From Synechococcus sp. PCC 6312 (GTDB taxonomy: Bacteria > Cyanobacteriota > Cyanobacteriia > Thermosynechococcales > Thermosynechococcaceae): a DNA stretch of 64,000 nucleotides. The stretch spans positions 993,501 through 1,057,500 of the forward strand of contig NC_019680.1 of the NCBI RefSeq assembly GCF_000316685.1. The letters are read 5' to 3'. Numbering within the stretch: the stretch's first letter is position 1; every line of letters begins with the position of its first letter. The notes under the pieces are model-generated. The model was not told the origin of the DNA. It saw only the letters and a list, made by a program, of their open reading frames with translations, and did no database searches. The translations under genes and the position numbers were made by a program. Below are positions 1 through 64,000 of this stretch, in pieces.

Positions 1-883
1 CCGCAAACAGCCGCCCCACATCCAAGCGCAACAGGGGTAACTGCCATTGGTGAGCAATCACTTTCGCGGTTAAGGATTTACCTGTGCCTTGAATTCCGAC
101 TAGCAGCAAGCCGCGGGGATAAGGTAAGCCATACTGTCGCGCCCGTTCCGAAAAGGAGCCACCCCGCCGCAACAGCCAATCCTTGAGATTTTCCAGGCCG
201 CCAATATCGGCCAACGTTTCTGTGGCTGGGGAGTAGTCTAAAATCTGGGTTTGCTGGAGAATTTGTCGCTTTTCCGCCAGAATTAAGTCCACATCCTCCA
301 GGCTCAAGGCATTATTTTTGGCAATGGCCTGGCCCAAGACGCGGCGAATCCGTTCCAAGGTTAACCCCTGACAAGCCCGGACTAGCGCACCCAGGCCCTT
401 TTCTGGGATGGTTTGCCCGAGTTGCTGCCAAAGATGACGGATTTCGGTTTCAATTTCATGGGCTTTGGGGAGGGGAAACTCCACCACCGTGATCGCATCG
501 GCCAAGTCGGCGGGAATATTGACATTTGGAGAAATAATCAGGATGGTTTTCGGTTGCGCTTTCAAGAGTCGGGCTAGGTTCCGTAGTTTCCGAGAAATGG
601 CCACATCCTCTAAAAATCGCTGAAAATCCCGTAAGACCAAAATGGCCGCAGCCGCAGTGGGGAGCTTTTCAACAAATTCCAAGGCCTGGAGTGGATTCCG
701 TTTCCCAAAGCCCGCATCATTGGGATTACCTTGATAGCCCTCAACAAAGTCCCAAATATACACGGCTCGTTGGGGTTGCAAATCTTTGAGAATGGCTTCT
801 AAGCGTTCTTCTTCACCTGTGGGGATAAACAATAGGGGGTATCTGGCCCGTAAGAGTAAATCCAAATCTGCTCGAAATCCCAT
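1..883 (-). CDS. Ycf46-like AAA ATPase, C-terminally cut by the window edge
   Basis: The reading frame runs from ATG at 883 to the left edge without a stop (294 codons), so only the N-terminal part is present. It begins MGFRADLDLLLRARYPLLFI, has a long N-terminal region typical of cyanobacterial and plastid Ycf46 proteins, and near the edge carries a Walker A motif (GIQGTGKSLTAK) after LADIGGLENLKDWL, an AAA-type entry sequence. Family members are about 500 aa ATPases with roles proposed in photosynthesis-related acclimation; the exact reaction is not established. The next gene (DUF177) lies 19 bp upstream on the same strand, so the two may be co-transcribed. Confidence 0.85.
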   Translation of the reverse strand, partial: MGFRADLDLLLRARYPLLFIPTGEEERLEAILKDLQPQRAVYIWDFVEGYQGNPNDAGFGKRNPLQALEFVEKLPTAAAAILVLRDFQRFLEDVAISRKLRNLARLLKAQPKTILIISPNVNIPADLADAITVVEFPLPKAHEIETEIRHLWQQLGQTIPEKGLGALVRACQGLTLERIRRVLGQAIAKNNALSLEDVDLILAEKRQILQQTQILDYSPATETLADIGGLENLKDWLLRRGGSFSERARQYGLPYPRGLLLVGIQGTGKSLTAKVIAHQWQLPLLRLDVGRLFA

Positions 884-902
884 CTGTATCCCATCCCTCA
901 CC

Positions 903-1430
903 CTAAGGCTCTAACTGTTGCTTTAAGGCGGCTAAACTAGCCCAGCGATGATCCACTCGCTCTGGTCGTTCAGTTAAGTCAGATTGTCCATAAGTTGGCG
1001 AGAGTTCCACCTCCAGGCCCCGACAATCGACTTGGCAAATTTGGGGATGGGGCAAACTCAAACAGAGCTGCTGATAGAGCCAATCTTGGGGATCAAAGTC
1101 ACCTTGGGCCGGTAAACGTTCTAATAAATCCAGTTCTTGGCTACCTGTTTCGATCCCTGCCTCTAAGTCATCCGATTCCAACCAAATTAATTCCTCCACC
1201 TGGCACAAAATTCGCTGGTTATACTGCTGCAAACACCGATCACAGGTCAGGTTAATGATGGTTTTGGCCTCAGTGGCGACCTGTAAGTAGGAACTCTGAT
1301 GTTGCACTGTGATCCAGCCTTGAATCGGGGTCAAACTGACAAACTCAGCCAAAATGAACTTAAAGTCCTGGCGCCAGGTTTGCTGGGGGAGCTTGGTTAA
1401 GCCCGGAATCGAGAGGGGAGCCAGTTCCAT
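903..1430 (-). CDS. DUF177 (YceD-like) protein
   Basis: A 175-aa protein starting MELAPLSIPGLTKLP at ATG 1430; the open frame extends 28 codons further upstream but that part overlaps the end of the BLUF gene and does not look like the family. It has the DUF177/YceD layout: an N-terminal beta region, then CDRCLQQYNQRILC (a CxxC pair plus a later Cys), then an acidic segment with the family's D/E-rich run. In other bacteria and plants YceD/DUF177 proteins are linked to 23S rRNA accumulation and often precede rpmF. No rpmF is visible here. Its stop lies 19 bp before the Ycf46-like ATPase start. Confidence 0.8.
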   Translation of the reverse strand: MELAPLSIPGLTKLPQQTWRQDFKFILAEFVSLTPIQGWITVQHQSSYLQVATEAKTIINLTCDRCLQQYNQRILCQVEELIWLESDDLEAGIETGSQELDLLERLPAQGDFDPQDWLYQQLCLSLPHPQICQVDCRGLEVELSPTYGQSDLTERPERVDHRWASLAALKQQLEP

Positions 1431-1471
1431 GATTTTATTCTCCTCAGTCTCCTTGATCGCTATCCCCCTGA

Positions 1472-1897
1472 CTAACCTTGTAACGCATGCATATCCATCA
1501 ACAAACTCAAACATTGTTTAGCATTCATCGTTGAGGGATCAAACAACGCACCGGAGCAGTACTTCATCCGAATCTCCCGAATCGTGGCGGGTTCGTTAAT
1601 GTCCCACTGAATCAGACGCATTGACCATTTCGTGAAAGCCCGGCAATCAATCGGCCCAAATTCTACTAACTCTGGATCCGTATGGCGGGGATCATTCAAG
1701 ATGCGGGCATAGGTTTCACTGATTTGTTTCCGATCACCTTCCAAGGCCTGGACAAAGCGATTATTCCCAAAGCAAAGAATCCCGGTGATCCCATCCCGCG
1801 CGTTGTTGACTTCTGACTTGGCCATAATGTCCCGCAAATCTGGATAGGCTAAGTCGGCCCGCCCGGTACTTAAATACAACAGCCGATGCAAACTCAT
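1472..1897 (-). CDS. pixD: BLUF-domain blue-light photoreceptor, PixD type
   Basis: A 141-aa single-domain BLUF protein. With the start at the second Met (MSLHRLLYLS) the flavin-site residues fall at the numbers known for Slr1694/Tll0078: Tyr8, Asn31/Asn32, Gln50, Trp91 and Met93. BLUF proteins bind FAD and sense blue light through rearrangement of the Tyr-Gln hydrogen bond; PixD controls phototaxis through the response regulator PixE. No pixE-like gene lies nearby, so the partner must be elsewhere or different. The C-terminal two helices (KYCSGALFDPSTMNAKQC) are present, so the protein is full length. The symbol is by similarity. Confidence 0.9.
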   Translation of the reverse strand: MSLHRLLYLSTGRADLAYPDLRDIMAKSEVNNARDGITGILCFGNNRFVQALEGDRKQISETYARILNDPRHTDPELVEFGPIDCRAFTKWSMRLIQWDINEPATIREIRMKYCSGALFDPSTMNAKQCLSLLMDMHALQG

Positions 1898-2106
1898 CCC
1901 CACCTTCCTTTATCCTGCTGATGGATGTCCTTTTCTAGTTTTGCACGTTGCTGGCCGGGTCTGTAGGTCTGTTGCCCACCATGAAAATTTGTAAGTCTCG
2001 AGTTACGGAAATGATTCCCAGGCCAAAGAGCCCTGCTCAGTTTGAGCCGTTAAGCCATGCTGAATTTGCGCTGATTTTTTCTAAATAACTCAATCAGTGA
2101 CGAGGC

Positions 2107-2382
2107 TTAACCCCCTGCAATGGCCGGAATGATACTGACTTCATCGCCATCTTGGAGGGGAGTTTGGGGGCCATCCAGGAAGCGAATATCTTCGTTGTTG
2201 ACATAGAAGTTGATAAACCGCCGCAGTTGCCCGGATTCATCACAGAGCCGCCCTTTAATTCCTGGGCAGTCCTCCTCAAGGGAGTCTAGTAATTCACTAA
2301 TGGAGGTGGCGTGACACTCAAGCATGGCCTGGTCGCGGGTGAGTTTTTGCAGGGGTGTGGGAATTAAAACTTTAACGGACAT
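2107..2382 (-). CDS. MoaD/ThiS-family ubiquitin-like sulfur carrier
   Basis: A 91-aa beta-grasp protein starting [15 protein letters not shown] and ending in the diagnostic ...SIIPAIAGG, the di-glycine tail that is adenylated and thiocarboxylated. It is larger than canonical ThiS (about 65 aa) and resembles MoaD/CysO-type carriers, with [16 protein letters not shown] before the DGDEVSIIP turn. It sits 44 bp downstream of thrC on the same strand; such carriers next to thrC suggest a role as sulfur donor in amino-acid metabolism rather than molybdopterin synthesis, but that is inference. Confidence 0.85.
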
Positions 2383-2426
2383 TTTTTAGTCAAACCTCAA
2401 TGCAATCAATAAAATTCAGACTTAAC

Positions 2427-3725
2427 CTAAACCAAAACCGGCTGCCATTCTAAGCGTTCTAGGGTACGTGACCGCTCTAAAGCCCGTTCAAAGGCATCTA
2501 GTTTTGGCTCAATGGTCAGGGGTTCACCAATATAACCTTGAACCGCTTCTTGGGTTTTCAGGCCATTGCCAGTGATGTAAATCACGGTTTTTTCTTCCGG
2601 GTCAATTTTGCCCGCTTCCACGAGTTTTTTCAGGACAGCAACGGTGGTTCCGCCTGCGGTTTCGGTGAAGATGCCTTCGGTTTCGGCTAAGAGCTTAATT
2701 CCGGCGATAATTTCATCATCATTGACGGACTCAATATTGCCATTGGTCTTCCGCGCAATATCTAAGGCATAAACGCCATCAGCAGGGTTTCCGATCGCAA
2801 TGGATTTGGCAATGGTGCTGGGTTTGACCGGGTTGATAAAGTCGCGACCTTCACCAAAGGCAGAGGCAATCGGGGAACATCCCAAGGCCTGGGCGCCACT
2901 ACAGCGAACCGCTTTATCGGCCACTAAACCAACTTCAACAAATTCCCGGAAGCCTTTATAAATCTTGGTAAACAGGGAGCCAGAAGCCAGGGGAGCCACA
3001 ATGTGATCCGGTAATTCCCAGCCCAACTGCTCAATCACTTCATAGCCAAGGGTTTTGGAGCCTTCTGAATAGTAGGGACGCAAATTGATATTCACAAACC
3101 CCCAACCGTGGGTATTCGCCACTTCTGAGCAGAGCCGATTCACCTGATCATAATTTCCCTGCACCGCCATCACCGTGGGGCCATAGATCAGGGTTCCTAG
3201 GACTTTCCCTGCTTCCAAATCCGAGGGAATAAACACACAACAATCTAACCCCGCCCGGGCCGCAATTGCTGCTGTCGAGTTGGCTAAATTGCCAGTGCTA
3301 GCACAGGAAACCGTCGTGAAGCCGAGTTCTTGGGCCCGAGTTAGAGCAACGGATACGACCCGATCCTTAAAGCTCAAGGTGGGCATATTCACCGCGTCAT
3401 TTTTGATGTAGAGATGCTTCAGACCCAATTGCCGCGCTAACCGATTGGCTTTTAACAGGGGAGTCATGCCCGTACCCACATCAATGGGGGTATTCGTTTC
3501 TACCGGTAAAAAGCTGCGGTATCGCCAAATAGAATTGGGCCCCGCTTCAATGGTTTGGCGAGTGACGGTTTTAGCCAATTGGCTGAGGTCATATTTAACT
3601 TCTAAGGGGCCAAAACAATATTCACAAACATGAATGGCCTGGGCTTCATATTCGGCTCCACATTCCTTACATTTAAGTCCAGTGAAGTTGGCTTGGCGGC
3701 TGGGGGCGGTGATGGTTGCAGTCAT
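2427..3725 (-). CDS. thrC: Threonine synthase
   Basis: A 432-aa PLP enzyme that converts O-phosphohomoserine to threonine. The N-terminus has a rubredoxin-like zinc pair (CKECGAEYEAQAIHVCEYC, residues about 19-37), as in bacterial and plant long forms. The PLP lysine lies in LSFKDRVV (about residue 119), followed by ASTGNLANS and the phosphate-binding loop region near ITGNGLKTQ at the C-terminus. Start: first ATG, giving MTATITAPSRQ. A MoaD/ThiS-type carrier follows 44 bp downstream. Full length for the family. Confidence 0.95.
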   Translation of the reverse strand: MTATITAPSRQANFTGLKCKECGAEYEAQAIHVCEYCFGPLEVKYDLSQLAKTVTRQTIEAGPNSIWRYRSFLPVETNTPIDVGTGMTPLLKANRLARQLGLKHLYIKNDAVNMPTLSFKDRVVSVALTRAQELGFTTVSCASTGNLANSTAAIAARAGLDCCVFIPSDLEAGKVLGTLIYGPTVMAVQGNYDQVNRLCSEVANTHGWGFVNINLRPYYSEGSKTLGYEVIEQLGWELPDHIVAPLASGSLFTKIYKGFREFVEVGLVADKAVRCSGAQALGCSPIASAFGEGRDFINPVKPSTIAKSIAIGNPADGVYALDIARKTNGNIESVNDDEIIAGIKLLAETEGIFTETAGGTTVAVLKKLVEAGKIDPEEKTVIYITGNGLKTQEAVQGYIGEPLTIEPKLDAFERALERSRTLERLEWQPVLV

Positions 3726-3851
3726 AGGTGCGAGAAGCTCTCTTCCAAGATTGCCCTGATGCTAACACCAGGCCAAAAACGTTGTCAAATATACCCGATA
3801 AAAATAGTCGGGATTAAATATTAGCGTCAAGGGCTTGGTCCCCGATGGGTG

Positions 3852-4142
3852 TTATAGATTCTTGGTCAGGGGCAGGCCATTGAGGAGCAGAATGGAGTCG
3901 AGTTGGCCATTAACTTGCAGTTTGACCTTTTTCGAGACTCGCAGTAGGGAGAGGGGGTCTTGCCAAAGGGGGAAAATTTGCTTGACGTGGGCCAAGGTGG
4001 GGGCATCGGGGCAATTGATCCGTAGCGTTCCCCAGGCCCGCGAGATTTGACAATGCATTAAGGGCTGAAGCTGGAGTAAATCCGTTGGGGATTCCCGATA
4101 GTAATCAAAAATGAGTTGACAGAGTTGTGACGTGACTGGCAT
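3852..4142 (-). CDS. Hypothetical protein, 96 aa
   Basis: An uninterrupted frame starting MPVTSQLCQLIFDYYRESP and ending LLNGLPLTKNL. I do not recognise the family. It has no transmembrane segment or signal peptide; the C-terminal half reads as alternating beta strands (VSKKVKLQVNGQLDSILLL). GC content and dense GGCC-containing codons match the surrounding core genes rather than the accessory region to its right, so it is probably a native gene. It lies at the left border of the accessory array. Confidence 0.55.
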   Translation of the reverse strand: MPVTSQLCQLIFDYYRESPTDLLQLQPLMHCQISRAWGTLRINCPDAPTLAHVKQIFPLWQDPLSLLRVSKKVKLQVNGQLDSILLLNGLPLTKNL

Positions 4143-4472
4143 AGACTCGACCCACGGCTTGATTCCCGACTAATTTTATTGAACGTCAGCAGCTTAGGGT
4201 AATGGTCAATCCTGCAAAAAGACTTAACAGGTCGATGGATTTCTCCTAATGATCTCAAATGGCTGAAATCCAGGCCTGGAGAAAGTTACATCGGCTTTGA
4301 TACTGCCTAAGAGCTTAACTTGGAATTGGTTTTCTCAATGTTCCGTAATGGTTTTTCGTGATTCTTTACATTATTTCTGTTTTCCTGAATTGGCAAACAT
4401 GGCCTGATGTATAGCTTTTCGCGCTCAGTTTTGCGGGTGTTTTGGGAGAGGGTATTAACTTTTCGATTCTTA

Positions 4473-4555
4473 CTAATTCTGCCAGGCCAGGCCCTGGAAC
4501 CAAAAAACTCAAACATCAACACTGAAACTACCAAATCAGCGTCCAAGGATTGCAA
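4473..4555 (-). pseudogene. DUF2442 3'-end remnant (copy R1)
   Basis: The minus strand encodes SLDADLVVSVLMFEFFGSRAWPGRI, a decayed version of SLDADLAVPALMSQIFGSRAW from the intact DUF2442 gene at 9403-9774. The start of the gene is missing. It lies directly downstream (in transcription direction) of the first brnTA pair. The rest of 4143-4472 is AT-rich and holds no gene that I can support. Confidence 0.7.
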
Positions 4556-4573
4556 CTAAGCGATCTATGAAAT

Positions 4574-4849
4574 TTAATGATGTGCCTCCATATAGGCTCG
4601 AAGTAATTGATTAATCTGGGTTTGATAGCCCCGACCTTGTGATTTAAACCACTCCAACACATCACGATCAATTCGGAGTGTCACTTGAGCCTTAGCTTTA
4701 GTAAGAGGTAAACCCCGCCGCACTATCGCCTGAGCAAACATTTCTGGGGTTATCTCTGGACAATCTGATAAATCAATATCTTCATCGTTCATTGCATCCA
4801 ATCGTTCCCAATTAGTTTGAGAGTTGCTCGAAGTAGGTTTGTTGCTCAT
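4574..4849 (-). CDS. brnA: BrnA-type antitoxin
   Basis: A 91-aa protein starting MSNKPTSSNSQTNWERLD at ATG 4849; the frame is open for 22 more codons but those overlap brnT deeply. The C-terminal half (KAQVTLRIDRDVLEWFKSQG, then GYQTQINQLLRAYMEAHH) is the ribbon-helix-helix DNA-binding domain of BrnA, which neutralises BrnT and autoregulates the operon. The first 40 residues are acidic (DEDIDLSDCPEITPE), as in other BrnA proteins. It overlaps the 3' end of brnT by 38 bp, so translation is coupled. Confidence 0.88.
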   Translation of the reverse strand: MSNKPTSSNSQTNWERLDAMNDEDIDLSDCPEITPEMFAQAIVRRGLPLTKAKAQVTLRIDRDVLEWFKSQGRGYQTQINQLLRAYMEAHH

Positions 4850-5087
4850 ATTTGGTCGCTTTTCTGGCAGAAATAATACGGATAGAATCCTCAGATTCAG
4901 TATAGACAATGGCAATCACTCGCCCTCGCGACAAGCCGAATGTAACAAAACGCTGCTCTCCATAGCTGTAACGATCATCCTCAACTGTGAGAATATCGCC
5001 ATCAAACACGGCTGGAACATCGCTAAAATCTATTCCATGCTTACGAAGATTAGTAAGACGTTTTGCTTCATCCCATTGATATTCCAT
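4812..5087 (-). CDS. brnT: BrnT-type RNase toxin
   Basis: A 91-aa toxin of the RelE-like BrnT family. It starts MEYQWDEAKRLTNLRKHGID, the family N-terminus, continues with the strand RFVTFGLSRGRVIAIVYTE and ends IRIISARKATKYEQQTYFEQ, with the Arg/His-rich catalytic surface (R..ISAR.A...E) conserved. BrnT cleaves RNA and arrests growth. Upstream of it (5088-5150) is a direct-repeat-like segment with TTGTAGTT repeated, which may be the BrnA operator. A decayed copy of its first 20 codons and upstream region recurs at 9835-9965. Confidence 0.9.
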   Translation of the reverse strand: MEYQWDEAKRLTNLRKHGIDFSDVPAVFDGDILTVEDDRYSYGEQRFVTFGLSRGRVIAIVYTESEDSIRIISARKATKYEQQTYFEQLSN

Positions 5088-5160
5088 AACTAAACGGCAG
5101 CTATAGTAATCAATTGTAGTTGCAAATTGTAGTTACAGTGTCGAATTTAGGTGATTTTCA

Positions 5161-5565
5161 TTGTGAATCAACGGGCTTCCTGGGTGAATGGGCGTTTAGG
5201 GCCTGAAATAATTTTCCCGTTTTCTCTAACTCTCCCATCCAGGCCCTGGAACCAAAAATCTGAGACATCAATGCCGGAACTGCCAAATCAGCATCCAAGG
5301 ATTCCCAATGTAAGCCATAGCCAGAGGGAGAAACTTCAACTTCAGCTAATTGTTCGAGAGTCGCGCCTTGTAAGCCCTAGAGCAAATGAACCGGAAAGGA
5401 TGCCCTTACCCCAGTTTTTAACTCGATCTCGATTGTGTAATCAACCGGGTTAAACCAGGCCAGTTTTGCCCGAGGTTCTCTTTTTTCTAGAACTTCATCC
5501 ACTTTTCGAGCATTATCTATTTGCTGTTGGATATCTGGGGCAATCGGGAAAGCATCACTAGTCAT
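5161..5565 (-). pseudogene. DUF2442 gene with an internal nonsense codon (copy R2)
   Basis: Starts MTSDAFPIAPDIQQQIDNAR at 5565 and is closely related to the intact gene at 9403-9774. After ...FPVHLL a TAG at 5377-5379 replaces the Gln codon of the intact copy (HLLQGLQ). Beyond this stop the same frame continues to encode GLQGATLEQLAEVEVSPSG and SLDADLAVPALMSQIFGSRA before a TGA at about 5161. So this is one point mutation away from an almost full-length gene. It lies 9 bp downstream of the TOPRIM gene. Confidence 0.8.
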
Positions 5566-5574
5566 GAAGCAGTA

Positions 5575-6126
5575 TCACAAGACACCTACAGTTTCCTGCA
5601 CAGACTGAAGAAACTCAATTACATCTTGAATAACTAAAGCTTTACGCAGAACTTTAATATCTTCATTTGTGAGTTTCTCAACCATTTGAGATTGATTTTG
5701 AAAATTTTTAGATTTTGAAATTAATTTTTCTAAAGCTTGCTTAGGCTGGTAGGTTGCCAATCTAAGTATGTCTTCAGATGGAAAATACCCCAGTAGATCG
5801 GCAAGGAGGGATGTGTCTTGGAAAAAAACGATTTCGAGAGTAGGAACAGCCAATACTACTTTAACTGGCGCATTCACAGCAATATTTCCAACAAGTTCTT
5901 CAGTATCTTTTAATCGTTGCTCAACTTGTTCGGGGATAGTTGTATCCGCATCTGCCACGATCACTACAGGGGACTGTCGACGAGCAACTAAAGAACGAGC
6001 TAAGGACTTAACAGCAGATAAACCACCCGCGGCAACAATTTCAACATTACTAACTAATTCTTCTGGCAGAAGCCGCTGCAATAATTGTGCGTCCCGTGCC
6101 CCTTCACAGACAATATATGTCGTCAT
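5575..6126 (-). CDS. TOPRIM-domain protein, partner of an Mrr-like nuclease
   Basis: A 183-aa protein beginning MTTYIVCEGARDAQLLQRLL. The N-terminal 90 residues show the TOPRIM signature: a strand ending in the catalytic Glu (VCEGARDA) and, after a helix and a GG turn, VVIVADADTT with the D-x-D pair; a further strand PVKVVLAVPTLEIVFF follows. The C-terminal part is helical and charged (PKQALEKLISKSKNF). TOPRIM folds bind metal and act in nucleases, primases and topoisomerases. Start ATG overlaps the stop of the upstream nuclease-like gene by 4 bp (ATGA), so the two form one unit. It resembles small TOPRIM/DUF4276-like defence proteins; the exact family is not certain. Confidence 0.65.
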   Translation of the reverse strand: MTTYIVCEGARDAQLLQRLLPEELVSNVEIVAAGGLSAVKSLARSLVARRQSPVVIVADADTTIPEQVEQRLKDTEELVGNIAVNAPVKVVLAVPTLEIVFFQDTSLLADLLGYFPSEDILRLATYQPKQALEKLISKSKNFQNQSQMVEKLTNEDIKVLRKALVIQDVIEFLQSVQETVGVL

Positions 6127-6623
6127 GGAATACCTCGCTCTCTTACATCATAGTCAGGTAGGCCATCTTCAACGCATACGCGATATTTAAGCTGAAGCAG
6201 TTCGCAAATTGATTCTTGCTCTAAGGCATATCTTAGCTCTTCTCCACTCCAAAGTAGAATTGTCTGAGGCAATGAAAAGTAGGAGAGATGACGGGCTGGA
6301 TCAGTAAATCCTGTCCGACTGAAGACTAAGCCAAGCGTGCTTTCAGGACGACGCAACAGCTGATTGCGCAATTTAGCGATTGGTGTAATGTCAACGTTGA
6401 CTTTATCAGCAAAGTCTTTGCTCTCGACTAAGCAGGATAAGCCTGAGCAGTAAATTACACCATCAATTTGTTCAACCTCTTCCCCAAATAATCTGACGCT
6501 GAACGGATACTTGACATCTGCTCCATCAAGCTGAAAGGCTCGCAGAACCAAGTATTCAAAAGCTTTTCCTGATCCCCATTCTGGAGTGCTACGATTTTCA
6601 ATGCTCTCCCAAAGCGATCGCAA
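6123..6623 (-). CDS. PD-(D/E)XK (Mrr-like) restriction-endonuclease-fold protein
   Basis: A 166-aa protein with the nuclease core EQIDGVIYCSGLSCLVESKD: Asp, then a beta hairpin, then E-x-K, as in the Mrr/PD-(D/E)XK superfamily. A Glu in the helix GSGKAFEYLVLRAF could be the N-terminal active-site residue. The C-terminal part (STLGLVFSRTGFTDPARHL) fits the later strands of the fold. No ATG is in frame near the front; the frame opens at TTG 6623 with a TGA four codons upstream, so the start is uncertain or the front is slightly truncated. A HIP1 octamer GCGATCGC overlaps the first codons. It is coupled to the TOPRIM gene. Confidence 0.65.
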   Translation of the reverse strand: MRSLWESIENRSTPEWGSGKAFEYLVLRAFQLDGADVKYPFSVRLFGEEVEQIDGVIYCSGLSCLVESKDFADKVNVDITPIAKLRNQLLRRPESTLGLVFSRTGFTDPARHLSYFSLPQTILLWSGEELRYALEQESICELLQLKYRVCVEDGLPDYDVRERGIP

Positions 6624-6826
6624 ACCTTGTCATGGCAGAGATTGAATCATTTCTTCATATTTTGCTGCTACAGTCAATCCCAATCCTCCAAGCTCTGGCT
6701 TGTGATTTTCCTGACCTAGTTTGCAACGTTATCCCATATGTCAAGTTTTTGTCTAGGTTTCTTGTAGAGATAAAGGCAGGAAATTTCCGCCTCACCCAGG
6801 CCAGTGTATTCCAACTCCCACTCAAA

Positions 6827-6886
6827 ATCTGCCCATCCAGGCTCCTGAACCAAAAATCTGAGACATCAACGCCGGAACTGCCAAAT
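6827..6886 (-). pseudogene. DUF2442 3'-end remnant (copy R3)
   Basis: The minus strand encodes LAVPALMSQIFGSGAWMG followed shortly by a stop, matching the core of the intact DUF2442 gene at 9403-9774. It sits 29 bp downstream of the GNAT gene. The rest of 6624-6914 shows no supported gene. Confidence 0.65.
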
Positions 6887-6914
6887 TGGTAAGCATAGCA
6901 ATGATTTATAAAAA

Positions 6915-7496
6915 CTATTCAAGTGATAAATCGATTAACGGCTTGAGATCGAAATACATGGTTCGGTATGGAATTTCTGGCGATACAGTTTCATCAGGAT
7001 TCACGAATTGAAAGCCAAACTTCTGATAAAAACCGGAAGCGTCATAGGGAGGCTCGACATCGGCATCGTAAAGTGCGTCAACCGTCAAAAACCTGATACC
7101 AACTGCACTTGCTAACTCAACCGCAACGTATTCTAAAGCCCATTCAACTAATGCTGAGCCTGCCCCTTTTGCCCGTTGATCGGCAGCTAACAAACCAATT
7201 TTGATTGCAGGAAACGAGCGATATCTTACTCCTTCTTCTGCTAGTAGCTGTGTATCAACTTGAAGTTTGTCTGCTAAAAGAGTTATATAGCCAGCCAAAT
7301 CAGATTTGTGTCTAATAATCCAGCACTGGCAAATACTGGCTTCTACTTCACGCTGAACTCGGCCTTGTTTCCAATATGTGACAAACTCACGTCTCTGACA
7401 GCGAAAACCTTGACCTATAATTTCCTGGACAGAGTTTATCTTCTTTATTTGTGCTTCAGAAAAATCTACACCTGCAAATTTACTGTCTTTGGGCAT
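6915..7496 (-). CDS. GNAT-family acetyltransferase, likely toxin of a TA-like pair
   Basis: A 193-aa GNAT protein. The acetyl-CoA loop is present as IGLLAADQRAKGAGSALVEWA (motif A, residues about 103-123), followed by the strand VGIRFLTVDALYDADVEPP and the motif-B region FYQKFGFQFVNP. The length and the late YQKFGF motif resemble TacT/AtaT-type tRNA-acetylating toxins. Its start overlaps the 3' end of a small upstream gene by 17 bp, the usual antitoxin-toxin arrangement. The small gene is not an obvious DUF1778 antitoxin, so a TA role is inferred from architecture. Confidence 0.75.
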   Translation of the reverse strand: MPKDSKFAGVDFSEAQIKKINSVQEIIGQGFRCQRREFVTYWKQGRVQREVEASICQCWIIRHKSDLAGYITLLADKLQVDTQLLAEEGVRYRSFPAIKIGLLAADQRAKGAGSALVEWALEYVAVELASAVGIRFLTVDALYDADVEPPYDASGFYQKFGFQFVNPDETVSPEIPYRTMYFDLKPLIDLSLE

Positions 7497-7680
7497 CCAC
7501 TAACTCGCTAACCGTATGACGGGCGGAACCTTTACGTGCTTTACGACGTTCAGCGATACGCTTGGACGTGGCTAGTGCGGCATCATTAGCTACATACCCA
7601 CCTTGATCAATAGCACTCAAGAGTTTTTGAGCTTCATGCCCAACAACAGGCATAGATTGAGTATGTAAGGGATATTTCAT
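7480..7680 (-). CDS. Small putative antitoxin preceding the GNAT
   Basis: A 66-aa protein starting MKYPLHTQSMPVVGHEAQKL at ATG 7680; an upstream open extension to 7728 looks non-coding. The middle (GHEAQKLLSAIDQGGYVAND) is predicted helical and the second half is very basic (TSKRIAERRKARKGSARH), compatible with DNA or tRNA binding. It lacks a recognisable ribbon-helix-helix. It overlaps the GNAT gene by 17 bp. I do not recognise the family; the antitoxin role is inferred from size, charge and position. Confidence 0.5.
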   Translation of the reverse strand: MKYPLHTQSMPVVGHEAQKLLSAIDQGGYVANDAALATSKRIAERRKARKGSARHTVSELVDAQRQ

Positions 7681-7785
7681 TATTCTAAGTACGACATAAG
7701 TAGCTTCGCTCAAGTTAATGATAACCAATCGCTAGCAAGGTTGGGATAAAGCGACCAATGAAGTAGTGAAGCGGAAATAGGCCTA

Positions 7786-7862
7786 GACTGGCCCTGGATC
7801 CAAAAGTCTGAGACATCAACGCCGGAGCTACCAAATCCGTATGGAATTTAACTCGATCTTGA
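7786..7862 (-). pseudogene. DUF2442 remnant with internal deletion (copy R4)
   Basis: The stretch 7790-7838 matches the conserved SQIFGSRA-encoding core of DUF2442 and is joined to a short segment (TTAACTCGATCTTG) that resembles an earlier part of the same gene, at about 5418 in copy R2. This suggests an internal deletion. It is immediately downstream of the second brnA. Confidence 0.6.
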
Positions 7863-7871
7863 AAATAACAA

Positions 7872-8156
7872 TCAAAGTTTAGTCGCTGATCGTTCTAATT
7901 CTTCGCGCAGTACTCGTCTCAAGGTTGACTCTAGCGGTTCATGTTGTTGGTGAATATGGGTTCGCAAGGCTTCATTAATTAAGGTCTGATAGTTGCCTCC
8001 GCCGGCCTGGTGAACTTGCTCCCGAAACCATTCCAATACATCATCATCAATCCGAATGGTAATGCGTGTTTTTCCAGAACTAACTGGATCGATGGCCCCA
8101 CGTCTTCCTTGGCTAAAATCATATTCCACTGCTTCAGAATCGTCTTTCATGTCCAT
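7872..8156 (-). CDS. brnA: BrnA-type antitoxin, second copy
   Basis: A 94-aa BrnA: acidic N-terminus (DSEAVEYDFSQGRRG), then TRITIRIDDDVLEWFREQ and GNYQTLINEALRTHIHQ forming the ribbon-helix-helix, then a charged C-terminal helix (LESTLRRVLREELERSATKL) absent from the first copy. Related to, but clearly different from, the BrnA at 4574, so the two pairs are not a recent duplication. The start is 3 bp after the brnT stop; ATG 8156 or the next ATG (8150) could be used. Confidence 0.87.
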   Translation of the reverse strand: MDMKDDSEAVEYDFSQGRRGAIDPVSSGKTRITIRIDDDVLEWFREQVHQAGGGNYQTLINEALRTHIHQQHEPLESTLRRVLREELERSATKL

Positions 8157-8159
8157 AAT

Positions 8160-8426
8160 TTAGCCCTCAAAATACTGTCTTTGCTCTTGCCGAGTCGCAG
8201 GCCTGGCAGAAATTAGTCGAATTTCCTGATCACGCCAGGTATAAATCACCACAAGCACTCGACCTAGGGCATCTACACCAATTGTAATGAACCGCTCTTC
8301 ATTGAATCGTTCATCAGGAATTGTGATTGCCAGATCATCGGAGAACACAGAAACTGCATCGGCAAAATCAATACCGTGCTTACGGAGGTTTGTTGCAGCT
8401 TTGTTGTTGTCCCATTGATACGCCAT
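8160..8426 (-). CDS. brnT: BrnT-type RNase toxin, second copy
   Basis: An 88-aa BrnT with start chosen at MAYQWDNNKAATNLRKHGID (ATG 8426), the usual family N-terminus; nine codons upstream are also open. Conserved features include the strand RFITIGVDALGRVLVVIYT and the terminal IRLISARPATRQEQRQY. It forms an operon with the following brnA. RNA-cleaving toxin by family knowledge. The region upstream (8427-8480) probably holds the promoter. Confidence 0.9.
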   Translation of the reverse strand: MAYQWDNNKAATNLRKHGIDFADAVSVFSDDLAITIPDERFNEERFITIGVDALGRVLVVIYTWRDQEIRLISARPATRQEQRQYFEG

Positions 8427-8480
8427 TTGAATATTGTATGCATAATTGTACATACAAAGATCAATGGGTTGCAGGCATTT

Positions 8481-8631
8481 CAGTCCTCTTCCTTGATGAG
8501 TTGACCAGTGCGCTCTAATTCTCCCATCCAGGCCCCGGAACCAAAAATCTGAGACATCAACGCCGGAACCGCCAAATCAGCATCCAAGGATTCCCAACGT
8601 AAGCCATAGCCAGATGGATAAATCTCAACTG
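8481..8631 (-). pseudogene. DUF2442 3'-end remnant (copy R5)
   Basis: About 150 bp closely similar to the 3' part of the intact gene at 9403-9774, including the tail with TGACCAGT and CCTCTTCCTTGAT. The reading starts abruptly at the codons for VEIYPSGYGL; the 5' half is missing. It lies just beyond a short attC-like sequence after the PIN gene. Confidence 0.75.
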
Positions 8632-8632
8632 C

Positions 8633-8673
8633 ACATAACTAAAGCAACTTTGAATTGTCACTAGTTGTTATGC
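8633..8673 (-). other. Short attC-like inverted repeat after the PIN gene (weak)
   Basis: On the minus strand this reads GCATAAC, then an arm resembling the attC at 10034-10119 (AACTAGTGACAATTC against AAATCGCTGCAATTG), then a partly complementary arm and GTTATGT. It is only 41 bp, shorter than normal attC sites, and no matching box was seen at the start of the PIN cassette. It may be a degraded site. Confidence 0.3.
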
Positions 8674-8682
8674 TTCACATTC

Positions 8683-9090
8683 TCAAAAAACCTTGAATGG
8701 ATTGAGAATCTCTAGATTATCGATATTAGAGTACCCAAAATCTTCGGTATATAGAATCTGAATGTTTGCCTCTAAACAAGCAGCAACAATCATGGAATCC
8801 CAATGCGATAGATTAAAGCGGCTCATCAGATTTTCTGCACGATCAATGACGTTCCATGTTGGGAGTACGGTGTACCAAACCTGCTGCAAATCACGAATAT
8901 ATTGGTAGGCTTTTAATCTGTCATACCCCATTGATTCAAGTTTTCGACTGGCTGCTAAATACTCACAGGCCACTTGCCAGAGTAGAGCACCATCTGTTAG
9001 AGAAGCCACAAGAGAAATTGCTGTTTCTTGTTTGATTGCATCACGAGGATCATTGACATAAATCAGGATATTAGTATCAACGGCGTTCAT
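8683..9090 (-). CDS. PIN-domain RNase toxin
   Basis: A 135-aa PIN protein with start at MNAVDTNILIYVND (ATG 9090); upstream codons overlap the antitoxin gene and are not family-like. PIN acidic residues are visible: the Asp of VDTNILIY, a Glu in QVACEYLAASRKLE, and the Asp pair around LSHWDSMIVAA and YTEDF. VapC-like PIN toxins cut tRNA or rRNA. It overlaps its antitoxin by 14 bp. The stop is 10 bp before an attC-like repeat and a DUF2442 remnant. Confidence 0.88.
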   Translation of the reverse strand: MNAVDTNILIYVNDPRDAIKQETAISLVASLTDGALLWQVACEYLAASRKLESMGYDRLKAYQYIRDLQQVWYTVLPTWNVIDRAENLMSRFNLSHWDSMIVAACLEANIQILYTEDFGYSNIDNLEILNPFKVF

Positions 9091-9307
9091 GCAACATATC
9101 TCGTGTGAAGCGAGGCGCATTGATGGGGATTGGGTTGCGTTGCATTCGTTCAATCAACATTTTTAGAAACTGCTTCTTAGTTTCTGGTTCGGAAATTGGA
9201 GGTAACACAACTGTAGGAGGCTGAATCGACAACTCAACCTCAGTACCCTCTGGTAGATCAAAGGCTATTTGAGGTACAAATACACCATTTCGATAGATAG
9301 CTTTCAT
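9077..9307 (-). CDS. AF2212/DUF104-type antitoxin
   Basis: A 76-aa protein starting MKAIYRNGVFVPQIAFDLPE (ATG 9307; four more codons are open upstream). The N-terminal beta unit with YRNGVF-P...LPEGTEVEL is the hallmark of the AF2212/DUF104 antitoxin family that pairs with PIN toxins. The C-terminal tail (RMQRNPIPINAPRFTRDMLHERR) is the likely toxin-wrapping peptide. It overlaps the PIN gene. Confidence 0.85.
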   Translation of the reverse strand: MKAIYRNGVFVPQIAFDLPEGTEVELSIQPPTVVLPPISEPETKKQFLKMLIERMQRNPIPINAPRFTRDMLHERR

Positions 9308-9402
9308 GGTTTGAGGCATAGGATATCTCCTGATTAGCTATCTTAATAAGGACTTTAAACATGGTCAAAAGATTTTATACTTTTATGATACAACTAAGAA
9401 GT

Positions 9403-9774
9403 TCAGACCTCTTCCTTGATAAGTTGACCAGTTCTCTCTAATTCTGCCATCCAGGCCCTGGAACCAAAAATCTGAGACATCAATGCCGGAACTGCCAAAT
9501 CCGCATCCAAGGATTTCCAGTGCAAGCCATAACCAGAGGGAGAAATTTCAACATCAGCTAATTGTTCGGAAGTTGCACCTTGTAAGCCTTGGAGTAAATG
9601 AATTGGAAAAGATGCTCTCACCCCAGTCTTGAGTTCAATTTCAATTGTATTATCGACCGGATTAAACCAGGCTCGCTTTGCCCGTGGCTCCCTTTTTTCC
9701 AGAACTTCCTCTTGGTGTCGAGCATTATCTATTTGCTGTTGGATATCTGGGTCAATAGGGATAGAGTTGGTCAT
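9403..9774 (-). CDS. DUF2442 protein, the intact copy
   Basis: A 123-aa protein with start at MTNSIPIDPDIQQQI; an ATG nine codons upstream (9801) is also possible. The DUF2442 core is seen in RAWFNPVDNTIEIELKTGVR, LADVEISPSGYGLHWKSLD, and DLAVPALMSQIFGSRAWM. Family members are small proteins often encoded with DUF4160 proteins and treated as antitoxin-like; no DUF4160 gene is next to this one. Upstream is a truncated brnT remnant. At least five decayed copies of its 3' end are spread leftwards to 4.47 kb. Confidence 0.8.
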   Translation of the reverse strand: MTNSIPIDPDIQQQIDNARHQEEVLEKREPRAKRAWFNPVDNTIEIELKTGVRASFPIHLLQGLQGATSEQLADVEISPSGYGLHWKSLDADLAVPALMSQIFGSRAWMAELERTGQLIKEEV

Positions 9775-9834
9775 AATAGAGCCGACATCATAACTATCCA
9801 TGAATCAGCCTCATCTTTTCTTCAATATCGAAAA

Positions 9835-9903
9835 ATCACGAAAATATATTTCGTGCCTATGAAGATTAGTAAGATACTTTACTTTATCCCATTAATATTC
9901 CAT
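9835..9903 (-). pseudogene. Truncated brnT remnant with upstream region
   Basis: The minus strand reads MEY, stop, WDKVKYLTNLHRHEIYF, which corresponds to the first 20 codons of brnT at 5087 with a TAA at codon 4. The similarity continues for about 60 bp upstream (shared ACTAAACGGCAGCTA and TTCAATTGTAGTT against 5088-5150). The remainder of brnT and all of brnA are gone. Confidence 0.75.
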
Positions 9904-10033
9904 GACTAAACGGCAGCTACAGTATTCAATTGTAGTTAAAAATTTTCGTTGCAGCACCGAGTTTAAGCAATGGACATTGTAAATTAAGGCCTTCTAATCT
10001 GCTTCCAGTTAATATTCTAATCGACATCTTGCT

Positions 10034-10119
10034 GTATAACGAATTAACTCACTCGTTGTCATTGACTTTGGGTCATGTGGATAGTTTGGCTTACTATCAA
10101 TTGCAGCGATTTGTTATGC
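10034..10119 (-). other. attC-like recombination site of the TIR/membrane-protein cassette
   Basis: Read on the minus strand: R'' box GCATAAC, 8 nt, an unpaired G, CAATTG, an unpaired A, a loop, then a partly complementary arm and the box GTTATAC. GCATAAC is the exact complement of GTTATGC at the start of the same cassette (11103-11109), as expected for a mobile cassette. The second arm is somewhat degraded. The site begins 17 bp after the membrane-protein gene. 86 bp. Confidence 0.6.
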
Positions 10120-10136
10120 ATGGGGCTTGACAGAAA

Positions 10137-10586
10137 CTATCCAATAACTATCTTTCTTGCAATAGTTATTAATAGCAAGAGTGTTGAGTAAAATCCCCAT
10201 ACTGAGAAGGACTTTAGTGATTCTAACTGATGTTTTGACTGACAGCCAGAAGGTGAGACGAAATAGAGGTCAGCATATGTAGCTTCTCCTCCATGTAATT
10301 TAGAAACAAAATTATTGTAAGTTAATCTAAAACCCTTCTCTAAAGCCAAATAATATGTATCAAGAGCCATGAATAAAAGATTAGGAATTAAGGCTATCCA
10401 AGCGTAATCAGGCTTCCCTTTATCAGCAACAATTACTAGAATCGCTGAGACTAGGGTAATACACGCTGTCTTAGCATTGCTGCTATTAGTTGCCATCCTT
10501 TGAATAACTGACTGAAGAATACCTAAGTGAGTTTGGACAGAAGGAGATGCTTCATCCAAAGAAGAGTTTGATGTCTGTTTAGCCAT
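10137..10586 (-). CDS. Small multi-pass membrane protein paired with a TIR-like protein
   Basis: A 149-aa protein starting MAKQTSNSSLDEASPSVQTH (ATG 10586, overlapping the TIR gene stop by 8 bp; six further codons upstream are open). It has three hydrophobic spans: ACITLVSAILVIVAD, YAWIALIPNLLFMALDTYYL and FSVWGFYSTLLLLITIA. The N-terminal helix LGILQSVIQRMATNSSNAKT and the sequence LDTYYLALEKGFRLTYNNF recall a family of small membrane proteins found next to TIR/MTH538-like sensors, resembling the SLATT/S-4TM effectors described in nucleotide-activated conflict systems. It probably acts as the membrane-damaging effector; this is inferred from topology and context. Confidence 0.6.
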   Translation of the reverse strand: MAKQTSNSSLDEASPSVQTHLGILQSVIQRMATNSSNAKTACITLVSAILVIVADKGKPDYAWIALIPNLLFMALDTYYLALEKGFRLTYNNFVSKLHGGEATYADLYFVSPSGCQSKHQLESLKSFSVWGFYSTLLLLITIARKIVIG

Positions 10587-11073
10587 ATCTAGCTCTAATC
10601 TCAATAGCTTTCTCTATCCAATCGGCAAGGTTATTGTATATGTGGTTATAAACGTATGTGCTAGTCAAGAAAGGTGGATCATAAGCTGCAACAATGCTAG
10701 ACATAATCTTGTCGCCAATTGTGAAATCATCAAAAGGATTGTTACCTTTGATCGACTGGTTCCCATCCTTATCCTTCAGGTTGTGAATATAAATCCCTAA
10801 AACTCCTTTATTATCTTTCCAAGCCTTTTCTATCTCATATTTTATCCATTTCCTACCAGCAGTGTTTTGCCCAATAAGAACAATTGCAACTGATTTGCCG
10901 TACATTTGGTCATCAATCCATTTCTGAATTGCTTTGTCTCCACCTCTTTTGACTGTCTCCCAGTCATTATCTGATGCTGGTCTGTTGCCTTCTACAATTC
11001 CCATATTGCGCACTTGAGATGCTCGCCAGTTATCAGGATTGTAATGGAAGCTATAAAATACTTTTCGAGCCAT
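10579..11073 (-). CDS. MTH538/ThsB-type TIR-like protein
   Basis: A 164-aa protein beginning MARKVFYSFHYNPDNWRASQ, the N-terminus typical of the MTH538 TIR-like (DUF1863, ThsB) family. After a variable insert come VAIVLIGQNTAGRKWIKYE (the strand and the W...YE helix that carries the catalytic Glu in TIR enzymes) and GVLGIYIHNLKDKDGNQ. In Thoeris systems ThsB senses phage infection and makes a cyclic ADP-ribose-derived signal. There is no ThsA here; the coupled gene encodes a small membrane protein. The pair occupies one attC-bounded cassette. Confidence 0.82.
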   Translation of the reverse strand: MARKVFYSFHYNPDNWRASQVRNMGIVEGNRPASDNDWETVKRGGDKAIQKWIDDQMYGKSVAIVLIGQNTAGRKWIKYEIEKAWKDNKGVLGIYIHNLKDKDGNQSIKGNNPFDDFTIGDKIMSSIVAAYDPPFLTSTYVYNHIYNNLADWIEKAIEIRARYG

Positions 11074-11102
11074 ATAAACCCTCTATCTATTTGTCTCTTT
11101 AT

Positions 11103-11190
11103 GCATAACGATAATGGTCAGCGGCGGTCTGCCAAAATAGGCCACAACGTTAGAGATCTTCGTTCCGTCCGCTGCACCAACCTGTTAGAC
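11103..11190 (-). other. attC-like recombination site of the zinc-ribbon/KTSC cassette
   Basis: Read on the minus strand: GTCTAAC (R''), 8 nt ending GGT, unpaired G, CAGCGG, unpaired A, CGG, a loop, then the complementary arm CCG-CCGCTG-ACC and GTTATGC (R' of the next cassette). The two arms pair perfectly over 12 bp except for the two bulged bases six apart, the geometry of integron attC sites. GTCTAAC is complementary to GTTAGAC at the start of the same cassette (11745-11751). The site follows the KTSC-like gene. 88 bp. Confidence 0.78.
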
Positions 11191-11258
11191 TGCCTATTCC
11201 TTGATTGAAATGAATTGGTTTTGGTCATCAAAATGGCGGCTTTTAAAGATGCTGCTTG

Positions 11259-11486
11259 CTAACGTTCTCTTCGCTCATACAACTTACGGACATTGGTATT
11301 GATAAAAGAGTTTAGTCCGTTACCTTGCCGCGCAAGTACTTTCATGTGTTCAATGTTTGCTTCTCCAGCACTGGTGTAGGTGTACAAATAAATTGCACCA
11401 CTACTAAACTGCACACGGATAAAATCTGTTCCAATTTCATATGCACTAACCCCAGAATCACCATCAATATTCTTGTAAGGCTCCAT
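11259..11486 (-). CDS. KTSC-domain-like small protein
   Basis: A 75-aa protein starting MEPYKNIDGDSGVSAYEIG at ATG 11486; an in-frame TTG lies four codons upstream. The pattern of a beta sheet with FIRVQFSSGAIYLYTYTSAG, then a helix and GNGLNSFINTNVRKLY, follows the KTSC fold often attached to lysyl-tRNA synthetases and also found as stand-alone small proteins. Function unknown. It is 43 bp from the preceding small zinc-ribbon gene and is followed by an attC-like site, so both are probably on one cassette. Confidence 0.65.
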   Translation of the reverse strand: MEPYKNIDGDSGVSAYEIGTDFIRVQFSSGAIYLYTYTSAGEANIEHMKVLARQGNGLNSFINTNVRKLYERRER

Positions 11487-11529
11487 AAATAAATCCAAAA
11501 AAACTTTAAGTTTGATGCTGTTCCAGCTT

Positions 11530-11703
11530 TTAATTTTGTGGAGGATGGCTTCTCTTCTCTATTTTTGAAAGATAGAGTGCGCAATCAAGATGTACCCATT
11601 CATTATCCGCAGGTTCTCCTTCAGTATTCCACTCTCTAAGTCGAATAACTACCTCCTCTTCCTGGAAAATACTACCGCAAACAGTACACTTGCCTTGTCT
11701 CAT
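11530..11703 (-). CDS. 57-aa zinc-ribbon-like protein
   Basis: Reading ATG 11703 to TAA 11530 gives MRQGKCTVCGSIFQEEEVVI, then RLREWNTEGEPADNEWVHLD, then CALYLSKIEKRSHPPQN. Cys6, Cys9, His43 and Cys46 form a CxxC...HxxC set that could bind zinc, reminiscent of PARP-type or short treble-clef fingers. A good ribosome-binding sequence (GAGGAAAA) sits about 7-10 bp before the ATG. It is the first gene of the cassette array, directly after the leader and the GTTAGAC boundary. Confidence 0.6.
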   Translation of the reverse strand: MRQGKCTVCGSIFQEEEVVIRLREWNTEGEPADNEWVHLDCALYLSKIEKRSHPPQN

Positions 11704-11744
11704 TTTGATTTTCCTCAGTCAATTTAGAGTTTTAAATTTTTGAA

Positions 11745-11840
11745 GTCTAACTAGGTATTAGGCTGAAAGATTCTACCTAAAAGAATAATCAAGGTGTTTA
11801 GACTGAATGTCAAGCTCTTACCTAAGTTCTTTATAAATAT
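11745..11840 (-). promoter_or_regulatory. Leader A: promoter-bearing segment ending at the first cassette boundary
   Basis: On the minus strand this segment contains TTGACA, 17 nt, then GATTAT, a plausible sigma70-type promoter pointing into the cassettes. It ends with GCCTAATACCTAGTTAGAC, where GTTAGAC fits the integron crossover consensus GTTRRRY. A diverged copy (leader B) lies at 53884-53998 before another cassette. It could be an attI-like site plus cassette promoter. Confidence 0.45.
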
Positions 11841-11848
11841 TAAAAATG

Positions 11849-11900
11849 AGAAAACTTCCATCTAACACCTCGAATTATGGTAGCTAGATAGAAATTTTCT
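11849..11900 (-). terminator. Inverted repeat downstream of typA, possible terminator
   Basis: Arms 11849-11864 and 11885-11900 (AGAAAACTTCCATCTA and TAGATAGAAATTTTCT) pair at 13 of 16 positions around a 20-nt loop and, read on the minus strand, are followed by a T-rich stretch. It lies 24 bp after the typA stop. The stem is AT-rich, so termination strength is uncertain; it may also mark the edge of the cassette region. Confidence 0.4.
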
Positions 11901-11924
11901 GCCTTTTTGAGAACGAGTTGATCG

Positions 11925-13715
11925 TTAACGCCGCACGAGTTTTTTACTCACCTTCCGCAACCGAATCGATTGGGGTGTAATTTCCACCAACTCATCCGGG
12001 CCAATGTATTCCAACGCCCGCTCTAAGCTCATGTCAATTGGGGCCTGCAACTGCACCAATTCATCCCCAGTCGAAGAACGGAAGTTAGTGAGCTGCTTGG
12101 CTTTACAGACATTGAGTTCCAAATCTTGGGGGCGATTATGTTCCCCGACAATCATCCCTTTATAAACCTTGGTTCCGGGAGTAATAAAGAATACACCCCG
12201 ATCCTCGGCATTTTTCATCGCATAAAAGGTGCTGACTCCCTCTTCAAAGGCAATCAAGACCCCATTGCGGCGGGCAGAAATTTCTCCAGCCAAGGGCCGA
12301 TAGTCTAAGAAACTATGGTTCATAATCCCATCTCCCCGAGTTTGGCGCATAAATTCGCCCCGGAAACCCACCAGGCCCCGCGCTGGGATGACAAACTCTA
12401 ACTGGGTGCGGCCATTACCCCCCACCTGCATATCTTGCATTTCGCCCCGGCGTTGGCCCAACCGTTCAATACAGCCCCCCACCGCTTCTTCCGGGACATC
12501 CAAAACCAAACATTCAAAGGGTTCGCAGGGTTGACCGCTGACTTCCCGATAAATCACCTGGGGTTGGGAGACTTGGAATTCATAGCCCTCCCGCCGCATG
12601 GTTTCAATCAGGATGCCTAAATGGAGTTCACCCCGGCCTGAGACGGCAAAGCGATCCGGAGAATCGGTTTCTTCAATCCGTAACGCCACATTGGTTTCCA
12701 GTTCCCGATAGAGCCGATCCCGTAATTGTCGTGAGGTGACAAACTGCCCTTCTTGACCGGCAAAGGGAGAGTCATTCACCGCAAACGTCATTTGTAACGT
12801 CGGTTCGTCAACTTTAATCAGGGGCAGGGCCTGGGGTTCGTTGGGGCAGGTGATCGTCTCCCCAATGTTGGCATCAGCAAATCCGGCCACGGCGACAATA
12901 TGACCGGCTGAGGCAGTTTGCAATTCCACCCGTTTTAAGCCTTCAAAGCCCAGAAGTTTAGAAATTTTGCTCTTAACAATTTTGCCGCCATCCTGGACTA
13001 GCGCGGCCTGTTGTCCCATGGTGATCACGCCGTTGTGAATCTTCCCAATCACGATCCGGCCCAAATATTCGGAATAATCGAGGGTCGTCACTTGCAGTTG
13101 CAGCGGCTTAGTCGGATCACCAATGGGCGGGGAAACATGGCGCAAAATCGCATTGAACAGGGGTTCCATATTGTCGCTTTCGTCTTCCAGCTTGTCCTTG
13201 GCAAACCCTGCTAACCCCGAAGCAAATAAATAGGGAAATTCACACTGGTCATCATCGGCCCCCAGTTCTAAAAATAAATCTAAAACTTTATCAATCGCTT
13301 TGTAGGGCTCGGCCTGAGGACGATCAATTTTATTCACCACCACAATCGGGCGTAACCCTTTTTCCAGGGCTTTTTTCAAAACAAACCGAGTCTGAGGCAT
13401 CGGCCCTTCATTGGCATCGACAATCAGCAGACAGCCCTCGACCATGCCTAAGACCCGCTCCACTTCACCGCCAAAATCCGCGTGGCCGGGTGTATCGACA
13501 ATATTGATCAGGGTGTCTTTGTAGCGCACCGCCGTATTTTTGGCCAGAATCGTAATGCCGCGTTCGCGCTCCAGGTCGTTGGAGTCCATGACGCAATCGG
13601 GAATGTCCTCTCCTTCGCGAAATGTCCCAGACTGACGCAACAAAGCATCAACTAATGTGGTTTTCCCGTGATCAACGTGGGCAATGATCGCAACATTCCG
13701 AATGGGCAGGCTCAT
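11925..13715 (-). CDS. typA: Translational GTPase TypA/BipA
   Basis: A 596-aa ribosome-binding GTPase. Start chosen at [20 protein letters not shown] (ATG 13715); the 27 upstream codons look like non-coding leader and the resulting length fits the family. G motifs are complete: [10 protein letters not shown] (G1), RGITI (G2), DTPGHADF (G3), NKIDR (G4). The EF-G-like domain V and BipA-specific C-terminal domain ([35 protein letters not shown]) are present. It acts in stress adaptation and 50S assembly at low temperature. The protein has no defects. Confidence 0.96.
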
Positions 13716-13903
13716 AAAAGTATCAAAAACTGTGAGTAGGAGGAAAGTGAGGGCTGGATAGCCAGAGATTGAGAAATCCGCAACGATTAGCCACAAACCT
13801 TTACAATCTTACACCATAGCTTCTCCCTTCGCTAAACAATAACTTGTGGCAGAGAAGTAGGCAGCAATAGCTTAGGCAAAAAGTCAAGATGTTGTGGCTA
13901 GAC

Positions 13904-14137
13904 TCATTGACATAGGGAAGGACTCACAAGAACGCCAGCCAAATTTACCAAGTTATCTTTAACTGCTTGAATCTGAGAGATGAGATTTCTGCTTTTGTCA
14001 ATAACTATAATATCCAGAATACCGATAATTGAAAGTCCTAGATGAATGGCTTCTTGTCGACCCAAACGTTTATCACTGAATAGATTATCTGCCTCTAATG
14101 CAAGGAATAAATTTATAAAGCTTGCTTCTTGGGTATC
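13904..14137 (-). pseudogene. C-terminal remnant of a DUF3368-like PIN protein
   Basis: The minus-strand frame ending at TGA 13904-13906 encodes FDTQEASFINLFLALEAD, then NLFSDKRLGRQEAIHLGLSI and IGILDIIVIDKSRNLI. This resembles the end of DUF3368/VapC-type PIN toxins (D-x-x-E-A...A..L.AD.L..D.R.GR.EA..LGL.I.G.LG). The first half of the domain and a start codon are missing. The rest of 13716-14192 has no gene that I can support. Confidence 0.45.
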
Positions 14138-14192
14138 AAATTTTGGTTTATTCTGAGGCGGTTTAGCAGCCCTTTTATTGAGGGAGCCAGGT

Positions 14193-15494
14193 CTATTCAG
14201 TCGTATGGAGAACGTTATTTTTAGGATTCACTAGATGTAGAAGTTTTTGTTTGATTTGGGTGTCGTAAACATTCCACTTCAGCTTGGCATATTCGGGATT
14301 AGCATTGAGGCCGGCCAAAAAGCCCACCGGAATTTCAAACCCGCCGGCCTGGGAACGTCCCCCGCCAAAGAAGCGACCCTGACTATCTTGGCCAAAGGCT
14401 TCTTTAATAAATTCATCGGGATCTAGGGTAATTTTAGTTGTCCGCAAGGAACCCACGATTAACTCCACTTCTTCATCTTCGTCATGCACCAGGCCATAGA
14501 CTACGGCGGTATGAACATTCTCCTCAGTCACGAGGAAGTCGGCAGCTTGGGGAATGGCATCCCGGTCTTCGTAGCGTAGATAGCCCACACCTGCAATCAG
14601 AAAATTATTGTGAATCGAGCGATTTTTTAAGGATCGTTCAATCACATCCATGACCTGCTTGGAACGATGGGATAGTAATACCGTATTTAGCAATTGGCAA
14701 TCACAAAACTTGCTCAAATAGGCAGCGGCGAGAAAATCTTCTTCGCGGGCCTGCTTTAAACAATCGGTATCTGAGCGCAATCCATGCATTAAAGCGGTGG
14801 CACATTTGACATGGTCGGTTTTACTACTATCCAGTTGCAGTAGCCCGGCCTGGAGGTATTGGGTGAGGATCGTAGCTGTGGCCCGAATGTTTGGACGAAT
14901 ATCCGTAAATTCAGCCGTGAGATTGTCTTGGAGGGCATGATGATCAATGATCGCAATGGCGGGTAGGTTAGCTTGCTTGGCAATGGCTAAAAGTTGACTG
15001 GTTGTGCCTTGGTTATCCACCAAAATGTAGCCTTGATAGATACTAATGTCCCGTTGATCCTTACCCCTGGCCTGGGGATTCCAGCGAATCAGGGGCAAGT
15101 TGGTTAAGCGAACTAAAGTGATATTTTCCTGATGGCTTAAGGCTCCGGCATAGGCGATATCACATTGAATTTCATACTTTTCGGCAATCATTTTGAGGGC
15201 CCAGGCCGAGGAGAGGGCATCGGGATCAGGAAAGTCTTGGAGAATGACTAATAACCGTGACTGCCGATGATGCTCTAAAACTTGCTTTAAGGCTTCAATT
15301 CGCTGATCTGTGGGGCGTTCAATGGGGCGAACTGGGGTGGGGGTGAGGGGAAGACCGTTACCATTAACCATCATCGTCCCGTTGCCATGACCATGGGTTG
15401 GGGTCGGTTGGTTAACGTCCGGTGGACTGACTGGAGTGGATAGGATTACATCTGATTCGATTAGGTCTGAGACATCCAAGGTGCTGCTTTGCAT
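14193..15494 (-). CDS. DHH/DHHA1-family phosphoesterase
   Basis: A 433-aa protein of the DHH superfamily (NrnA/oligoribonuclease-like). The first 70 residues are a low-complexity Pro/Thr/Gly-rich extension. Then come LLVILQDFPDPDALSSAWAL (metal motif I, where the usual His is replaced), YILVDNQGTTSQ (the motif II Asp), AIIDHHALQDN (the DHH triad) and MHGLRSDTDCL (motif IV Asp). The C-terminal DHHA1 domain shows FFGGGRSQAGGFEIP. It probably hydrolyses short oligonucleotides or cyclic-dinucleotide products; substrate uncertain. Confidence 0.82.
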   Translation of the reverse strand: MQSSTLDVSDLIESDVILSTPVSPPDVNQPTPTHGHGNGTMMVNGNGLPLTPTPVRPIERPTDQRIEALKQVLEHHRQSRLLVILQDFPDPDALSSAWALKMIAEKYEIQCDIAYAGALSHQENITLVRLTNLPLIRWNPQARGKDQRDISIYQGYILVDNQGTTSQLLAIAKQANLPAIAIIDHHALQDNLTAEFTDIRPNIRATATILTQYLQAGLLQLDSSKTDHVKCATALMHGLRSDTDCLKQAREEDFLAAAYLSKFCDCQLLNTVLLSHRSKQVMDVIERSLKNRSIHNNFLIAGVGYLRYEDRDAIPQAADFLVTEENVHTAVVYGLVHDEDEEVELIVGSLRTTKITLDPDEFIKEAFGQDSQGRFFGGGRSQAGGFEIPVGFLAGLNANPEYAKLKWNVYDTQIKQKLLHLVNPKNNVLHTTE

Positions 15495-15650
15495 GGTTAA
15501 TTATCTTAGGCAAAAATAATGAAATAGCAATCATGCCCGAAAAATAGCCTAATTAAAGATGAGGTTATCATTGTCCCACTAAATTTGAGTCGGGCCGACC
15601 CCCAATGCTGATCTTCGCAGATATTTTTTAATTTGACATCCTCTTTCCCC

Positions 15651-16568
15651 ATGTCCCCTTCTTTATCACGCCGTTTTTCCCCCCAGGCCTGGGGCCAATT
15701 CCTGCTTGTCCTGCTCCTTTGGTGGCCAAGTTATCCGGTTTGGGCCGCTCCCACAGCAACTCCAGTGATCGAAACCATCAAAGGCAGCCGCGATCCAAAT
15801 TTTCAACAATGGGTTAAACAACTGTCCCAGGCCCAGGTCATTTATTTGGGAGAAACCCACAACCGCCCCACCGATCATCAAGCTCAAATGGAGATTATCC
15901 AAGCCCTATTGCCAAAAAAGCGAGGGATTGCCCTGGGCCTGGAGATGTTTCAGCGTCCCTTCCAAGGGGTTTTGGATCGCTATCTGGCCGGTCAACTCAC
16001 CGAGGTACAACTTCAGGAGGAGAGTGAGTATGCTCAACGCTGGGGATTTCCCTGGTCATTTTACGCGCCCGTTCTACGGTTGGCCAAAGAACATCAACTC
16101 CCTCTGCTGGCCTTGAATACCCCAACAGAAATCACCCGCCAAGTGGCCCGGAATGGGTTGGAGAGTTTAACTGCTACCGATTTTACCTATATTCCCCCCT
16201 TAGAGGAGATTGATCTGACTAACCAGGCCTATCGTGAACGCCTCGGCGAGATTTTTCAGGCCCACCACCAAGGTCAAAGTAACAGCCAAGATTTTGAGAA
16301 ATTTTTCCAGGCCCAAGTCCTCTGGGATGAAACAATGGCAACTGTGATTGCAAATTATGTTAAACAACATCCCCAGAAAACCTTGGTCGTTTTAGTGGGT
16401 CAGGGACATCTGCTTTACGGTGATGGCATTCCCCAACGGGTTCAACGGCGGTTATCGGCCATGCCCCAATTCCAGCAAGTTACGGTGCTGCTTAATGCTG
16501 ATCCGGGCCTGGCCTGGCAATTGGGCGGAGGACAACCTGTAGCGGATGTGCTTTGGTATTCCCCGTGA
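15651..16568 (+). CDS. ChaN-like (DUF399) haem/iron-binding lipoprotein-family protein
   Basis: A 305-aa exported protein. Start at ATG 15651 gives a signal peptide (MSPSLSRRFSPQAWGQ, then the hydrophobic FLLVLLLWW, with cleavage probably after PVWA); an upstream TTG is also open. The domain begins QVIYLGETHNRPTDHQAQME, the family signature, with LGLEMFQRPFQ and a late VVLVGQGHLLYGDGIPQR. ChaN proteins bind haem in a Tyr/His pocket and are iron-regulated in other bacteria. It appears to be a single-gene unit. Confidence 0.85.
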   Translation: MSPSLSRRFSPQAWGQFLLVLLLWWPSYPVWAAPTATPVIETIKGSRDPNFQQWVKQLSQAQVIYLGETHNRPTDHQAQMEIIQALLPKKRGIALGLEMFQRPFQGVLDRYLAGQLTEVQLQEESEYAQRWGFPWSFYAPVLRLAKEHQLPLLALNTPTEITRQVARNGLESLTATDFTYIPPLEEIDLTNQAYRERLGEIFQAHHQGQSNSQDFEKFFQAQVLWDETMATVIANYVKQHPQKTLVVLVGQGHLLYGDGIPQRVQRRLSAMPQFQQVTVLLNADPGLAWQLGGGQPVADVLWYSP

Positions 16569-16751
16569 CAACTCCCGACAATTATCTTCGTTGAGTAAAC
16601 AGAACTCAGATAGTGACCTTGTCTGGAAAAAGTGGACAGAGAAGTTAAGCGGGGCTTTCCGCCGATTAAGCTAAAGGGAGAGTTGAAAGGATAAGCTCAT
16701 CAGGTACAAAGCCTTCCCACTCTAACTGATTCAAAATTGAGATTTGCAAAT

Positions 16752-16845
16752 TATAGTCATTTCGCGAGGGAATGAAACACAAAAATATTGGAAACTTTTA
16801 TAAGTGGTACTTCAGAGTATCTCCGTTTTGGCAGAAATGACTATA
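16752..16845. mobile_element. 94-bp MITE-like element
   Basis: The ends are perfect 12-bp inverted repeats, TATAGTCATTTC and GAAATGACTATA, bounded by TA on both sides, as expected for IS630/Tc1-family miniature elements that duplicate a TA target. The inside is non-coding. It lies between the ChaN-like gene and wecB, just downstream of the wecB stop at 16857; the remainder of 16569-16856 holds nothing recognisable. Confidence 0.6.
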
Positions 16846-16856
16846 CAGATTAAGGG

Positions 16857-17978
16857 CTAAGGAGCTACATCTGACTGCAAAAAGTTACGCGTAATCTCAA
16901 CAATCCGCCCGGCCGCTTTTCCATCACCAAAGGGGTTAATTGCATTGGCCATTGCCCCATAAGCCACTGGATCACTTAAGAGTTGGGCCGCCGCAGATTG
17001 GATGGTTTCTGGGTTCGTTCCCACCAATTTCGCCGTTCCGGCTGAGACAGCTTCTGGCCGCTCTGTGGTTTCCCGCAGGACTAAAACAGGTTTTCCGAGG
17101 CTGGGGGCTTCTTCTTGGAGACCGCCGGAATCTGTAAGGAGTAAATAACAGCGTTGAATGGCTGCGACCAGTTGGGTATAGTCCAATGGCTCAGTTAAAA
17201 AGACGCGAGGATGATCACCAAGGGCTGCTTGGAGGGGTTCGCGCACAGTCGGATTACGATGGAGGGGTAGCAACAGAGCCGTATCGGGAAAGTTTTCAAG
17301 AATGCCTAAAAATCCGGCGGCAATATCAGTCAAGGGTGCGCCCCAATTTTCCCGCCGATGGACAGTGGCCAAAATAACCCGATAGTTTTCCCAGGCCAGG
17401 CCTGGAATTGGACAATCAGGATTTTTCCCGGCCACCTGTAATAGAGCATCAATGACCGTATTGCCCGTGTGATGAATGGCCCCTGTCACCCCTGACCGCT
17501 GCAGATTTTTGACTGCCAGGCCTGTGGGGGCAAAATGTAATTCGGCCAATTGGGAAATTAAGCGGCGATTGGCTTCTTCTGGGTAGGGATTGAACAAATT
17601 ATCCGTACGCAGACCGGCCTCCACGTGACCCACCGGAATTTGCTGATAAAAAGCAGCCAAGGTCGCGGCAAAGGCCGTTGTTGTATCCCCTTGCACAATC
17701 ACCAGTTTGGGTTGATGCTCTTGGTAGAGTTTTCCTAAGCCCTGCAAGCTGCGACAGGTAATTTCTGTCAAGGTTTGTTTCGGCTGCATAATCTCTAAGT
17801 CCTGGTCGGCGGCCAAATTAAACAACGCCATCACCTGTTCGACCATTTCCCGATGTTGCCCAGTCAAAACCACTTGGGTCGTAAAGTCGGGTTGCTGCCG
17901 AAAGGCTTGAATCACTGGGGCCAGCTTAATCGCTTCCGGCCGAGTTCCCAAGGTAATACAGATTGGCATGGTTGACAT
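16857..17978 (-). CDS. wecB: UDP-N-acetylglucosamine 2-epimerase (non-hydrolysing)
   Basis: A 373-aa enzyme that interconverts UDP-GlcNAc and UDP-ManNAc for surface polysaccharides. Family motifs: ITLGTRPEAIKLAPVIQAF at the N-terminus, VIVQGDTTTAFAATLAAFY, GHVEAGLRTDN, NPYPEEANRRL, TVHRRENWG and LTDSGGLQEEAPSLGKPVL with TERPEAV. Full length. The start could be the first ATG or the one three codons later. Neighbouring genes do not form a polysaccharide cluster. Confidence 0.95.
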   Translation of the reverse strand: MSTMPICITLGTRPEAIKLAPVIQAFRQQPDFTTQVVLTGQHREMVEQVMALFNLAADQDLEIMQPKQTLTEITCRSLQGLGKLYQEHQPKLVIVQGDTTTAFAATLAAFYQQIPVGHVEAGLRTDNLFNPYPEEANRRLISQLAELHFAPTGLAVKNLQRSGVTGAIHHTGNTVIDALLQVAGKNPDCPIPGLAWENYRVILATVHRRENWGAPLTDIAAGFLGILENFPDTALLLPLHRNPTVREPLQAALGDHPRVFLTEPLDYTQLVAAIQRCYLLLTDSGGLQEEAPSLGKPVLVLRETTERPEAVSAGTAKLVGTNPETIQSAAAQLLSDPVAYGAMANAINPFGDGKAAGRIVEITRNFLQSDVAP

Positions 17979-18265
17979 GGATCGTTTTTTTTGACGCAGC
18001 CGTAATGCGGGTGAGAGATAGAACTATACCAGCCCAGTTTAACGTGATTACTCTCCATCCCCCGACAGAATAGCCTGCGGCTCAACTCCCTCAAGCAATC
18101 AATCATGACGATAAGCCCTTTGATGTCGTCAGTCAGTCCCTCTGGAGAATGGCTGTAGTATAGTGGGGGTATTAAAGCCTAAGTACAAACAAATCTTTTC
18201 CTCAAAGCTGTCACCTACCGATCTGACACGCCAGAATTCCAATCCATTCACATCCTAAAAATCCT

Positions 18266-18637
18266 ATGACTACCGAAACTATAACTAAACCGGCAACCCA
18301 ACCCCAAAAGGGAATTCTGATGACGGATTCCGCCCTTGCCCATGTCCTCGAATTACGGGCAAAACAGGGACGGGATTTATGTTTACGGGTGGGAGTCCGT
18401 GGAGGGGGTTGCTCAGGGATGTCCTACACGATGGATTTTGAAGACCCCAGCAATATCCGCCCCGATGATGAAGTCTATGACTACGATGGCTTCCAAGTGG
18501 TCTCGGATCCGAAAAGTATGCTCTACATCTATGGCCTAGTACTGGATTATAGTAACGCCCTGATTGGGGGTGGGTTCAAGTTTACCAATCCCAATGCCAG
18601 TCAAACCTGTGGTTGTGGGACATCCTTTGCGACTTAA
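18266..18637 (+). CDS. Iron-sulfur cluster carrier, IscA/SufA/HesB family
   Basis: A 123-aa A-type carrier. The three cluster ligands are in GVRGGGCSGMSYTMDFED and, at the C-terminus, SQTCGCGTSFAT (C-x-C). The first 18 residues are a Thr-rich extension; a Met at ILMTDSALAHVLEL shows where the conserved domain starts. It delivers Fe-S clusters to apoproteins. It is alone on this strand with a long leader (18107-18265) that may hold its promoter. Confidence 0.9.
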   Translation: MTTETITKPATQPQKGILMTDSALAHVLELRAKQGRDLCLRVGVRGGGCSGMSYTMDFEDPSNIRPDDEVYDYDGFQVVSDPKSMLYIYGLVLDYSNALIGGGFKFTNPNASQTCGCGTSFAT

Positions 18638-18842
18638 TCCAACACCGCCAATTTCAACAAGGGTTGGCCTGGGCATTTTATCTCGTTATAGCGTTCTCTA
18701 TTGCTTGGCCTAATGGAAACCTATGATGACCCTAGGGGTAGTGCCTGAATCTTAAGAGTTACAGGAAATACCACTAGATATAAATCTTTTCTTTGGATAA
18801 ATGTTATGCTGTGGCTAGTTTTTGAACAGCAGCAGTTGTCCT

Positions 18843-21800
18843 ATGGTGCAAAATCTTCCTCGGCCTGTTTCCGGTACATTTCCCGCTACCGCCCCAGCTG
18901 CCTACCCCGTGTTTTATCGCACCTATAGCCGCCGCAATGAAGAAGGAACTAGGGAAAGCTGGCTAGAAGTCTCTCAACGTACCTTGACGGGTTTACAAGA
19001 ATTAGGCCAATTGACCGATGCCGAAGTGGCCCTGATCGCGCAAATGCAGCAGGAACTCAAGGCCTTAACCTCAGGCCGCTGGCTTTGGGTGGGCGGGACA
19101 GATTGGGTCAAGAAACCGGAAAACTTTTCTGGGGGCTATAACTGCACCAGCACTAATGTCGTTGACTGGCGGGCCTTTGGCCTGATGATGGACTTGGCCA
19201 TGCAGGGCTGTGGGACTGGGGCTGTTCTCGAAGACAAATATATTCAGCAACTCCCAGCGATTCGGAATCCGATCACGGTGGCAGTCATCGGTGACATTGG
19301 CAAAACTCCTGCGGCCGAACGCCATGAACTAACCCAGGTTGAAATTAATGGGAATCAAGTCAACGTCAAAGTGGGAGATAGTCGCCAAGGTTGGGTCAAG
19401 TCCTATCAAATCCTCCTAGAAACTTCTACAAATCCACAATTTACTGGCCCGGTTCATTTTGTCGTGGACATTTCCGATATTCGGCCCACAGGGGAATCCC
19501 TCAAAGGCTTTGGTGGTGTGGCGAATCCGGTCAAACTCCCCGAAATGTATCAACGCTGTGCCAATATCCTCAACAAAGCTGTGGGGCGGCAACTTAATTC
19601 GGTCGAGTCTTGTTTACTGATTGATGAAGCGGCTGTCGTGGTGGTGGCCGGTAATGTGAGGCGTTCAGCGGGGATGCGTCAGGGCGGGAATAATGATCCT
19701 GAATTTACGGCAGCCAAACAAAATCTCTGGCAACAGGACGAAAACGGCAACTGGCGCATTGATCCTGAGCGCGACTCTTTGCGGATGGCCAACCATACCC
19801 GTGTCTTTCACCGCAAACCGAATTTAGAAGAAACCACTGCGGCGGTACGGCAACAATACTATTCCGGGGAAGGGGCAATTCAGTGGGCCGGGGAAGCGGT
19901 GGCGCGGGCTAATGCCGATTTACTCACAACACCGGAACTGAAAAAAGCTTTTATCCAGGCCTACGATCAAGGGCAAGCTAAAGAATTCCTCAAAAATTTA
20001 GCCCCCGATCAAGCACCACAAGAACTGGAACATCGGATTGGGCGTTATGGCTTAAATCCTTGTGTCACAGCCGAAACCTGGATTCATACGGGCGAGGGGC
20101 CACGGCAAGTCAAGGATTTAATTGGACATCAACACAGCACCTATGTCAATGGCGAACTCTTCAGCACCACACCGGACGGCTTCTTTTTGACGGGGATTAA
20201 ACCTGTTGTCAAACTCCAAACCAAAGCCGGATTCTCATTACGGCTCACTCCCAATCACCAAGTCCTGAAAGTTACGGCCCAGACCCAGAAAAAGCAATAT
20301 AGCGAATGGGTGGAAGTTGGCGAGTTACAACCAGGTGATCGGATTTTGCTCCACAACCATCGGGAGATTCAACCTTGGGATGGGGATGGTACACGGGCAG
20401 AAGGTTGGCTGTTGGGAAGTTTATTGGGCGATGGTAGTTTAGCCAAAACTCAATGGCATGATGTCGGTATTCTCCACTATTGGCAAGGCTCGCGCCTGGA
20501 GATGAGTAACTATGCTCGGGAATTATTAACGGCTTCTGTTGGCTATGAAACTCGCGTTACTGTGGCCCATGAACACAAAACCCTGAACCATCGGGTAATT
20601 AACTCCACAGGCCTGGCCCAGTTGGCAGCAAAATTTGGCTTAAAACCTGTCCATAAAACTATTACCCCGGCGATTGAACAGGCCAGCTATGAGTTTTATC
20701 AAGGCTTTTTACAGGGCTTGTTCGATGCCGATGGTAGTGTCCAAGGCAGTCAAGTTAAGGGTGTGAGTGTTCGCCTGGCCCAAAGCAACCTCGAAACCCT
20801 CCAGGCCGTGCAGCGAATGTTAGCCCGTTTGGGAATTATTGCCACCATCTATCAAAATCGGCGACCAGAAGGCTTACGGTTACTACCCAACAGTCAGCGG
20901 CAAACGAGTCTCTATCACTGCCAGGCCCAGCACGAGTTAGTGATTAGCCAAGATAATTTACCCCATTTTCAAGAGCTAATCGGATTCCAAGAGCCAGCTA
21001 AGCAGGCCAAACTCCAGCAACTTTTGAGTGGCTATCAACGGCAACTGAATCGGGAACGGTTTGCAGTGGTTGTTGAGGCGGTGATTCCTGATGGAGAAGC
21101 TCCCGTTTACGACTGTTCTGTGCCTGGGCCGAATCGGTTTGATGCCAATGGCCTGGTGGCTCATAACTGCGGCGAAATTATCGGAGCGGATTTTCATTGT
21201 GTCGCTGGGCAAACCCTGTTAATCACCCGTGATGGGATGTATCCAATTCAGAACTTGGTCGGACAATCCGTAGAAATTTGGAATGGGCAACGCTGGAGTT
21301 CAGTCACACCGTTCTTAACGGGTCAGGATCGGCAACTCTATCGGGTCAAATTTAGTGATGGGACGTTCTTGGATGTCACTGAAAAACACCGCTTCTTTGC
21401 CAAACATCGGTTTGCTCAAGACTACGAAGAATTAACGACTCTAGAGCTTGCTGAAAAAGTTAAAATCAGTCCCTATAAACTCCACACCGAACCCTTCAAG
21501 ATTGCCTATGATACGGGCAGATTTGTTGAACCGACTTGGGCTTATACTCTCGGTCAGCTAGTCGGCGATGGCTCAGTTTGTCAGTCTCATGGCAAGCCTC
21601 AATTACAACTCCGGCTGTATGGGCATAAGCGGCATCAAGAATTAGCAATTGCTGGCCGTACCACGGGGGAGAAACGCTACTATACCGAGTCGAAAGAAGT
21701 TCCCTGCTTACTCTATACCGGCTTTCAAAACCAATTTGACCCAGGCCAAGTCCGGGCATTAAAAGATACAGCGGCGGCGTTTGACCCCATTGCCAGTTGG

Positions 21801-23252
21801 GATCGTGAATCTATTCTGAGTTTTATCGCTGGCCTGGCCGATGCGGATGGCTCAGAGGTTCCCAGTGGTGGGATTCGGATTTATATTTCTGACTACGACC
21901 GAGCCTATCGGGTATATTTACTGCTTTTGAAGTGTGGGATTCGCAGTTCCGTCAATCTCGTCCAAAAAGCTGAGACCAAGACTAATTTGGGGGTTCGGAA
22001 AAAAGATCTCTGGTATCTCCAAGTGACCGATTGTGCCGCAATTCCCTGTCAACGGCTCAATACCTCGCGGGGGCATCAACCAAAAGCCAAAGGAAAACAT
22101 CAGGTGATTCAGTCGGTGGAGTTACTCCCAGGCCGGCATGACACGTTTTGCTTCAATGAACCAGAGTTTCATAAAGGAGTATTTGGCGGCACGTTAACCG
22201 GACAATGCAACTTAGCCGAGGTTCACCTGAATCAAATTGCTCCTAACGATTTAGAATCCCAAGAAAAAGCCTTCAAAGCCGGGGCCTTATCCGTTGCTGC
22301 TTTGTTAAATCACCAGTTTCAGGAACCACGGTATCGCTACAGCCGGGAAATTGATCCGATTGTCGGGGTATCTTTTACCGGCCTGTTTGATTTCTTTGTC
22401 CAGGCCCTTGGTGTGGAATGGTTAAATTGGTGGACAGCCGGCCGGCCGGATACGGTGCAAGGTTTAGATTTCAAAGAACAAGAAGCAACCTATCTCAAGC
22501 GTTGGCGCGATATTGTCCATCAAACGGTGTGGGATTACTGTGATCGCCATGGATTACGCCGCCCCAATCGCTGTACAACCGTTCAACCCGCTGGCACAAA
22601 ATCATTACTCACTGGTGCATCCCCTGGCTGGCATCCCCCCAAAGCCCAACGGTTCATTCGCCGGATTACGTTCCGCAAAAATGATCCCGTCGCCCTGGCC
22701 TGTTATGACTACGGCTACAACGTGATTCCTTCCCAATCGGATAAGGACGAAACCGGAAATCTCCTCAATGATCCCTTTGATCCTCGCTGTTCTGAGTGGC
22801 TCGTGGAAATTCCCGTGGCCGTGGCCTGGGCCGATGTCCCGGGAGCGGATCAGATTGATATTTCCCAATTTTCAGCCTTAGCGCAGTTTGATTTTTATAT
22901 GCAGGTGCAAACCCACTACACCCGGCATAATACGTCCGCCACAATTGAACTGCGGGAAAATGAAGTCGAACCCCTCGCCGCCGCGATTCACCAGGCTATT
23001 GAACAGGATCACGGGTATATTTCCGCTGCCCTGTTAGCTCGGTTTGATGATTTGCAGACCTTTCCCCGTTTGCCCTTTGAACCAATCGATAAAGCTCGGT
23101 ATGACACAGAAGTGGTGGCGGTACGACAACGGCGGCGGACAGAGGATTTTTATGGTGCTTTACAACGCTATACCCAACCGGCCATGGAAGCGGGCCCCGC
23201 AGGTTGTGATTCCGATAAGTGCATGATGCCGGAAACCAAGCCCGCAAACTAG
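18843..23252 (+). CDS. nrdJ: Adenosylcobalamin-dependent ribonucleotide reductase with two inteins
   Basis: Class II monomeric ribonucleoside-triphosphate reductase. Start chosen at MVQNLPRPVSGTFPATAPAA; seven more codons are open upstream. The exteins show the N-terminal FYRTYSRR, the redox Cys in GGYNCTSTN, SVESCLLIDEAAVVVVAGNVRRS, and CNLAEVHLNQI, with the C-terminal CDSDKCM redox pair. Two inteins interrupt the conserved middle: codons for 369 and 336 residues, separated by a 10-residue extein CGEIIGADFH. The mature enzyme would be about 764 aa. No cobalamin riboswitch was seen upstream. Confidence 0.95.
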   Translation: MVQNLPRPVSGTFPATAPAAYPVFYRTYSRRNEEGTRESWLEVSQRTLTGLQELGQLTDAEVALIAQMQQELKALTSGRWLWVGGTDWVKKPENFSGGYNCTSTNVVDWRAFGLMMDLAMQGCGTGAVLEDKYIQQLPAIRNPITVAVIGDIGKTPAAERHELTQVEINGNQVNVKVGDSRQGWVKSYQILLETSTNPQFTGPVHFVVDISDIRPTGESLKGFGGVANPVKLPEMYQRCANILNKAVGRQLNSVESCLLIDEAAVVVVAGNVRRSAGMRQGGNNDPEFTAAKQNLWQQDENGNWRIDPERDSLRMANHTRVFHRKPNLEETTAAVRQQYYSGEGAIQWAGEAVARANADLLTTPELKKAFIQAYDQGQAKEFLKNLAPDQAPQELEHRIGRYGLNPCVTAETWIHTGEGPRQVKDLIGHQHSTYVNGELFSTTPDGFFLTGIKPVVKLQTKAGFSLRLTPNHQVLKVTAQTQKKQYSEWVEVGELQPGDRILLHNHREIQPWDGDGTRAEGWLLGSLLGDGSLAKTQWHDVGILHYWQGSRLEMSNYARELLTASVGYETRVTVAHEHKTLNHRVINSTGLAQLAAKFGLKPVHKTITPAIEQASYEFYQGFLQGLFDADGSVQGSQVKGVSVRLAQSNLETLQAVQRMLARLGIIATIYQNRRPEGLRLLPNSQRQTSLYHCQAQHELVISQDNLPHFQELIGFQEPAKQAKLQQLLSGYQRQLNRERFAVVVEAVIPDGEAPVYDCSVPGPNRFDANGLVAHNCGEIIGADFHCVAGQTLLITRDGMYPIQNLVGQSVEIWNGQRWSSVTPFLTGQDRQLYRVKFSDGTFLDVTEKHRFFAKHRFAQDYEELTTLELAEKVKISPYKLHTEPFKIAYDTGRFVEPTWAYTLGQLVGDGSVCQSHGKPQLQLRLYGHKRHQELAIAGRTTGEKRYYTESKEVPCLLYTGFQNQFDPGQVRALKDTAAAFDPIASWDRESILSFIAGLADADGSEVPSGGIRIYISDYDRAYRVYLLLLKCGIRSSVNLVQKAETKTNLGVRKKDLWYLQVTDCAAIPCQRLNTSRGHQPKAKGKHQVIQSVELLPGRHDTFCFNEPEFHKGVFGGTLTGQCNLAEVHLNQIAPNDLESQEKAFKAGALSVAALLNHQFQEPRYRYSREIDPIVGVSFTGLFDFFVQALGVEWLNWWTAGRPDTVQGLDFKEQEATYLKRWRDIVHQTVWDYCDRHGLRRPNRCTTVQPAGTKSLLTGASPGWHPPKAQRFIRRITFRKNDPVALACYDYGYNVIPSQSDKDETGNLLNDPFDPRCSEWLVEIPVAVAWADVPGADQIDISQFSALAQFDFYMQVQTHYTRHNTSATIELRENEVEPLAAAIHQAIEQDHGYISAALLARFDDLQTFPRLPFEPIDKARYDTEVVAVRQRRRTEDFYGALQRYTQPAMEAGPAGCDSDKCMMPETKPAN
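20061..21167 (+). other. Intein 1 of NrdJ (369 aa) with LAGLIDADG-type endonuclease
   Basis: Begins CVTAETWIHTGEGPRQVKDL (block A, splice Cys1) after ...GLNP and ends NRFDANGLVAHN before Cys of CGEII, so both splice junctions are canonical (Cys1, His-Asn, Cys+1). Block B-like LRLTPNHQVLKV is present. The centre has LLGSLLGDGS and FLQGLFDADGSVQG, the two LAGLIDADG helices of a homing endonuclease, so it may still be mobile. Splicing is autocatalytic. Confidence 0.92.
21198..22205 (+). other. Intein 2 of NrdJ (336 aa) with LAGLIDADG-type endonuclease and a Gly-Gln C-terminus
   Basis: Begins CVAGQTLLITRDGMYPIQNL after ...GADFH. Block B-like FLDVTEKHRFFAKH follows, then YTLGQLVGDGSVCQ and FIAGLADADGSEVP, two LAGLIDADG motifs. 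The C-terminal block F/G reads HDTFCFNEPEFHKGVF, then GGTLTGQ, with Cys+1 of CNLAEV next. The usual His-Asn is replaced by Gly-Gln. Inteins with terminal Gln are known and can splice, so this is unusual but not necessarily defective. Confidence 0.9.
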
Positions 23253-23509
23253 GAGCCAGTTAGACCCATTTTCTGATCCGATGCTGATGGGATTCCGCTC
23301 AAAGGAGGGGAAAATAACTGCTGTTGGGGCATTCACTATGGATCGCCTGCGTGGGTGAATTGTTCAGGCCAGGCCAGATTTTCATGATCAAAAGTCTCTG
23401 GGGAACGGCAAGGCTTTGGAACAGGTTTTCCGGTAATATCAGTAAGGGATCATCCAGTGAGTATTGTCCCCTATAGCTTGTTGTAAGGATATTAAGGAAA
23501 CCGTTCGCT

Positions 23510-24511
23510 ATGAGCACTCAGCCAGATCGTGTGGTTCTAATCGGCGTAGCTGGGGATTCCGGCTGTGGTAAATCAACATTTTTGCGCCGACTGACTGATC
23601 TGTTTGGCGAAGATTTCCTCACCGTAATCTGTTTAGATGACTATCACAGTCTAGATCGTAAACAACGGAAAGAGACGGGGATTACAGCCCTTGACCCGCG
23701 GGCTAACAACTTTGATTTGATGTATGAGCAGATCAAAGATTTGAAAAATGGCAAGTCAATCATGAAGCCAATTTACAACCATGAAACGGGCCTAATTGAT
23801 CCGCCAGAGTTGATCGAACCCAATCACGTCATTGTTTTGGAAGGGTTACATCCCCTCTATGATGAACGGGTGCGCGGTCTTCTGGATTTCAGCGTTTATC
23901 TTGACATCAGTGATGAAGTTAAAATTGCCTGGAAAATCAAGCGGGATATGGCCGAGCGGGGCCACACCTATGAGGATGTTTTAGCCTCCATTAATGCCCG
24001 CCGTCCTGATTTTATGGCTTATATTGACCCCCAAAAGCAATATGCCGATGTGGTCATCCAAATTCTACCCACGCAACTCGTGAAAGAAGAGAAAATTGGC
24101 AATATTCTCCGGGTGCGGATGTTACAGCGAGATGGGGTGCAGGGCTTTGATCCGGTGTATCTGTTTGATGAAGGCTCCACTATTTCTTGGATTCCTTGTG
24201 GCCGGAAGCTGACCTGTTCCTATCCGGGAATTCGTTTAGCCTATGGGCCGGATGAATATTACGGTCATAGTGTTTCTGTTTTGGAAGTAGATGGTCGCTT
24301 TGACAGGTTAGATGAAGTCATTTACATCGAAAGCCATTTGAGCAATACCAGCACCAAGCACTATGGAGAAATGACCCATCTATTGCTACAACACCGGGAT
24401 TATCCTGGCTCCGATAATGGAACGGGCTTATTCCAGGTCTTGACCGGTCTGAAAATGCGGGCCACCTACGAACGGCTAACAGCCACTGAAGTTCAAGCTG
24501 TTCAACTCTAA
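23510..24511 (+). CDS. prk: Phosphoribulokinase
   Basis: A 333-aa Calvin-Benson enzyme that phosphorylates ribulose 5-phosphate. P-loop GVAGDSGCGKSTFL contains Cys19 and VICLDDYH contains Cys41, the thioredoxin-regulated pair; a second pair is in WIPCGRKLTCSYPG. These are the cysteines used for light-dependent regulation and for binding CP12/GAPDH. Other landmarks: ALDPRANNFDLM, VLEGLHPLYDERVR. Full length, no defects. The 257 bp upstream carry the presumed promoter. Confidence 0.97.
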   Translation: MSTQPDRVVLIGVAGDSGCGKSTFLRRLTDLFGEDFLTVICLDDYHSLDRKQRKETGITALDPRANNFDLMYEQIKDLKNGKSIMKPIYNHETGLIDPPELIEPNHVIVLEGLHPLYDERVRGLLDFSVYLDISDEVKIAWKIKRDMAERGHTYEDVLASINARRPDFMAYIDPQKQYADVVIQILPTQLVKEEKIGNILRVRMLQRDGVQGFDPVYLFDEGSTISWIPCGRKLTCSYPGIRLAYGPDEYYGHSVSVLEVDGRFDRLDEVIYIESHLSNTSTKHYGEMTHLLLQHRDYPGSDNGTGLFQVLTGLKMRATYERLTATEVQAVQL

Positions 24512-24603
24512 TTTAGCTAATGAGACACTTCCCCTAGGTCTGTGCTTCAGAGTGTAGCTTAGGGGATTGATTGGGCCTGAGTACTGCCAATCACGGTGCA
24601 ACT

Positions 24604-27057
24604 TCAGCGAAAATAAACAATTGTCGCCCCACGCCCGCCTTCATTCTGAGGTGCAAACTCAAACTTCTCAACCAGGGGATGATGGCGCAGATGCTCATGG
24701 ACAAATTGCCGTAGTTTTCCTGTCCCATGCCCATGAATCACCCACAAAACAGTTCCCCCTTGATTTAAGGCTTCATCGAGTAGAATCTCTGCGGCAGCCA
24801 CCCGTTGGCCGCGAATATCCAGGGTATTACTTTCTGTTCTGAGGGTAGGAATTGTTACATTGGCTTTGGCAGTACTGGCCTGGGGCGGCGGCTGGGTCGC
24901 TTTGGGGGAAATTTGGGGTTTCTCACCCGCTAAGGATTCAATATCAGTTAGCTTTACCATTACTTTCATTAAACCCAGACGCACCGCAATTGCATCGTCT
25001 TCCAGGCCAATGATTTCTCCCGTTTGTTGCAGTTTAGGAATCCGAACCCGCTCACCCATCTGCGGAATATAACCTGGAATTGGCTTTGGGGCTGGTGGTG
25101 CATATTTCGCTTGGATTTGGCTGAGCTGAGCCTGGGACTGGGCCGCGGCTTGGGCGGTTTGGGGGCCAGCTTGGAGTTTTTTGATCAGTTGGGCAATCTC
25201 GGCCTGAGCCTGGTCAATGGCAGTATTGACGGCCTGGGCTTGGTGTTGCCGAAGATGCAGTTCCCGTTGCCGGAGTTGCTCGGTTTTGGTCAATAATTCC
25301 TGGTGCAATTTTTCTGTCGCACTGAGGAGTTGACTGGCGGTACTAGCTTTGGCTTCTTGATGGCGGCGTTGGGCTTCCAGGCCAGCAATAACTTGATTCA
25401 CTTGATCTTGATCCGCGGGCAGGGCCTGGGCGGCAGCGGCAATTACATCTGGGTTGAGGCCTAATCGTTGGGCAATCGCCAGGGCATTGGAGCGACCGGG
25501 AATCCCCCACAAAAGGCGATAGGTTGGGGCCAGAGTCTCAGAGTCAAATTCTACCGAGGCATTTTCAAAGCGAGGATCTTGATATTTCAGGGCCTTGAGT
25601 TCCCCGTAATGGGTCGTGGCGATGGTGATCTGGGCCTGGTCTGCCAGGTGGGTCAAGAGGGCTATGGCTAAGGCGGTTCCTTCACTGGGGTCTGTGCCGG
25701 CACCAACTTCATCCAATAGAACTAGGGCGGCATTGTCGGGGTTAGCTTCAGTTGTGAGGGCCTCAAGAATTTCACTAATGGTACGAATATGTCCAGAAAA
25801 GGTAGAAAGGTTGTGCTGTAAGGATTGTTCATCGCCGATATCCGCTAAGACCTGCCTAAACCAGGGAAGTTCTACGGGTTCAGCCGCCGGAATCATCAAA
25901 CCGGCCTTGGCCATCAATGCCACCAGACCCAGGGTTTTTAAGGTTGCAGTTTTCCCACCCGTATTGGGGCCGGTAATGGTGACAACTTTTGTTGGGGGCG
26001 CAATATCAACGGTAATTGGGACGACTGTGGGGCCCTGTTCCTGGTGGTGCTGCCAAATTAACAGGGGATGTCTTAAATTCCGCAGGTGAATCGGTTCATC
26101 GAGTTCGACAAATCGGGGGATATTGGCATTCAACCAGAGTCCATAGCGGGCGCGGGCAACGGCCAGATCCAGTTGGGTGATCAGCTCTAGACCCTGCTGT
26201 AATTCCAGGACAACTTCGGTCACTTGCTGGCTGAGGACTTCCCGGATGCGGTATTCTTCCTGTCCGCCCTGGCGGGCTAATTGTCTGAGGCGATTATTAA
26301 GTTCAACGATGGCCTGGGGTTCGATATAGAGGGTGGCGCCAGTGACAGAAACATCATGAACAATTCCAGGTATGGCATCCCGCTGGGGGGCTTTCACCGG
26401 TAGGACATAACGCTCGGCCCGTTGGGTGATCACGGTATCTTGGAGAGACGAATGTTTCCGTTGAATGATCTGCTGGAGTTGTTGGTGAATTTGCCCGCGC
26501 ATTTGTTGCTGGTGTTGCCGGATTGCTGCTAACTGAGGGCTGGCCCGCTCGCTGACTTCACCTTGTTCCGTAATACACCGATGGATTTCCTGCTCCAGTT
26601 GGGGAAAGGTGCGTAACGCTGCTAAGAGGGCTTGAAGTGCGCTTAAATCGGGGTAACTATCGACAACGCGGCGTAAATTCCGGCTCCCGGCCTGGGTCTG
26701 GGCAATGCCTAATAATTCCTCTGGGGTGAGGACTCCTTGATGAGCCGCCCGATTTAAACCAGATTGAATATTTTTGATCTGACTAAAATCTAGTTCCCGC
26801 AAATAGTAGGTCGTCAGTTTATAGGCATCTTCAGTTTGGGCCAGGAGTTGTTGCGAGTCCCTTAGGTTGGGTGCAGGTTGCCAGGCCTGGGCCAGTTCGG
26901 CTCCCACCTTAGTCGCGGTAAAGGTTGCCAGATGTTGACATAACCGTGGCCAGTCTAAAAGTGCCTGTGTTTTAGTCTCTAGGTGCAGGTTGGCGAACCG
27001 ATAACTTGTTTCTAAAGAGGATGAGAATTCTGGCAACTGTTCTAGCCCTAGCTCCAA
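24604..27057 (-). CDS. mutS2: MutS2-family ATPase/endonuclease
   Basis: An 817-aa protein. Lacks the MutS mismatch-recognition domain; has the clamp/lever helices (residues about 30-330), then the ABC-type ATPase with Walker A TGPNTGGKTATLKTLG, and Walker B region LVLLDEVGAGTDPSEGTAL. A long Gln-rich coiled coil follows (KLHQELLTKTEQLRQRELHL). The C-terminus is a complete Smr nuclease domain (TLDIRGQRVAAAEILLDEAL, WVIHGHGTGKLRQFVHEHLR). It acts on branched DNA or on stalled ribosomes. Start at MELGLEQLPEFS. Confidence 0.95.
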   Translation of the reverse strand: MELGLEQLPEFSSSLETSYRFANLHLETKTQALLDWPRLCQHLATFTATKVGAELAQAWQPAPNLRDSQQLLAQTEDAYKLTTYYLRELDFSQIKNIQSGLNRAAHQGVLTPEELLGIAQTQAGSRNLRRVVDSYPDLSALQALLAALRTFPQLEQEIHRCITEQGEVSERASPQLAAIRQHQQQMRGQIHQQLQQIIQRKHSSLQDTVITQRAERYVLPVKAPQRDAIPGIVHDVSVTGATLYIEPQAIVELNNRLRQLARQGGQEEYRIREVLSQQVTEVVLELQQGLELITQLDLAVARARYGLWLNANIPRFVELDEPIHLRNLRHPLLIWQHHQEQGPTVVPITVDIAPPTKVVTITGPNTGGKTATLKTLGLVALMAKAGLMIPAAEPVELPWFRQVLADIGDEQSLQHNLSTFSGHIRTISEILEALTTEANPDNAALVLLDEVGAGTDPSEGTALAIALLTHLADQAQITIATTHYGELKALKYQDPRFENASVEFDSETLAPTYRLLWGIPGRSNALAIAQRLGLNPDVIAAAAQALPADQDQVNQVIAGLEAQRRHQEAKASTASQLLSATEKLHQELLTKTEQLRQRELHLRQHQAQAVNTAIDQAQAEIAQLIKKLQAGPQTAQAAAQSQAQLSQIQAKYAPPAPKPIPGYIPQMGERVRIPKLQQTGEIIGLEDDAIAVRLGLMKVMVKLTDIESLAGEKPQISPKATQPPPQASTAKANVTIPTLRTESNTLDIRGQRVAAAEILLDEALNQGGTVLWVIHGHGTGKLRQFVHEHLRHHPLVEKFEFAPQNEGGRGATIVYFR

Positions 27058-27158
27058 ACTCCGCTCTTACTAGATTAACGTGATGGGAAAAGAAGGCTGA
27101 TCCCGGAGCGGGCCGCTGATATAGCTGATCAAATTAGCCCCTCAGGCCAGAATCGCCC

Positions 27159-28712
27159 TTAAGGATAGATATCTTCTTTCGGAGGTAAGGCAGCCACAGA
27201 AATTGCCGGGGGATGAATCATGGCATTAAAGGTTGGAATGGTGGTAATTGAGGCATTGACCAGGTTAAACAAGGGGTTGCCTAAAATCCCCGCCAAAGAG
27301 GTGGCAATGACTGTGACAATTAACCCAACCTGTAACGGCCGCATCCCAAAGGCTTTCCAGTTAATTTCAGGGTAATTTTTGACCGCTTCCGACATTTCCT
27401 GGGGTTCCTTGACCACCATCATCTTGACCACTCGGATGTAGTAGTAAATGGAAATCACGCTCGTTAACAGGCCCAACAACACCAGGCCATAGGCCCCTGC
27501 TTGCCAACCCGCCCAGAAGAGATAGAGCTTGCCAAAGAACCCGGCCAAAGGGGGAATCCCACCGAGGGAGAGGAGGCAGAGGCTTAAACCCAAGGTTAAG
27601 AGTGGGTCTTTTTGATAGAGTCCGGCATATTCATCGATGTCATCCGTTCCTGTGCGTAGCGAGAAGAGAATAATACAGGTAAAGGCCCCCAGGTTCATGA
27701 ACAGGTAAATCAACAGATAAAACATCATGCTGGCATAGCCGGCCTCAGTCCCGATCAAAAAGCCAATCATCACAAACCCGGCCTGGGCAATGGAGGAATA
27801 GGCCAACATCCGCTTCATGCTGGTTTGGGCCAGGGCGACCACATTTCCCAAAATCATGCTGAGGATGGCTAACACCGTAAAAATCACCTGCCAATCGGCG
27901 GCCAAACTGGGGAACGCTAAGGTTAAGAAGCGAATTGCCAAGGCAAACCCAGCCGCTTTAGACCCCACCGATAAAAAGGCCACCACCGGAGTCGGCGCAC
28001 CTTCATAGACATCAGGAGTCCACTGGTGAAAGGGAACCGCTGAAATTTTGAAACTAATCCCCGCAATCACAAAGACCAAGGCAATGAGGAGACCCAGGGA
28101 TTGTCCCGAAATCGCCCCAGCAATGGCCACCAAGGAGGTTGAACCCCCTGAAAGACCATAAAGTAGGGAGGAACCATAGAGGAAAATTGCAGAACTGGCA
28201 GCCCCAATTAAGAGATATTTCAAAGAGGCTTCATTCGAGCGCAAATCCCGCTTCATGTAGCCCGTCATGATGTAGGAGGCAATACTCAAGGTTTCTAGGG
28301 AAACAAAGATCATCACGAGTTCTTCTGCACCAGCCAGGAACATCCCCCCGACTGTGGCGGTTAAGAGAACGGTTAAAAACTCGCCCAAGGCACTGCCCGT
28401 TTGTTCGACATAGCGCATGGACATCAAGATTGTCACCACACTGGAGAGGGCAATAATTCCCCGAAATAGCAAGCTGAGGTTATCACTGCGAAAACTACCC
28501 AAAAATGAAGCGGTTTCAACTTGGTTCCACTGCAAGACCATTGCTCCCACAGAGGCTAGTAAGCCAGTCACGGCAATGTATGAAGTCCAGCGATCTGACT
28601 GTCGGCCGATGATCAGATCGGTCACTAAAACCACTAGGAGAGTCAAGATCACGATAGTTTCTGGCAAAATCGCACCGACATTTAGTTGAGCCGCTAGGGT
28701 GGTGAGATCCAT
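27159..28712 (-). CDS. ndhB: NAD(P)H-quinone oxidoreductase subunit 2
   Basis: A 517-aa integral membrane subunit of NDH-1, the thylakoid complex for cyclic electron flow, respiration and CO2 uptake. About 14 transmembrane helices; it shows the proton-antiporter core with [22 protein letters not shown] (functional Glu) and [31 protein letters not shown] (functional Lys). The N-terminus [18 protein letters not shown] and C-terminus fit cyanobacterial NdhB. It is a single gene on the minus strand as usual in cyanobacteria. Confidence 0.97.
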
Positions 28713-28916
28713 GGGATGTTGTTCCGAGTTGCACTGTTGGTCAAATGTATCTTACCCCAAAGGCTCCAGGGGAGATGGTTGGCTGATATTGCGAGTTCTT
28801 AATCTTGTAATTAAATTCAACAATGGCTGGGGGAGTGGCGGCAAGTGGGGCAGGGGAGAAGGCAGCACTTTCATCGTTTAATAAAAAGGGTGATGACCTC
28901 TGGTTGGGTAGCAAGC

Positions 28917-29675
28917 ATGACAAAGTGGCAAGCCCTAGTTTTTGATGTGGATGGCACACTGGCAGATACGGAGCGGGATGGGCATCGGGTCGCGTTTAAT
29001 CGGGCGTTTCAAGAGGCGGGCCTGGACTGGGATTGGTCAGTTGAACTTTACGGGCAACTCTTGGCGGTCACAGGTGGCAAAGAACGGATGCGCTATTATC
29101 TGGATCAATTTCGGCGCGACTGGCCCCAACCTGCTAACTTGACGGATTTAATTGCCCAACTCCATCAAGCCAAAACCAAGCACTACACCGAGTTACTGGC
29201 CACGGGAGCCATTCCCCTCCGGCCTGGGGTCAAGCGTCTCTTAACTGAAGCCCGCATTGCTGGATACCGATTAGCGATTGCCACTACTACCACCCCGGCT
29301 AATGTCACCGCTTTATTGGAACATACCCTGGGGAGAGAAAGTATTAACTGGTTTGAAGTCATTGCTGCGGGGGATATTGTCCCGGCCAAAAAACCTGCTC
29401 CTGACATCTATCACTATGCCCTAGAGAAGATGGGACTTGCCCCTCAAGATTGTTTAGCCTTTGAAGATTCAGAAAATGGGTTAATCTCGGCCCAAGAGGC
29501 TGGCCTGGTCACGGTTGTCACGGTGAATGATTACACCCAGTCCCATAACTTTTCCGGTGCAGCCTTAGTGCTGGATTGTTTAGGTGAACCAGAGCAGCCT
29601 TTTCAAGTTTTGGCCGGTAATCCCCAAGGGCGCACCTATTTTAACCTTGATCTCTGCCAGGCCTTGCCCCGCTAA
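28917..29675 (+). CDS. CbbY-type HAD-family phosphatase
   Basis: A 252-aa haloacid-dehalogenase hydrolase. Start at MTKWQALVFDVDGTLADTER (ATG 28917); upstream codons are rich in basic residues and non-family. HAD motifs: I DVDGTLADTERDGHRVAFNR, II IATTTTPAN, III KKPAPDIYHYAL, IV FEDSENGLISAQEAG. The motif I extension (ERDGHR..FN.AF) is that of CbbY, which in phototrophs dephosphorylates the Rubisco inhibitor xylulose 1,5-bisphosphate. It precedes a glycosyltransferase gene by 25 bp. Confidence 0.85.
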   Translation: MTKWQALVFDVDGTLADTERDGHRVAFNRAFQEAGLDWDWSVELYGQLLAVTGGKERMRYYLDQFRRDWPQPANLTDLIAQLHQAKTKHYTELLATGAIPLRPGVKRLLTEARIAGYRLAIATTTTPANVTALLEHTLGRESINWFEVIAAGDIVPAKKPAPDIYHYALEKMGLAPQDCLAFEDSENGLISAQEAGLVTVVTVNDYTQSHNFSGAALVLDCLGEPEQPFQVLAGNPQGRTYFNLDLCQALPR

Positions 29676-29700
29676 CTGAATGTTATATCTCAAAAACTAG

Positions 29701-30816
29701 ATGCACTATTCTCTGGGGATCAATGGTCGCTTTCTCAGTCAGCCGTTAACAGGGGTGCAACGCTACGCCCGCTGTTGGGTCAAAGCCCTCGATCACCTGT
29801 TAGTCTCTGAAGAAATTGTCAGGTCCAGTTGGCAGGCCACCCTCTATGTCCCTAAAGGTGCTCACGTTAAAGCCGCCCTGACTGAGTTAAACCTCAAAGC
29901 CATTCAAATTAAAAGAGTCGGGTTTAGCAAGGGTTATTTATGGGAGCAGTTGGAGTTGCCCATCTATGCCCGTGATCAGGTCTTAGTTAATTTGGGCAAT
30001 ATGGCACCGATCCCCTCATTAATGAGTCCCCAAAAGACAGTCGTGACCATCCATGATTTATCCTTCCAAAAATTTCCCGAATCCTACTCAAGGCTATATC
30101 AGTTGACCTATACCCTCCTCACTCCCCTGATCATGGCTAGAGCTGATGCTATTCTCACCGTGTCGCAAACCGAAGCCAAGGCAATTTTAGAGGTCTATCC
30201 CCAGGCCAAGTCTCGCGTACACCCCATCCCCAATGGTCACTGGCCCGATGATTTAGATTTAGAAGCGATTGCCCCAATGAACCCAATCGGTCGCCCGTTT
30301 ATGTTGGCGGTGGGAACGCTCTCAGCCCGGAAGAATTTAACCGGCATTCTCAAGGCGGCGGAATTGGTCAATCAACAACAGAGCTTGGATTTTGTTATGG
30401 TTGGGGGCCGGCCAAGTATTTATCAAGCCATTCAGTTAGAGCTACCAGCATCATTAAAAGATCGCGTTCATTTTGTCGGCACGGTAGATGATTCGACCTT
30501 GATTAGTTATTACAAAGCCGCTCAAGGCCTGGTTTATCCCTCTTTTTATGAAGCCTCAGGATTGCCGCCCTTGGAAGCCATGGCCTGTGGTTGTCCAGTG
30601 ATTGTCTCGGATATTCCTGCCCTTGTTGAGCGTTGTAGCGATGCGGCCCTCTACTGCCAGGCCCAGGCCCCGGAAACCATTGCCAATGGGATTTTACAAC
30701 TGATCAATAATCTAGAATTGCAACAAGATTTAAGGGTCAAAGGGGATCAACTTGCCCAGGCCCTGACTTGGAAAAATTCAGTCCAGCAGGCCATGAATGT
30801 TATTGCATCCTGTTGA
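29701..30816 (+). CDS. Glycosyltransferase family 4 protein
   Basis: A 371-aa GT-B fold enzyme. N-terminal: MHYSLGINGRFLSQPLTGVQ and KTVVTIHDLSFQKFPESYS. C-terminal nucleotide-sugar domain: MLAVGTLSARKNLTGILKAA and YPSFYEASGLPPLEAMACGC with the E-x7-E motif. Probably a mannosyl- or rhamnosyltransferase for exopolysaccharide or glycolipid; substrate unknown. It follows the CbbY-type gene closely and may be co-transcribed. Confidence 0.88.
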   Translation: MHYSLGINGRFLSQPLTGVQRYARCWVKALDHLLVSEEIVRSSWQATLYVPKGAHVKAALTELNLKAIQIKRVGFSKGYLWEQLELPIYARDQVLVNLGNMAPIPSLMSPQKTVVTIHDLSFQKFPESYSRLYQLTYTLLTPLIMARADAILTVSQTEAKAILEVYPQAKSRVHPIPNGHWPDDLDLEAIAPMNPIGRPFMLAVGTLSARKNLTGILKAAELVNQQQSLDFVMVGGRPSIYQAIQLELPASLKDRVHFVGTVDDSTLISYYKAAQGLVYPSFYEASGLPPLEAMACGCPVIVSDIPALVERCSDAALYCQAQAPETIANGILQLINNLELQQDLRVKGDQLAQALTWKNSVQQAMNVIASC

Positions 30817-30854
30817 CCCCAATCAATGTAGCGACTCAACTTTAGAGAATCCTT

Positions 30855-31274
30855 TTATGAAGATTGTTCAGTAGTCAATCCAATTTCTTGTCCATAGGAT
30901 AGTTCAAGGGTGTGACCATCCGGATCCCGCAAAAAAGCCCAATATCCGATTGGATAGCCTGAGTCTTGTGGTTTCTGAATCAGGATACCCTCCTGTTTTG
31001 CTTTTGAACAAAGAGAGTCCACCATCTCCCGACTGGGGCAGCCAACTCCGAGATGGGCCAGGGGCGACAAAATCGTTTGTAATCGGTTGGTTTGAATCAG
31101 CACAATGGCAAATGGCCGGGTGGAATCCGAAAGCCAGACAACATTAACCCCTGTTTCCTGATCAATGCGGCGATGAATAACCTGCATGCCAGCGTATGTC
31201 GAGTAAAACCTAATACTTTGTTCAACATCAGTCACCGGGAGCGCGATATGAGTCAGACCAATATCAATCATCAC
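30855..31274 (-). CDS. Glyoxalase/VOC-family protein
   Basis: A 139-aa vicinal-oxygen-chelate protein with two beta-alpha-beta3 units. Metal-ligand positions are visible in IGLTHIALPVTDVEQSIRFY (His), HLGVGCPSREM (His) and FLRDPDGHTLELSYGQ (His, Glu). Such proteins include lactoylglutathione lyases and dioxygenases; substrate unknown. Start is MMIDIG or the next Met. Confidence 0.85.
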   Translation of the reverse strand: MMIDIGLTHIALPVTDVEQSIRFYSTYAGMQVIHRRIDQETGVNVVWLSDSTRPFAIVLIQTNRLQTILSPLAHLGVGCPSREMVDSLCSKAKQEGILIQKPQDSGYPIGYWAFLRDPDGHTLELSYGQEIGLTTEQSS

Positions 31275-31709
31275 GGTTGAGTCCTTTTTGCGAATTCAGA
31301 TTTTTGAGCAACTGCAGATAAGACCTCGATTGCACCGCCACCATATCTGGGACAAACAAGATACCAAAAACACAGACCACCCGAGCAAACCACAGTACAC
31401 ATCTAACACTCGATCCCCAGGCCTGGGCGCAAGGTAATCGATGGTTTCTGCTTGACTGAGCATGAATCACAAGTCCTTTAATGGAGTTCCAGCGACATGA
31501 TTTAACGACGATTCGGCAATATCAGCTTAGACGAGGTTAAATCCTAACCCATGACAAATCAAGGATCACCTTTTTTCCCCAGGCCAATTGCAATTGGGGC
31601 TAGGGCGATAAAGATTAAGACTGAGAAAATCATCTTAGCAAAGTCTATCCCCAGATCTGTTAGGTTCAAGAAAGAGTAGCAACCGGATCAGAGCACCCAA
31701 ATAGAGATA

Positions 31710-33338
31710 ATGAGCGAATTAGCCCAGGAAATTCAAGCCGCAGTCGCCAGCCGCCGCAATTTTGCGATTATTTCCCACCCGGATGCGGGTAAAACGACTT
31801 TAACCGAAAAACTTTTGCTCTACGGGGGAGCCATCCACCAGGCCGGAGCCGTCAAAGCCCGCCGCGCCCAACGCCATGCCACATCCGACTGGATGGAAAT
31901 GGAACAACAGCGGGGCATTTCGATTACTTCGACCGTGTTGCAATTTGACTATCAAGGCTATCAAATCAATCTCCTCGATACGCCCGGCCACCAAGATTTT
32001 AGTGAAGATACCTATCGGACTCTGGCGGCGGCGGATAATGCGGTGATGTTGGTGGATGCGGCTAAGGGCCTGGAACCCCAAACTCGGAAACTCTTTGAGG
32101 TCTGTCAGTTGCGGGCTTTACCGATTTTTACCTTTATTAACAAGATGGATCGGCCGGGGCGGGAACCCTTAGAACTGATTGATGAAATTGAACAAGAACT
32201 CGGCCTGCAAACCTTTCCAGTCCTCTGGCCAATCGGGATTGGGGATCAATTTCGCGGGGTTTATGATCGATTGCGGCAGGAATTTCATCTGTTTGAACGG
32301 AGCGAACATGGCCGCAAAGAAGCCCAGGAAACAATTATTCCCCTCGGTGATCCTCGCATTGACCAGTTAGTAGAACCCCATTTATATCACCAGTTAAAAG
32401 ATGAATTAGAACTCCTGGATGGTGTCGGGGCTGAGTTAGATATTGCGCTAATCCATCAGGGTAAAATGACCCCAGTCTTTTTCGGCAGTGCCATGACTAA
32501 TTTTGGTGTGAAGTTGTTTTTAGAGCATTTCCTTGAAAAAGCCTTGAAACCCATTGCCTATCGCAGCAACAAGGGTGCAATTGAACCGACCACTGAAAAC
32601 TTTACCGGCTTTGTCTTCAAGCTCCAGGCCAACATGGATCCAAAACATCGAGATCGGGTGGCGTTTATTCGGGTTTGCTCCGGCAAGTTTGAAAAAGATA
32701 TGAACGTCTCCCATGCCCGGACTGGCAAAAACCTGAGGTTATCCCGTCCCCAGAAACTCTTTGCCCAAGGCCGGGAATCCATTGAAACGGCCTACCCCGG
32801 AGATGTGATTGGGTTGAATAATCCGGGAATGTTTGCCATTGGCGATACGCTTTATGTTGGTTCCAAGTTGGAATATGAAGGGATTCCTTGTTTTTCCCCG
32901 GAAATTTTTGCTTATTTACGCAATCCTAATCCTTCTAAGTTCAAGCAATTCCAAAAAGGAGTCAATGAACTTCGAGAGGAAGGGGCAGTGCAAATTATGT
33001 ATGCTACAGATCCAACGAAACGGGAACCCATCTTGGCAGCCGTAGGACAACTCCAATTTGAAGTGGTACAGTTTCGCTTGATGAATGAATATGGGGTGGA
33101 AACTCGCCTAGACCCCTTGCCCTATACCGTGGCCCGTTGGGTTGTAGATGGCTGGCCGGCCTTGGAAGCCACAGGACGAATTTTTAATGCCTTAACAGTT
33201 CAGGATAATTGGGAGCGGCCGGTTTTGCTATTCAAAAATGAATGGAATGTCCAACAGATGGAGGCTGATCATCCCAAATTACAATTAAGTCGGATTGCCC
33301 CAATTGGGTTTGCTAGTGAAGCCGTCAAAAGTCGTTAA
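31710..33338 (+). CDS. prfC: Peptide chain release factor 3
   Basis: A 542-aa translational GTPase that recycles RF1/RF2 after termination. G motifs: [15 protein letters not shown] (G1), RGISIT (G2), [12 protein letters not shown] (G3), NKMDR (G4). RF3 hallmarks: [19 protein letters not shown] and the C-terminal [19 protein letters not shown]. Start ATG 31710, full length. Confidence 0.96.
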
Positions 33339-33546
33339 GGATGGGTATCTTAGTCGTCAGTAATTTGCCCTCTGGGGTCTTGGGTCAGTTTGAGGAATAT
33401 TAACGCTTGGTGTATGTGACTCTGGGAATAGGCATTTTAAGCAGAATAATAATACTGTCGGCTCGAATGGGTTTCACTGCCAGTTCTGTTTTTAGGGGTT
33501 GCCAAGACGTTATCCGATCCAATGAGAATCCTGGGTGGGGAATGGG

Positions 33547-33972
33547 TTAGCGAGGTTCTTCAATCGGCCAATCTGCATTTTCACCCCCAATAATCAGTCG
33601 CCTTAAGGGTAGGTAATCTAAACTAAACTGATTCAGGGCATTAATCAAAACATCCAAAGCCAAAGCGTCACTGGTGCCGAGATCAAACCAACATCTAGCC
33701 CAGAGGTCTTGATATTCAAACTCTCCCATATTGTGCATTAAGGCTACCAAGGAATGGGATTGGGTCTGGCTGTCGTAGTCCATAAAACTCAGTTCCAGGC
33801 CCGTATCTTGGACTTGTAAGTTTTCGGCATTAAATCCACCCAACTTGCCGAGGAAAAACCAGGAATTAAAGACCTCTTCTAGGTACTGTTGCTCAACGGG
33901 GGTAGGAAAATCCACCAGCTCGACCCAAATCCAGACATCAAAGGGGTTAAATTCCCGAAACTGGATCTCCAT
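33547..33972 (-). CDS. DUF3531 family protein
   Basis: A 141-aa protein conserved in cyanobacteria and plastids: MEIQFREFNPFDVWIWVEL, FNSWFFLGKLGGFNAENLQV and WARCWFDLGTSDALALDVLI. Soluble, rich in aromatic residues, function unknown. Its ATG shares one base with the stop of the upstream GST gene (33972), so translation is likely coupled. Confidence 0.85.
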   Translation of the reverse strand: MEIQFREFNPFDVWIWVELVDFPTPVEQQYLEEVFNSWFFLGKLGGFNAENLQVQDTGLELSFMDYDSQTQSHSLVALMHNMGEFEYQDLWARCWFDLGTSDALALDVLINALNQFSLDYLPLRRLIIGGENADWPIEEPR

Positions 33973-34526
33973 TAGTCTTGCCCCATAATCCCTTTCCGAA
34001 ATGCTGGTCGCTGAGTCATCCCCCCCAAGTAGGATTGAACTGCCGAATAGGGAGAAAAATCTATCTGAAAGAGCATCTCAGCATAACTAAGGGTACTAGC
34101 CATTGCCACATCAGCCACGGTGAAGGTGTCAGCCACTAAAAATTCGTTCCCCAACAGTGCCCCATCTACAGCAGCCAGGAGCTTGGGCAGTTGAGTTTCT
34201 TTTGCTTCTCCCGTCATGGCCTGGGGCAAACTGGAATTAGCAAAAAGCACCCATTGGTAAATTAGCCCCCGCAACCCGGCATCCTCTGGCATTTTTCCTT
34301 GAGAATCGGCAAGGTAGAGTAAAATTGCCCCAGATTCCCATAGCTTTAGGTTTCCATCCACTAGGGCGGGGACTTTCCCCATTGGGTTAATGGCCAAGAA
34401 ATCCGCTTGTTTGTGGGCCCCAGCTTTCATGTCCATGACGACAAATTCGTAGGGAATCCCCAGTTCCTCTAGATACCAGTGGACAATTGCTGCCCGGGTT
34501 TGTCTGCCGCCATATAGTTGAATCAT
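33972..34526 (-). CDS. Glutathione S-transferase family protein
   Basis: A 184-aa protein, start at MIQLYGGRQTRAAIVHWYLE; eight further codons are open upstream to 34550. Thioredoxin-like N-domain with FLAINPMGKVPALVDGNLKL and WESGAILLYLADSQG (cis-Pro and glutathione-binding Glu-Ser), then an all-helical C-domain with FLVADTFTVADVAMASTLSY. Substrate unknown. It is followed directly by the DUF3531 gene. Confidence 0.88.
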   Translation of the reverse strand: MIQLYGGRQTRAAIVHWYLEELGIPYEFVVMDMKAGAHKQADFLAINPMGKVPALVDGNLKLWESGAILLYLADSQGKMPEDAGLRGLIYQWVLFANSSLPQAMTGEAKETQLPKLLAAVDGALLGNEFLVADTFTVADVAMASTLSYAEMLFQIDFSPYSAVQSYLGGMTQRPAFRKGIMGQD

Positions 34527-34845
34527 GAATGGCTCCTCTTGCAATGCCATAGCTACCCTACCGCAATCCAGGCCACAGCAGGGCAGTCACAATCTTTTCT
34601 TTGGAATCCGCCTCAGTTTGAGTTTGCCCTAACGGACTTAAGAGGCTTTTTCACTCCAGAAACATTTTATTTGCCCAGGCAGGCCTGCTTCCCCCCCTCC
34701 TTGACTCGCCCCAAACCAGCCCGCCGTGGGGAATGCTCTATAATCTACAGAGCGCAGTCAATTATTCTACAAATCGTGTATATTCCCCCTACCCCCAGAG
34801 ACCTGTTCTAGCTTTGCCGCGTCTTTTGTTGGCCAAGAATTCCTT

Positions 34846-37800
34846 ATGCCCAAACACCGCCAGTCTCAACCCGCACCCAACGCAACCCTGAACACACCTG
34901 CTCCACTTGCTGTTCCGAATTTGATCCGGATTCGAGGGGCTCGCCAACATAACCTCAACAATGTGGATTTGGAACTCCCGCGGGATCAGTTGATTGTCTT
35001 TACCGGGGTTTCGGGGTCGGGAAAATCTTCTTTGGCTTTTGACACGATTTTTGCTGAGGGACAACGCCGTTATGTGGAATCTCTAAGTGCCTATGCCCGG
35101 CAGTTTCTTGGTCAGCTGGACAAACCCGATGTGGATGCAATTGAAGGCTTAAGTCCGGCGATTTCCATTGATCAAAAGTCCACCAGCCATAATCCCCGGT
35201 CAACGGTTGGGACGGTCACCGAAATTTATGATTACTTGCGGTTGCTCTATGGCCGGGCCGGTGAACCCCATTGTCCCCAGTGTGCGCGACCGATTTCCCC
35301 CCAAACGATTGATCAGATGGTGGATCAAGTCCTGGGCCTGGAAGATGGGCAAAAGTTTCTGATTCTCGCGCCGATGGTCAGGGGCAAGAAAGGGACTCAT
35401 AAAAAACTCCTCTCCAGTTTGGCCAGTGAAGGCTTTAGTCGGGTGCGGATTAATGGGGAAATCCGGGAACTGAGCGACTCGATTGAACTGGATAAAAACC
35501 ACAGCCACACGATTGAAATTGTCGTGGATCGCCTGATTAAAAAAGGTGGGATTCAGGAACGCCTCACCGACTCCTTGGCCACCGCCCTCAAACACGCCGA
35601 AGGGATCGCCATCATTGATTTAATCACCGAGAGCAAACCCCAGTTATCCCTTGTTTCCCAATCTGCGGAGTCACCCAATCCCGAAGACCTAATCACCTTA
35701 ACGGCGGCGGAACCCCCAGGCCAGTACCAGACTCCCACACAACTAGTTTTTTCCGAAAATTTTGCCTGTCCCGAACATGGGGCCGTCATGGATGAATTGT
35801 CGCCGCGATTATTTTCCTTTAATTCACCCTATGGAGCCTGCCCCAACTGCCATGGCCTGGGGGCGTTGAAGTGTTTTTCGCCGGATTTAATTATCCCCAA
35901 CCCGGAACTGCCGGTGTATGCGGCCATTGCCCCTTGGGCCGAGAAAGACAATAGTTATTATTTTTCGTTGCTTTATAGTGTGGCCCAGGCCTTTGAGTTT
36001 GATATTCAAACCCCCTGGCATAAACTCACCAAGCTGCAACAGGAAATGATTCTGCATGGAACGAAAGAGCCAATTTTTGTCGAAGTAGATTCTCGCTATC
36101 GGGAACGGCGGGGCTATTACAAGAAATTTCCGGGGGTGTTGGCGATTCTCCAAAATCAATATGACGAAACCACCTCGGAGTTGTATAAGCAAAAACTAGA
36201 GCAATATTTAGTTGACCAGGCCTGTGAAGTCTGTGAAGGCAAACGCCTCAAACCCGAAGCCTTGTCGGTGCGCTTGGGTCAATATGCCTTGCCGGATTTA
36301 ACCAGTGTCTCAGTGCTCGAAGCGAAAGAGCGGGTGCAAAACCTCAAGCTCTCCCCCCGCCAGGCCCAGATTGCCGATTTAGCCCTGCGAGAAGTCCAGG
36401 CCCGGTTACAGTTTTTGCTGGATGTGGGCTTAGATTACTTAACCTTGGATCGCAGTGCGGCCACCTTATCGGGGGGAGAAGCGCAACGGATCCGGCTGGC
36501 GACGCAAATTGGTTCGGGCTTAACCGGGGTGTTATACGTTTTGGATGAACCCAGTATTGGCCTGCATCAGCGGGATAATACCAGACTCCTCAACACTCTC
36601 TTCAAGCTACGGGACTTGGGCAACACCCTGATTGTGGTGGAACATGATGAAGAAACAATTCGCGCCGCAGATTATCTTGTTGATATTGGGCCGGGGGCCG
36701 GGGTGCATGGCGGAAAAATAGTCGCCCAAGGGCAATTAGAAAACATTCTGGAATCACCCGAATCTCTGACTGGAGCTTATTTATCGGGTCGCAGTGCGAT
36801 TGAAACGCCCAGAGAGCGCCGGCCGGGGAATAACCGTAGCATCGAAATTAAAAACGCCCATCGCCACAACCTGAAAAACATTGACGTGGAAATTCCCCTC
36901 GGCAAATTGGTCTGCATTACGGGGGTGTCCGGCTCCGGTAAATCTACCTTGATGAATGAACTCCTCTATCCAGCGTTGCAACATCATTTTGGTCATAAGG
37001 TTCCGCTGCCGAAAGAAATGACCGGAATTAAGGGATTGAACGCCCTAGATAAGGCCATTGTGATTGATCAATCTCCCATCGGCCGTACCCCCCGCTCCAA
37101 TCCGGCCACCTATACCGGCGTGTTTGACGTGATTCGGGAAGTCTTTGCGGAAACCGTGGAAGCCAAAGCGAGGGGCTATAAACCAGGCCGGTTCTCATTC
37201 AATGTTAAAGGGGGGCGGTGCGAGGCCTGTGGCGGGCAGGGGGTGAACGTGATTGAGATGAATTTCCTCCCCGATGTCTATGTCCAGTGTGATGTCTGCA
37301 AAGGGGCCAGATATAACCGGGAAACGCTGCAAGTCAAATTCAAAGGAAAATCCATTGCCGATGTTTTGCAAATGACCGCCGCCGAAGCCCTGGAGTTTTT
37401 CATCAATATTCCCAAAGCCGTGAGTAAATTACAAACCTTAGTCGATGTCGGTCTGGGCTATGTCAAAGTTGGCCAAACTGCACCGACTCTTTCCGGGGGA
37501 GAAGCGCAACGGGTGAAACTGGCCACGGAACTCTCCCGCCGGGCGACAGGCAAAACTCTTTATTTAATTGACGAACCCACCACCGGCCTATCTTTTTATG
37601 ATGTCCATAAACTGCTGGATGTCCTCCAACGCTTGGTGGATAAAGGCAATTCCGTCTTGGTGATTGAACATAACTTAGATGTGATTCGCTGCTCCGATTG
37701 GATTATTGATCTCGGGCCGGAAGGCGGGGCAAGGGGTGGGCAATTGGTTGCAACTGGCACACCAGAGCAAGTGACCATAAATCCCAACTCTTACACCGGC

Positions 37801-37848
37801 CAATACCTAAAAACTGTTTTGGCTCAACACCCACCCCGTGCAGACTAA
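34846..37848 (+). CDS. uvrA: Excinuclease ABC subunit A
   Basis: A 1000-aa DNA-damage sensor of nucleotide excision repair. Two ABC ATPase modules: Walker A GVSGSGKSSLAFDTIF and GVSGSGKSTLMNELL, signatures LSGGEAQRIRLATQIG and LSGGEAQRVKLATELS. Zinc modules: CPQCARPI with CPNCHGLG, and CEACGGQGV...CDVCKG. The N-terminus has a 25-residue Pro/Ala-rich extension before IRIRGARQHNLNNVDLELP. It dimerises and loads UvrB. Full length. Confidence 0.97.
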   Translation: MPKHRQSQPAPNATLNTPAPLAVPNLIRIRGARQHNLNNVDLELPRDQLIVFTGVSGSGKSSLAFDTIFAEGQRRYVESLSAYARQFLGQLDKPDVDAIEGLSPAISIDQKSTSHNPRSTVGTVTEIYDYLRLLYGRAGEPHCPQCARPISPQTIDQMVDQVLGLEDGQKFLILAPMVRGKKGTHKKLLSSLASEGFSRVRINGEIRELSDSIELDKNHSHTIEIVVDRLIKKGGIQERLTDSLATALKHAEGIAIIDLITESKPQLSLVSQSAESPNPEDLITLTAAEPPGQYQTPTQLVFSENFACPEHGAVMDELSPRLFSFNSPYGACPNCHGLGALKCFSPDLIIPNPELPVYAAIAPWAEKDNSYYFSLLYSVAQAFEFDIQTPWHKLTKLQQEMILHGTKEPIFVEVDSRYRERRGYYKKFPGVLAILQNQYDETTSELYKQKLEQYLVDQACEVCEGKRLKPEALSVRLGQYALPDLTSVSVLEAKERVQNLKLSPRQAQIADLALREVQARLQFLLDVGLDYLTLDRSAATLSGGEAQRIRLATQIGSGLTGVLYVLDEPSIGLHQRDNTRLLNTLFKLRDLGNTLIVVEHDEETIRAADYLVDIGPGAGVHGGKIVAQGQLENILESPESLTGAYLSGRSAIETPRERRPGNNRSIEIKNAHRHNLKNIDVEIPLGKLVCITGVSGSGKSTLMNELLYPALQHHFGHKVPLPKEMTGIKGLNALDKAIVIDQSPIGRTPRSNPATYTGVFDVIREVFAETVEAKARGYKPGRFSFNVKGGRCEACGGQGVNVIEMNFLPDVYVQCDVCKGARYNRETLQVKFKGKSIADVLQMTAAEALEFFINIPKAVSKLQTLVDVGLGYVKVGQTAPTLSGGEAQRVKLATELSRRATGKTLYLIDEPTTGLSFYDVHKLLDVLQRLVDKGNSVLVIEHNLDVIRCSDWIIDLGPEGGARGGQLVATGTPEQVTINPNSYTGQYLKTVLAQHPPRAD

Positions 37849-38213
37849 CTCAGTTCACGCCCAAAAGGAAGGAGAGCCAGAATCATTAACTTGAAGTGTT
37901 GCCGAGCAAAGGGTAAACCAACAATCGTAATCGCCATAATCAATCCCCAGACGAGGTGATTCAAGGCAATTCCCCACCCAAAGACAATTAACCAAATTAT
38001 ATTAAAAATCATTGCTAGGGTACTGTTGGCAGCGGGCTTCTCAATCACCTCTTTTCCAAAGGGTAAGAATGTACTGAGTCCCAAGTCAATCGCCTTTAAG
38101 CCAAAGGGAATCCCAATAATGGTAATGCAAAGACTAATACCACCAATAATGTAAGCTACGCCGCTAATAAAGCCACCGAAAATCAACCAGATTATGTTCC
38201 CAACTAAGCTCAT
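37845..38213 (-). CDS. YccF-domain membrane protein
   Basis: A 122-aa protein made of two repeated YccF units: GGISLCITIIGIPFGLKAID with FLPFGKE, and IMAITIVGLPFARQHFKLM with LLPFGRE. At least three hydrophobic spans. Function unknown; member of the DUF307/YccF family of inner-membrane proteins. It ends overlapping the uvrA 3' end by 4 bp (convergent). Confidence 0.85.
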   Translation of the reverse strand: MSLVGNIIWLIFGGFISGVAYIIGGISLCITIIGIPFGLKAIDLGLSTFLPFGKEVIEKPAANSTLAMIFNIIWLIVFGWGIALNHLVWGLIMAITIVGLPFARQHFKLMILALLPFGRELS

Positions 38214-38418
38214 TGTCCGACTTTCCTCACGAACTTAACACCCTGACTCTCATTCTATAATTTCCCCATCAAGCCTAGAAATTTAGCGATAGTCGGGACA
38301 GCCGATCCAGGCCTGGGACATCAAAGCTTTAAAGTATCTAAAATAAGGCTTAAACCACTTATTTTATCGTTCAATCTAGACTGAGTCGCGTCTAATCAAT
38401 GACTTCCCAAGTGTTTGT

Positions 38419-41394
38419 ATGATAGAGCAGCAAATTGAACAAGCCCTAATCGAAAAACTGGGGGACTTGAAGTACACCTACCGCCCCGATATTCGAGATT
38501 TAGCCGCCCTGGATCAGAATTTTCGGGAAAAGTTTGAAGCTCTCAACCAAGTCCACCTGAGCGATGGCGAGTTTAGCCGACTCCTAGACCAGGCCATCAC
38601 GCCAGATGTATTTGCAGCGGCCCAACATTTGCGAGAACGGAACAGCTTTGAGCGAGATGACGGTAAACGGTTACACTATACTCTGGTTAATATTAAAGAC
38701 TGGTGCAAAAACACGTTTGAAGTGGTGAATCAACTGCGGATCAATACGGCCAGCAGTCACCACCGCTATGATGTGATTCTTTTGATTAATGGGGTTCCAG
38801 TTGTCCAGATTGAGCTTAAAAGCCTGACGATTAGCCCCCGCCGAGCGATGCAGCAGATTGTGGATTATAAAAATGATCCGGGCAATGGCTACACCAGGAC
38901 GCTGCTTTGTTTTATCCAGTTGTTCATTGTCAGTAACCGGAGTGATACTTGGTACTTCTCCAATAACAACAGCCGCCACTTTAGCTTTAATGCCGATGAG
39001 CAATTCTTACCCCTCTATCAATTTGCGGGGAAGGATAACCGGAAAATTACCCACTTAGATAGCTTTGCTGAGACCTTTTTGGCCAAATGCACTCTGGGGC
39101 AGATGATTAGCCGCTACATGGTGCTGGTGGCCAGTGAACAAAAGCTGATGATGATGCGGCCCTATCAAATCTATGCAGCCCAGGCCATTGTGGACTGTAT
39201 TCATCAAAATAGTGGCAATGGCTATATCTGGCACACCACAGGCAGCGGCAAGACTCTGACATCTTTTAAGGCCTCGACACTGCTGAAAGATAACCCCGAC
39301 ATTGAAAAATGTTTGTTTGTGGTGGATCGGAAAGACTTGGATCGGCAAACACGGGAGGAATTTAATCGGTTTCAAGCAGGCTGTGTGGAAGAAAACACCA
39401 ATACCGAAACCCTAGTGCAGCGGCTCCTCTCGACTGATTATGCGGATAAGGTGATTGTGACGACGATTCAAAAGCTGGGCCTGGCCTTGGATGAAACTAA
39501 CAAAACCAGCAACAAACGCAGTTATAAGCAACGCCTTGAACCTCTGCGGGATAAGCGGATTGTCTTGATTTTTGATGAATGCCACAGATCCCAGTTTGGG
39601 GAGAACCACAAGGCGATTAAAGAATTTTTCCCTAAAGCTCAGTTATTTGGGTTTACAGGAACACCGATTTTTGAGGACAATGCCAGCTATCAGCAGATTG
39701 AAGGGCAAGTTGGCTCCTATAAAACCACGGACAATATTTTCCAGCAGCAACTCCACGCCTACACGATTACCGATGCGATTGAAGACCGGAATGTGTTGCG
39801 GTTCCATATTGACTACTACAAACCCGAGGGCAGCCACATCCCCAAAGCTGGTGAGGCCTTAGCCAAAAAAGCGATTGTCGAAGCTATCTTAGCCAAACAT
39901 GATGCAGCCACGGCGGGACGAAAATTTAATGCAATTCTGGCAACAGCTTCGATTAATGATGCGATTGAATATCATGAACTGTTTCAAACCATCCAGGCCG
40001 AGAAGCAAACCACAGACCCAACCTTTAGTCCCTTAAATATTGCCTGTGTATTTTCGCCACCGGCCGAGGGAAATCAGGATGTGCAGCAAATTCAAGAGGA
40101 CTTACCCCAAGAAAAGGCGGATAACCAAGTCGCTCCCGATGAGAAGAAAGCAGCTCTCAGAGACATCATTGCCGACTATAACCAGCAGTACGGGACAAAC
40201 CACAGCATCAATGAGTTTGATTTGTACTATCAGGATGTGCAGAAACGGATTAAGGATCAGCAGTATGCCAACCAGGACTTACCCCACAGTCAAAAAATAG
40301 ATGTGACGATTGTGGTGGATATGTTGCTGACGGGCTTTGATTCTAAGTTTCTGAATACGCTCTATGTGGATAAAAACCTGAAGTATCACGGGTTGATCCA
40401 GGCCTTCTCCCGGACAAATCGCATCCTGAATGACACCAAGCCCTATGGCAATATTCTTGATTTTCGCCAGCAGCAGGAGGCAGTGAACCAGGCCATTGAG
40501 CTTTTTTCGGGCAATTCCAAGGCGAAGGCGAGGGAAATTTGGCTGGTGGATCCGGCTCCTGTGGTGATCTCAAAACTGGAAACAGCGGCCCAGAGGTTAG
40601 ATACGTTTATGCAATCCCAAGGCCTGGCCTATGCCCCAGAGGAAGTGTTTAATCTGAAGGGAGATGCGGCTCGGAGCCAGTTTATTAATTTGTTTAAGGA
40701 AGTGCAGCGGCTCAAAACTCAGCTTGACCAATATACGGATCTCACGCCAGAGGATGCGGCAACGATTGAGCAGGTGATTCCCAAGGAGCAGTTACAAGGG
40801 TTTCGGGGGGTGTATCTGGAAACGGCGCAACGATTGAAGGAACAACAAGGCAGGCCAGGCCCCACTGATCCCAATATTGAGCAACTCGATTTTGAGTTTG
40901 TTTTGTTTGCTTCGGTGGTGGTGGATTATGACTACATCATGGGGCTGATTGCCAACTATACCCAGGCCAGGCCGGACAAACAAAAGATGACCCGAGAGGA
41001 GTTGATTGGGTTAATTCAAGCCGATGCCAAGTTTATGGATGACCGGGAGGATATTGCGGCCTATATCAGTACGTTGAAGGTGGGGGAAGGATTGGATGAG
41101 GCGGCGATCCGAGAAGGCTATGAGGCATTTAAGGCCCAGAAGAATACCCAAGAGCTAGAACTAATTGCCACGACCCACGGCCTGGAACCAGCGGCCCTGC
41201 AGACGTTTGTGGATGGGATTATGCGGCGAATGATTTTTGATGGCCAGGCCCTGAGTGATCTGTTGGCCCCGTTAGAGTTGGGATGGAAGGCCCGGAAGCA
41301 AAAAGAAGAGGCTTTAATGGCGGATTTGATCCCGTTGCTGCATAAACTGGCCCAAGGGCGGGAGATTTCAGGGTTAGCAGCTTATGAGCAGTAA
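38419..41394 (+). CDS. hsdR: Type I restriction enzyme, R subunit (HsdR)
   Basis: A 991-aa restriction motor subunit. N-terminal PD-(D/E)XK nuclease: YDVILLINGVPVVQIELKSL. SF2 helicase: Walker A WHTTGSGKTLTSFKAS, DECHRS box, GFTGTPIF, and the second RecA lobe DMLLTGFDSKFLNTLYVDK with IQAFSRTNRI. A helical C-terminal domain binds the methylase. It translocates DNA and cuts unmodified sequences at a distance. GGCC-rich codons and the genome-specific heptamer are frequent, so the gene seems long resident. It overlaps the next ORF by 11 bp. Confidence 0.96.
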   Translation: MIEQQIEQALIEKLGDLKYTYRPDIRDLAALDQNFREKFEALNQVHLSDGEFSRLLDQAITPDVFAAAQHLRERNSFERDDGKRLHYTLVNIKDWCKNTFEVVNQLRINTASSHHRYDVILLINGVPVVQIELKSLTISPRRAMQQIVDYKNDPGNGYTRTLLCFIQLFIVSNRSDTWYFSNNNSRHFSFNADEQFLPLYQFAGKDNRKITHLDSFAETFLAKCTLGQMISRYMVLVASEQKLMMMRPYQIYAAQAIVDCIHQNSGNGYIWHTTGSGKTLTSFKASTLLKDNPDIEKCLFVVDRKDLDRQTREEFNRFQAGCVEENTNTETLVQRLLSTDYADKVIVTTIQKLGLALDETNKTSNKRSYKQRLEPLRDKRIVLIFDECHRSQFGENHKAIKEFFPKAQLFGFTGTPIFEDNASYQQIEGQVGSYKTTDNIFQQQLHAYTITDAIEDRNVLRFHIDYYKPEGSHIPKAGEALAKKAIVEAILAKHDAATAGRKFNAILATASINDAIEYHELFQTIQAEKQTTDPTFSPLNIACVFSPPAEGNQDVQQIQEDLPQEKADNQVAPDEKKAALRDIIADYNQQYGTNHSINEFDLYYQDVQKRIKDQQYANQDLPHSQKIDVTIVVDMLLTGFDSKFLNTLYVDKNLKYHGLIQAFSRTNRILNDTKPYGNILDFRQQQEAVNQAIELFSGNSKAKAREIWLVDPAPVVISKLETAAQRLDTFMQSQGLAYAPEEVFNLKGDAARSQFINLFKEVQRLKTQLDQYTDLTPEDAATIEQVIPKEQLQGFRGVYLETAQRLKEQQGRPGPTDPNIEQLDFEFVLFASVVVDYDYIMGLIANYTQARPDKQKMTREELIGLIQADAKFMDDREDIAAYISTLKVGEGLDEAAIREGYEAFKAQKNTQELELIATTHGLEPAALQTFVDGIMRRMIFDGQALSDLLAPLELGWKARKQKEEALMADLIPLLHKLAQGREISGLAAYEQ

Positions 41395-41575
41395 TCAGAG
41401 TTTAAGTCAGCAAGAACGCCAGGAATGTTTAGCTAAAGCATTAGAGGAAGCAGCGGCATTGAATCCTTTTGCAGAAATTACTGATCCGGTGGCTTGGCAA
41501 CGTGAACAACGTCAGGATCGGCCTCTGCCTGGTAGAAGTGGAAGTAAGGAGCATGAAGATAAGGGCAAAATGTAA
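41384..41575 (+). CDS. Small protein between hsdR and vapBC
   Basis: A 63-aa protein starting MSSNQSLSQQERQECLAKAL, then EEAAALNPFAEITDPVAWQR and EQRQDRPLPGRSGSKEHEDK. It overlaps the end of hsdR by 11 bp, suggesting coupled translation. The DPVAWQREQRQDRPLPGR segment resembles small cyanobacterial proteins of TA-like loci, but I cannot name the family. It is strongly charged and probably partly unstructured. Confidence 0.55.
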   Translation: MSSNQSLSQQERQECLAKALEEAAALNPFAEITDPVAWQREQRQDRPLPGRSGSKEHEDKGKM

Positions 41576-41661
41576 GACCATGCCAAAACTCTCGTCAGTG
41601 GTGAGACAATTACACCCCATCATTAAATTAAACTGCATCAGTGATTTACCAGGAGTTTAAT

Positions 41662-41880
41662 ATGAATCCGGCGCAATTTATTGAAAAGATGCAGGCATTG
41701 CCCCCAGATAAACAGGCCGAGGTGTTGGATTTTATTGAGTTTCTGGCATCCCGCAGCACGGCTAAATTAACGACTAAAGAATCTTTAGCAGCTCGGTTAT
41801 TAACCATTCCCAATGCTGGCTTAGATGAAGATTTTGAACGGGTAGATGATTCAGACGAGGTAGATGATGTATTTACTTGA
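41662..41880 (+). CDS. VapB-type antitoxin (DUF2281-like)
   Basis: A 72-aa protein starting MNPAQFIEKMQALPPDKQAE. The ATG at 41662 follows a clear AGGAG six bases upstream and is preferred over a GTG at 41641. The helix LPPDKQAEVLDFIEFLASRS is the DUF2281 antitoxin signature; the acidic C-terminus (DEDFERVDDSDEVDD) would cover the toxin. It overlaps vapC by 17 bp. Confidence 0.82.
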   Translation: MNPAQFIEKMQALPPDKQAEVLDFIEFLASRSTAKLTTKESLAARLLTIPNAGLDEDFERVDDSDEVDDVFT

Positions 41881-42283
41881 TACTAATGTTATTAGTGAGT
41901 TACGCAAACGCAATTCAGCAAATCCCAGTGTCCTTAATTTTTTCACTGAAGTAGAACAAGAACAAACCTCAATTTTTCTATCGGTGATCACTGTTGGAGA
42001 ACTACGCCGAGGAGTAGATTTGATCCGCTATCGTGGCGATTTAATTCAGGCTGAACGACTTGAAGATTGGCTGAACAAGTTACTTATAGATTTTGAAAAT
42101 TCAATCTTACCGTTTGATAATGTTACTGCTCAGGTGTGGGGAAAATTACGCGTACCCCATCCAGAAAACCCCTTAGATAAACAGATTGCGGCTACGGCAT
42201 TGGTGCATAACTTAGTTCTTGTAACCCGCAATGAAAGAGATTTTATAGGGACAGGGGTAGAAGTTTTTAACCCATTTTCATAA
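41864..42283 (+). CDS. vapC: VapC-type PIN-domain toxin
   Basis: A 139-aa PIN RNase: MYLLDTNVISELRKRN (first Asp), ITVGELRRGVDLI (Glu), HPENPLDKQIAATALVHNLV (Asp) and LVTRNERDF (final acidic pair). VapC toxins cleave tRNA-fMet or rRNA. Paired with the overlapping antitoxin gene, inside the type I RM island between hsdR and hsdS. Confidence 0.9.
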   Translation: MMYLLDTNVISELRKRNSANPSVLNFFTEVEQEQTSIFLSVITVGELRRGVDLIRYRGDLIQAERLEDWLNKLLIDFENSILPFDNVTAQVWGKLRVPHPENPLDKQIAATALVHNLVLVTRNERDFIGTGVEVFNPFS

Positions 42284-42332
42284 TTTCTAAGGCAATGAGA
42301 CTCTTCAATAAAAGATAATAGAAACCCAAAAT

Positions 42333-43604
42333 ATGAAACCCAAAAATAATCATTCATTACTACCAAAGTTGCGGTTTCCTGAGTTTCGGGACGCAGGAGA
42401 GTGGGAAATAAAAAAACTTGGTCAATTAGGAGAACTGGTTTCCGGTCTAACATATAGCCCAGAAGATATACGGGATCAGGGATTGTTAGTTTTAAGATCG
42501 TCCAATATTCAGAATGGCATGATTGCATTGGATGACAGTGTGTTTGTAAGACCAGATATTCAAGGAGTAAATTTATCACGTCCAAATGATATTTTGATCT
42601 GTGTGCGGAATGGTTCAAAATCCTTAATTGGCAAAAATGCTCTTATCCCTGAAAAAATGCCGTTATGTACTCACGGTGCATTTATGACGGTATTTAGAAC
42701 TAATACTGCAAAGTTTATTTTTCAGTTATTTCAAACAGAAGCATACGAAAAACAAGTATCAGCAGACTTAGGCGCAACAATTAATTCAATCAATGGTGGT
42801 CATCTCAAGAAGTATAAATTCTATATTCCAAAGTTAGATGAACAACAGAAAATTGCCGACTGCCTTACTTCTATAGATGATCTGATCGCCGCTGAAACCC
42901 AAAAGCTCGAATCGCTCAAATCACATAAGAAAGGCTTAATGCAGCAGCTTTTTCCCGCAGAAGGCGAAACAATTCCAAAACTACGCTTCCCTGAGTTTAG
43001 AGATGCCGGGGCCTGGGAGGAAAAGAAGATTGAAGATTTAGCTAAAAGAGGATCCGGCCATACGCCTAACAAAGGTCACACAAATTACTATAACGGCGGA
43101 ATTAAATGGGTTTCCCTAGCTGACTCTAATAAGTTGGATAAGGGTTATATTTATGATACAAAAGTCGAAATTTCAGTAGAAGGTATTAAAAACTCATCCG
43201 CAGTTATTCATCCACCCGGTACAGTAATTATTAGCCGTGATGCTGGTGTTGGAAAAAGTGCAGTTTTATATTCTGGAATGGCAGTAAGCCAACATTTCAT
43301 AGCGTGGTGTTGTGATAAGTCTAAGCTGTCAAATTGGTTTCTCTACTTTCTTTTGCAAATATTAAAACCAACCTTTGAAAGAATTGCTACTGGAAGCACT
43401 ATAAAAACAATAGGATTGCCATATTTCAAAGAAATTCGTATAACTATCCCTTCAATAAATGAACAACAGAAAATTGCGGATTTCCTCTCGTCTCTTGACG
43501 ATCTAATCACCGCCCAAACGCAAAAAATCGAAGCGCTGAAGTTGCATAAAAAAGGGTTAATGCAGCAGTTATTCCCATCGGTTGAGGAGGTTGAACATGA
43601 ATAG
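42333..43604 (+). CDS. hsdS: Type I restriction enzyme, specificity subunit (HsdS)
   Basis: A 423-aa protein with two target-recognition domains (about residues 10-165 and 220-385), each preceded by PKLRFPEFRDAGEWE or PKLRFPEFRDAGAWE and followed by a conserved coiled coil: EQQKIADCLTSIDDLIAAE and EQQKIADFLSSLDDLITAQ, each ending KKGLMQQLFP. The repeats are nearly identical at DNA level and allow domain exchange. The TRDs are AT-rich compared with the rest of the window, which suggests they were acquired more recently. It sets the methylated and cleaved sequence. Confidence 0.95.
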   Translation: MKPKNNHSLLPKLRFPEFRDAGEWEIKKLGQLGELVSGLTYSPEDIRDQGLLVLRSSNIQNGMIALDDSVFVRPDIQGVNLSRPNDILICVRNGSKSLIGKNALIPEKMPLCTHGAFMTVFRTNTAKFIFQLFQTEAYEKQVSADLGATINSINGGHLKKYKFYIPKLDEQQKIADCLTSIDDLIAAETQKLESLKSHKKGLMQQLFPAEGETIPKLRFPEFRDAGAWEEKKIEDLAKRGSGHTPNKGHTNYYNGGIKWVSLADSNKLDKGYIYDTKVEISVEGIKNSSAVIHPPGTVIISRDAGVGKSAVLYSGMAVSQHFIAWCCDKSKLSNWFLYFLLQILKPTFERIATGSTIKTIGLPYFKEIRITIPSINEQQKIADFLSSLDDLITAQTQKIEALKLHKKGLMQQLFPSVEEVEHE

Positions 43605-43635
43605 GGCGTGCTACGTTGCTTAGAGCCTATTAATT

Positions 43636-43875
43636 CTATTCCGCCATCGCTTGAGTTTCTGGGTGAAGGGCTGGAAATATAGATTTACCGGGTATGAAGT
43701 CGCCCCAGTCTAACTGACCTAAATTAGCCACTAAGTCTTGATATTCTTCGGTAGATAGCCAGACTTCAATTTTCACAGAAGGAATAGCCTCTCCAGCACT
43801 TTTAGCTCGCTCTACAGCCAAATCAGCCAGGTAATTAGCACGGTCTAGGGGAGAATTTAAAATAGAATCAGTCAT
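43636..43875 (-). CDS. Hypothetical protein, 79 aa
   Basis: The only minus-strand gene of the RM island: MTDSILNSPLDRANYLADLA, VERAKSAGEAIPSVKIEVWL, then STEEYQDLVANLGQLDWGDF. No membrane segment. The first 30 residues look helical; the rest has a strand and a helix. Not recognised; the size and context suggest an antitoxin or orphan TA part. Confidence 0.45.
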   Translation of the reverse strand: MTDSILNSPLDRANYLADLAVERAKSAGEAIPSVKIEVWLSTEEYQDLVANLGQLDWGDFIPGKSIFPALHPETQAMAE

Positions 43876-44055
43876 CGTTATTTCACCCTGGGGAAGTGGA
43901 TCTGACCATTGGAACGGATAGCGACTACAGGACTACCAGGCAACTTCAGCTTAGACCAGCAGCCCCCGATCTGCTCCTTTCTCTGTTCTCAGGTTTAGTC
44001 TGAAATACGATAATCTTGGCCTGGGGCGTGTCTTACTCGAATGGGGAGAAAACTA

Positions 44056-44364
44056 ATGGATAAAAAAGATATTGCTAATGCGAAAAACCCCGATCTTCCT
44101 GCTTCTATGGATGCCCTGCGTCGAGCCTCTGGCCTGGCGATTCAAACCGCAATCCAGACCAACACCGCTATCGTGATTATGGAAAATGGCAAAATAGTCC
44201 GAATTTCAGGGGAAGAACTGAAAAAAAAGCAAAGTTTACGCGGCTCCCTAAAGCATTACGCCAGGCCCGAACTCATTGACCAAGAAAAGGACGCATGGCC
44301 AACCGTAGTCAGTGAAGAATATGAGTATTTATATTTATTTAGAAAAATATCTGAAAATAGTTAG
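44056..44364 (+). CDS. Hypothetical protein upstream of a DUF4160 gene
   Basis: A 102-aa protein; start at MDKKDIANAKNPDLPASMDA, because GGGGAGA lies 8 bp before this ATG; an earlier ATG (44041) is in frame. The middle AIQTAIQTNTAIVIMENGKI, followed by VRISGEELKKKQ, is a short beta unit often seen in small antitoxin-like proteins. Its stop TAG is one base before the DUF4160 start, so the genes are co-translated. Family not recognised with certainty. Confidence 0.6.
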   Translation: MDKKDIANAKNPDLPASMDALRRASGLAIQTAIQTNTAIVIMENGKIVRISGEELKKKQSLRGSLKHYARPELIDQEKDAWPTVVSEEYEYLYLFRKISENS

Positions 44365-44365
44365 T

Positions 44366-44614
44366 ATGCCTGAAATTAGTCGCTTTTATGGAATCATCAT
44401 CAAAATCTTTTTTGCGGATCATCCACCGCCCCATTTTCATGTCATTTATGGAGAATATAACGCCTTGTTCAATATCGAAACCCTAGAGATGATCGAGGGA
44501 GACTTACCCAACAGGGCGATAAAGATCGTTACGGAATGGGCAACGATTTATCAGCAGGAATTGCTAAAAATGTGGCAAAATCAAGAATTCCATAAACTAC
44601 CACCCCTGCAATAA
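44366..44614 (+). CDS. DUF4160 protein
   Basis: An 82-aa protein starting MPEISRFYGIIIKIFFADHP (ATG 44366; upstream open codons overlap the previous gene). The PPPHFHVIYGEYNALFNIET segment is the DUF4160 hallmark, and ALKIVTEW-like helix AIKIVTEWATIYQQELLKMW follows. DUF4160 proteins are regularly paired with DUF2442 proteins and thought to form TA-like pairs; that partner is the next gene, 17 bp downstream. Confidence 0.85.
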   Translation: MPEISRFYGIIIKIFFADHPPPHFHVIYGEYNALFNIETLEMIEGDLPNRAIKIVTEWATIYQQELLKMWQNQEFHKLPPLQ

Positions 44615-44631
44615 AATAGGAAATAAAGATT

Positions 44632-44922
44632 ATGATTTGTCCTAAAATTACGTCAGCTAAAATCATTGAAAACTACACTCTATTAGTAACCTTCTCCAAT
44701 CATCAAACCAGAAAATATAACTGTGAAAAGCTAACAGAAAATCCAGCTTTTTTACCACTTAAACAATATTCATTCTTTAAGAACTTTCAAATAGATCCAT
44801 CGGGCAGCGGTATTGTTTGGAATGATGAGATTGATATTAGCGAATATGAAATTTGGACTAATGGCATTCAAGAGTCTGCTTTAGATCAACTTTCGACATC
44901 AGTGAATCCTGACCATGATTGA
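44632..44922 (+). CDS. DUF2442 protein paired with DUF4160
   Basis: A 96-aa protein: MICPKITSAKIIENYTLLVT, FSNHQTRKYNCEKLTENPAF, then IDPSGSGIVWNDEIDISEYE. This is the short DUF2442 form and differs strongly from the DUF2442 family members of the 4.4-9.8 kb array. It overlaps the HEPN gene by 8 bp. Proposed antitoxin-like role by association. Confidence 0.82.
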   Translation: MICPKITSAKIIENYTLLVTFSNHQTRKYNCEKLTENPAFLPLKQYSFFKNFQIDPSGSGIVWNDEIDISEYEIWTNGIQESALDQLSTSVNPDHD

Positions 44923-45340
44923 TCCCATCCCCCGTTGGGCTTACCGTTTCGATAACTACCACCGCGCCCTCATCCTCTTAGAAGAAGCCATTAACCTCGA
45001 CCGTCCCCTAAGCCAACTGGAAAAAGAAGGCCTAATTCAACGGTTTGAATACACAATGGAACTGGCCTGGAAAACCCTAAAAGACTACCTCGAAAGCGAA
45101 GGCCTGGTGCTAGAGCCAATCACCCCCCGTACCATCATCCGTAGTGCCTTTGAAGCCCGCATCATTCATCAAGGTGACACATGGCAACAGGCCCTCGATG
45201 CCCGGAACCGCATGGCCCACACCTATAACCTGGCAACCTTTGAGCGAGTCCTGACCGAGATCCGAGACCACTACTTCACCGCCTTCAAAGAACTCGATGA
45301 ATTTTTAGCACCCCGCCGCCTAGAAATAGACCCACCATGA
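44915..45340 (+). CDS. HEPN-family protein (HepT-like)
   Basis: A 141-aa all-helical protein of the nucleotidyltransferase-substrate-binding (HI0074-like) HEPN group: RFDNYHRALILLEEAINLDR, QRFEYTMELAWKTLKDYLES, ARNRMAHTYN (R-x4-H like catalytic motif, here RNRMAH). HepT toxins are RNases silenced when the MNT partner AMPylates a Tyr near the HEPN motif (HTYN here). It overlaps mntA by 4 bp. Confidence 0.87.
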   Translation: MIDPIPRWAYRFDNYHRALILLEEAINLDRPLSQLEKEGLIQRFEYTMELAWKTLKDYLESEGLVLEPITPRTIIRSAFEARIIHQGDTWQQALDARNRMAHTYNLATFERVLTEIRDHYFTAFKELDEFLAPRRLEIDPP

Positions 45341-45708
45341 GCGACACCGGAACTGATTGCTTTGGCCTGAGCGACTCGAATCGGGCCATCATTCAAGGGA
45401 TATTAGCCCCATTTTCAGCGCGCCTAGAGGTTGTTGCCGTCTTTGGTTCCCGCGCCCAAGGTCAGTATCGGCCCAACTCAGATTTAGATTTAGCTCTGTA
45501 TGGCAACATTACGGAAACAGACTGTGATCGACTTTGGACATTGTTTCAGGATAGCCCTCTCCCCTTTTCTGTCGATATTATTCCCTACAACAGGATCAAT
45601 CACCCGCCCTTACGCCACCACATTGATCTAGTTGCCCGGCCATTGTTGCGCCATAATCCTGATCAGGGTTTTATATATGTTAATGAGAATAAATCACTAA
45701 AACACTGA
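45337..45708 (+). CDS. MNT nucleotidyltransferase (antitoxin of HEPN/MNT pair)
   Basis: A 123-aa minimal nucleotidyltransferase. Active site: VVAVFGSRAQGQYRPNSDLD with the GSxxxG...SDLDLA pattern and a third Asp in FSVDIIPYN. It AMPylates and silences the HEPN toxin. Its TGA overlaps the hsdM ATG (TGATG), so hsdM is translated directly after the TA pair. Confidence 0.9.
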   Translation: MSDTGTDCFGLSDSNRAIIQGILAPFSARLEVVAVFGSRAQGQYRPNSDLDLALYGNITETDCDRLWTLFQDSPLPFSVDIIPYNRINHPPLRHHIDLVARPLLRHNPDQGFIYVNENKSLKH

Positions 45709-47315
45709 TGTCCGAACAAAACCAAAAACAACTCGGTAGTCTCCTCTGGAACATTGCAGATCAACTCCGGGGAGCCATGAACGCCGATGACTTCCGGGAC
45801 TATATGCTCTCGTTTCTGTTCCTGCGCTACCTGTCCGATAACTATGAAACCGCCGCCGAAAAAGAACTTGGCTCAGACTATCCCAATCCCGCAGACTTGC
45901 CCAACATCACGCCACTTCAACACTGGTACGACCAAAACCCCGATGACATCGCTGAATTTGAAAAGCAGATGCGCCGCAAAGTCCATTACGTCATCAAGCC
46001 GGAATTTCTCTGGGCCAGCATTGCCGAAATGGCTCGCACCCAAAATAGTCAACTATTGGAGACCTTACAAAAGGGATTTAAGTATATCGAGACCGAATCC
46101 TTTGAGAGTACCTTCCAGGGCCTGTTCTCCGAGATTAATCTCGATTCCGAAAAACTAGGCAAAAAGTACACCGACCGCAATGCCAAACTCTGCACGATCA
46201 TTACCGAAATTGCTGCCGGTCTTAACCAGTTCTCAGCCGATACGGATGGCCTGGGAGATGCCTACGAATACCTGATCGGTCAGTTTGCTTCTGGTTCTGG
46301 TAAAAAGGCCGGTGAATTCTATACCCCGCAGCAAATTTCCAGTATTTTGTCAGCCATTGTCACCCTCGATAGCCAAGACCCCAGCACCGGCAAAAAGAAA
46401 CATCTCGATAGCATCATGGACTTTGCCTGTGGTTCTGGTTCACTCCTGCTCAATGTCCGCCGCCAGCTTGGCCCCCACGGCATCAGCAAAATCTACGGAC
46501 AAGAGAAGAACATCACTACCTACAACCTGGCTCGGATGAATATGCTTCTCCATGGGGTGAAAGATTCCGAGTTTGAAATTTTCCACGGTGACACCCTCCT
46601 GAATGATTGGGAGATGTTGCGGGAAGCCAATCCAGCCAAAAAACGTTATTTTGATGCCGTTGTTGCCAATCCACCCTTTAGTTACCGCTGGGAACCGACC
46701 GAAGCCCTAGGCGAAGATATGCGCTTCAAAAACCATGGCCTGGCTCCGAAATCAGCGGCGGACTTTGCCTTTTTATTACACGGTTTCCATTACCTCAAAC
46801 CCGAAGGCACAATGGCAATCATCCTTCCCCACGGCGTACTATTCCGGGGCGGTGCTGAAGACAAGATTCGCCGCAAACTTCTCAAAGACGGCAACATTGA
46901 TACAGTGATCGGTCTGCCTGCAAACCTGTTCTATTCCACAGGCATCCCAGTCTGTATTCTCGTCCTGAAAAAATGCAAAAAGCCTGATGATGTCCTGTTC
47001 ATCAATGCCAGTGAGCATTTCGAGAAAGGCAAACGCCAAAACCGACTTTTGCCAGAACATATCGAGAAAATTGTTGACACTTACCAGTTCCGTAAGGAAG
47101 AAGACCGTTATTCCCGCCGGATCTTGATGAAAGAAATTGAGTCCAATGACTACAATCTCAATATTTCTCGCTATATCAGTACCGCTGTGGCAGAGGCAGA
47201 AATTGATCTAGATACGGTAAATTCTAGCCTGGTCGAAGTAGAGAAGAAAATTGCAGCGGCGAAGAAGAAGCATAACGAGTTTCTCAAGGAACTGGGTTTA
47301 CCCCTCCTGCCCTAA
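45708..47315 (+). CDS. hsdM: Type I restriction enzyme, DNA methyltransferase subunit (HsdM)
   Basis: A 535-aa N6-adenine methylase. Helical N-domain QKQLGSLLWNIADQLRGAMN with FLFLRYLSDNYE. SAM motif MDFACGSGSLLLNVRRQLG, catalytic FDAVVANPPFSYRW, and the preceding GEFYTPQQISSIL. C-terminal coiled region KKIAAAKKKHNEFLKELG binds HsdS. It completes the hsdRSM set although it is separated from hsdS by 2.1 kb of TA-like genes. Confidence 0.96.
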   Translation: MSEQNQKQLGSLLWNIADQLRGAMNADDFRDYMLSFLFLRYLSDNYETAAEKELGSDYPNPADLPNITPLQHWYDQNPDDIAEFEKQMRRKVHYVIKPEFLWASIAEMARTQNSQLLETLQKGFKYIETESFESTFQGLFSEINLDSEKLGKKYTDRNAKLCTIITEIAAGLNQFSADTDGLGDAYEYLIGQFASGSGKKAGEFYTPQQISSILSAIVTLDSQDPSTGKKKHLDSIMDFACGSGSLLLNVRRQLGPHGISKIYGQEKNITTYNLARMNMLLHGVKDSEFEIFHGDTLLNDWEMLREANPAKKRYFDAVVANPPFSYRWEPTEALGEDMRFKNHGLAPKSAADFAFLLHGFHYLKPEGTMAIILPHGVLFRGGAEDKIRRKLLKDGNIDTVIGLPANLFYSTGIPVCILVLKKCKKPDDVLFINASEHFEKGKRQNRLLPEHIEKIVDTYQFRKEEDRYSRRILMKEIESNDYNLNISRYISTAVAEAEIDLDTVNSSLVEVEKKIAAAKKKHNEFLKELGLPLLP

Positions 47316-47327
47316 TCCTAAGACTTA

Positions 47328-47771
47328 CGCCATGATGAACTTATTGGGGCTGATATCACCATCTCTGAGAGCCTTAGCCGTTCCCCGGACGGTAAAACCA
47401 GTGGCTATGCCCGTCAACGGAAAGACACAAGGAATCAAAAGGTGCGAATTATTCCCTTACAACCGAAACTACTGGCCATGTTCCAAGGACGGTCAACGCC
47501 TGAGACCAAACCTAATGAATTGATTTTTTAAGTCTCTAAAGGGGAAACCCATTGATGATCGCAATTTCACTCAGCGGGTTTGGAAAGGATTATGCGTTGC
47601 TGCCAATATTCCTTACCGAGTCACCTATGCAGCCCGCTATAGCTTGGGGAGTCACCTTCTGGATCAGGAGTCAGCATTGCCCAGGTGGCTACAATTCTTG
47701 GGAATCGTCTCGAAACGGTTGCGCGATACTATGCCCATGCTATTAACTTGCCTGAACTCCCTTCATTTTGA
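47328..47771 (+). pseudogene. Decayed tyrosine recombinase (integrase), C-terminal part
   Basis: A frame starting RHDELIGADITISESLSRSP and continuing DGKTSGYARQRKDTRNQKVR and IIPLQPKLLAMFQGR matches cyanobacterial phage-type integrases, then stops at TAA after NELIF. Further on, KPIDDRNFTQRVWKGLCVAA, YRVTYAARYSLGSHLL and (after a frameshift) IAQVATILGNRLETVARYYA are found. The nucleophile Tyr remains in VARYYAH, but the catalytic His of the R-H motif is Tyr (AARYS). The N-terminal half is absent. It lies just before tRNA-Pro. Confidence 0.75.
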
Positions 47772-47902
47772 GAGTATGCAAATTTCGCACCAGTTTTGTA
47801 TAGGTTCTATGGTCAAATGTAGTCTAACTTGACCTAAAAGTAACTAACCCTTAAATCTAACAAAGCCAGTGTTGTCAAAGCTTTAAACATTAGAACCACT
47901 AT

Positions 47903-47975
47903 CGGAGCGGCGGGATTTGAACCCACGACCCCCACTACCCCAAAGTGGTGCGCTACCAAGCTGCGCTACGCCCCG
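47903..47975 (-). tRNA. tRNA-Pro (anticodon GGG)
   Basis: The 73-nt sequence on the minus strand folds into a full cloverleaf: acceptor CGGGGCG/CGCTCCG, anticodon stem CCACT/AGTGG with loop TTGGGGT (anticodon GGG), and a T arm with the GGTTCAAATCC loop. CCA is not encoded. The 3' end points to the integrase remnant, consistent with integration at this tRNA. The 264 bp to the next gene hold no other feature. Confidence 0.93.
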
Positions 47976-48239
47976 TTAGTATGACTATAACATCCCTTGG
48001 CATCAAAACTTATTCAAAAAACTCAAGCTTATCTGGGAAGTAATGGGGAGATGAACCACTGCTATCCTAGGTGCGAAAATCCTGACTAGACTATATTTTG
48101 ATAGATAAGAAAGTTTATATCTTTTGCAGCAAACGGGTGGGCAAAAAAAGGAATTGTATCAAGACAGAGGGGTGAAAGGATCTCCGCAAGGCACAATAGG
48201 GATTAAGAGTGTTTTTTGATACTGTACCTGGGCTAATCT

Positions 48240-49403
48240 ATGCAAATTTATTTAGACTACAGTGCTACTACGCCCTGTCGCCCAGAAGCTATGGCCAGCA
48301 TGAATCGGGTCATGGCCCAGGCCTGGGGGAATCCATCCAGCTTGCATGAATGGGGGCAGCGCGCGGCAACAGTCTTAGAACAGGCCCGGATGCAGGTGGC
48401 CAGCCTCATCAACAGTTCTCCCCTCGGCATTGTCTTTACATCTGGCGGTACAGAGTCCAATAACCTGGCCATATACGGGGTAGCCCGTCAATTCTCGTCC
48501 CCGCAACATTTGATTATTTCCTCTGTAGAACACGCTGCCGTCAGTCAACCCATGGCTTTTTTAGAATCTCAAGGCTGGCAGGTGACCCGTCTACCCGTGG
48601 ATCGCTGGGGGCGAGTTAACCCTAGGGACTTAGATCAGGCTATCCAGGCCAATACGGTGTTGGTTTCGGTCATTTACGGGCAAAGCGAAGTTGGGACACT
48701 CCAGCCGATTTCAGAACTGGCGAAAATCTGTCGTAATCGTGATGTTCTGTTTCATACGGATGCAGTACAAGTTGCCGGGCGTTTACCCGTTGATGTCCAG
48801 GCCCTAGGGGTTGATTTACTTTCCCTCTCCAGCCACAAGCTCTATGGCCCCCAGGGCGTTGGGGCATTATACATTCGGCCGGGTGTCGAATTACATCCTT
48901 TTCTGGCTGGGGGAATGCAGGAGTCGGGGCTGCGGGCTGGGACACAAGCCTTACCCAATATTGCTGGCTTTGGGATTGCGGCTGAATTGGCTGAAGTAGA
49001 ACTCTTGGAGGAAATAGCCCGCTTGCAAACGCTCCGGGAACGCCTCTTTGCCCAACTTTATGCCTGCCCACAACTACAACCTACGGGCCATCGTCTCTAT
49101 CGGTTGCCCCACCACCTGAGCTTTACAGTGATCGATGCCTATGGAACACCGCTGAGTGGAAAGACCCTCGTGCGTCAACTGAATTTAGCGGGTATTGGCG
49201 TAAGTTCTGGCTCGGCTTGTAACAGTGGTAAATCCATTCCTAGTCCGGTCTTAAGAGCAATGGGCTATGACGATGGGCTGGCTAAATCGAGTTTACGGCT
49301 GACCCTGGGTAAACACACCACCGCAGCGGATATTGATTGGGTCGGTCTAGTCCTGCCGCAAGTGATTGAGCGAGTCACCCAGGCCCCGGTACTGATGTGT
49401 TAG
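48240..49403 (+). CDS. Cysteine desulfurase (NifS/IscS family)
   Basis: A 387-aa PLP enzyme that takes sulfur from cysteine for Fe-S clusters, thiolated tRNA and cofactors. Landmarks: IYLDYSATTPCRPEAMASMN, FTSGGTESNNLAIYGVAR, SVEHAAVSQPMAFL, the PLP Lys in SLSSHKLYGPQGVGALY and the catalytic Cys in GVSSGSACNSGK. Closest to cyanobacterial NifS-like/IscS proteins. It is monocistronic here; an IscA/SufA-type carrier is far away at 18.3 kb. Confidence 0.95.
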   Translation: MQIYLDYSATTPCRPEAMASMNRVMAQAWGNPSSLHEWGQRAATVLEQARMQVASLINSSPLGIVFTSGGTESNNLAIYGVARQFSSPQHLIISSVEHAAVSQPMAFLESQGWQVTRLPVDRWGRVNPRDLDQAIQANTVLVSVIYGQSEVGTLQPISELAKICRNRDVLFHTDAVQVAGRLPVDVQALGVDLLSLSSHKLYGPQGVGALYIRPGVELHPFLAGGMQESGLRAGTQALPNIAGFGIAAELAEVELLEEIARLQTLRERLFAQLYACPQLQPTGHRLYRLPHHLSFTVIDAYGTPLSGKTLVRQLNLAGIGVSSGSACNSGKSIPSPVLRAMGYDDGLAKSSLRLTLGKHTTAADIDWVGLVLPQVIERVTQAPVLMC

Positions 49404-49426
49404 ATTCGCCCGAGTTACAACCATGG

Positions 49427-50146
49427 TTAGCCTAAGAACCGGACAGCCCCACTGGCCAACTCATAATAAGCCCCAACAATGTTTAATGCTTCTGCACGAA
49501 TGGCCTCGGCAAGCACCGGAGAGTTTTTTAGCCGCTGTACCTGAAGTCGGACATTGGCTTTAATGGCATTGGTCAAAAGATCACCAGGTTCGGTTTGGGC
49601 GAGGGCAATTGCGGGTTGAATGGCAGTAGTTAGAGAAGACATAACTCCGGGTAGGTTTTTGCCGCTCAAGGTAGCTGTAACAGCCCCGCACCGTTCATGG
49701 CCGAGAACAACAATTAAGGGGGTTTTTAGAATTGTTACGGCATACTCTTCACTAGCGATTTCTTCAGTAATGGCAATATTTCCGGCCACACGCACAACAA
49801 AGAGATCACCAATTCCTTGATCGAAAATAATTTCAGGAATGACCCGGGCATCGGCACAACTGAGAATGGCGGCAAAGGGAGTTTGTGTCTCCGTGACAAC
49901 CGCTAGCTGACGAACATCTTGATGGGGATGAAGGGACTTATTCTGGACAAAACGTTGATTACCAGCAAGTAAACGATCTAGGGCGGTGGTCGGGGTATTG
50001 GGAATTTCCATAGTCTTGCTTTGGTGGTTATTAATGGGGAGCGCATGTTCTAGGCCAAAAGCCTTCCAGGCCGGGTAAGTCACCCCCCACCGACTGATCT
50101 CCCCTAATAATTCCAAGGCAGCGCGGCGTGAAACAGGCATCATCAT
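49427..50146 (-). CDS. Beta-carbonic anhydrase with an N-terminal extension
   Basis: A 239-aa protein. Start at MMMPVSRRAALELLGE (ATG 50146); a longer frame would overlap pyrD. Zinc ligands are in AAILSCADARVIPEIIFDQG (Cys-x-Asp-x-Arg dyad) and VVLGHERCGAVTATL (His, Cys). The N-terminal SRRAALELLG resembles a twin-arginine signal, but the hydrophobic stretch is short (ISRWGVTYPAWKAFG), so export is uncertain. Likely periplasmic or cytosolic CO2/HCO3- interconversion. Divergent from pyrD with 36 bp between starts. Confidence 0.88.
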   Translation of the reverse strand: MMMPVSRRAALELLGEISRWGVTYPAWKAFGLEHALPINNHQSKTMEIPNTPTTALDRLLAGNQRFVQNKSLHPHQDVRQLAVVTETQTPFAAILSCADARVIPEIIFDQGIGDLFVVRVAGNIAITEEIASEEYAVTILKTPLIVVLGHERCGAVTATLSGKNLPGVMSSLTTAIQPAIALAQTEPGDLLTNAIKANVRLQVQRLKNSPVLAEAIRAEALNIVGAYYELASGAVRFLG

Positions 50147-50182
50147 CGGCGAATGAGGGGGGCTGGGGCTAAAATCTAAGGC

Positions 50183-51316
50183 ATGAATCTTTATACCAAC
50201 ATTCTGCGTCCCTTCGTGTTTTCTGGGTTGCGGGCTGATCCGGAAGCTGTTCATCACCAACTGTTGCGGGTTTGTGGGCAAATTGAGGCCTGGGGCGAAA
50301 AAGGGCAGTGGTTGCGGCAACTTTGCCGGAGTCAATACCAGTACTCTGCACCGAAATTATCCCAAAAACTCTGGGGATTAAGCTTTCCGAATCCCTTGGG
50401 TTTAGCACCTGGGTTTGATAAGGACGGCCTGGCCAGTAGTTTTTGGCAGGAATTGGGCTTTGGCTTTGTTGAGGTGGGAACTGTGACCTGGCAGGCCCAA
50501 GGGGGGAATCCCAAACCCCGTTTATTTCGACTCCCGGCGGATCTGGCGGGTCTGAATCGGATGGGGTTTAATAATCTCGGAGCGGTGGCGATGGCGAGAA
50601 CCCTAGAACAGTCAGCGGCAGAGGGCCTACGCACAGTTCCCATTGGGATTAACTTGGGTAAGTCAAAAGTCACCCCCTTAGAACAGGCAGTGGCGGATTA
50701 TGTGCAAAGTTTTCAGGTGCTTCAGCCTTGGGGAGATTATTTTGTTGTCAATGTCAGTTCCCCCAACACCCCAGGCCTGCGAACATTGCAATCTCGGAGC
50801 CAATTAGAGCCAATCTTGGCCGGACTTCAAGCTAGCAATCACCTCAGCAAACCTCTGCTGATTAAGGTGGCCCCAGATTTGGCCTGGTCGGACTTGGATG
50901 AAATTTTAGAGTTGGCCCAGGCCTATCAACTGGCGGGAATTATTGCCACGAACACCACCCTTTCTCGTCACGGCCTCAAGACAACAGTTCTCCCCTCCAC
51001 CCAAGAACCAATTGAAACAGCGGCGGGCGGACTTAGTGGCGCGCCTTTACGGCAAAAGTCCACGGAAATGATTCGCTACATTTATCGGCAAACGGGCGGG
51101 ACATTACCGATTATTGGGGTGGGTGGGGTGTTTAATGCGGCCCAGGCCTGGGAGAAAATTTGCGCTGGAGCGAGTTTGATTCAGGTTTATACGGGTTGGG
51201 TTTATGAGGGGCCGGGCATGGTCAAGGCAATTTTGCAGGGATTAGAGCAGTATTTGGGCGACCAGGCCTGGGCTGACGTAATTGGCCAAGACGCAAAAGA
51301 ACTCCCCTCATCCTGA
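50183..51316 (+). CDS. pyrD: Dihydroorotate dehydrogenase (quinone), class 2
   Basis: A 377-aa FMN enzyme of pyrimidine synthesis, linked to the quinone pool. Membrane-associating N-terminus MNLYTNILRPFVFSGLRADP, FPNPLGLAPGFDKDG, GIMLGKSK-like NLGKSKVTPLEQAVADYV, VNVSSPNTPGLR with the catalytic Ser, TNTTLSR and the FMN-phosphate site IIGVGGVFNAAQAWEKICAG. Full length. Confidence 0.96.
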   Translation: MNLYTNILRPFVFSGLRADPEAVHHQLLRVCGQIEAWGEKGQWLRQLCRSQYQYSAPKLSQKLWGLSFPNPLGLAPGFDKDGLASSFWQELGFGFVEVGTVTWQAQGGNPKPRLFRLPADLAGLNRMGFNNLGAVAMARTLEQSAAEGLRTVPIGINLGKSKVTPLEQAVADYVQSFQVLQPWGDYFVVNVSSPNTPGLRTLQSRSQLEPILAGLQASNHLSKPLLIKVAPDLAWSDLDEILELAQAYQLAGIIATNTTLSRHGLKTTVLPSTQEPIETAAGGLSGAPLRQKSTEMIRYIYRQTGGTLPIIGVGGVFNAAQAWEKICAGASLIQVYTGWVYEGPGMVKAILQGLEQYLGDQAWADVIGQDAKELPSS

Positions 51317-51325
51317 TCCCAACCA

Positions 51326-51997
51326 TCAGCCTATTCTGGCAACTTTTTTATAAATCATGTTGAGGGAAACTGGCTGATCCGTTAAGGCTACGACCGCCCC
51401 CACATAGGTACTCCCAATCATAAAATTTAGGGTTTGGTAGGGATGGGGGCAAGACTCCGACTGAAACAATTGGCCACCAACCGCCTTAATTCTCGCTTCC
51501 AGGCCAGTCCAACAGCTTAAAAATTCTTGGGTGTAATTGGGTTCGGGTAGTAACTTGAGGCGGGCCTGGTCGGTTTGGGAAAAAAAACGTTGGGCAATTT
51601 TTTTTGCTCTTGGCCTCAGTTTAATCTGTTCAATATCTACGCCCACCGGACAATTTTTTGTAACCGCGGCTACGGCCATCTCCCCAGCATGACTCCAACT
51701 AAACTGCCAGGCCGGGTCATGGACGCGTCTATCGAGGTGAGGCTTACCCGTTGGGCTGAAACATAATTCAACCGCAGCCGGTGGGACAATGACATAATGG
51801 CTCAGAACCCAGCGTAATAGACTCCGACTTTGGCGAAACTGTTGTCCAGCCAGATTGAAAACGCCTAATTTCTCCAGCCAGGCCTGTTCAGAAGCCGATA
51901 ACCAGTCCGCCATAACCGAGATTTGCCCTAGCTCTAGTTGCCACAGATCAACATTCAGGGTGGTTTGTTCCCCAGGCCTGGACATGATCATTTGCAT
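51326..51997 (-). CDS. Sfp-type 4'-phosphopantetheinyl transferase
   Basis: A 223-aa transferase that activates acyl- and peptidyl-carrier proteins. Core motifs: FSPTGKPHL, FSWSHAGEMAVAAV, PVGVDIEQIKLRPRAKKIAQ (metal Asp and Glu) and FLSCWTGLEARIKAVGG. The last motif is normally W-(S/T)-x-K-E-A; here the Lys is Leu, which is notable. Convergent with pyrD, 9 bp apart. Start among three nearby ATGs (51997 used). Confidence 0.88.
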   Translation of the reverse strand: MQMIMSRPGEQTTLNVDLWQLELGQISVMADWLSASEQAWLEKLGVFNLAGQQFRQSRSLLRWVLSHYVIVPPAAVELCFSPTGKPHLDRRVHDPAWQFSWSHAGEMAVAAVTKNCPVGVDIEQIKLRPRAKKIAQRFFSQTDQARLKLLPEPNYTQEFLSCWTGLEARIKAVGGQLFQSESCPHPYQTLNFMIGSTYVGAVVALTDQPVSLNMIYKKVARIG

Positions 51998-52065
51998 TTC
52001 GCATTTACTCGTTAAAATTGTCGTAAAGACTGCAGATACCAGCCAGCATTTGGGAGTGATTGGAC

Positions 52066-52653
52066 ATGAGGATTCAGCCGCATCTTCACAAACAGATAAA
52101 AATTGCCTGTTCAGGATTATGTGTTGGTTCGCTCCTACCCCTTGTTTTTACCTTACCCAGCCAGGCCCAGAAAAATCCAGGGGACATCATTGTGATTGGC
52201 AATTCTCCCCGGCAATGGGCCCAAAATCAAAGCTATTGGAATCAATTAGTCGGAGTCTTTGGGCGGGCCATTCCGGCAGCTACGGCTCCTGATCCCTCTA
52301 CCGATACCACCCAGGCCGCGGCAGACCCCCAAGTTCTGATCCAAAAACTCCTCCAAAATATCTCAGTGGGCGCGCCGCAACTGCAACCGATCCTGAAATT
52401 ACCGGGCTCTTCCCAAATCTCAGGGTCCCTCACCAATCGGAATAATCAACCTGTCACCATTGGCGGGGTCAATTTTGAGGTTTTGGATAATACAGGTAAT
52501 GTGATTCAAACTGGCTCGGCCATCCCGGAACCGGCAACCGTGGGGCCTGGGCAAACAGTCACCTATCAACAAACCCTACTAACTGTCCCGTCCGATGTGG
52601 GGGCTTCTGTGCGTTTGATTAATCCCCCCGTCACCATTCAGGGCGGCATCTAA
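52066..52653 (+). CDS. Exported protein of unknown function
   Basis: A 195-aa protein with start at ATG 52066. The signal peptide (RIQPHLHKQIKIACSG, then LCVGSLLPLVFTL) ends with SQA-Q. The mature part has a linker rich in Ala/Asp/Thr and a C-terminal beta domain (SGSLTNRNNQPVTIGGVNFE, VLDNTGNVIQTGSA, VGPGQTVTYQQTLL) that resembles an FxLYD-type fold. Its last 75 bp overlap antisense with the end of the next gene. Confidence 0.75.
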   Translation: MRIQPHLHKQIKIACSGLCVGSLLPLVFTLPSQAQKNPGDIIVIGNSPRQWAQNQSYWNQLVGVFGRAIPAATAPDPSTDTTQAAADPQVLIQKLLQNISVGAPQLQPILKLPGSSQISGSLTNRNNQPVTIGGVNFEVLDNTGNVIQTGSAIPEPATVGPGQTVTYQQTLLTVPSDVGASVRLINPPVTIQGGI

Positions 52654-53229
52654 AAATTCCCAGATGGGGCGGTCATCCCAAACTTGTACCTCAATAAACC
52701 TGTCATATCGCCAATACTCTTCTGTTTTCCATTTATCACCGGGCATTCCATATTCTTGAATAACCTCAATGATTTCTTCTGCCGTAAATACTTGACCATG
52801 AATTGGTTTGCGATAAGAATCACCTCGCCCAGTTGTGTCTGTTGCAATCGCTAGACTTGGCATACTGTCTGGGTAGGTGAACGAAATCATATCACTGCTA
52901 AATAGAGATAATGGGATCTGCAACTTAGCCGGATTTGCATCGCTGAAAAAGCCGTTCTTTTGAAAGAAATCGTCATTCTCACCTAATACAAAGTAGCGCG
53001 GGCTTTGAAGGTGTGGTTTCTTACCTTTTCTCACAAACTCGCTGTAGAGCCACGCTTCGACTCTTCGACGTTCTTCCAGATAACCAGGATGCAGCCATGC
53101 CCGTTTGCCGCTCTCTTTAAGGGTAGATAGAAATTGCTCAGCCATCTCATCGGGATAGCTACAAATATTTTTCAAGCGATCGCTACCCTCGCTGTAGTAC
53201 TGCGTGATGTAGTCTGGTATCCCGTACAT
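52579..53229 (-). CDS. Hypothetical protein, 216 aa, cassette-borne
   Basis: MYGIPDYITQYYSEGSDRLK, NICSYPDEMAEQFLSTLKES, then RAWLHPGYLEERRRVEAWLY. Rich in aromatic residues; no membrane segment. I do not recognise the family. The last 25 residues (ALNGDGGINQTHRSPHIGRD) read through the antisense of the exported-protein gene and were probably added when the original end was lost. It contains a HIP1 octamer at 53176-53183. It follows a RidA cassette and its attC-like site, so it is probably an acquired cassette gene. Confidence 0.6.
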   Translation of the reverse strand: MYGIPDYITQYYSEGSDRLKNICSYPDEMAEQFLSTLKESGKRAWLHPGYLEERRRVEAWLYSEFVRKGKKPHLQSPRYFVLGENDDFFQKNGFFSDANPAKLQIPLSLFSSDMISFTYPDSMPSLAIATDTTGRGDSYRKPIHGQVFTAEEIIEVIQEYGMPGDKWKTEEYWRYDRFIEVQVWDDRPIWEFLDAALNGDGGINQTHRSPHIGRDS

Positions 53230-53290
53230 TCATCGCAAGCAACTCAACCAGCTACTCTCAAACTACTACCAGCACCCGTAACCGAAGCCA

Positions 53291-53376
53291 GCTAACGGTT
53301 GTGCTCACCGGACACAGACAACCTTTGTTACTCAACCAACTATTTTGGGACGTTCCGGTGCAGCACGATCTTAGGC
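53291..53376 (-). other. attC-like recombination site after the RidA gene
   Basis: Read on the minus strand: GCCTAAG, 8 nt, unpaired G, CACCGG, unpaired A, AC, loop, then GT-CCGGTG-AGCAC and GTTAGC. The arms pair except for the two bulged bases, six apart. GCCTAAG differs by one base from the complement of GTTAGGC at the start of the RidA cassette (53884-53890). Same spacing as the sites at 10.0 and 11.1 kb. 86 bp. Confidence 0.72.
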
Positions 53377-53416
53377 ACCAACGGTGCCCGGAAAGGCAAC
53401 GCTAACTTGGTGGTAC

Positions 53417-53809
53417 TCAGCCGGGAATACGGGCGATGACCTTGATCTCGAAGTCGAACCCTGCAAGCCAGTTGACGCCGATCGCCGTCCAATTCGGATA
53501 AGGCGCTTCCGGGAAGACTTCGCTTTTAACGGTCATGATCGTGCCGAATTGATTTTCGGGATCGGTATGAAAGGTCGTAACATCGACGATATCGTCAAGC
53601 CCGCATCCACCCGCTTGCAGGGTCGCCTCTAGATTGGCGAATGCCAGACGAACCTGAGCCTCAAAGTCCGGCTCTGGCGAGCCATCGCTGCGACTGCCGA
53701 CCTGACCGGACACAAACAGGAGATTATCTGATCTGATCGCTGCGGAATAGGTCTGTGACGTGTAGAGGTCATGCCGACCGGCGGGGAAAACGGCGTCACG
53801 CTGGGTCAT
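53417..53809 (-). CDS. RidA-family (YjgF/UK114) protein
   Basis: A 130-aa protein: YSAAIRSDNLLFVSGQVGSR, LAFANLEATLQAGGCGLDDI, VDVTTFHTDPENQFG and a final FEIKVIARIPG. The active-site Arg (R105 in RidA) is not present in the usual R...E arrangement, so it may belong to a non-deaminase Rid subgroup. Composition is more GC-rich than the flanks. An attC-like site follows and a GTTAGGC boundary precedes it, so it is a gene cassette, probably from a proteobacterial donor. Confidence 0.85.
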   Translation of the reverse strand: MTQRDAVFPAGRHDLYTSQTYSAAIRSDNLLFVSGQVGSRSDGSPEPDFEAQVRLAFANLEATLQAGGCGLDDIVDVTTFHTDPENQFGTIMTVKSEVFPEAPYPNWTAIGVNWLAGFDFEIKVIARIPG

Positions 53810-53883
53810 ATGGAATCTCCTGTTGTGGGTGGCTGGAAAGCGGTGCCAACGAATGCTTACGACAACTTGAAAGCTGGATTGGT

Positions 53884-53998
53884 GCCTAACTTGGTATTAG
53901 ACAGAAAAATTCCGTCTAAACTCACTATTTAAAGTGTATAGACAGAATCTCAAGTTGCTATCCTATTATTTTATAAAAAATTATTTATTTTAGACGGA
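53884..53998 (-). promoter_or_regulatory. Leader B: diverged copy of leader A with inverted repeats
   Basis: On the minus strand this segment is alignable with leader A (11745-11840): both share TTTATAAA, CTTGA-ATTC-GTCTA-ACAC and end in CTAATACC(A/T)AGTTAG. It contains TCCGTCTAAA (53911-53920) and its inverse TTTAGACGGA (53989-53998), and a hairpin TTAGACAG/CCGTCTAA. TTGAGA could act as a -35 box. The rest of 53999-54294 (about 300 bp) holds no gene. Confidence 0.4.
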
Positions 53999-54294
53999 GA
54001 TGCACATAAAGTTGGGCTTTGGGGTTTGCTATGCTCACAAATTATCTCTGTTTGCCATCTCTCTGATTGAGTGGACGACTGAATTTTCGGAAGCATCAAT
54101 TTGAGAGCATTTTACGACTGCTCATCTGCCCATCAAATCCGAAACAAGCTGTAAATCTACGTACGAGCATAAAATCCTCAACTGATTGCCAATAAAACTT
54201 ATCAACACTGAGTATGGCCCTCTTAAACGTGAGTTTGCATGGCTTAGATAACCCAAGCGAATAATCGTTGATTCACTCCTAAGTTTATGCAGCC

Positions 54295-55671
54295 GTGTTA
54301 AAAACCCTCCCCACCCTAGTTAGTTTTATGCTGGCCCAGGCCCCGGCCATCCCACCTGCGGAAATTATTCGCCCCGATGAGGTACGGCCACTGCCGGGAG
54401 CCTTGGATAGGGTGCCAGTGTTTAATAGCAACAGTCCCGAAAAAATTCAACAGGCAGGAATTCTCCTCTCAACCCTCAACCCGGCCGGTAAACAAAACCC
54501 CGCCGCCCATCTGAATTTCAGCTTTAATGACCGCTTTGATATTTTTGCCCACCATGTCACCAAGGCAGCCCCAGTTCCGGCTCCTCAGGTTATGTATCTG
54601 GGTATTTTGGTCGAAAATCCCAACAAAACCCCTGTGCGGATCTTGGTGCTCCAGGCCAACACTCGTTTGACCACCCACGCCCCCTTTGTCAATTTGCCGA
54701 CCCAGGTTTTAGATCAACGAAATCGGGTCTTTGCCGGGCCGGGGAGTCGTGCCAGTGGAGACTTTCTCCGGCGAGAACGAGATGCCATTTTCCCGGAAAG
54801 CTATGTGATTGCGCCCCAAACCAGCCAAATGCTCACGGTTCTACCCATCCCTGCCACGGCCTTAAATGGTCGCTCCCTGTTAATGCGGCTGTTTAGCAAT
54901 GGTCGGGTCAACCTGGCCAGCCTCGCCCTTTGGGAAAAACCGGGGACTGACAAAATTCCGACCTTAGAAGACTGGCAAAATCTGGCGCAAACGGGCCAAC
55001 TTTCTACGCCTCGGGATCGGACTCCTACTCCTTTGACGCAAACTAGTGGGCAATTTATCTATGGGCGGGTGGCCGGAGTGTCCCAGGGTTCACAATGGCG
55101 GGCCACCGTGACAGATCGTCCCGAAATTCCTTATTTAACAATTCCGGCCGAAAACCAGGCCATTTCCTATGTTGTCAATACTCTCGACCGGGGGACATTG
55201 GGAACGCGGCAAATTCAAAGCGCGCCGATGCTGGTTCGTTATCCCGATACGGCCTATCGCAGTCATGGCAATTATGGCGTTCTCTACGAGTTAACCTTAC
55301 CCCTCAAAAACCCCACAACCCAGGCCCAGCAAGTAGCCATTCGGTTTCAAACTCCGATCAAAGAAGATCAACTCTCCCAGGCCGGGTTACGCTATCTGCA
55401 AACACCCGCCAATCAAATCTTTTTTCGTGGGCCCATCCGACTGGAATACGAAGCGAATGGTACAACTCAAGTGAAGTATTTTCATCTGGTACAACGGCGG
55501 GGACAAATGGGCGAACCCCTCTTGACCTTAGATCTGCCTCCCCAAACTCAGCGCACTGTCAAAGTGGAACTCGTCTATCCCCCCGATGCCACGCCGCCCC
55601 AAGTCTTAACCGTGGAAACCCGCCCCGTTATCGCCCCTGTCAGTCAAAATAGCCCTCACCAGCCCCTCTAA
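54295..55671 (+). CDS. DUF3370 protein
   Basis: A 458-aa exported protein restricted to cyanobacteria. GTG start 54295. A short hydrophobic N-terminus (LPTLVSFMLAQA) could be a signal peptide. Landmarks: EIIRPDEVRPLPGALDRVPV, NPAAHLNFSFNDRFDIFAHH and GTLGTRQIQSAPMLVRYPDT. Probably an outer-layer or periplasmic protein; function unknown. Convergent with hemD, overlapping by 66 bp. Confidence 0.85.
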   Translation: MLKTLPTLVSFMLAQAPAIPPAEIIRPDEVRPLPGALDRVPVFNSNSPEKIQQAGILLSTLNPAGKQNPAAHLNFSFNDRFDIFAHHVTKAAPVPAPQVMYLGILVENPNKTPVRILVLQANTRLTTHAPFVNLPTQVLDQRNRVFAGPGSRASGDFLRRERDAIFPESYVIAPQTSQMLTVLPIPATALNGRSLLMRLFSNGRVNLASLALWEKPGTDKIPTLEDWQNLAQTGQLSTPRDRTPTPLTQTSGQFIYGRVAGVSQGSQWRATVTDRPEIPYLTIPAENQAISYVVNTLDRGTLGTRQIQSAPMLVRYPDTAYRSHGNYGVLYELTLPLKNPTTQAQQVAIRFQTPIKEDQLSQAGLRYLQTPANQIFFRGPIRLEYEANGTTQVKYFHLVQRRGQMGEPLLTLDLPPQTQRTVKVELVYPPDATPPQVLTVETRPVIAPVSQNSPHQPL

Positions 55672-56418
55672 GGTATGTTCTGCGGCTTCTATCTCCACCC
55701 GCCCGAAATACTTGCGGCAGGCCTGGGAGGTTTGGGGGCCAATTGAAGCCAGTTTGACCCTTTCTAAAAGAGCTTGGGCAATTTCAACTCCGCCGACCAA
55801 TTGACAGAAATGCTGGACGGTTTTGCCACTGGTAAAGGTGATTAGGGTTAGGGTTTTGGCCTGGAGTAACTCCGCTATTTCCGGGGCAATTTGGTGCGGG
55901 CAACGGGATTCATAGGCCGCAACTTCGACAATTTTGGCTCCAGCATCGGCCATGGCCTGGACAAGCATCTCCCGTCCGCCCGTCTCCACCCGTGGGAAAA
56001 GGATTTTCAACCCAGTCATGGACTCAGGAAAATGCTCAACCAAGGCATCGGCAATAAACTGAGGCGGAATAAAATCCGGGCTGCGGCCCTGGGTTTGGAG
56101 GGATTGGGCTGTTTTTTGGCCAACTACGGCAATTTTTAGCGGAGTCAATTTAGCTGGATCAATCCCCAGGCCCCGCATGCGTGACCAAACAGCCTCAACC
56201 CCATTCGTGGAGGTTAAAATGAGCCAATCAAAGCTGTCCAGAATTTCCAGGGCATGATCCAATGCATCCCAACTGCTGGGCGGGCCAATTTCTAAGGTGG
56301 GCATTTCCCAAACAGTCGCTCCTGCTTGACGAAGGGCTTGACTAAAGGTTGGGGCCTGGGTGGCGGCACGGGTGACAAGAATGGATTGACCAGCAAGGGG
56401 TAACATCGGGCAACTCAA
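55606..56418 (-). CDS. hemD: Uroporphyrinogen-III synthase
   Basis: A 270-aa enzyme that cyclises hydroxymethylbilane for haem and chlorophyll. Landmarks: GQSILVTRAATQAPTFSQAL, DWLILTSTNGVEAVWSRM, ALTLITFTSGKTVQHFCQL-like LTLITFTSGKTVQHFCQLVG, and VKLASIGPQTSQACRKYFGR. MSCPMLP or MLPLAG may be the start. The C-terminal 22 residues overlap the DUF3370 gene. Confidence 0.92.
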   Translation of the reverse strand: MSCPMLPLAGQSILVTRAATQAPTFSQALRQAGATVWEMPTLEIGPPSSWDALDHALEILDSFDWLILTSTNGVEAVWSRMRGLGIDPAKLTPLKIAVVGQKTAQSLQTQGRSPDFIPPQFIADALVEHFPESMTGLKILFPRVETGGREMLVQAMADAGAKIVEVAAYESRCPHQIAPEIAELLQAKTLTLITFTSGKTVQHFCQLVGGVEIAQALLERVKLASIGPQTSQACRKYFGRVEIEAAEHTLEGLVRAILTDRGDNGAGFHG

Positions 56419-56446
56419 AGAGAAGACGTAGTTTTATCTTCCTCTC

Positions 56447-56923
56447 TTATCCGGCGGTGTTAGCCAACCCGTTTAAAATTGCCAGGGATTCATCCACATG
56501 GGCCTTGAAGTTAAGCATGGAGTCAAAAATATGGCGGACAATGCCCCCTTGATCAATGACATAGGTGACCCGGCCAGGCAAAAACCCAAACAAGGCTCCG
56601 GGAACCCCAAAGGCTTGACGAGCTTGATTACCTTTATCACTGAGCACCAGAAAGGGCAATTTTTGATTGGTGGTAAACCGGGCCTGGGCCGCCACAGAAT
56701 CATCACTGATCCCAATCACCTCCGCGCCCAAGTCCTGAAAAACGTCATAGGCATCCCGAAAGGCACAGGCTTCGATGGTACAACCCGGACTCTCTGATTT
56801 GGGATAGAAAAATAAAACGATCGCCTTTTTCCCTTGAAAATCCCTCAGACGGATGATTTCACCCTGGGCATCGGGGAGGCTAATATCTGGGACGGGATCA
56901 CCGACTTTAATGGGGTTGGCCAT
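56447..56923 (-). CDS. PrxQ/BCP-type peroxiredoxin
   Basis: A 158-aa thiol peroxidase with the peroxidatic and resolving cysteines five apart (Cys48 and Cys53 in SPGCTIEACAFRDAYDVF), the alpha2-type PrxQ arrangement. It reduces H2O2 and organic peroxides using thioredoxin. Additional marks: GDPVPDISLPDAQGE, VIGISDDSVAAQARF. It precedes the DUF2996 gene on the same strand. Confidence 0.93.
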   Translation of the reverse strand: MANPIKVGDPVPDISLPDAQGEIIRLRDFQGKKAIVLFFYPKSESPGCTIEACAFRDAYDVFQDLGAEVIGISDDSVAAQARFTTNQKLPFLVLSDKGNQARQAFGVPGALFGFLPGRVTYVIDQGGIVRHIFDSMLNFKAHVDESLAILNGLANTAG

Positions 56924-56929
56924 CGGGAC

Positions 56930-57337
56930 TTAGTTACCCCCCAACCATTTTTGGGCATTCAGGCGTTGGACAATTCCAAAAACAAGTAAGTCTAAGGTTA
57001 CTTTCCGCTCATCACAGAGAAAAGGCTCAATGGTGCTGCTGGGTACGCCCCCCATCGTTTCTGAAAAGGCTTTGCGGCCCTGGATGTCTTCGTCCAAAAA
57101 ATATAGGTTAAATTGATGTTGGCCTGGTTGCCATTGTCCCTGAATTTGTCCGTCCGTAAAGGCTAGAGATACATTTTGAACCTGCTTGGCCTGGAGGGCA
57201 TGGGTTAAGGCTGGCAAAAAGTCTTGTTGAATAAACTCAGCAAAAGGTTTGGCCTCCACAGCCGGGGGTTTTTCTTTCTTGACAGGTGTAGTTGGAGTAG
57301 CCTCGGTAGTCCCAGGCGTTACGGATTCTTCAGACAT
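56930..57337 (-). CDS. DUF2996 protein
   Basis: A 135-aa protein starting MSEESVTPGTTEATPTTPVK; upstream codons are not conserved-like. After a Pro/Lys-rich linker comes the DUF2996 domain: AKPFAEFIQQDFLPALTHAL, VSLAFTDGQIQGQWQPGQHQ, STIEPFLCDERKVTLDLLVF. Family members are conserved in phototrophs (plant LPA3-like), where a role in photosystem assembly has been suggested. Six bp upstream of the prxQ start. Confidence 0.85.
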   Translation of the reverse strand: MSEESVTPGTTEATPTTPVKKEKPPAVEAKPFAEFIQQDFLPALTHALQAKQVQNVSLAFTDGQIQGQWQPGQHQFNLYFLDEDIQGRKAFSETMGGVPSSTIEPFLCDERKVTLDLLVFGIVQRLNAQKWLGGN

Positions 57338-57477
57338 CGCTCTTACCCAGATAGAACTCAACTTTAGTATAAGGGGCTGGCAGAATCTCTCGGAATTGGC
57401 CTGACTCCCTAAGCCCTTAAAAGAAGATCAACTCTGGAATAGAGAACTATCTATATTTGTCTGGCCAAGTTAGCACT

Positions 57478-57717
57478 TTACCAGGTCGGATCGTCCAGTT
57501 CTTCAATGAGTAAATCTATGGCCTGGCGATGCTGGCTTAACCAGGATTCACATTGTTTGATATCCCTCACGGCTGCGGCAAACTTAGCCAACACTGTCCC
57601 TAAATCCAATTGGCCCGCTTCAATTTCACTAATAGTTTCCTCAACGCGAGCAACGGCAGTTGGATAATCCCAGGCCGGGTCATCTTCAGGCTCAAGGGGA
57701 GGGGGTGAAACAGTCAT
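57478..57717 (-). CDS. xseB: Exodeoxyribonuclease VII small subunit
   Basis: A 79-aa protein: WDYPTAVARVEETISEIEAG, QLDLGTVLAKFAAAVRDIKQ, then CESWLSQHRQAI. The coiled-coil pair with VARVEETISEIEAG-QLDL is the XseB signature. It forms the exonuclease with XseA, whose gene is not in the window. Confidence 0.88.
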   Translation of the reverse strand: MTVSPPPLEPEDDPAWDYPTAVARVEETISEIEAGQLDLGTVLAKFAAAVRDIKQCESWLSQHRQAIDLLIEELDDPTW

Positions 57718-58020
57718 AACGAGTTTGGCTAAAGCCCTGATTATGATTCAAAGGTAATTTCCTCTATTATAAACTCAAACTTGCTTCTCGATCTAGACTT
57801 GGCCTGGAAAAGTCTTCAGATTGCCAATCGAAATTAACATCATTTTGAGATAGTGCTAGAAATTACAAATAGTGCGTGAGTGATCACAATATCAAAAATA
57901 TTCAAAATTGTGGGCAGACAATTTCTGATTTTATTGACAGTGGGGCGGATGTCAGCAGGAGTTAACTAATGCTCTGGTTTAAGATATGGCATGGATTTTT
58001 AATCCCCCTTGTCACCTACC

Positions 58021-58215
58021 CATCAGGCTGACCATTGTGATGACTCTTGGGCTGAATTGGCCTGGGCTTAAGGGCACAAAGCTTTGATTATTGAAGAACA
58101 GTCCTCGGGAAATGGGCAAGAATTTGTTAGCATTGCCAAGGAGATATTTTTATTCACGGTTGCTCTAGATAGCCTTGAAAATCGTGTGATTATTTACCGA
58201 GTGTATCTTCGTTAA
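58021..58215 (+). pseudogene. Possible decayed small gene
   Basis: The frame reads HQADHCDDSWAELAWA, stop, GHKALIIEEQSSGNGQEFVS and IAKEIFLFTVALDSLENRVI, ending IYRVYLR at 58215. The segment after the stop reads as a folded beta protein. A start codon is not evident. The other parts of 57718-58232 show nothing. Confidence 0.3.
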
Positions 58216-58232
58216 TTCTTTTAGGTCGTGCA

Positions 58233-59924
58233 ATGCTGCGGTTGTCCCATATCAGTAAGATTTATCCCACCGGGGAAGTCCTCAAGGATGTGAATTGGGA
58301 GGTTAAGCCTGGGGATCGGATTGGCCTGGTGGGGATGAACGGGGCTGGCAAATCAACACAACTAAAAATTATTGCGGGGGAGATGGAACCCACCGATGGG
58401 GAAGTGATTCGACCGGCCAGCCTAAAAATCGCTTATTTAACCCAAGAATTTGAAGTAGAACCCAGTCGAACCGTGCGGGAAGAGTTTTGGACAGTCTTTG
58501 CCGAGGCCAACTCAACCCAGCAGGCTTTGTTAGAGGTTCAGCAGGAGATGAACACAACGGACATGGAGGAACTGGAGCGGCTGATTCACAGATTGGATCG
58601 ACTCCAACGCCAATTTGAGGGGTTAGATGGCTATGGCCTGGAGGCTCGGATTGAGAAAATTCTCCCGGAGATGGGCTTTGAGGCTGGGGATGGCGATCGT
58701 TTGGTGAGTTCCTTTAGTGGGGGTTGGCAGATGCGGATGAGTTTGGGGAAAATTCTTCTCCAGGCCCCCGATCTGTTGCTTTTAGACGAACCCACCAACC
58801 ACCTCGATCTAGAAACCATTGAATGGCTAGAAACCTATTTACGGGGCCTGGTAACTCCGATGGTAATTGTCTCCCATGACCGCGAGTTTTTAGATCGGCT
58901 CTGTACTCAAATTGTCGAAACAGAACGGGGGGTTTCCAGTACCTACTTAGGGAATTATTCCGCCTATATTGAGCAAAAGAACCTGAATCAAGAAGCCCAA
59001 CTCAGTGCCTTTGAACGCCAACAAAAAGAACTCGAAAAGCAACAAACCTTTGTAGATCGGTTCCGGGCTAGTGCCACCCGCAGTACCCAGGCCAAGAGTC
59101 GGGAAAAACAACTGGCTAAAATTGACCGGATTGAAGCACCTGTGGATTCCGTCCGCACATTACGGTTTCAATTTCCACCTGCCCCCCGCAGTGGCCGAGA
59201 CGTGGTGATGATTGAAGATCTAGTCCATAGCTACGGGGACAAGATTTTGTTTTTAGGGGCTGAGTTATTGCTAGAGCGGGGGGATCGGGTGGCCGTTCTG
59301 GGGCCCAATGGAGCCGGGAAATCAACCTTATTACGCTTGATTATGGGCCTGGAAACCCCCCAATCGGGCCTGGTTAAGTTAGGGGATCACAATGTCATTC
59401 CCGGTTACTTTGAGCAAAACCAGGCCGAAGCCCTTGACCTCGATAAGTTAGTGGTGGAGACGATCCATGATGAAGTTCCCCAATGGACAAACGAAGAAGT
59501 CAGAACCCTGCTTGGGCGATTTTTATTTAGTGGAGACACAGTTTATAAAAAAGTGGCAGCCCTCAGTGGTGGGGAAAAGGCCCGCTTAGCCCTGGCGAAA
59601 ATGTTGCTACGTCCAGCTAACCTATTAATTTTGGATGAACCCACCAACCATTTAGATATTCCGGCCAAGGAAATGTTGGAATCTGCCCTCCAGGCCTATG
59701 ATGGGACGGTGGTGATTGTCTCCCATGACCGTTATTTCATTTCCCAAGTTGCTAATAAAATTGTCGAAATTCGGGACGGTGAATTTAGGGTCTATCAGGG
59801 AGATTATCACTACTATTTAGATAAGGTTGCAGAGGAAAAAGAAGCTGCCCGCCTGGCCCAATTCACCGCTGCCAAAGCCAGTAAAGCCGCCGCCAAAAAA
59901 GCCAAGGCCAAGAAGAAAAGTTAA
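58233..59924 (+). CDS. ABC-F family ATPase
   Basis: A 563-aa soluble protein with two ABC domains and no membrane part: Walker A GMNGAGKSTQLK and GPNGAGKSTLLR, signatures SSFSGGWQMRMSL and LSGGEKARLAL, Walker B LLLLDEPTNHLD and LLILDEPTNHLD. The linker is KELEKQQTFVDRFRASATRS (ABC-F arm). A Lys/Ala-rich tail (KASKAAAKKAKAKKKS) ends it. ABC-F proteins act on ribosomes during translation. Close to the Uup/EttA group; exact subgroup uncertain. Confidence 0.93.
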   Translation: MLRLSHISKIYPTGEVLKDVNWEVKPGDRIGLVGMNGAGKSTQLKIIAGEMEPTDGEVIRPASLKIAYLTQEFEVEPSRTVREEFWTVFAEANSTQQALLEVQQEMNTTDMEELERLIHRLDRLQRQFEGLDGYGLEARIEKILPEMGFEAGDGDRLVSSFSGGWQMRMSLGKILLQAPDLLLLDEPTNHLDLETIEWLETYLRGLVTPMVIVSHDREFLDRLCTQIVETERGVSSTYLGNYSAYIEQKNLNQEAQLSAFERQQKELEKQQTFVDRFRASATRSTQAKSREKQLAKIDRIEAPVDSVRTLRFQFPPAPRSGRDVVMIEDLVHSYGDKILFLGAELLLERGDRVAVLGPNGAGKSTLLRLIMGLETPQSGLVKLGDHNVIPGYFEQNQAEALDLDKLVVETIHDEVPQWTNEEVRTLLGRFLFSGDTVYKKVAALSGGEKARLALAKMLLRPANLLILDEPTNHLDIPAKEMLESALQAYDGTVVIVSHDRYFISQVANKIVEIRDGEFRVYQGDYHYYLDKVAEEKEAARLAQFTAAKASKAAAKKAKAKKKS

Positions 59925-59961
59925 TTTCTATCTCCCCTCAACTGCTTGGCTCACCACATCT

Positions 59962-60603
59962 TTAGCGGCCATCACTGATGGATGATCTTTTAAGAATCAT
60001 ATTGTAGCCAGGCTTGTCATTACTCTTAGTAAAGTTATTTTTTTCATAAAAATCCTCTGTACCCTTAATAGCATGGACGTAGATAGGGGTTCTAATGTTT
60101 CTGATACCACACTCTACCAAACATGAGCCAATCCCCTTTTTGCGATGACTAGGAGAAACATAGAGGCCCAACAGAACACCGTAGTTTCTTCGAGATTCAA
60201 GTAGGATAGAGCCAGAAAACTGATGCTTATAGAGAACAATTAATAAACGCCTTTTACTCTTCTTGATAAGAATGTAATTTTTGATTACAACTTCAACGAA
60301 TATCCAACTCAATAGCAGAGTGTAGGTAATGGTTAAAGAACCGATAAAGATCAACACGAACCAGAGCAAATAAATCCATTCTTCGAGAATATAATTTATA
60401 GCTAAAGCTGATAGTAAACCTAGGCCAAGGATCACAATCCAAAGTAATGCTAAAGACTGCTTCTTTTGAGATGACAAATCGTTAGTTTTTCCAGGCTCTT
60501 TTTCCCTTTTGAGGCACTGATGCAAAAAAACCGTCCATGTATCTTGATAGCTTTCAGCAATGCGAATTGAGTAGCCATGGGGAAGACCGGGATACAGAGT
60601 CAT
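59962..60603 (-). CDS. Membrane-anchored GNAT acetyltransferase
   Basis: A 213-aa protein with two transmembrane helices in the first half (ALLWIVILGLGLLSALAINY and IYLLWFVLIFIGSLTITYTL) followed by a GNAT domain: GVLLGLYVSPSHRKKGIGSC with the acetyl-CoA loop RKKGIGSCL and then IYVHAIKGTEDFYEKNNFTK. AT-rich compared with neighbours and without the heptamer, so probably acquired. Substrate unknown. Confidence 0.75.
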   Translation of the reverse strand: MTLYPGLPHGYSIRIAESYQDTWTVFLHQCLKREKEPGKTNDLSSQKKQSLALLWIVILGLGLLSALAINYILEEWIYLLWFVLIFIGSLTITYTLLLSWIFVEVVIKNYILIKKSKRRLLIVLYKHQFSGSILLESRRNYGVLLGLYVSPSHRKKGIGSCLVECGIRNIRTPIYVHAIKGTEDFYEKNNFTKSNDKPGYNMILKRSSISDGR

Positions 60604-60654
60604 ATCTGGATGAGGCCCTCTAGTCCGTTGTTAGAACCCTGAACAAACACTAAG

Positions 60655-61377
60655 TCAGGCCGAAGCTTTCAAAACCTGTTTTTGGGCATAAACTCTCTGG
60701 ACATACTCTAAATCCAGTTGGCCAAAGTGATCAATGACCCAATTACACCGCCGCTGCAACATATGGAAGGGAAAGGTATGGGCAATGCCTAGCACGGGTA
60801 ATCCGGCCCGGCGCGCCGCTTCAATCCCCATAAACGTATCTTCAATCACGAGGCAATGGGGTGGGGTCAAGTCCAGGCCAGGAAATTGGGTTTGGAGTTG
60901 ATCAAGAGCTAAAAGATAGCCACTCGGATCTGGTTTGCCGACTGTGACTTGATCCGCTGTGACAACTACCGAGAAATAATCCCGTAGGCCAGCGCGCCCC
61001 AAAATTAACTCCACTTCTGCCCGAATTGAACCCGTTACCAGACCGAGCTTAATGTCTGCCGCAATCAGTTGTTGAATAAACTCCACCACACCCGGAAAAA
61101 GGGGTAAAGGGGTTAATAGGGATAATTCAGCTTGGTAGGCCTGGGATTTTTGTGCTAAGAGCTTATCCAAATAGGCCCCATTCACATAACGCCCCCGCCG
61201 ACTGAGCACATTATCTAAACAATCCCGATCCGAGCGGCCCAAGCAAAACTGTTGATATTCATCGGCCTGGGGACGGAGGTTTTCGCTCAGTAAAATATCG
61301 GCAATTAAGCGGGTGTGAATGGCCTCATCGTCAATAATCACCCCATTAAAGTCAAATAAAACTGCCCCTAACCCCAT
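60655..61377 (-). CDS. HAD-family hydrolase, beta-phosphoglucomutase/phosphatase-like
   Basis: A 240-aa HAD protein. Motif I reads FDFNGVIIDDEAIHTRL, II VTGSIRAEVEL, III GKPDPSGYLLAL, IV VIEDTFMGIEAARRAGL. The C1-type helical cap contains LGRSDRDCLDN. Asp-Phe-Asn in motif I is a variant of Asp-x-Asp; the second position is often Asp for phosphatases, so the activity is uncertain. Four bp downstream of trpC and co-directional. Confidence 0.87.
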   Translation of the reverse strand: MGLGAVLFDFNGVIIDDEAIHTRLIADILLSENLRPQADEYQQFCLGRSDRDCLDNVLSRRGRYVNGAYLDKLLAQKSQAYQAELSLLTPLPLFPGVVEFIQQLIAADIKLGLVTGSIRAEVELILGRAGLRDYFSVVVTADQVTVGKPDPSGYLLALDQLQTQFPGLDLTPPHCLVIEDTFMGIEAARRAGLPVLGIAHTFPFHMLQRRCNWVIDHFGQLDLEYVQRVYAQKQVLKASA

Positions 61378-61381
61378 GCCA

Positions 61382-62326
61382 TTAACTCACCGCTGACAAG
61401 TAAGACTCAGGAAACAACCGATTAACCCGCTCAGTGACTTGGGCCTGAATATCCAGATAATGGACTTCCTCAGGAGCTTCCCGAACCAACGACTCGCCAA
61501 TTAGGACGGCCTTGGCCCCACAGGCATGGACTTGACTGATGTCATGGGGGGACTGAAGACCCGATTCACTAACCACCAAAATTCCCCGCTCGCGAATTTC
61601 TGGATACCGCTGTTGCATTAACTCAACGGTGGTACTGACATTAGTTTCAAAGGTTTCTAAGTTCCGGTTATTAATTCCAACCAACTGCACGCCATCCAAT
61701 TGCAAGACCCGATCCAGTTCTGCAAGGGTATGCACCTCGACTAAGGCCGCCATCCCCAGACCATTGGCAATTTTGAGGAAATACTGCAAATCTCGATCCG
61801 ACAAAACTGCGGCAATCAGCAGAACAGCATCAGCCCCCTTGACCCGCGCCAAATACATTTGATAGGGGTAAATGATAAAGTCCTTGCAGAGAATGGGTAG
61901 ATCTACGGACTCCCGCACCCGAACCAGATTCTCAAAACTGCCTTGGAAAAACTTCTCATCCGTTAAGACCGACAGACAAGTTGCCCCCACACGAGCATAG
62001 GCCTGGGCAATGGCAACTGGATCAAAGTTGTGCCGTAAGACCCCTTTGCTGGGGGAGGCTTTTTTAACTTCGGCGATTAACGCCAACTTTGAGGAGTCGG
62101 ATTTTAATGCCTCATAAAATGGTCGGGGGGGTGGGGCCAGTAAGACTTGGCGTTGTAGATCCCGAAGGGGCAGGGTTTCTCGCAGTTGTTCAACTTCTGT
62201 TTCCTTGTGCCAAATAATTTCCTCCAAAATGTGCCGAGGTTGTGCGTCAGCATCCGCCATACGGGTTTGGAATTGTAAGCTTTGCACTAGGACGGGGGGG
62301 TTAGGAGAGCGGCGGCGAATCTGCAT
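61382..62326 (-). CDS. trpC: Indole-3-glycerol-phosphate synthase
   Basis: A 314-aa tryptophan biosynthesis enzyme (TIM barrel). The cyanobacterial N-terminus [20 protein letters not shown] precedes the barrel: [20 protein letters not shown] (catalytic Lys), [42 protein letters not shown] and [14 protein letters not shown]. Slightly longer than bacterial forms because of the N-terminal extension. The 258 bp upstream hold AT-rich sequence and a likely promoter. Confidence 0.95.
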
Positions 62327-62584
62327 ATTAAGAAAACATAAATTTGCGAGATGATGTGCTTACTATAGGCCGAAAAATAGGCGAGATTTGTGAGGAAGAT
62401 AACAAAGTCCACTGATCTAGCTCACTACTAAGGGCAGATTCCTCGGTTTTTATGAAAATTTTATAACAGAAATATTAAGTTTTATTCTAAATCCCCTGTG
62501 TTTTCGGGAATACCTTTGTTATTTTGGTCTCCAATTCAGCCCAAGGATTTTTTTAATCCTAAGCCTCAATGAGGAGTTGCCGCC

Positions 62585-62929
62585 ATGACCTATTCTTTTC
62601 AGCTACTGGGTATTTCCCCAGTGATTCAATTATTCCAAAGCCAGCAACAGGCGATCCAAAGCCGTCCTGATTTGGAGTATGTTGGAGTTCACCACTGCAC
62701 CTTGGATGCCTTTGTGGATTCGGTGGAAACGGTAGCCCTGAGTAAAGGCTGGGAGGCAATGCCTGTAGTGAGTACGGTGATCGAATTTTGGGTTAATAAT
62801 CCCCAGAAGATTCACTATTGGGCCCAACGACTGCAATCGGCCGGCCACGAAAACCTGCTCATGGCCCGAATCGGTAAATTAGAAGCCCTCAAGTCACGCT
62901 TTGATCATCTGTTTACGGTTGGTCAATAG
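62585..62929 (+). CDS. Hypothetical protein, 114 aa
   Basis: MTYSFQLLGISPVIQLFQSQ, QQAIQSRPDLEYVGVHHCTL, then DAFVDSVETVALSKGWEAMP. An RBS-like GAGGAG lies upstream of ATG 62585. The protein is a soluble alpha/beta domain with an HxC near residue 36. I do not recognise it, although its codon use is like the core genes, so it is probably a conserved cyanobacterial protein. Confidence 0.7.
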   Translation: MTYSFQLLGISPVIQLFQSQQQAIQSRPDLEYVGVHHCTLDAFVDSVETVALSKGWEAMPVVSTVIEFWVNNPQKIHYWAQRLQSAGHENLLMARIGKLEALKSRFDHLFTVGQ

Positions 62930-62964
62930 ATCTGAGGTATCAGCGCGCCCTTAAGTTCTTTGAG

Positions 62965-63297
62965 TTAGGGTAGTTGTCCTAGCGGGGCATACATGATGAC
63001 AAAAACCCCCAGTAGGACGATCCACCCGCCCAACAGATCAAATTTATCAGGGCCGATTCGATCTACGAGCCAGCCCCATAAAAGGGATAAAGCAACAAAC
63101 ACACCGCCATAGGCTGCATAGGCTCGCCCAAAATGCGTTGGCTGAAGCGTGGGAATGGCCCCATAGAGGCCCAGAATCACCACGCCTAACACCGCTAACC
63201 AGATGGGTTTACCTTCTCGCAGGGATAGCCACACTGAATAGCCCCCACCGAGTTCGCATAACCCAGCAAGGACGAAAAAAAGCATTGACCGAATCAT
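62965..63297 (-). CDS. YnfA/UPF0060 membrane protein
   Basis: A 110-aa protein with four transmembrane helices; start at [20 protein letters not shown], as in the family (ATG 63297; eight codons more are open). Signatures: [19 protein letters not shown] and [20 protein letters not shown] with [20 protein letters not shown]. Function unknown; SMR-like topology. Confidence 0.9.
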
Positions 63298-63540
63298 TAA
63301 TCCACTTTTGCCTAGAGTCAAAGTGATGGCAATGTCAACTAAGGTTTAGTACTTCTCAAGAATTCGTCTGCCTGTTAGCAATGTGCCTTTATTCTATGCT
63401 GGTGTTACATCCACGATGTAGAGGATAAAGGAAGGACTCAATGCCACTCTAAATAGATGCTCACAGCGTTCGCCTCATCATGGCGGCCCCTTGAGAACCC
63501 TGCGTTGATGACTCGCTGTAGGCCTCAGTATCAAGTTTGG

Positions 63541-64000
63541 CTAAATGGTTGTACCCCGGCCTGGGACAAGCCCTGCCGTTAGACGTTTGATCGCCCGGTC
63601 CGCAATATCTCGATAGCGCATTTCACCTGAGAGAATCAATCCCATCCGGCGGGTGGCGGAGGGACGTTTGACTCCAAGTTTATAACCCAGATGGGGAACC
63701 CGATAAAATAATCCGGCTAACCGCTGGGCCCAGGCCATGTCACTTCCCCATTCTTCATTGATGAGGGTTGAATAATCACTCAAGGCATTGCTATCCCCAC
63801 CCAAAGCCCGGTCAATTGCTAACCCCGCCTGCATCCCGCTATACATTGAGGGGCGAATACCTTCGGCGGAAAAGGGATCGACAACACAGGCGGCTTCTCC
63901 GGCTAAGAGGGCATTTTGGGTATGGAGTTTTTGTTTGCCGTCCCACAGACAAATGGGATGACCATACTGGCGGGCCTGGGAAATATCCAGATTAAACAGA
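63541..64000 (-). CDS. Geranylgeranyl-reductase-family FAD protein, N-terminally cut by the window edge
   Basis: The frame is open to the right edge without a start, so only the C-terminal half (153 codons) is present. It has the third FAD motif ALLAGEAACVVDPFSAEGIR followed by PSMYSGMQAGLAIDRAL, typical of the ChlP/geranylgeranyl reductase superfamily. The C-terminal helices end RLTAGLVPGRG. It could reduce geranylgeranyl groups or another isoprenoid; not enough is visible to assign ChlP. Confidence 0.82.
   Translation of the reverse strand, partial: LFNLDISQARQYGHPICLWDGKQKLHTQNALLAGEAACVVDPFSAEGIRPSMYSGMQAGLAIDRALGGDSNALSDYSTLINEEWGSDMAWAQRLAGLFYRVPHLGYKLGVKRPSATRRMGLILSGEMRYRDIADRAIKRLTAGLVPGRGTTI

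Follow-up and report, generated by a model that had tools for sequence, protein, structure and literature searches.

A RidA gene cassette at an orphan attI-type element of Synechococcus sp. PCC 6312 and the possible dispersal of integron sites over cyanobacterial chromosomes

The RidA-family gene found at 53.3 to 53.9 kb of the window (the whole stretch of 64,000 nucleotides analyzed here) is probably an integron gene cassette that sits at an orphan attI site with a likely promoter of its own, the integrase having since been lost. An integron is usually pictured as a single integrase with a single attI next to it. Comparison with related genomes makes it fairly probable that several lineages of Cyanobacteria carry a “distributed integron,” in which one or two integrases serve about 3 to 13 attI-promoter sites per chromosome in trans; any of these sites could receive and express a cassette, and the sites would outlast intI and may await a new integrase. 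This arrangement is best called an integron spread over many attI sites. Should chromosomes indeed hold many attI sites that bear promoters and are used in trans, expression of foreign genes would be possible at once from many places, and surveys seeking intI or at least two attC sites would overlook many such sites.

Table 1. Features of the two platforms in the window and of their flanks
Feature	Positions	Strand	Evidence and remarks
Genes behind the attC at 11103-11190: ThsB-like TIR protein and second small protein	10137..11073	-	PADLOC PDLC00433, 5.5e-76; PDC-M50A, 1.9e-26
attC of first cassette, second platform	11103..11190	-	R2 71.2 bits, training member; finder score 34
attI-type element with promoter, second platform, behind typA	11746..11819	-	R1 70.3 bits, E 3.7e-19, training member
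Host gene with FxLYD domain; the inserted DNA runs into its 3' end	52060..52653	+	NCBIfam NF038353, 8.1e-11
216-aa ORF, second cassette	52579..53229	-	Found in 11/388 genomes of the class, this one included
attC of RidA cassette	53290..53376	-	R'' GCCTAAG, 8 nt, extrahelical G, L'' CACCGGA, loop, L' TCCGGTG, R' GTTAGCT
RidA-family gene, cassette 1	53417..53809	-	Pfam PF01042 (Ribonuc_L-PSP), 4.9e-29
attI-type element with likely cassette promoter, 76 bp	53884..53959	-	R1 71.4 bits, E 1.8e-19 (whole genome), training member
Sigma-70-like promoter TTGAGA-18-AATAGT within the attI element	53924..53953	-	9/12 consensus matches
Host gene on the opposite flank, 458 aa	54295..55671	+	Matches in 29/29 family genomes (this one and paralogues included)

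The RidA cassette and its attC site

On the minus strand, a GTTAGGC box (about 53884 to 53890) is followed by the RidA ORF and then by an attC site. The first-pass annotation had described this order, with an attC-like site of 86 bp, and direct reading of the sequence bears it out: the RidA cassette with its attC is real, and the finding reaches further than first noted. The attC occupies 53291 to 53376, or 53290 to 53376 if the seventh base of the last box is counted, and is in phase with the attI, as expected of an integron cassette. Its GTTAGC box opens the unit that holds the 216-aa ORF, as had been proposed. The claimed equality of spacing with sites 42 kb away is also upheld, as the site at 11103 to 11190 (minus strand) reads GTCTAAC, 8 nt, G, CAGCGGA. 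Two bulged bases had been suggested, of which the G is the extrahelical base but the A is better read as paired, because columns T16 and A75 pair in all six sites. The fold of 53293 to 53405 has a z value of -2.61, better than 199 of 200 shuffles.

A simple attC finder returns four matches in the window, the RidA site (35.5) and the site at 11103 to 11190 (34) being the best and the others scoring 31 and 29.5. Among 40 Markov shuffles of the 64 kb, a score of at least 35.5 is reached once in total and one of at least 34 three times, so that attC shape alone is only moderately significant. Six sites of this genome align with a common bulged G and served to build a covariance model of attC, R2. 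The covariance search that had been suggested as a check gives the RidA site 82.2 bits (E 2.2e-16 over the whole genome), the site itself being in the training set, and finds a single attC at the RidA locus. On the stated structure of the six sites, 88% of the cells pair, and both sides change in 18 cells versus 6.2 in shuffles; the finder that supplied all the training sites demands pairing and so inflates covariation, and these figures therefore support a shared geometry more than they prove it.

Independent support for the identity of the attC sites comes from their position relative to attI. R2 finds further attC in this genome, and 3 of the 12 nontraining sites (E ≤ 0.112) lie no more than 4 kb downstream of a same-strand attI, a number reached once in 20,000 random placements. 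The other nine have no attI within 4 kb; they include the arrays at 1.907 to 1.910 and 0.722 to 0.725 Mb. In the fetched loci that hold both kinds of site, all 60 counted nontraining attC lie downstream of the attI and on the same strand; 10 of these come from one array (L175), and the flank lengths are comparable (611 and 591 kb summed over attI). The genome-wide count that had been called for thus stands at 13 attI (model R1, E ≤ 2e-7) and 18 listed attC (R2), but half of the attC have no attI within 4 kb.

The two arrays just mentioned lie on the minus strand at 1906554 to 1910228 and 722475 to 725176, with no R1 attI nearby. Pattern searches were uninformative both with GCCTAAG and with TCTAATACCNAGTTAG at 3 mismatches (80 matches versus 169 in the backward control). 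At the Rfam gathering score, a tRNA is the sole match.

An attI-type element with a likely promoter

GTTAGGC is the R box that ends the attI-type element at 53884 to 53959, and the cassette starts there. The element is homologous to the one at 11746 to 11819 upstream of the second array and to the attI sites beside a true intI in loci L066 and L069 of relatives, where the element and a genuine integron integrase gene (TIGR02249, 459 and 470 bits; cutoff, 265) are divergent. This homology to intI-linked sites argues for its identification as an attI. Further copies, in this and other genomes, were matched with a 113-bp query. Most aligned copies have in common a TTGACA-like -35 box, an A/T-rich -10-like box, the inverted repeat TTAGACnGAA...TTTCTGTCTAA, and the crossover box. 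The hexamers are alike among the aligned copies, the -35 hexamer being TTGACA in five other aligned copies of this genome and TTGAGA at the RidA copy. The element likely bears a cassette promoter; the promoter scan by itself, with two sigma-70-like matches versus a shuffle mean of 1.2, is not significant.

R1, a sequence-only attI model made from eight copies (six of them from this genome), finds 13 copies in the genome at E ≤ 2e-7, the six training sequences among them, distributed over nine places; two weaker matches are found at E ≤ 0.01. Homology among these copies ends near the crossover box, and the DNA downstream differs, whereas the left edge is variable and often lies about 70 bp upstream. 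The part common to the 13 copies and to the intI-linked attI of relatives extends about 70 to 75 bp upstream of the box. The first-pass annotation had seen only a start box, which is indeed present; it belongs to a whole attI element with a likely promoter, and both loci have one of their own. The two loci are thus docking platforms, not random cassette insertions.

The second platform carries, behind its attC, a ThsB-like TIR gene and a PDC-M50A-type gene, a candidate anti-phage pair that is probably carried as a cassette. Another attC, suspected by eye at 10030 to 10125, gave no match to R2. Other platforms of this genome carry an alpha/beta hydrolase, an SDR protein, a SnoaL protein, a DUF6119 protein, and an EcoRI-type restriction-modification pair. 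The latter (PF02963, 1.4e-140) is found directly behind an attI at about 845 kb of the genome (L060, 2065 to 3980), where R2 lists no attC. Positions 4400 to 10000 of the window hold an island of small toxin-antitoxin-like genes, in which a DUF2442 gene region is repeated and a 65-bp repeat is present six times.

Second cassette and flanking host genes

No attC was found behind the 216-aa ORF, whose last 25 codons or so are antisense to the neighboring FxLYD gene. Its DNA homology ends at 52636 to 52654 for the four best relatives and at 52724 for a weaker fifth. The right border of the inserted DNA thus looks truncated, because the homology ends where the ORF enters the FxLYD antisense. The 458-aa host protein on the other side has paralogues, which complicates comparison by flanking genes. 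Searches revealed no genome in which the RidA site is empty or holds something else, and the gene order around RidA is not conserved in the family stretches compared. The FxLYD gene was not found in these stretches (five of 12 to 15 kb, the others no longer than 4.4 kb); HemD is found nearby in one of them (L194).

Origin of the RidA gene

Among the best 80 relatives listed, the RidA protein is 97% identical to that of Phyllobacterium bourgognense and 94 to 96% identical to those of Novosphingobium, Sphingopyxis, and three other cyanobacteria. In the tree, it groups with Phyllobacterium and Neoroseomonas with a support of 91/88, below the tool's mark of 95/80, and this group lies in a marked set of 13 rows (96/80) that consists of the protein itself, 8 Pseudomonadota, and 4 Cyanobacteriota. 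The tree is based on 130 columns, 72 of its 80 rows are Pseudomonadota, and most of its forks are weak. Plasmid searches give a RidA match in 175 records, one of them, from Phyllobacterium zundukense, at 90 to 95% identity. The GC content of the gene is 0.567, versus 0.478 in the window and 0.512 to 0.537 in three host genes.

DNA similarity to the relatives spans the gene and a leader of about 36 to 45 bp; it is lost no more than about 20 bp from the stop codon. In none of the 80 relatives' loci (flanks read for 14) does the match extend to the attC. The shared leader and the attC soon after the stop codon hint at the way in which a gene with proteobacterial kin may have been turned into a cassette. 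Vertical descent with the same flanks in all relatives had been named beforehand as the outcome that would overturn the cassette reading; comparison of RidA with its host shows instead a descent that does not look vertical, with Phyllobacterium kin and no matching attC. Judged by the protein matches and the tree, vertical descent is very unlikely; the gene has kin outside the lineage and seems to have come laterally from other bacteria.

Search for an integrase

A search with TIGR02249 over the genome yields nothing above the cutoff, only a partial match of 22.4 bits on a small contig, C2. No intI is found in the RidA locus or elsewhere in the genome at E ≤ 1e-60, and a profile of 38 IntI sequences leaves no trace in the 2.5 kb upstream of any of the 13 attI copies. 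Because the genome yielded no integron integrase, none would be acting in trans today, and the attI sites now look like relics. The photosystem genes of the host mark it as a cyanobacterium. Within the class, intI is found at E ≤ 1e-60 in 130 of 388 genomes. An R1 match at E ≤ 0.01 is found in 170 of 388, many of these being weak, and 30 of 388 reach 1e-10; this R1 count scored 12 candidates per genome.

Cassette turnover at attI sites of related genomes

We compared 75 attI loci from 27 relatives, taken from the better R1 matches rather than from all. Of these, 10 have a full intI within 2 kb upstream and 51 nothing of the kind; the remaining 14 show a weak match or a remnant (E ≤ 1e-3), in one case 272 aa in length. 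Among 44 cross-genome pairs that lack a full intI and share at least 350 bp upstream, which are not independent of one another, 5 have DNA in common over the 1.5 kb that follow the attI, and the other 39 have none.

Two clusters of loci, A (G242, G184, G051, and G248) and B (G172 and G100), allow both junctions to be read. Their upstream flanks form blocks mostly of 88 to 96% identity (79 to 82% in short pieces) that continue until 0 to 3 bases from where the attI match ends. In cluster A, the far flank resumes at TTAGACATTAACTGAAGG, the preceding base being G in G184 and G051 and A in G248 (resuming TTAGAC); that of cluster B resumes at CCGTTAGTTGG and is identical from two bases before the GTT. 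G242 shows no far flank within 5.9 kb. The DNA between the attI and the far flank is mostly different in cluster A, with lengths of 1.7 kb (G184), 0.8 kb (G051), and 2.6 kb (G248, where the segment contains a second attI). The point of resumption is the last box of an attC match in four of the five loci (G184, G248, G172, and G100), the fifth, L067 of G051, lying outside the R2 scan; in both clusters the far flanks start again no more than 2 bases from the crossover point (G|TT) of the final attC. At E ≤ 1e-3, none of the six loci gives an IntI match. Elsewhere in the genome, intI is found (E ≤ 1e-60) in G242, G051, and G248 and as a single copy in G100, with none in G184 or G172.

That the conserved flanks lack intI, that the cassettes differ, and that both joints fall at the crossover point together imply a recombinase acting from another place. 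Loss of different parts of a longer ancestral array would likewise call for excision at exact points. Clusters A and B are thus best explained as precise cassette exchange at unlinked attI by an integrase in trans. In clusters D and E, only the left junction is exact; the far flanks resume where no attC was seen. At another shared site, intI is whole in G242 and G100, reduced to short IntI-like matches at most in five others, and represented only by its two ends in G129. This site, together with the intI remnants beside other copies, shows that some orphan attI sites had intI in cis at an earlier time.

Several other arrangements are seen in these loci. L161 and L163 have a common attI and cassette (93%) with unrelated upstream flanks, the edge lying 78 bp before the junction, so that promoter, attI, and gene may have moved together. 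An attI that is itself a mobile promoter cassette was considered; the intI remnants at other copies rather favor decay of full integrons. The sharp left edge in L162 looks, by eye, like a MITE-like insertion. An intI-bearing array with 18 attC ends (L355 of G196) contains a gene-less cassette of 213 to 217 bp 11 times among larger cassettes. Five loci of one genus (L069, L157, L164, L166, and L170) have, by eye, tandem imperfect palindromes of about 42 bp upstream of the attI, in some of them between intI and attI; these might be integrase or regulator sites.

Proposed mechanism and alternatives

In the scheme that we favor, an ancestor would have had an IntI-type integrase and several cognate attI-promoter elements around the chromosome. 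A RidA cassette in circular form would have entered the attI at 53.88 kb, the integrase joining the folded bottom strand of the cassette attC to the GTT there; RidA would thereby have come under the putative promoter of the element, with the 216-aa cassette lying behind it. Later loss of intI would have frozen the platforms. In relatives, the layout looks live, with one or two intI, several attI, and cassettes that appear to change at attI with no adjoining intI. The first-pass annotation had proposed that one integrase inserts cassettes in trans at the two distant loci. Integron-type cassettes, a shared site class, and exchange far from an integrase are well supported, the last of these in relatives, but no integrase is found here. 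The similarity of the sites, offered as evidence for this proposal, is insufficient alone, since both loci could have lost a linked intI; the evidence for action in trans comes from the orthologous orphan attI sites of other genomes. For Synechococcus sp. PCC 6312 itself, trans insertion, the activity of the promoter, and the order of events are inferred. Points against the favored scheme are that five of the 44 orphan pairs do share downstream DNA, that half of the listed attC of this genome have no attI within 4 kb, that some orphan sites once had intI in cis, and that the RidA site itself was found neither empty nor with another cassette in any genome.

Alternatively, each platform might once have been a separate integron with a linked intI, copied or inserted several times and deprived of intI place by place; cassettes would have entered in cis, and nothing would need to act in trans. 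The intI remnants or weak matches at 14 of 75 relative loci and the shared site with intI whole in two genomes and reduced in the others fit such decay, whereas the 13 attI copies of this genome show no intI trace in the 2.5 kb upstream, and the six loci of clusters A and B keep their upstream flanks, also lacking intI, with different cassettes. The latter implies that exchange continued in the absence of a linked intI and weakens the explanation there; overall, we consider decay of separate integrons rather unlikely. A further possibility is that the RidA and array loci arose by integrase insertion at attG, i.e., nonclassical genomic sites unrelated to attI. Insertion of this kind was reportedly described by Loot and colleagues in 2024 and is said to leave dispersed single cassettes, and the GTTAGGC start box alone would fit it. 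However, the target at the RidA locus is a conserved attI element, neither random nor a lone box, and attG sites would not share the element of about 70 to 75 bp common to the 13 copies and to intI-linked attI. Homology thus refutes attG insertion for the RidA and 11.7-kb loci, and as a general account it is very improbable; it may hold for the attC arrays at 1.907 to 1.910 and 0.722 to 0.725 Mb. It is hardly conceivable that the attC-like hairpins are due to chance and that the common element has nothing to do with integrons, being a promoter repeat or MITE scattered over the genome. Short repeats do occur in these genomes, as in the L162 flank interrupted by the MITE-like insertion, and the shape score of 35.5 was reached once in the 40 shuffles, but the strand and downstream position of all 60 counted attC, the end of identity between copies near the recombination point, and the full intI that the element abuts at 10 of 75 relative loci all argue against it, and clusters A and B, with junctions that are exact on both sides, refute it.

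Comparison with known systems

Integrons have long been listed in cyanobacteria (PMC2426708, PMC8352920). A search of the open-licence literature yielded no description of a dispersed set of promoter-bearing attI sites used with no linked intI. PMC9024848 calls attI sites outside class 1 poorly described; the R1 element provides a sequence definition of one such attI family.

The core of the class 1 attI1 has inverted boxes before its GTTAGGC crossover, as does the attI of the RidA locus. The two differ otherwise in sequence.

The RidA locus resembles attG and attI-like secondary sites in that the target is other than an intI-linked attI. It differs from them in that this target is no lone GTT box but a conserved element of about 76 bp that has homology to intI-linked attI and a likely promoter. 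Such attI-like sites as these are reported to be frequent across genomes, and attI × attI-like reactions have been described (PMC10127599).

Like a CALIN, the locus has a cassette and an attC with no linked intI. Unlike a CALIN, it has an attI with a likely promoter, and one attC was found there, whereas CALINs comprise at least two attC with no intI under the IntegronFinder 2 default. PMC9024848 gives this threshold of two and notes that single-attC cases can be real; PMC12444791 and PMC9668308 state that a functional IntI can move CALIN cassettes in trans.

The closest likeness is to the chromosomal integron (intI, attI, Pc, and attC cassettes), with which the arrangement shares a homologous attI, a likely promoter, attC with an extrahelical base, and unidirectional cassettes. 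It differs from a chromosomal integron in having many attI per genome, few of them with intI, and in Synechococcus sp. PCC 6312 none with an intI that could be found.
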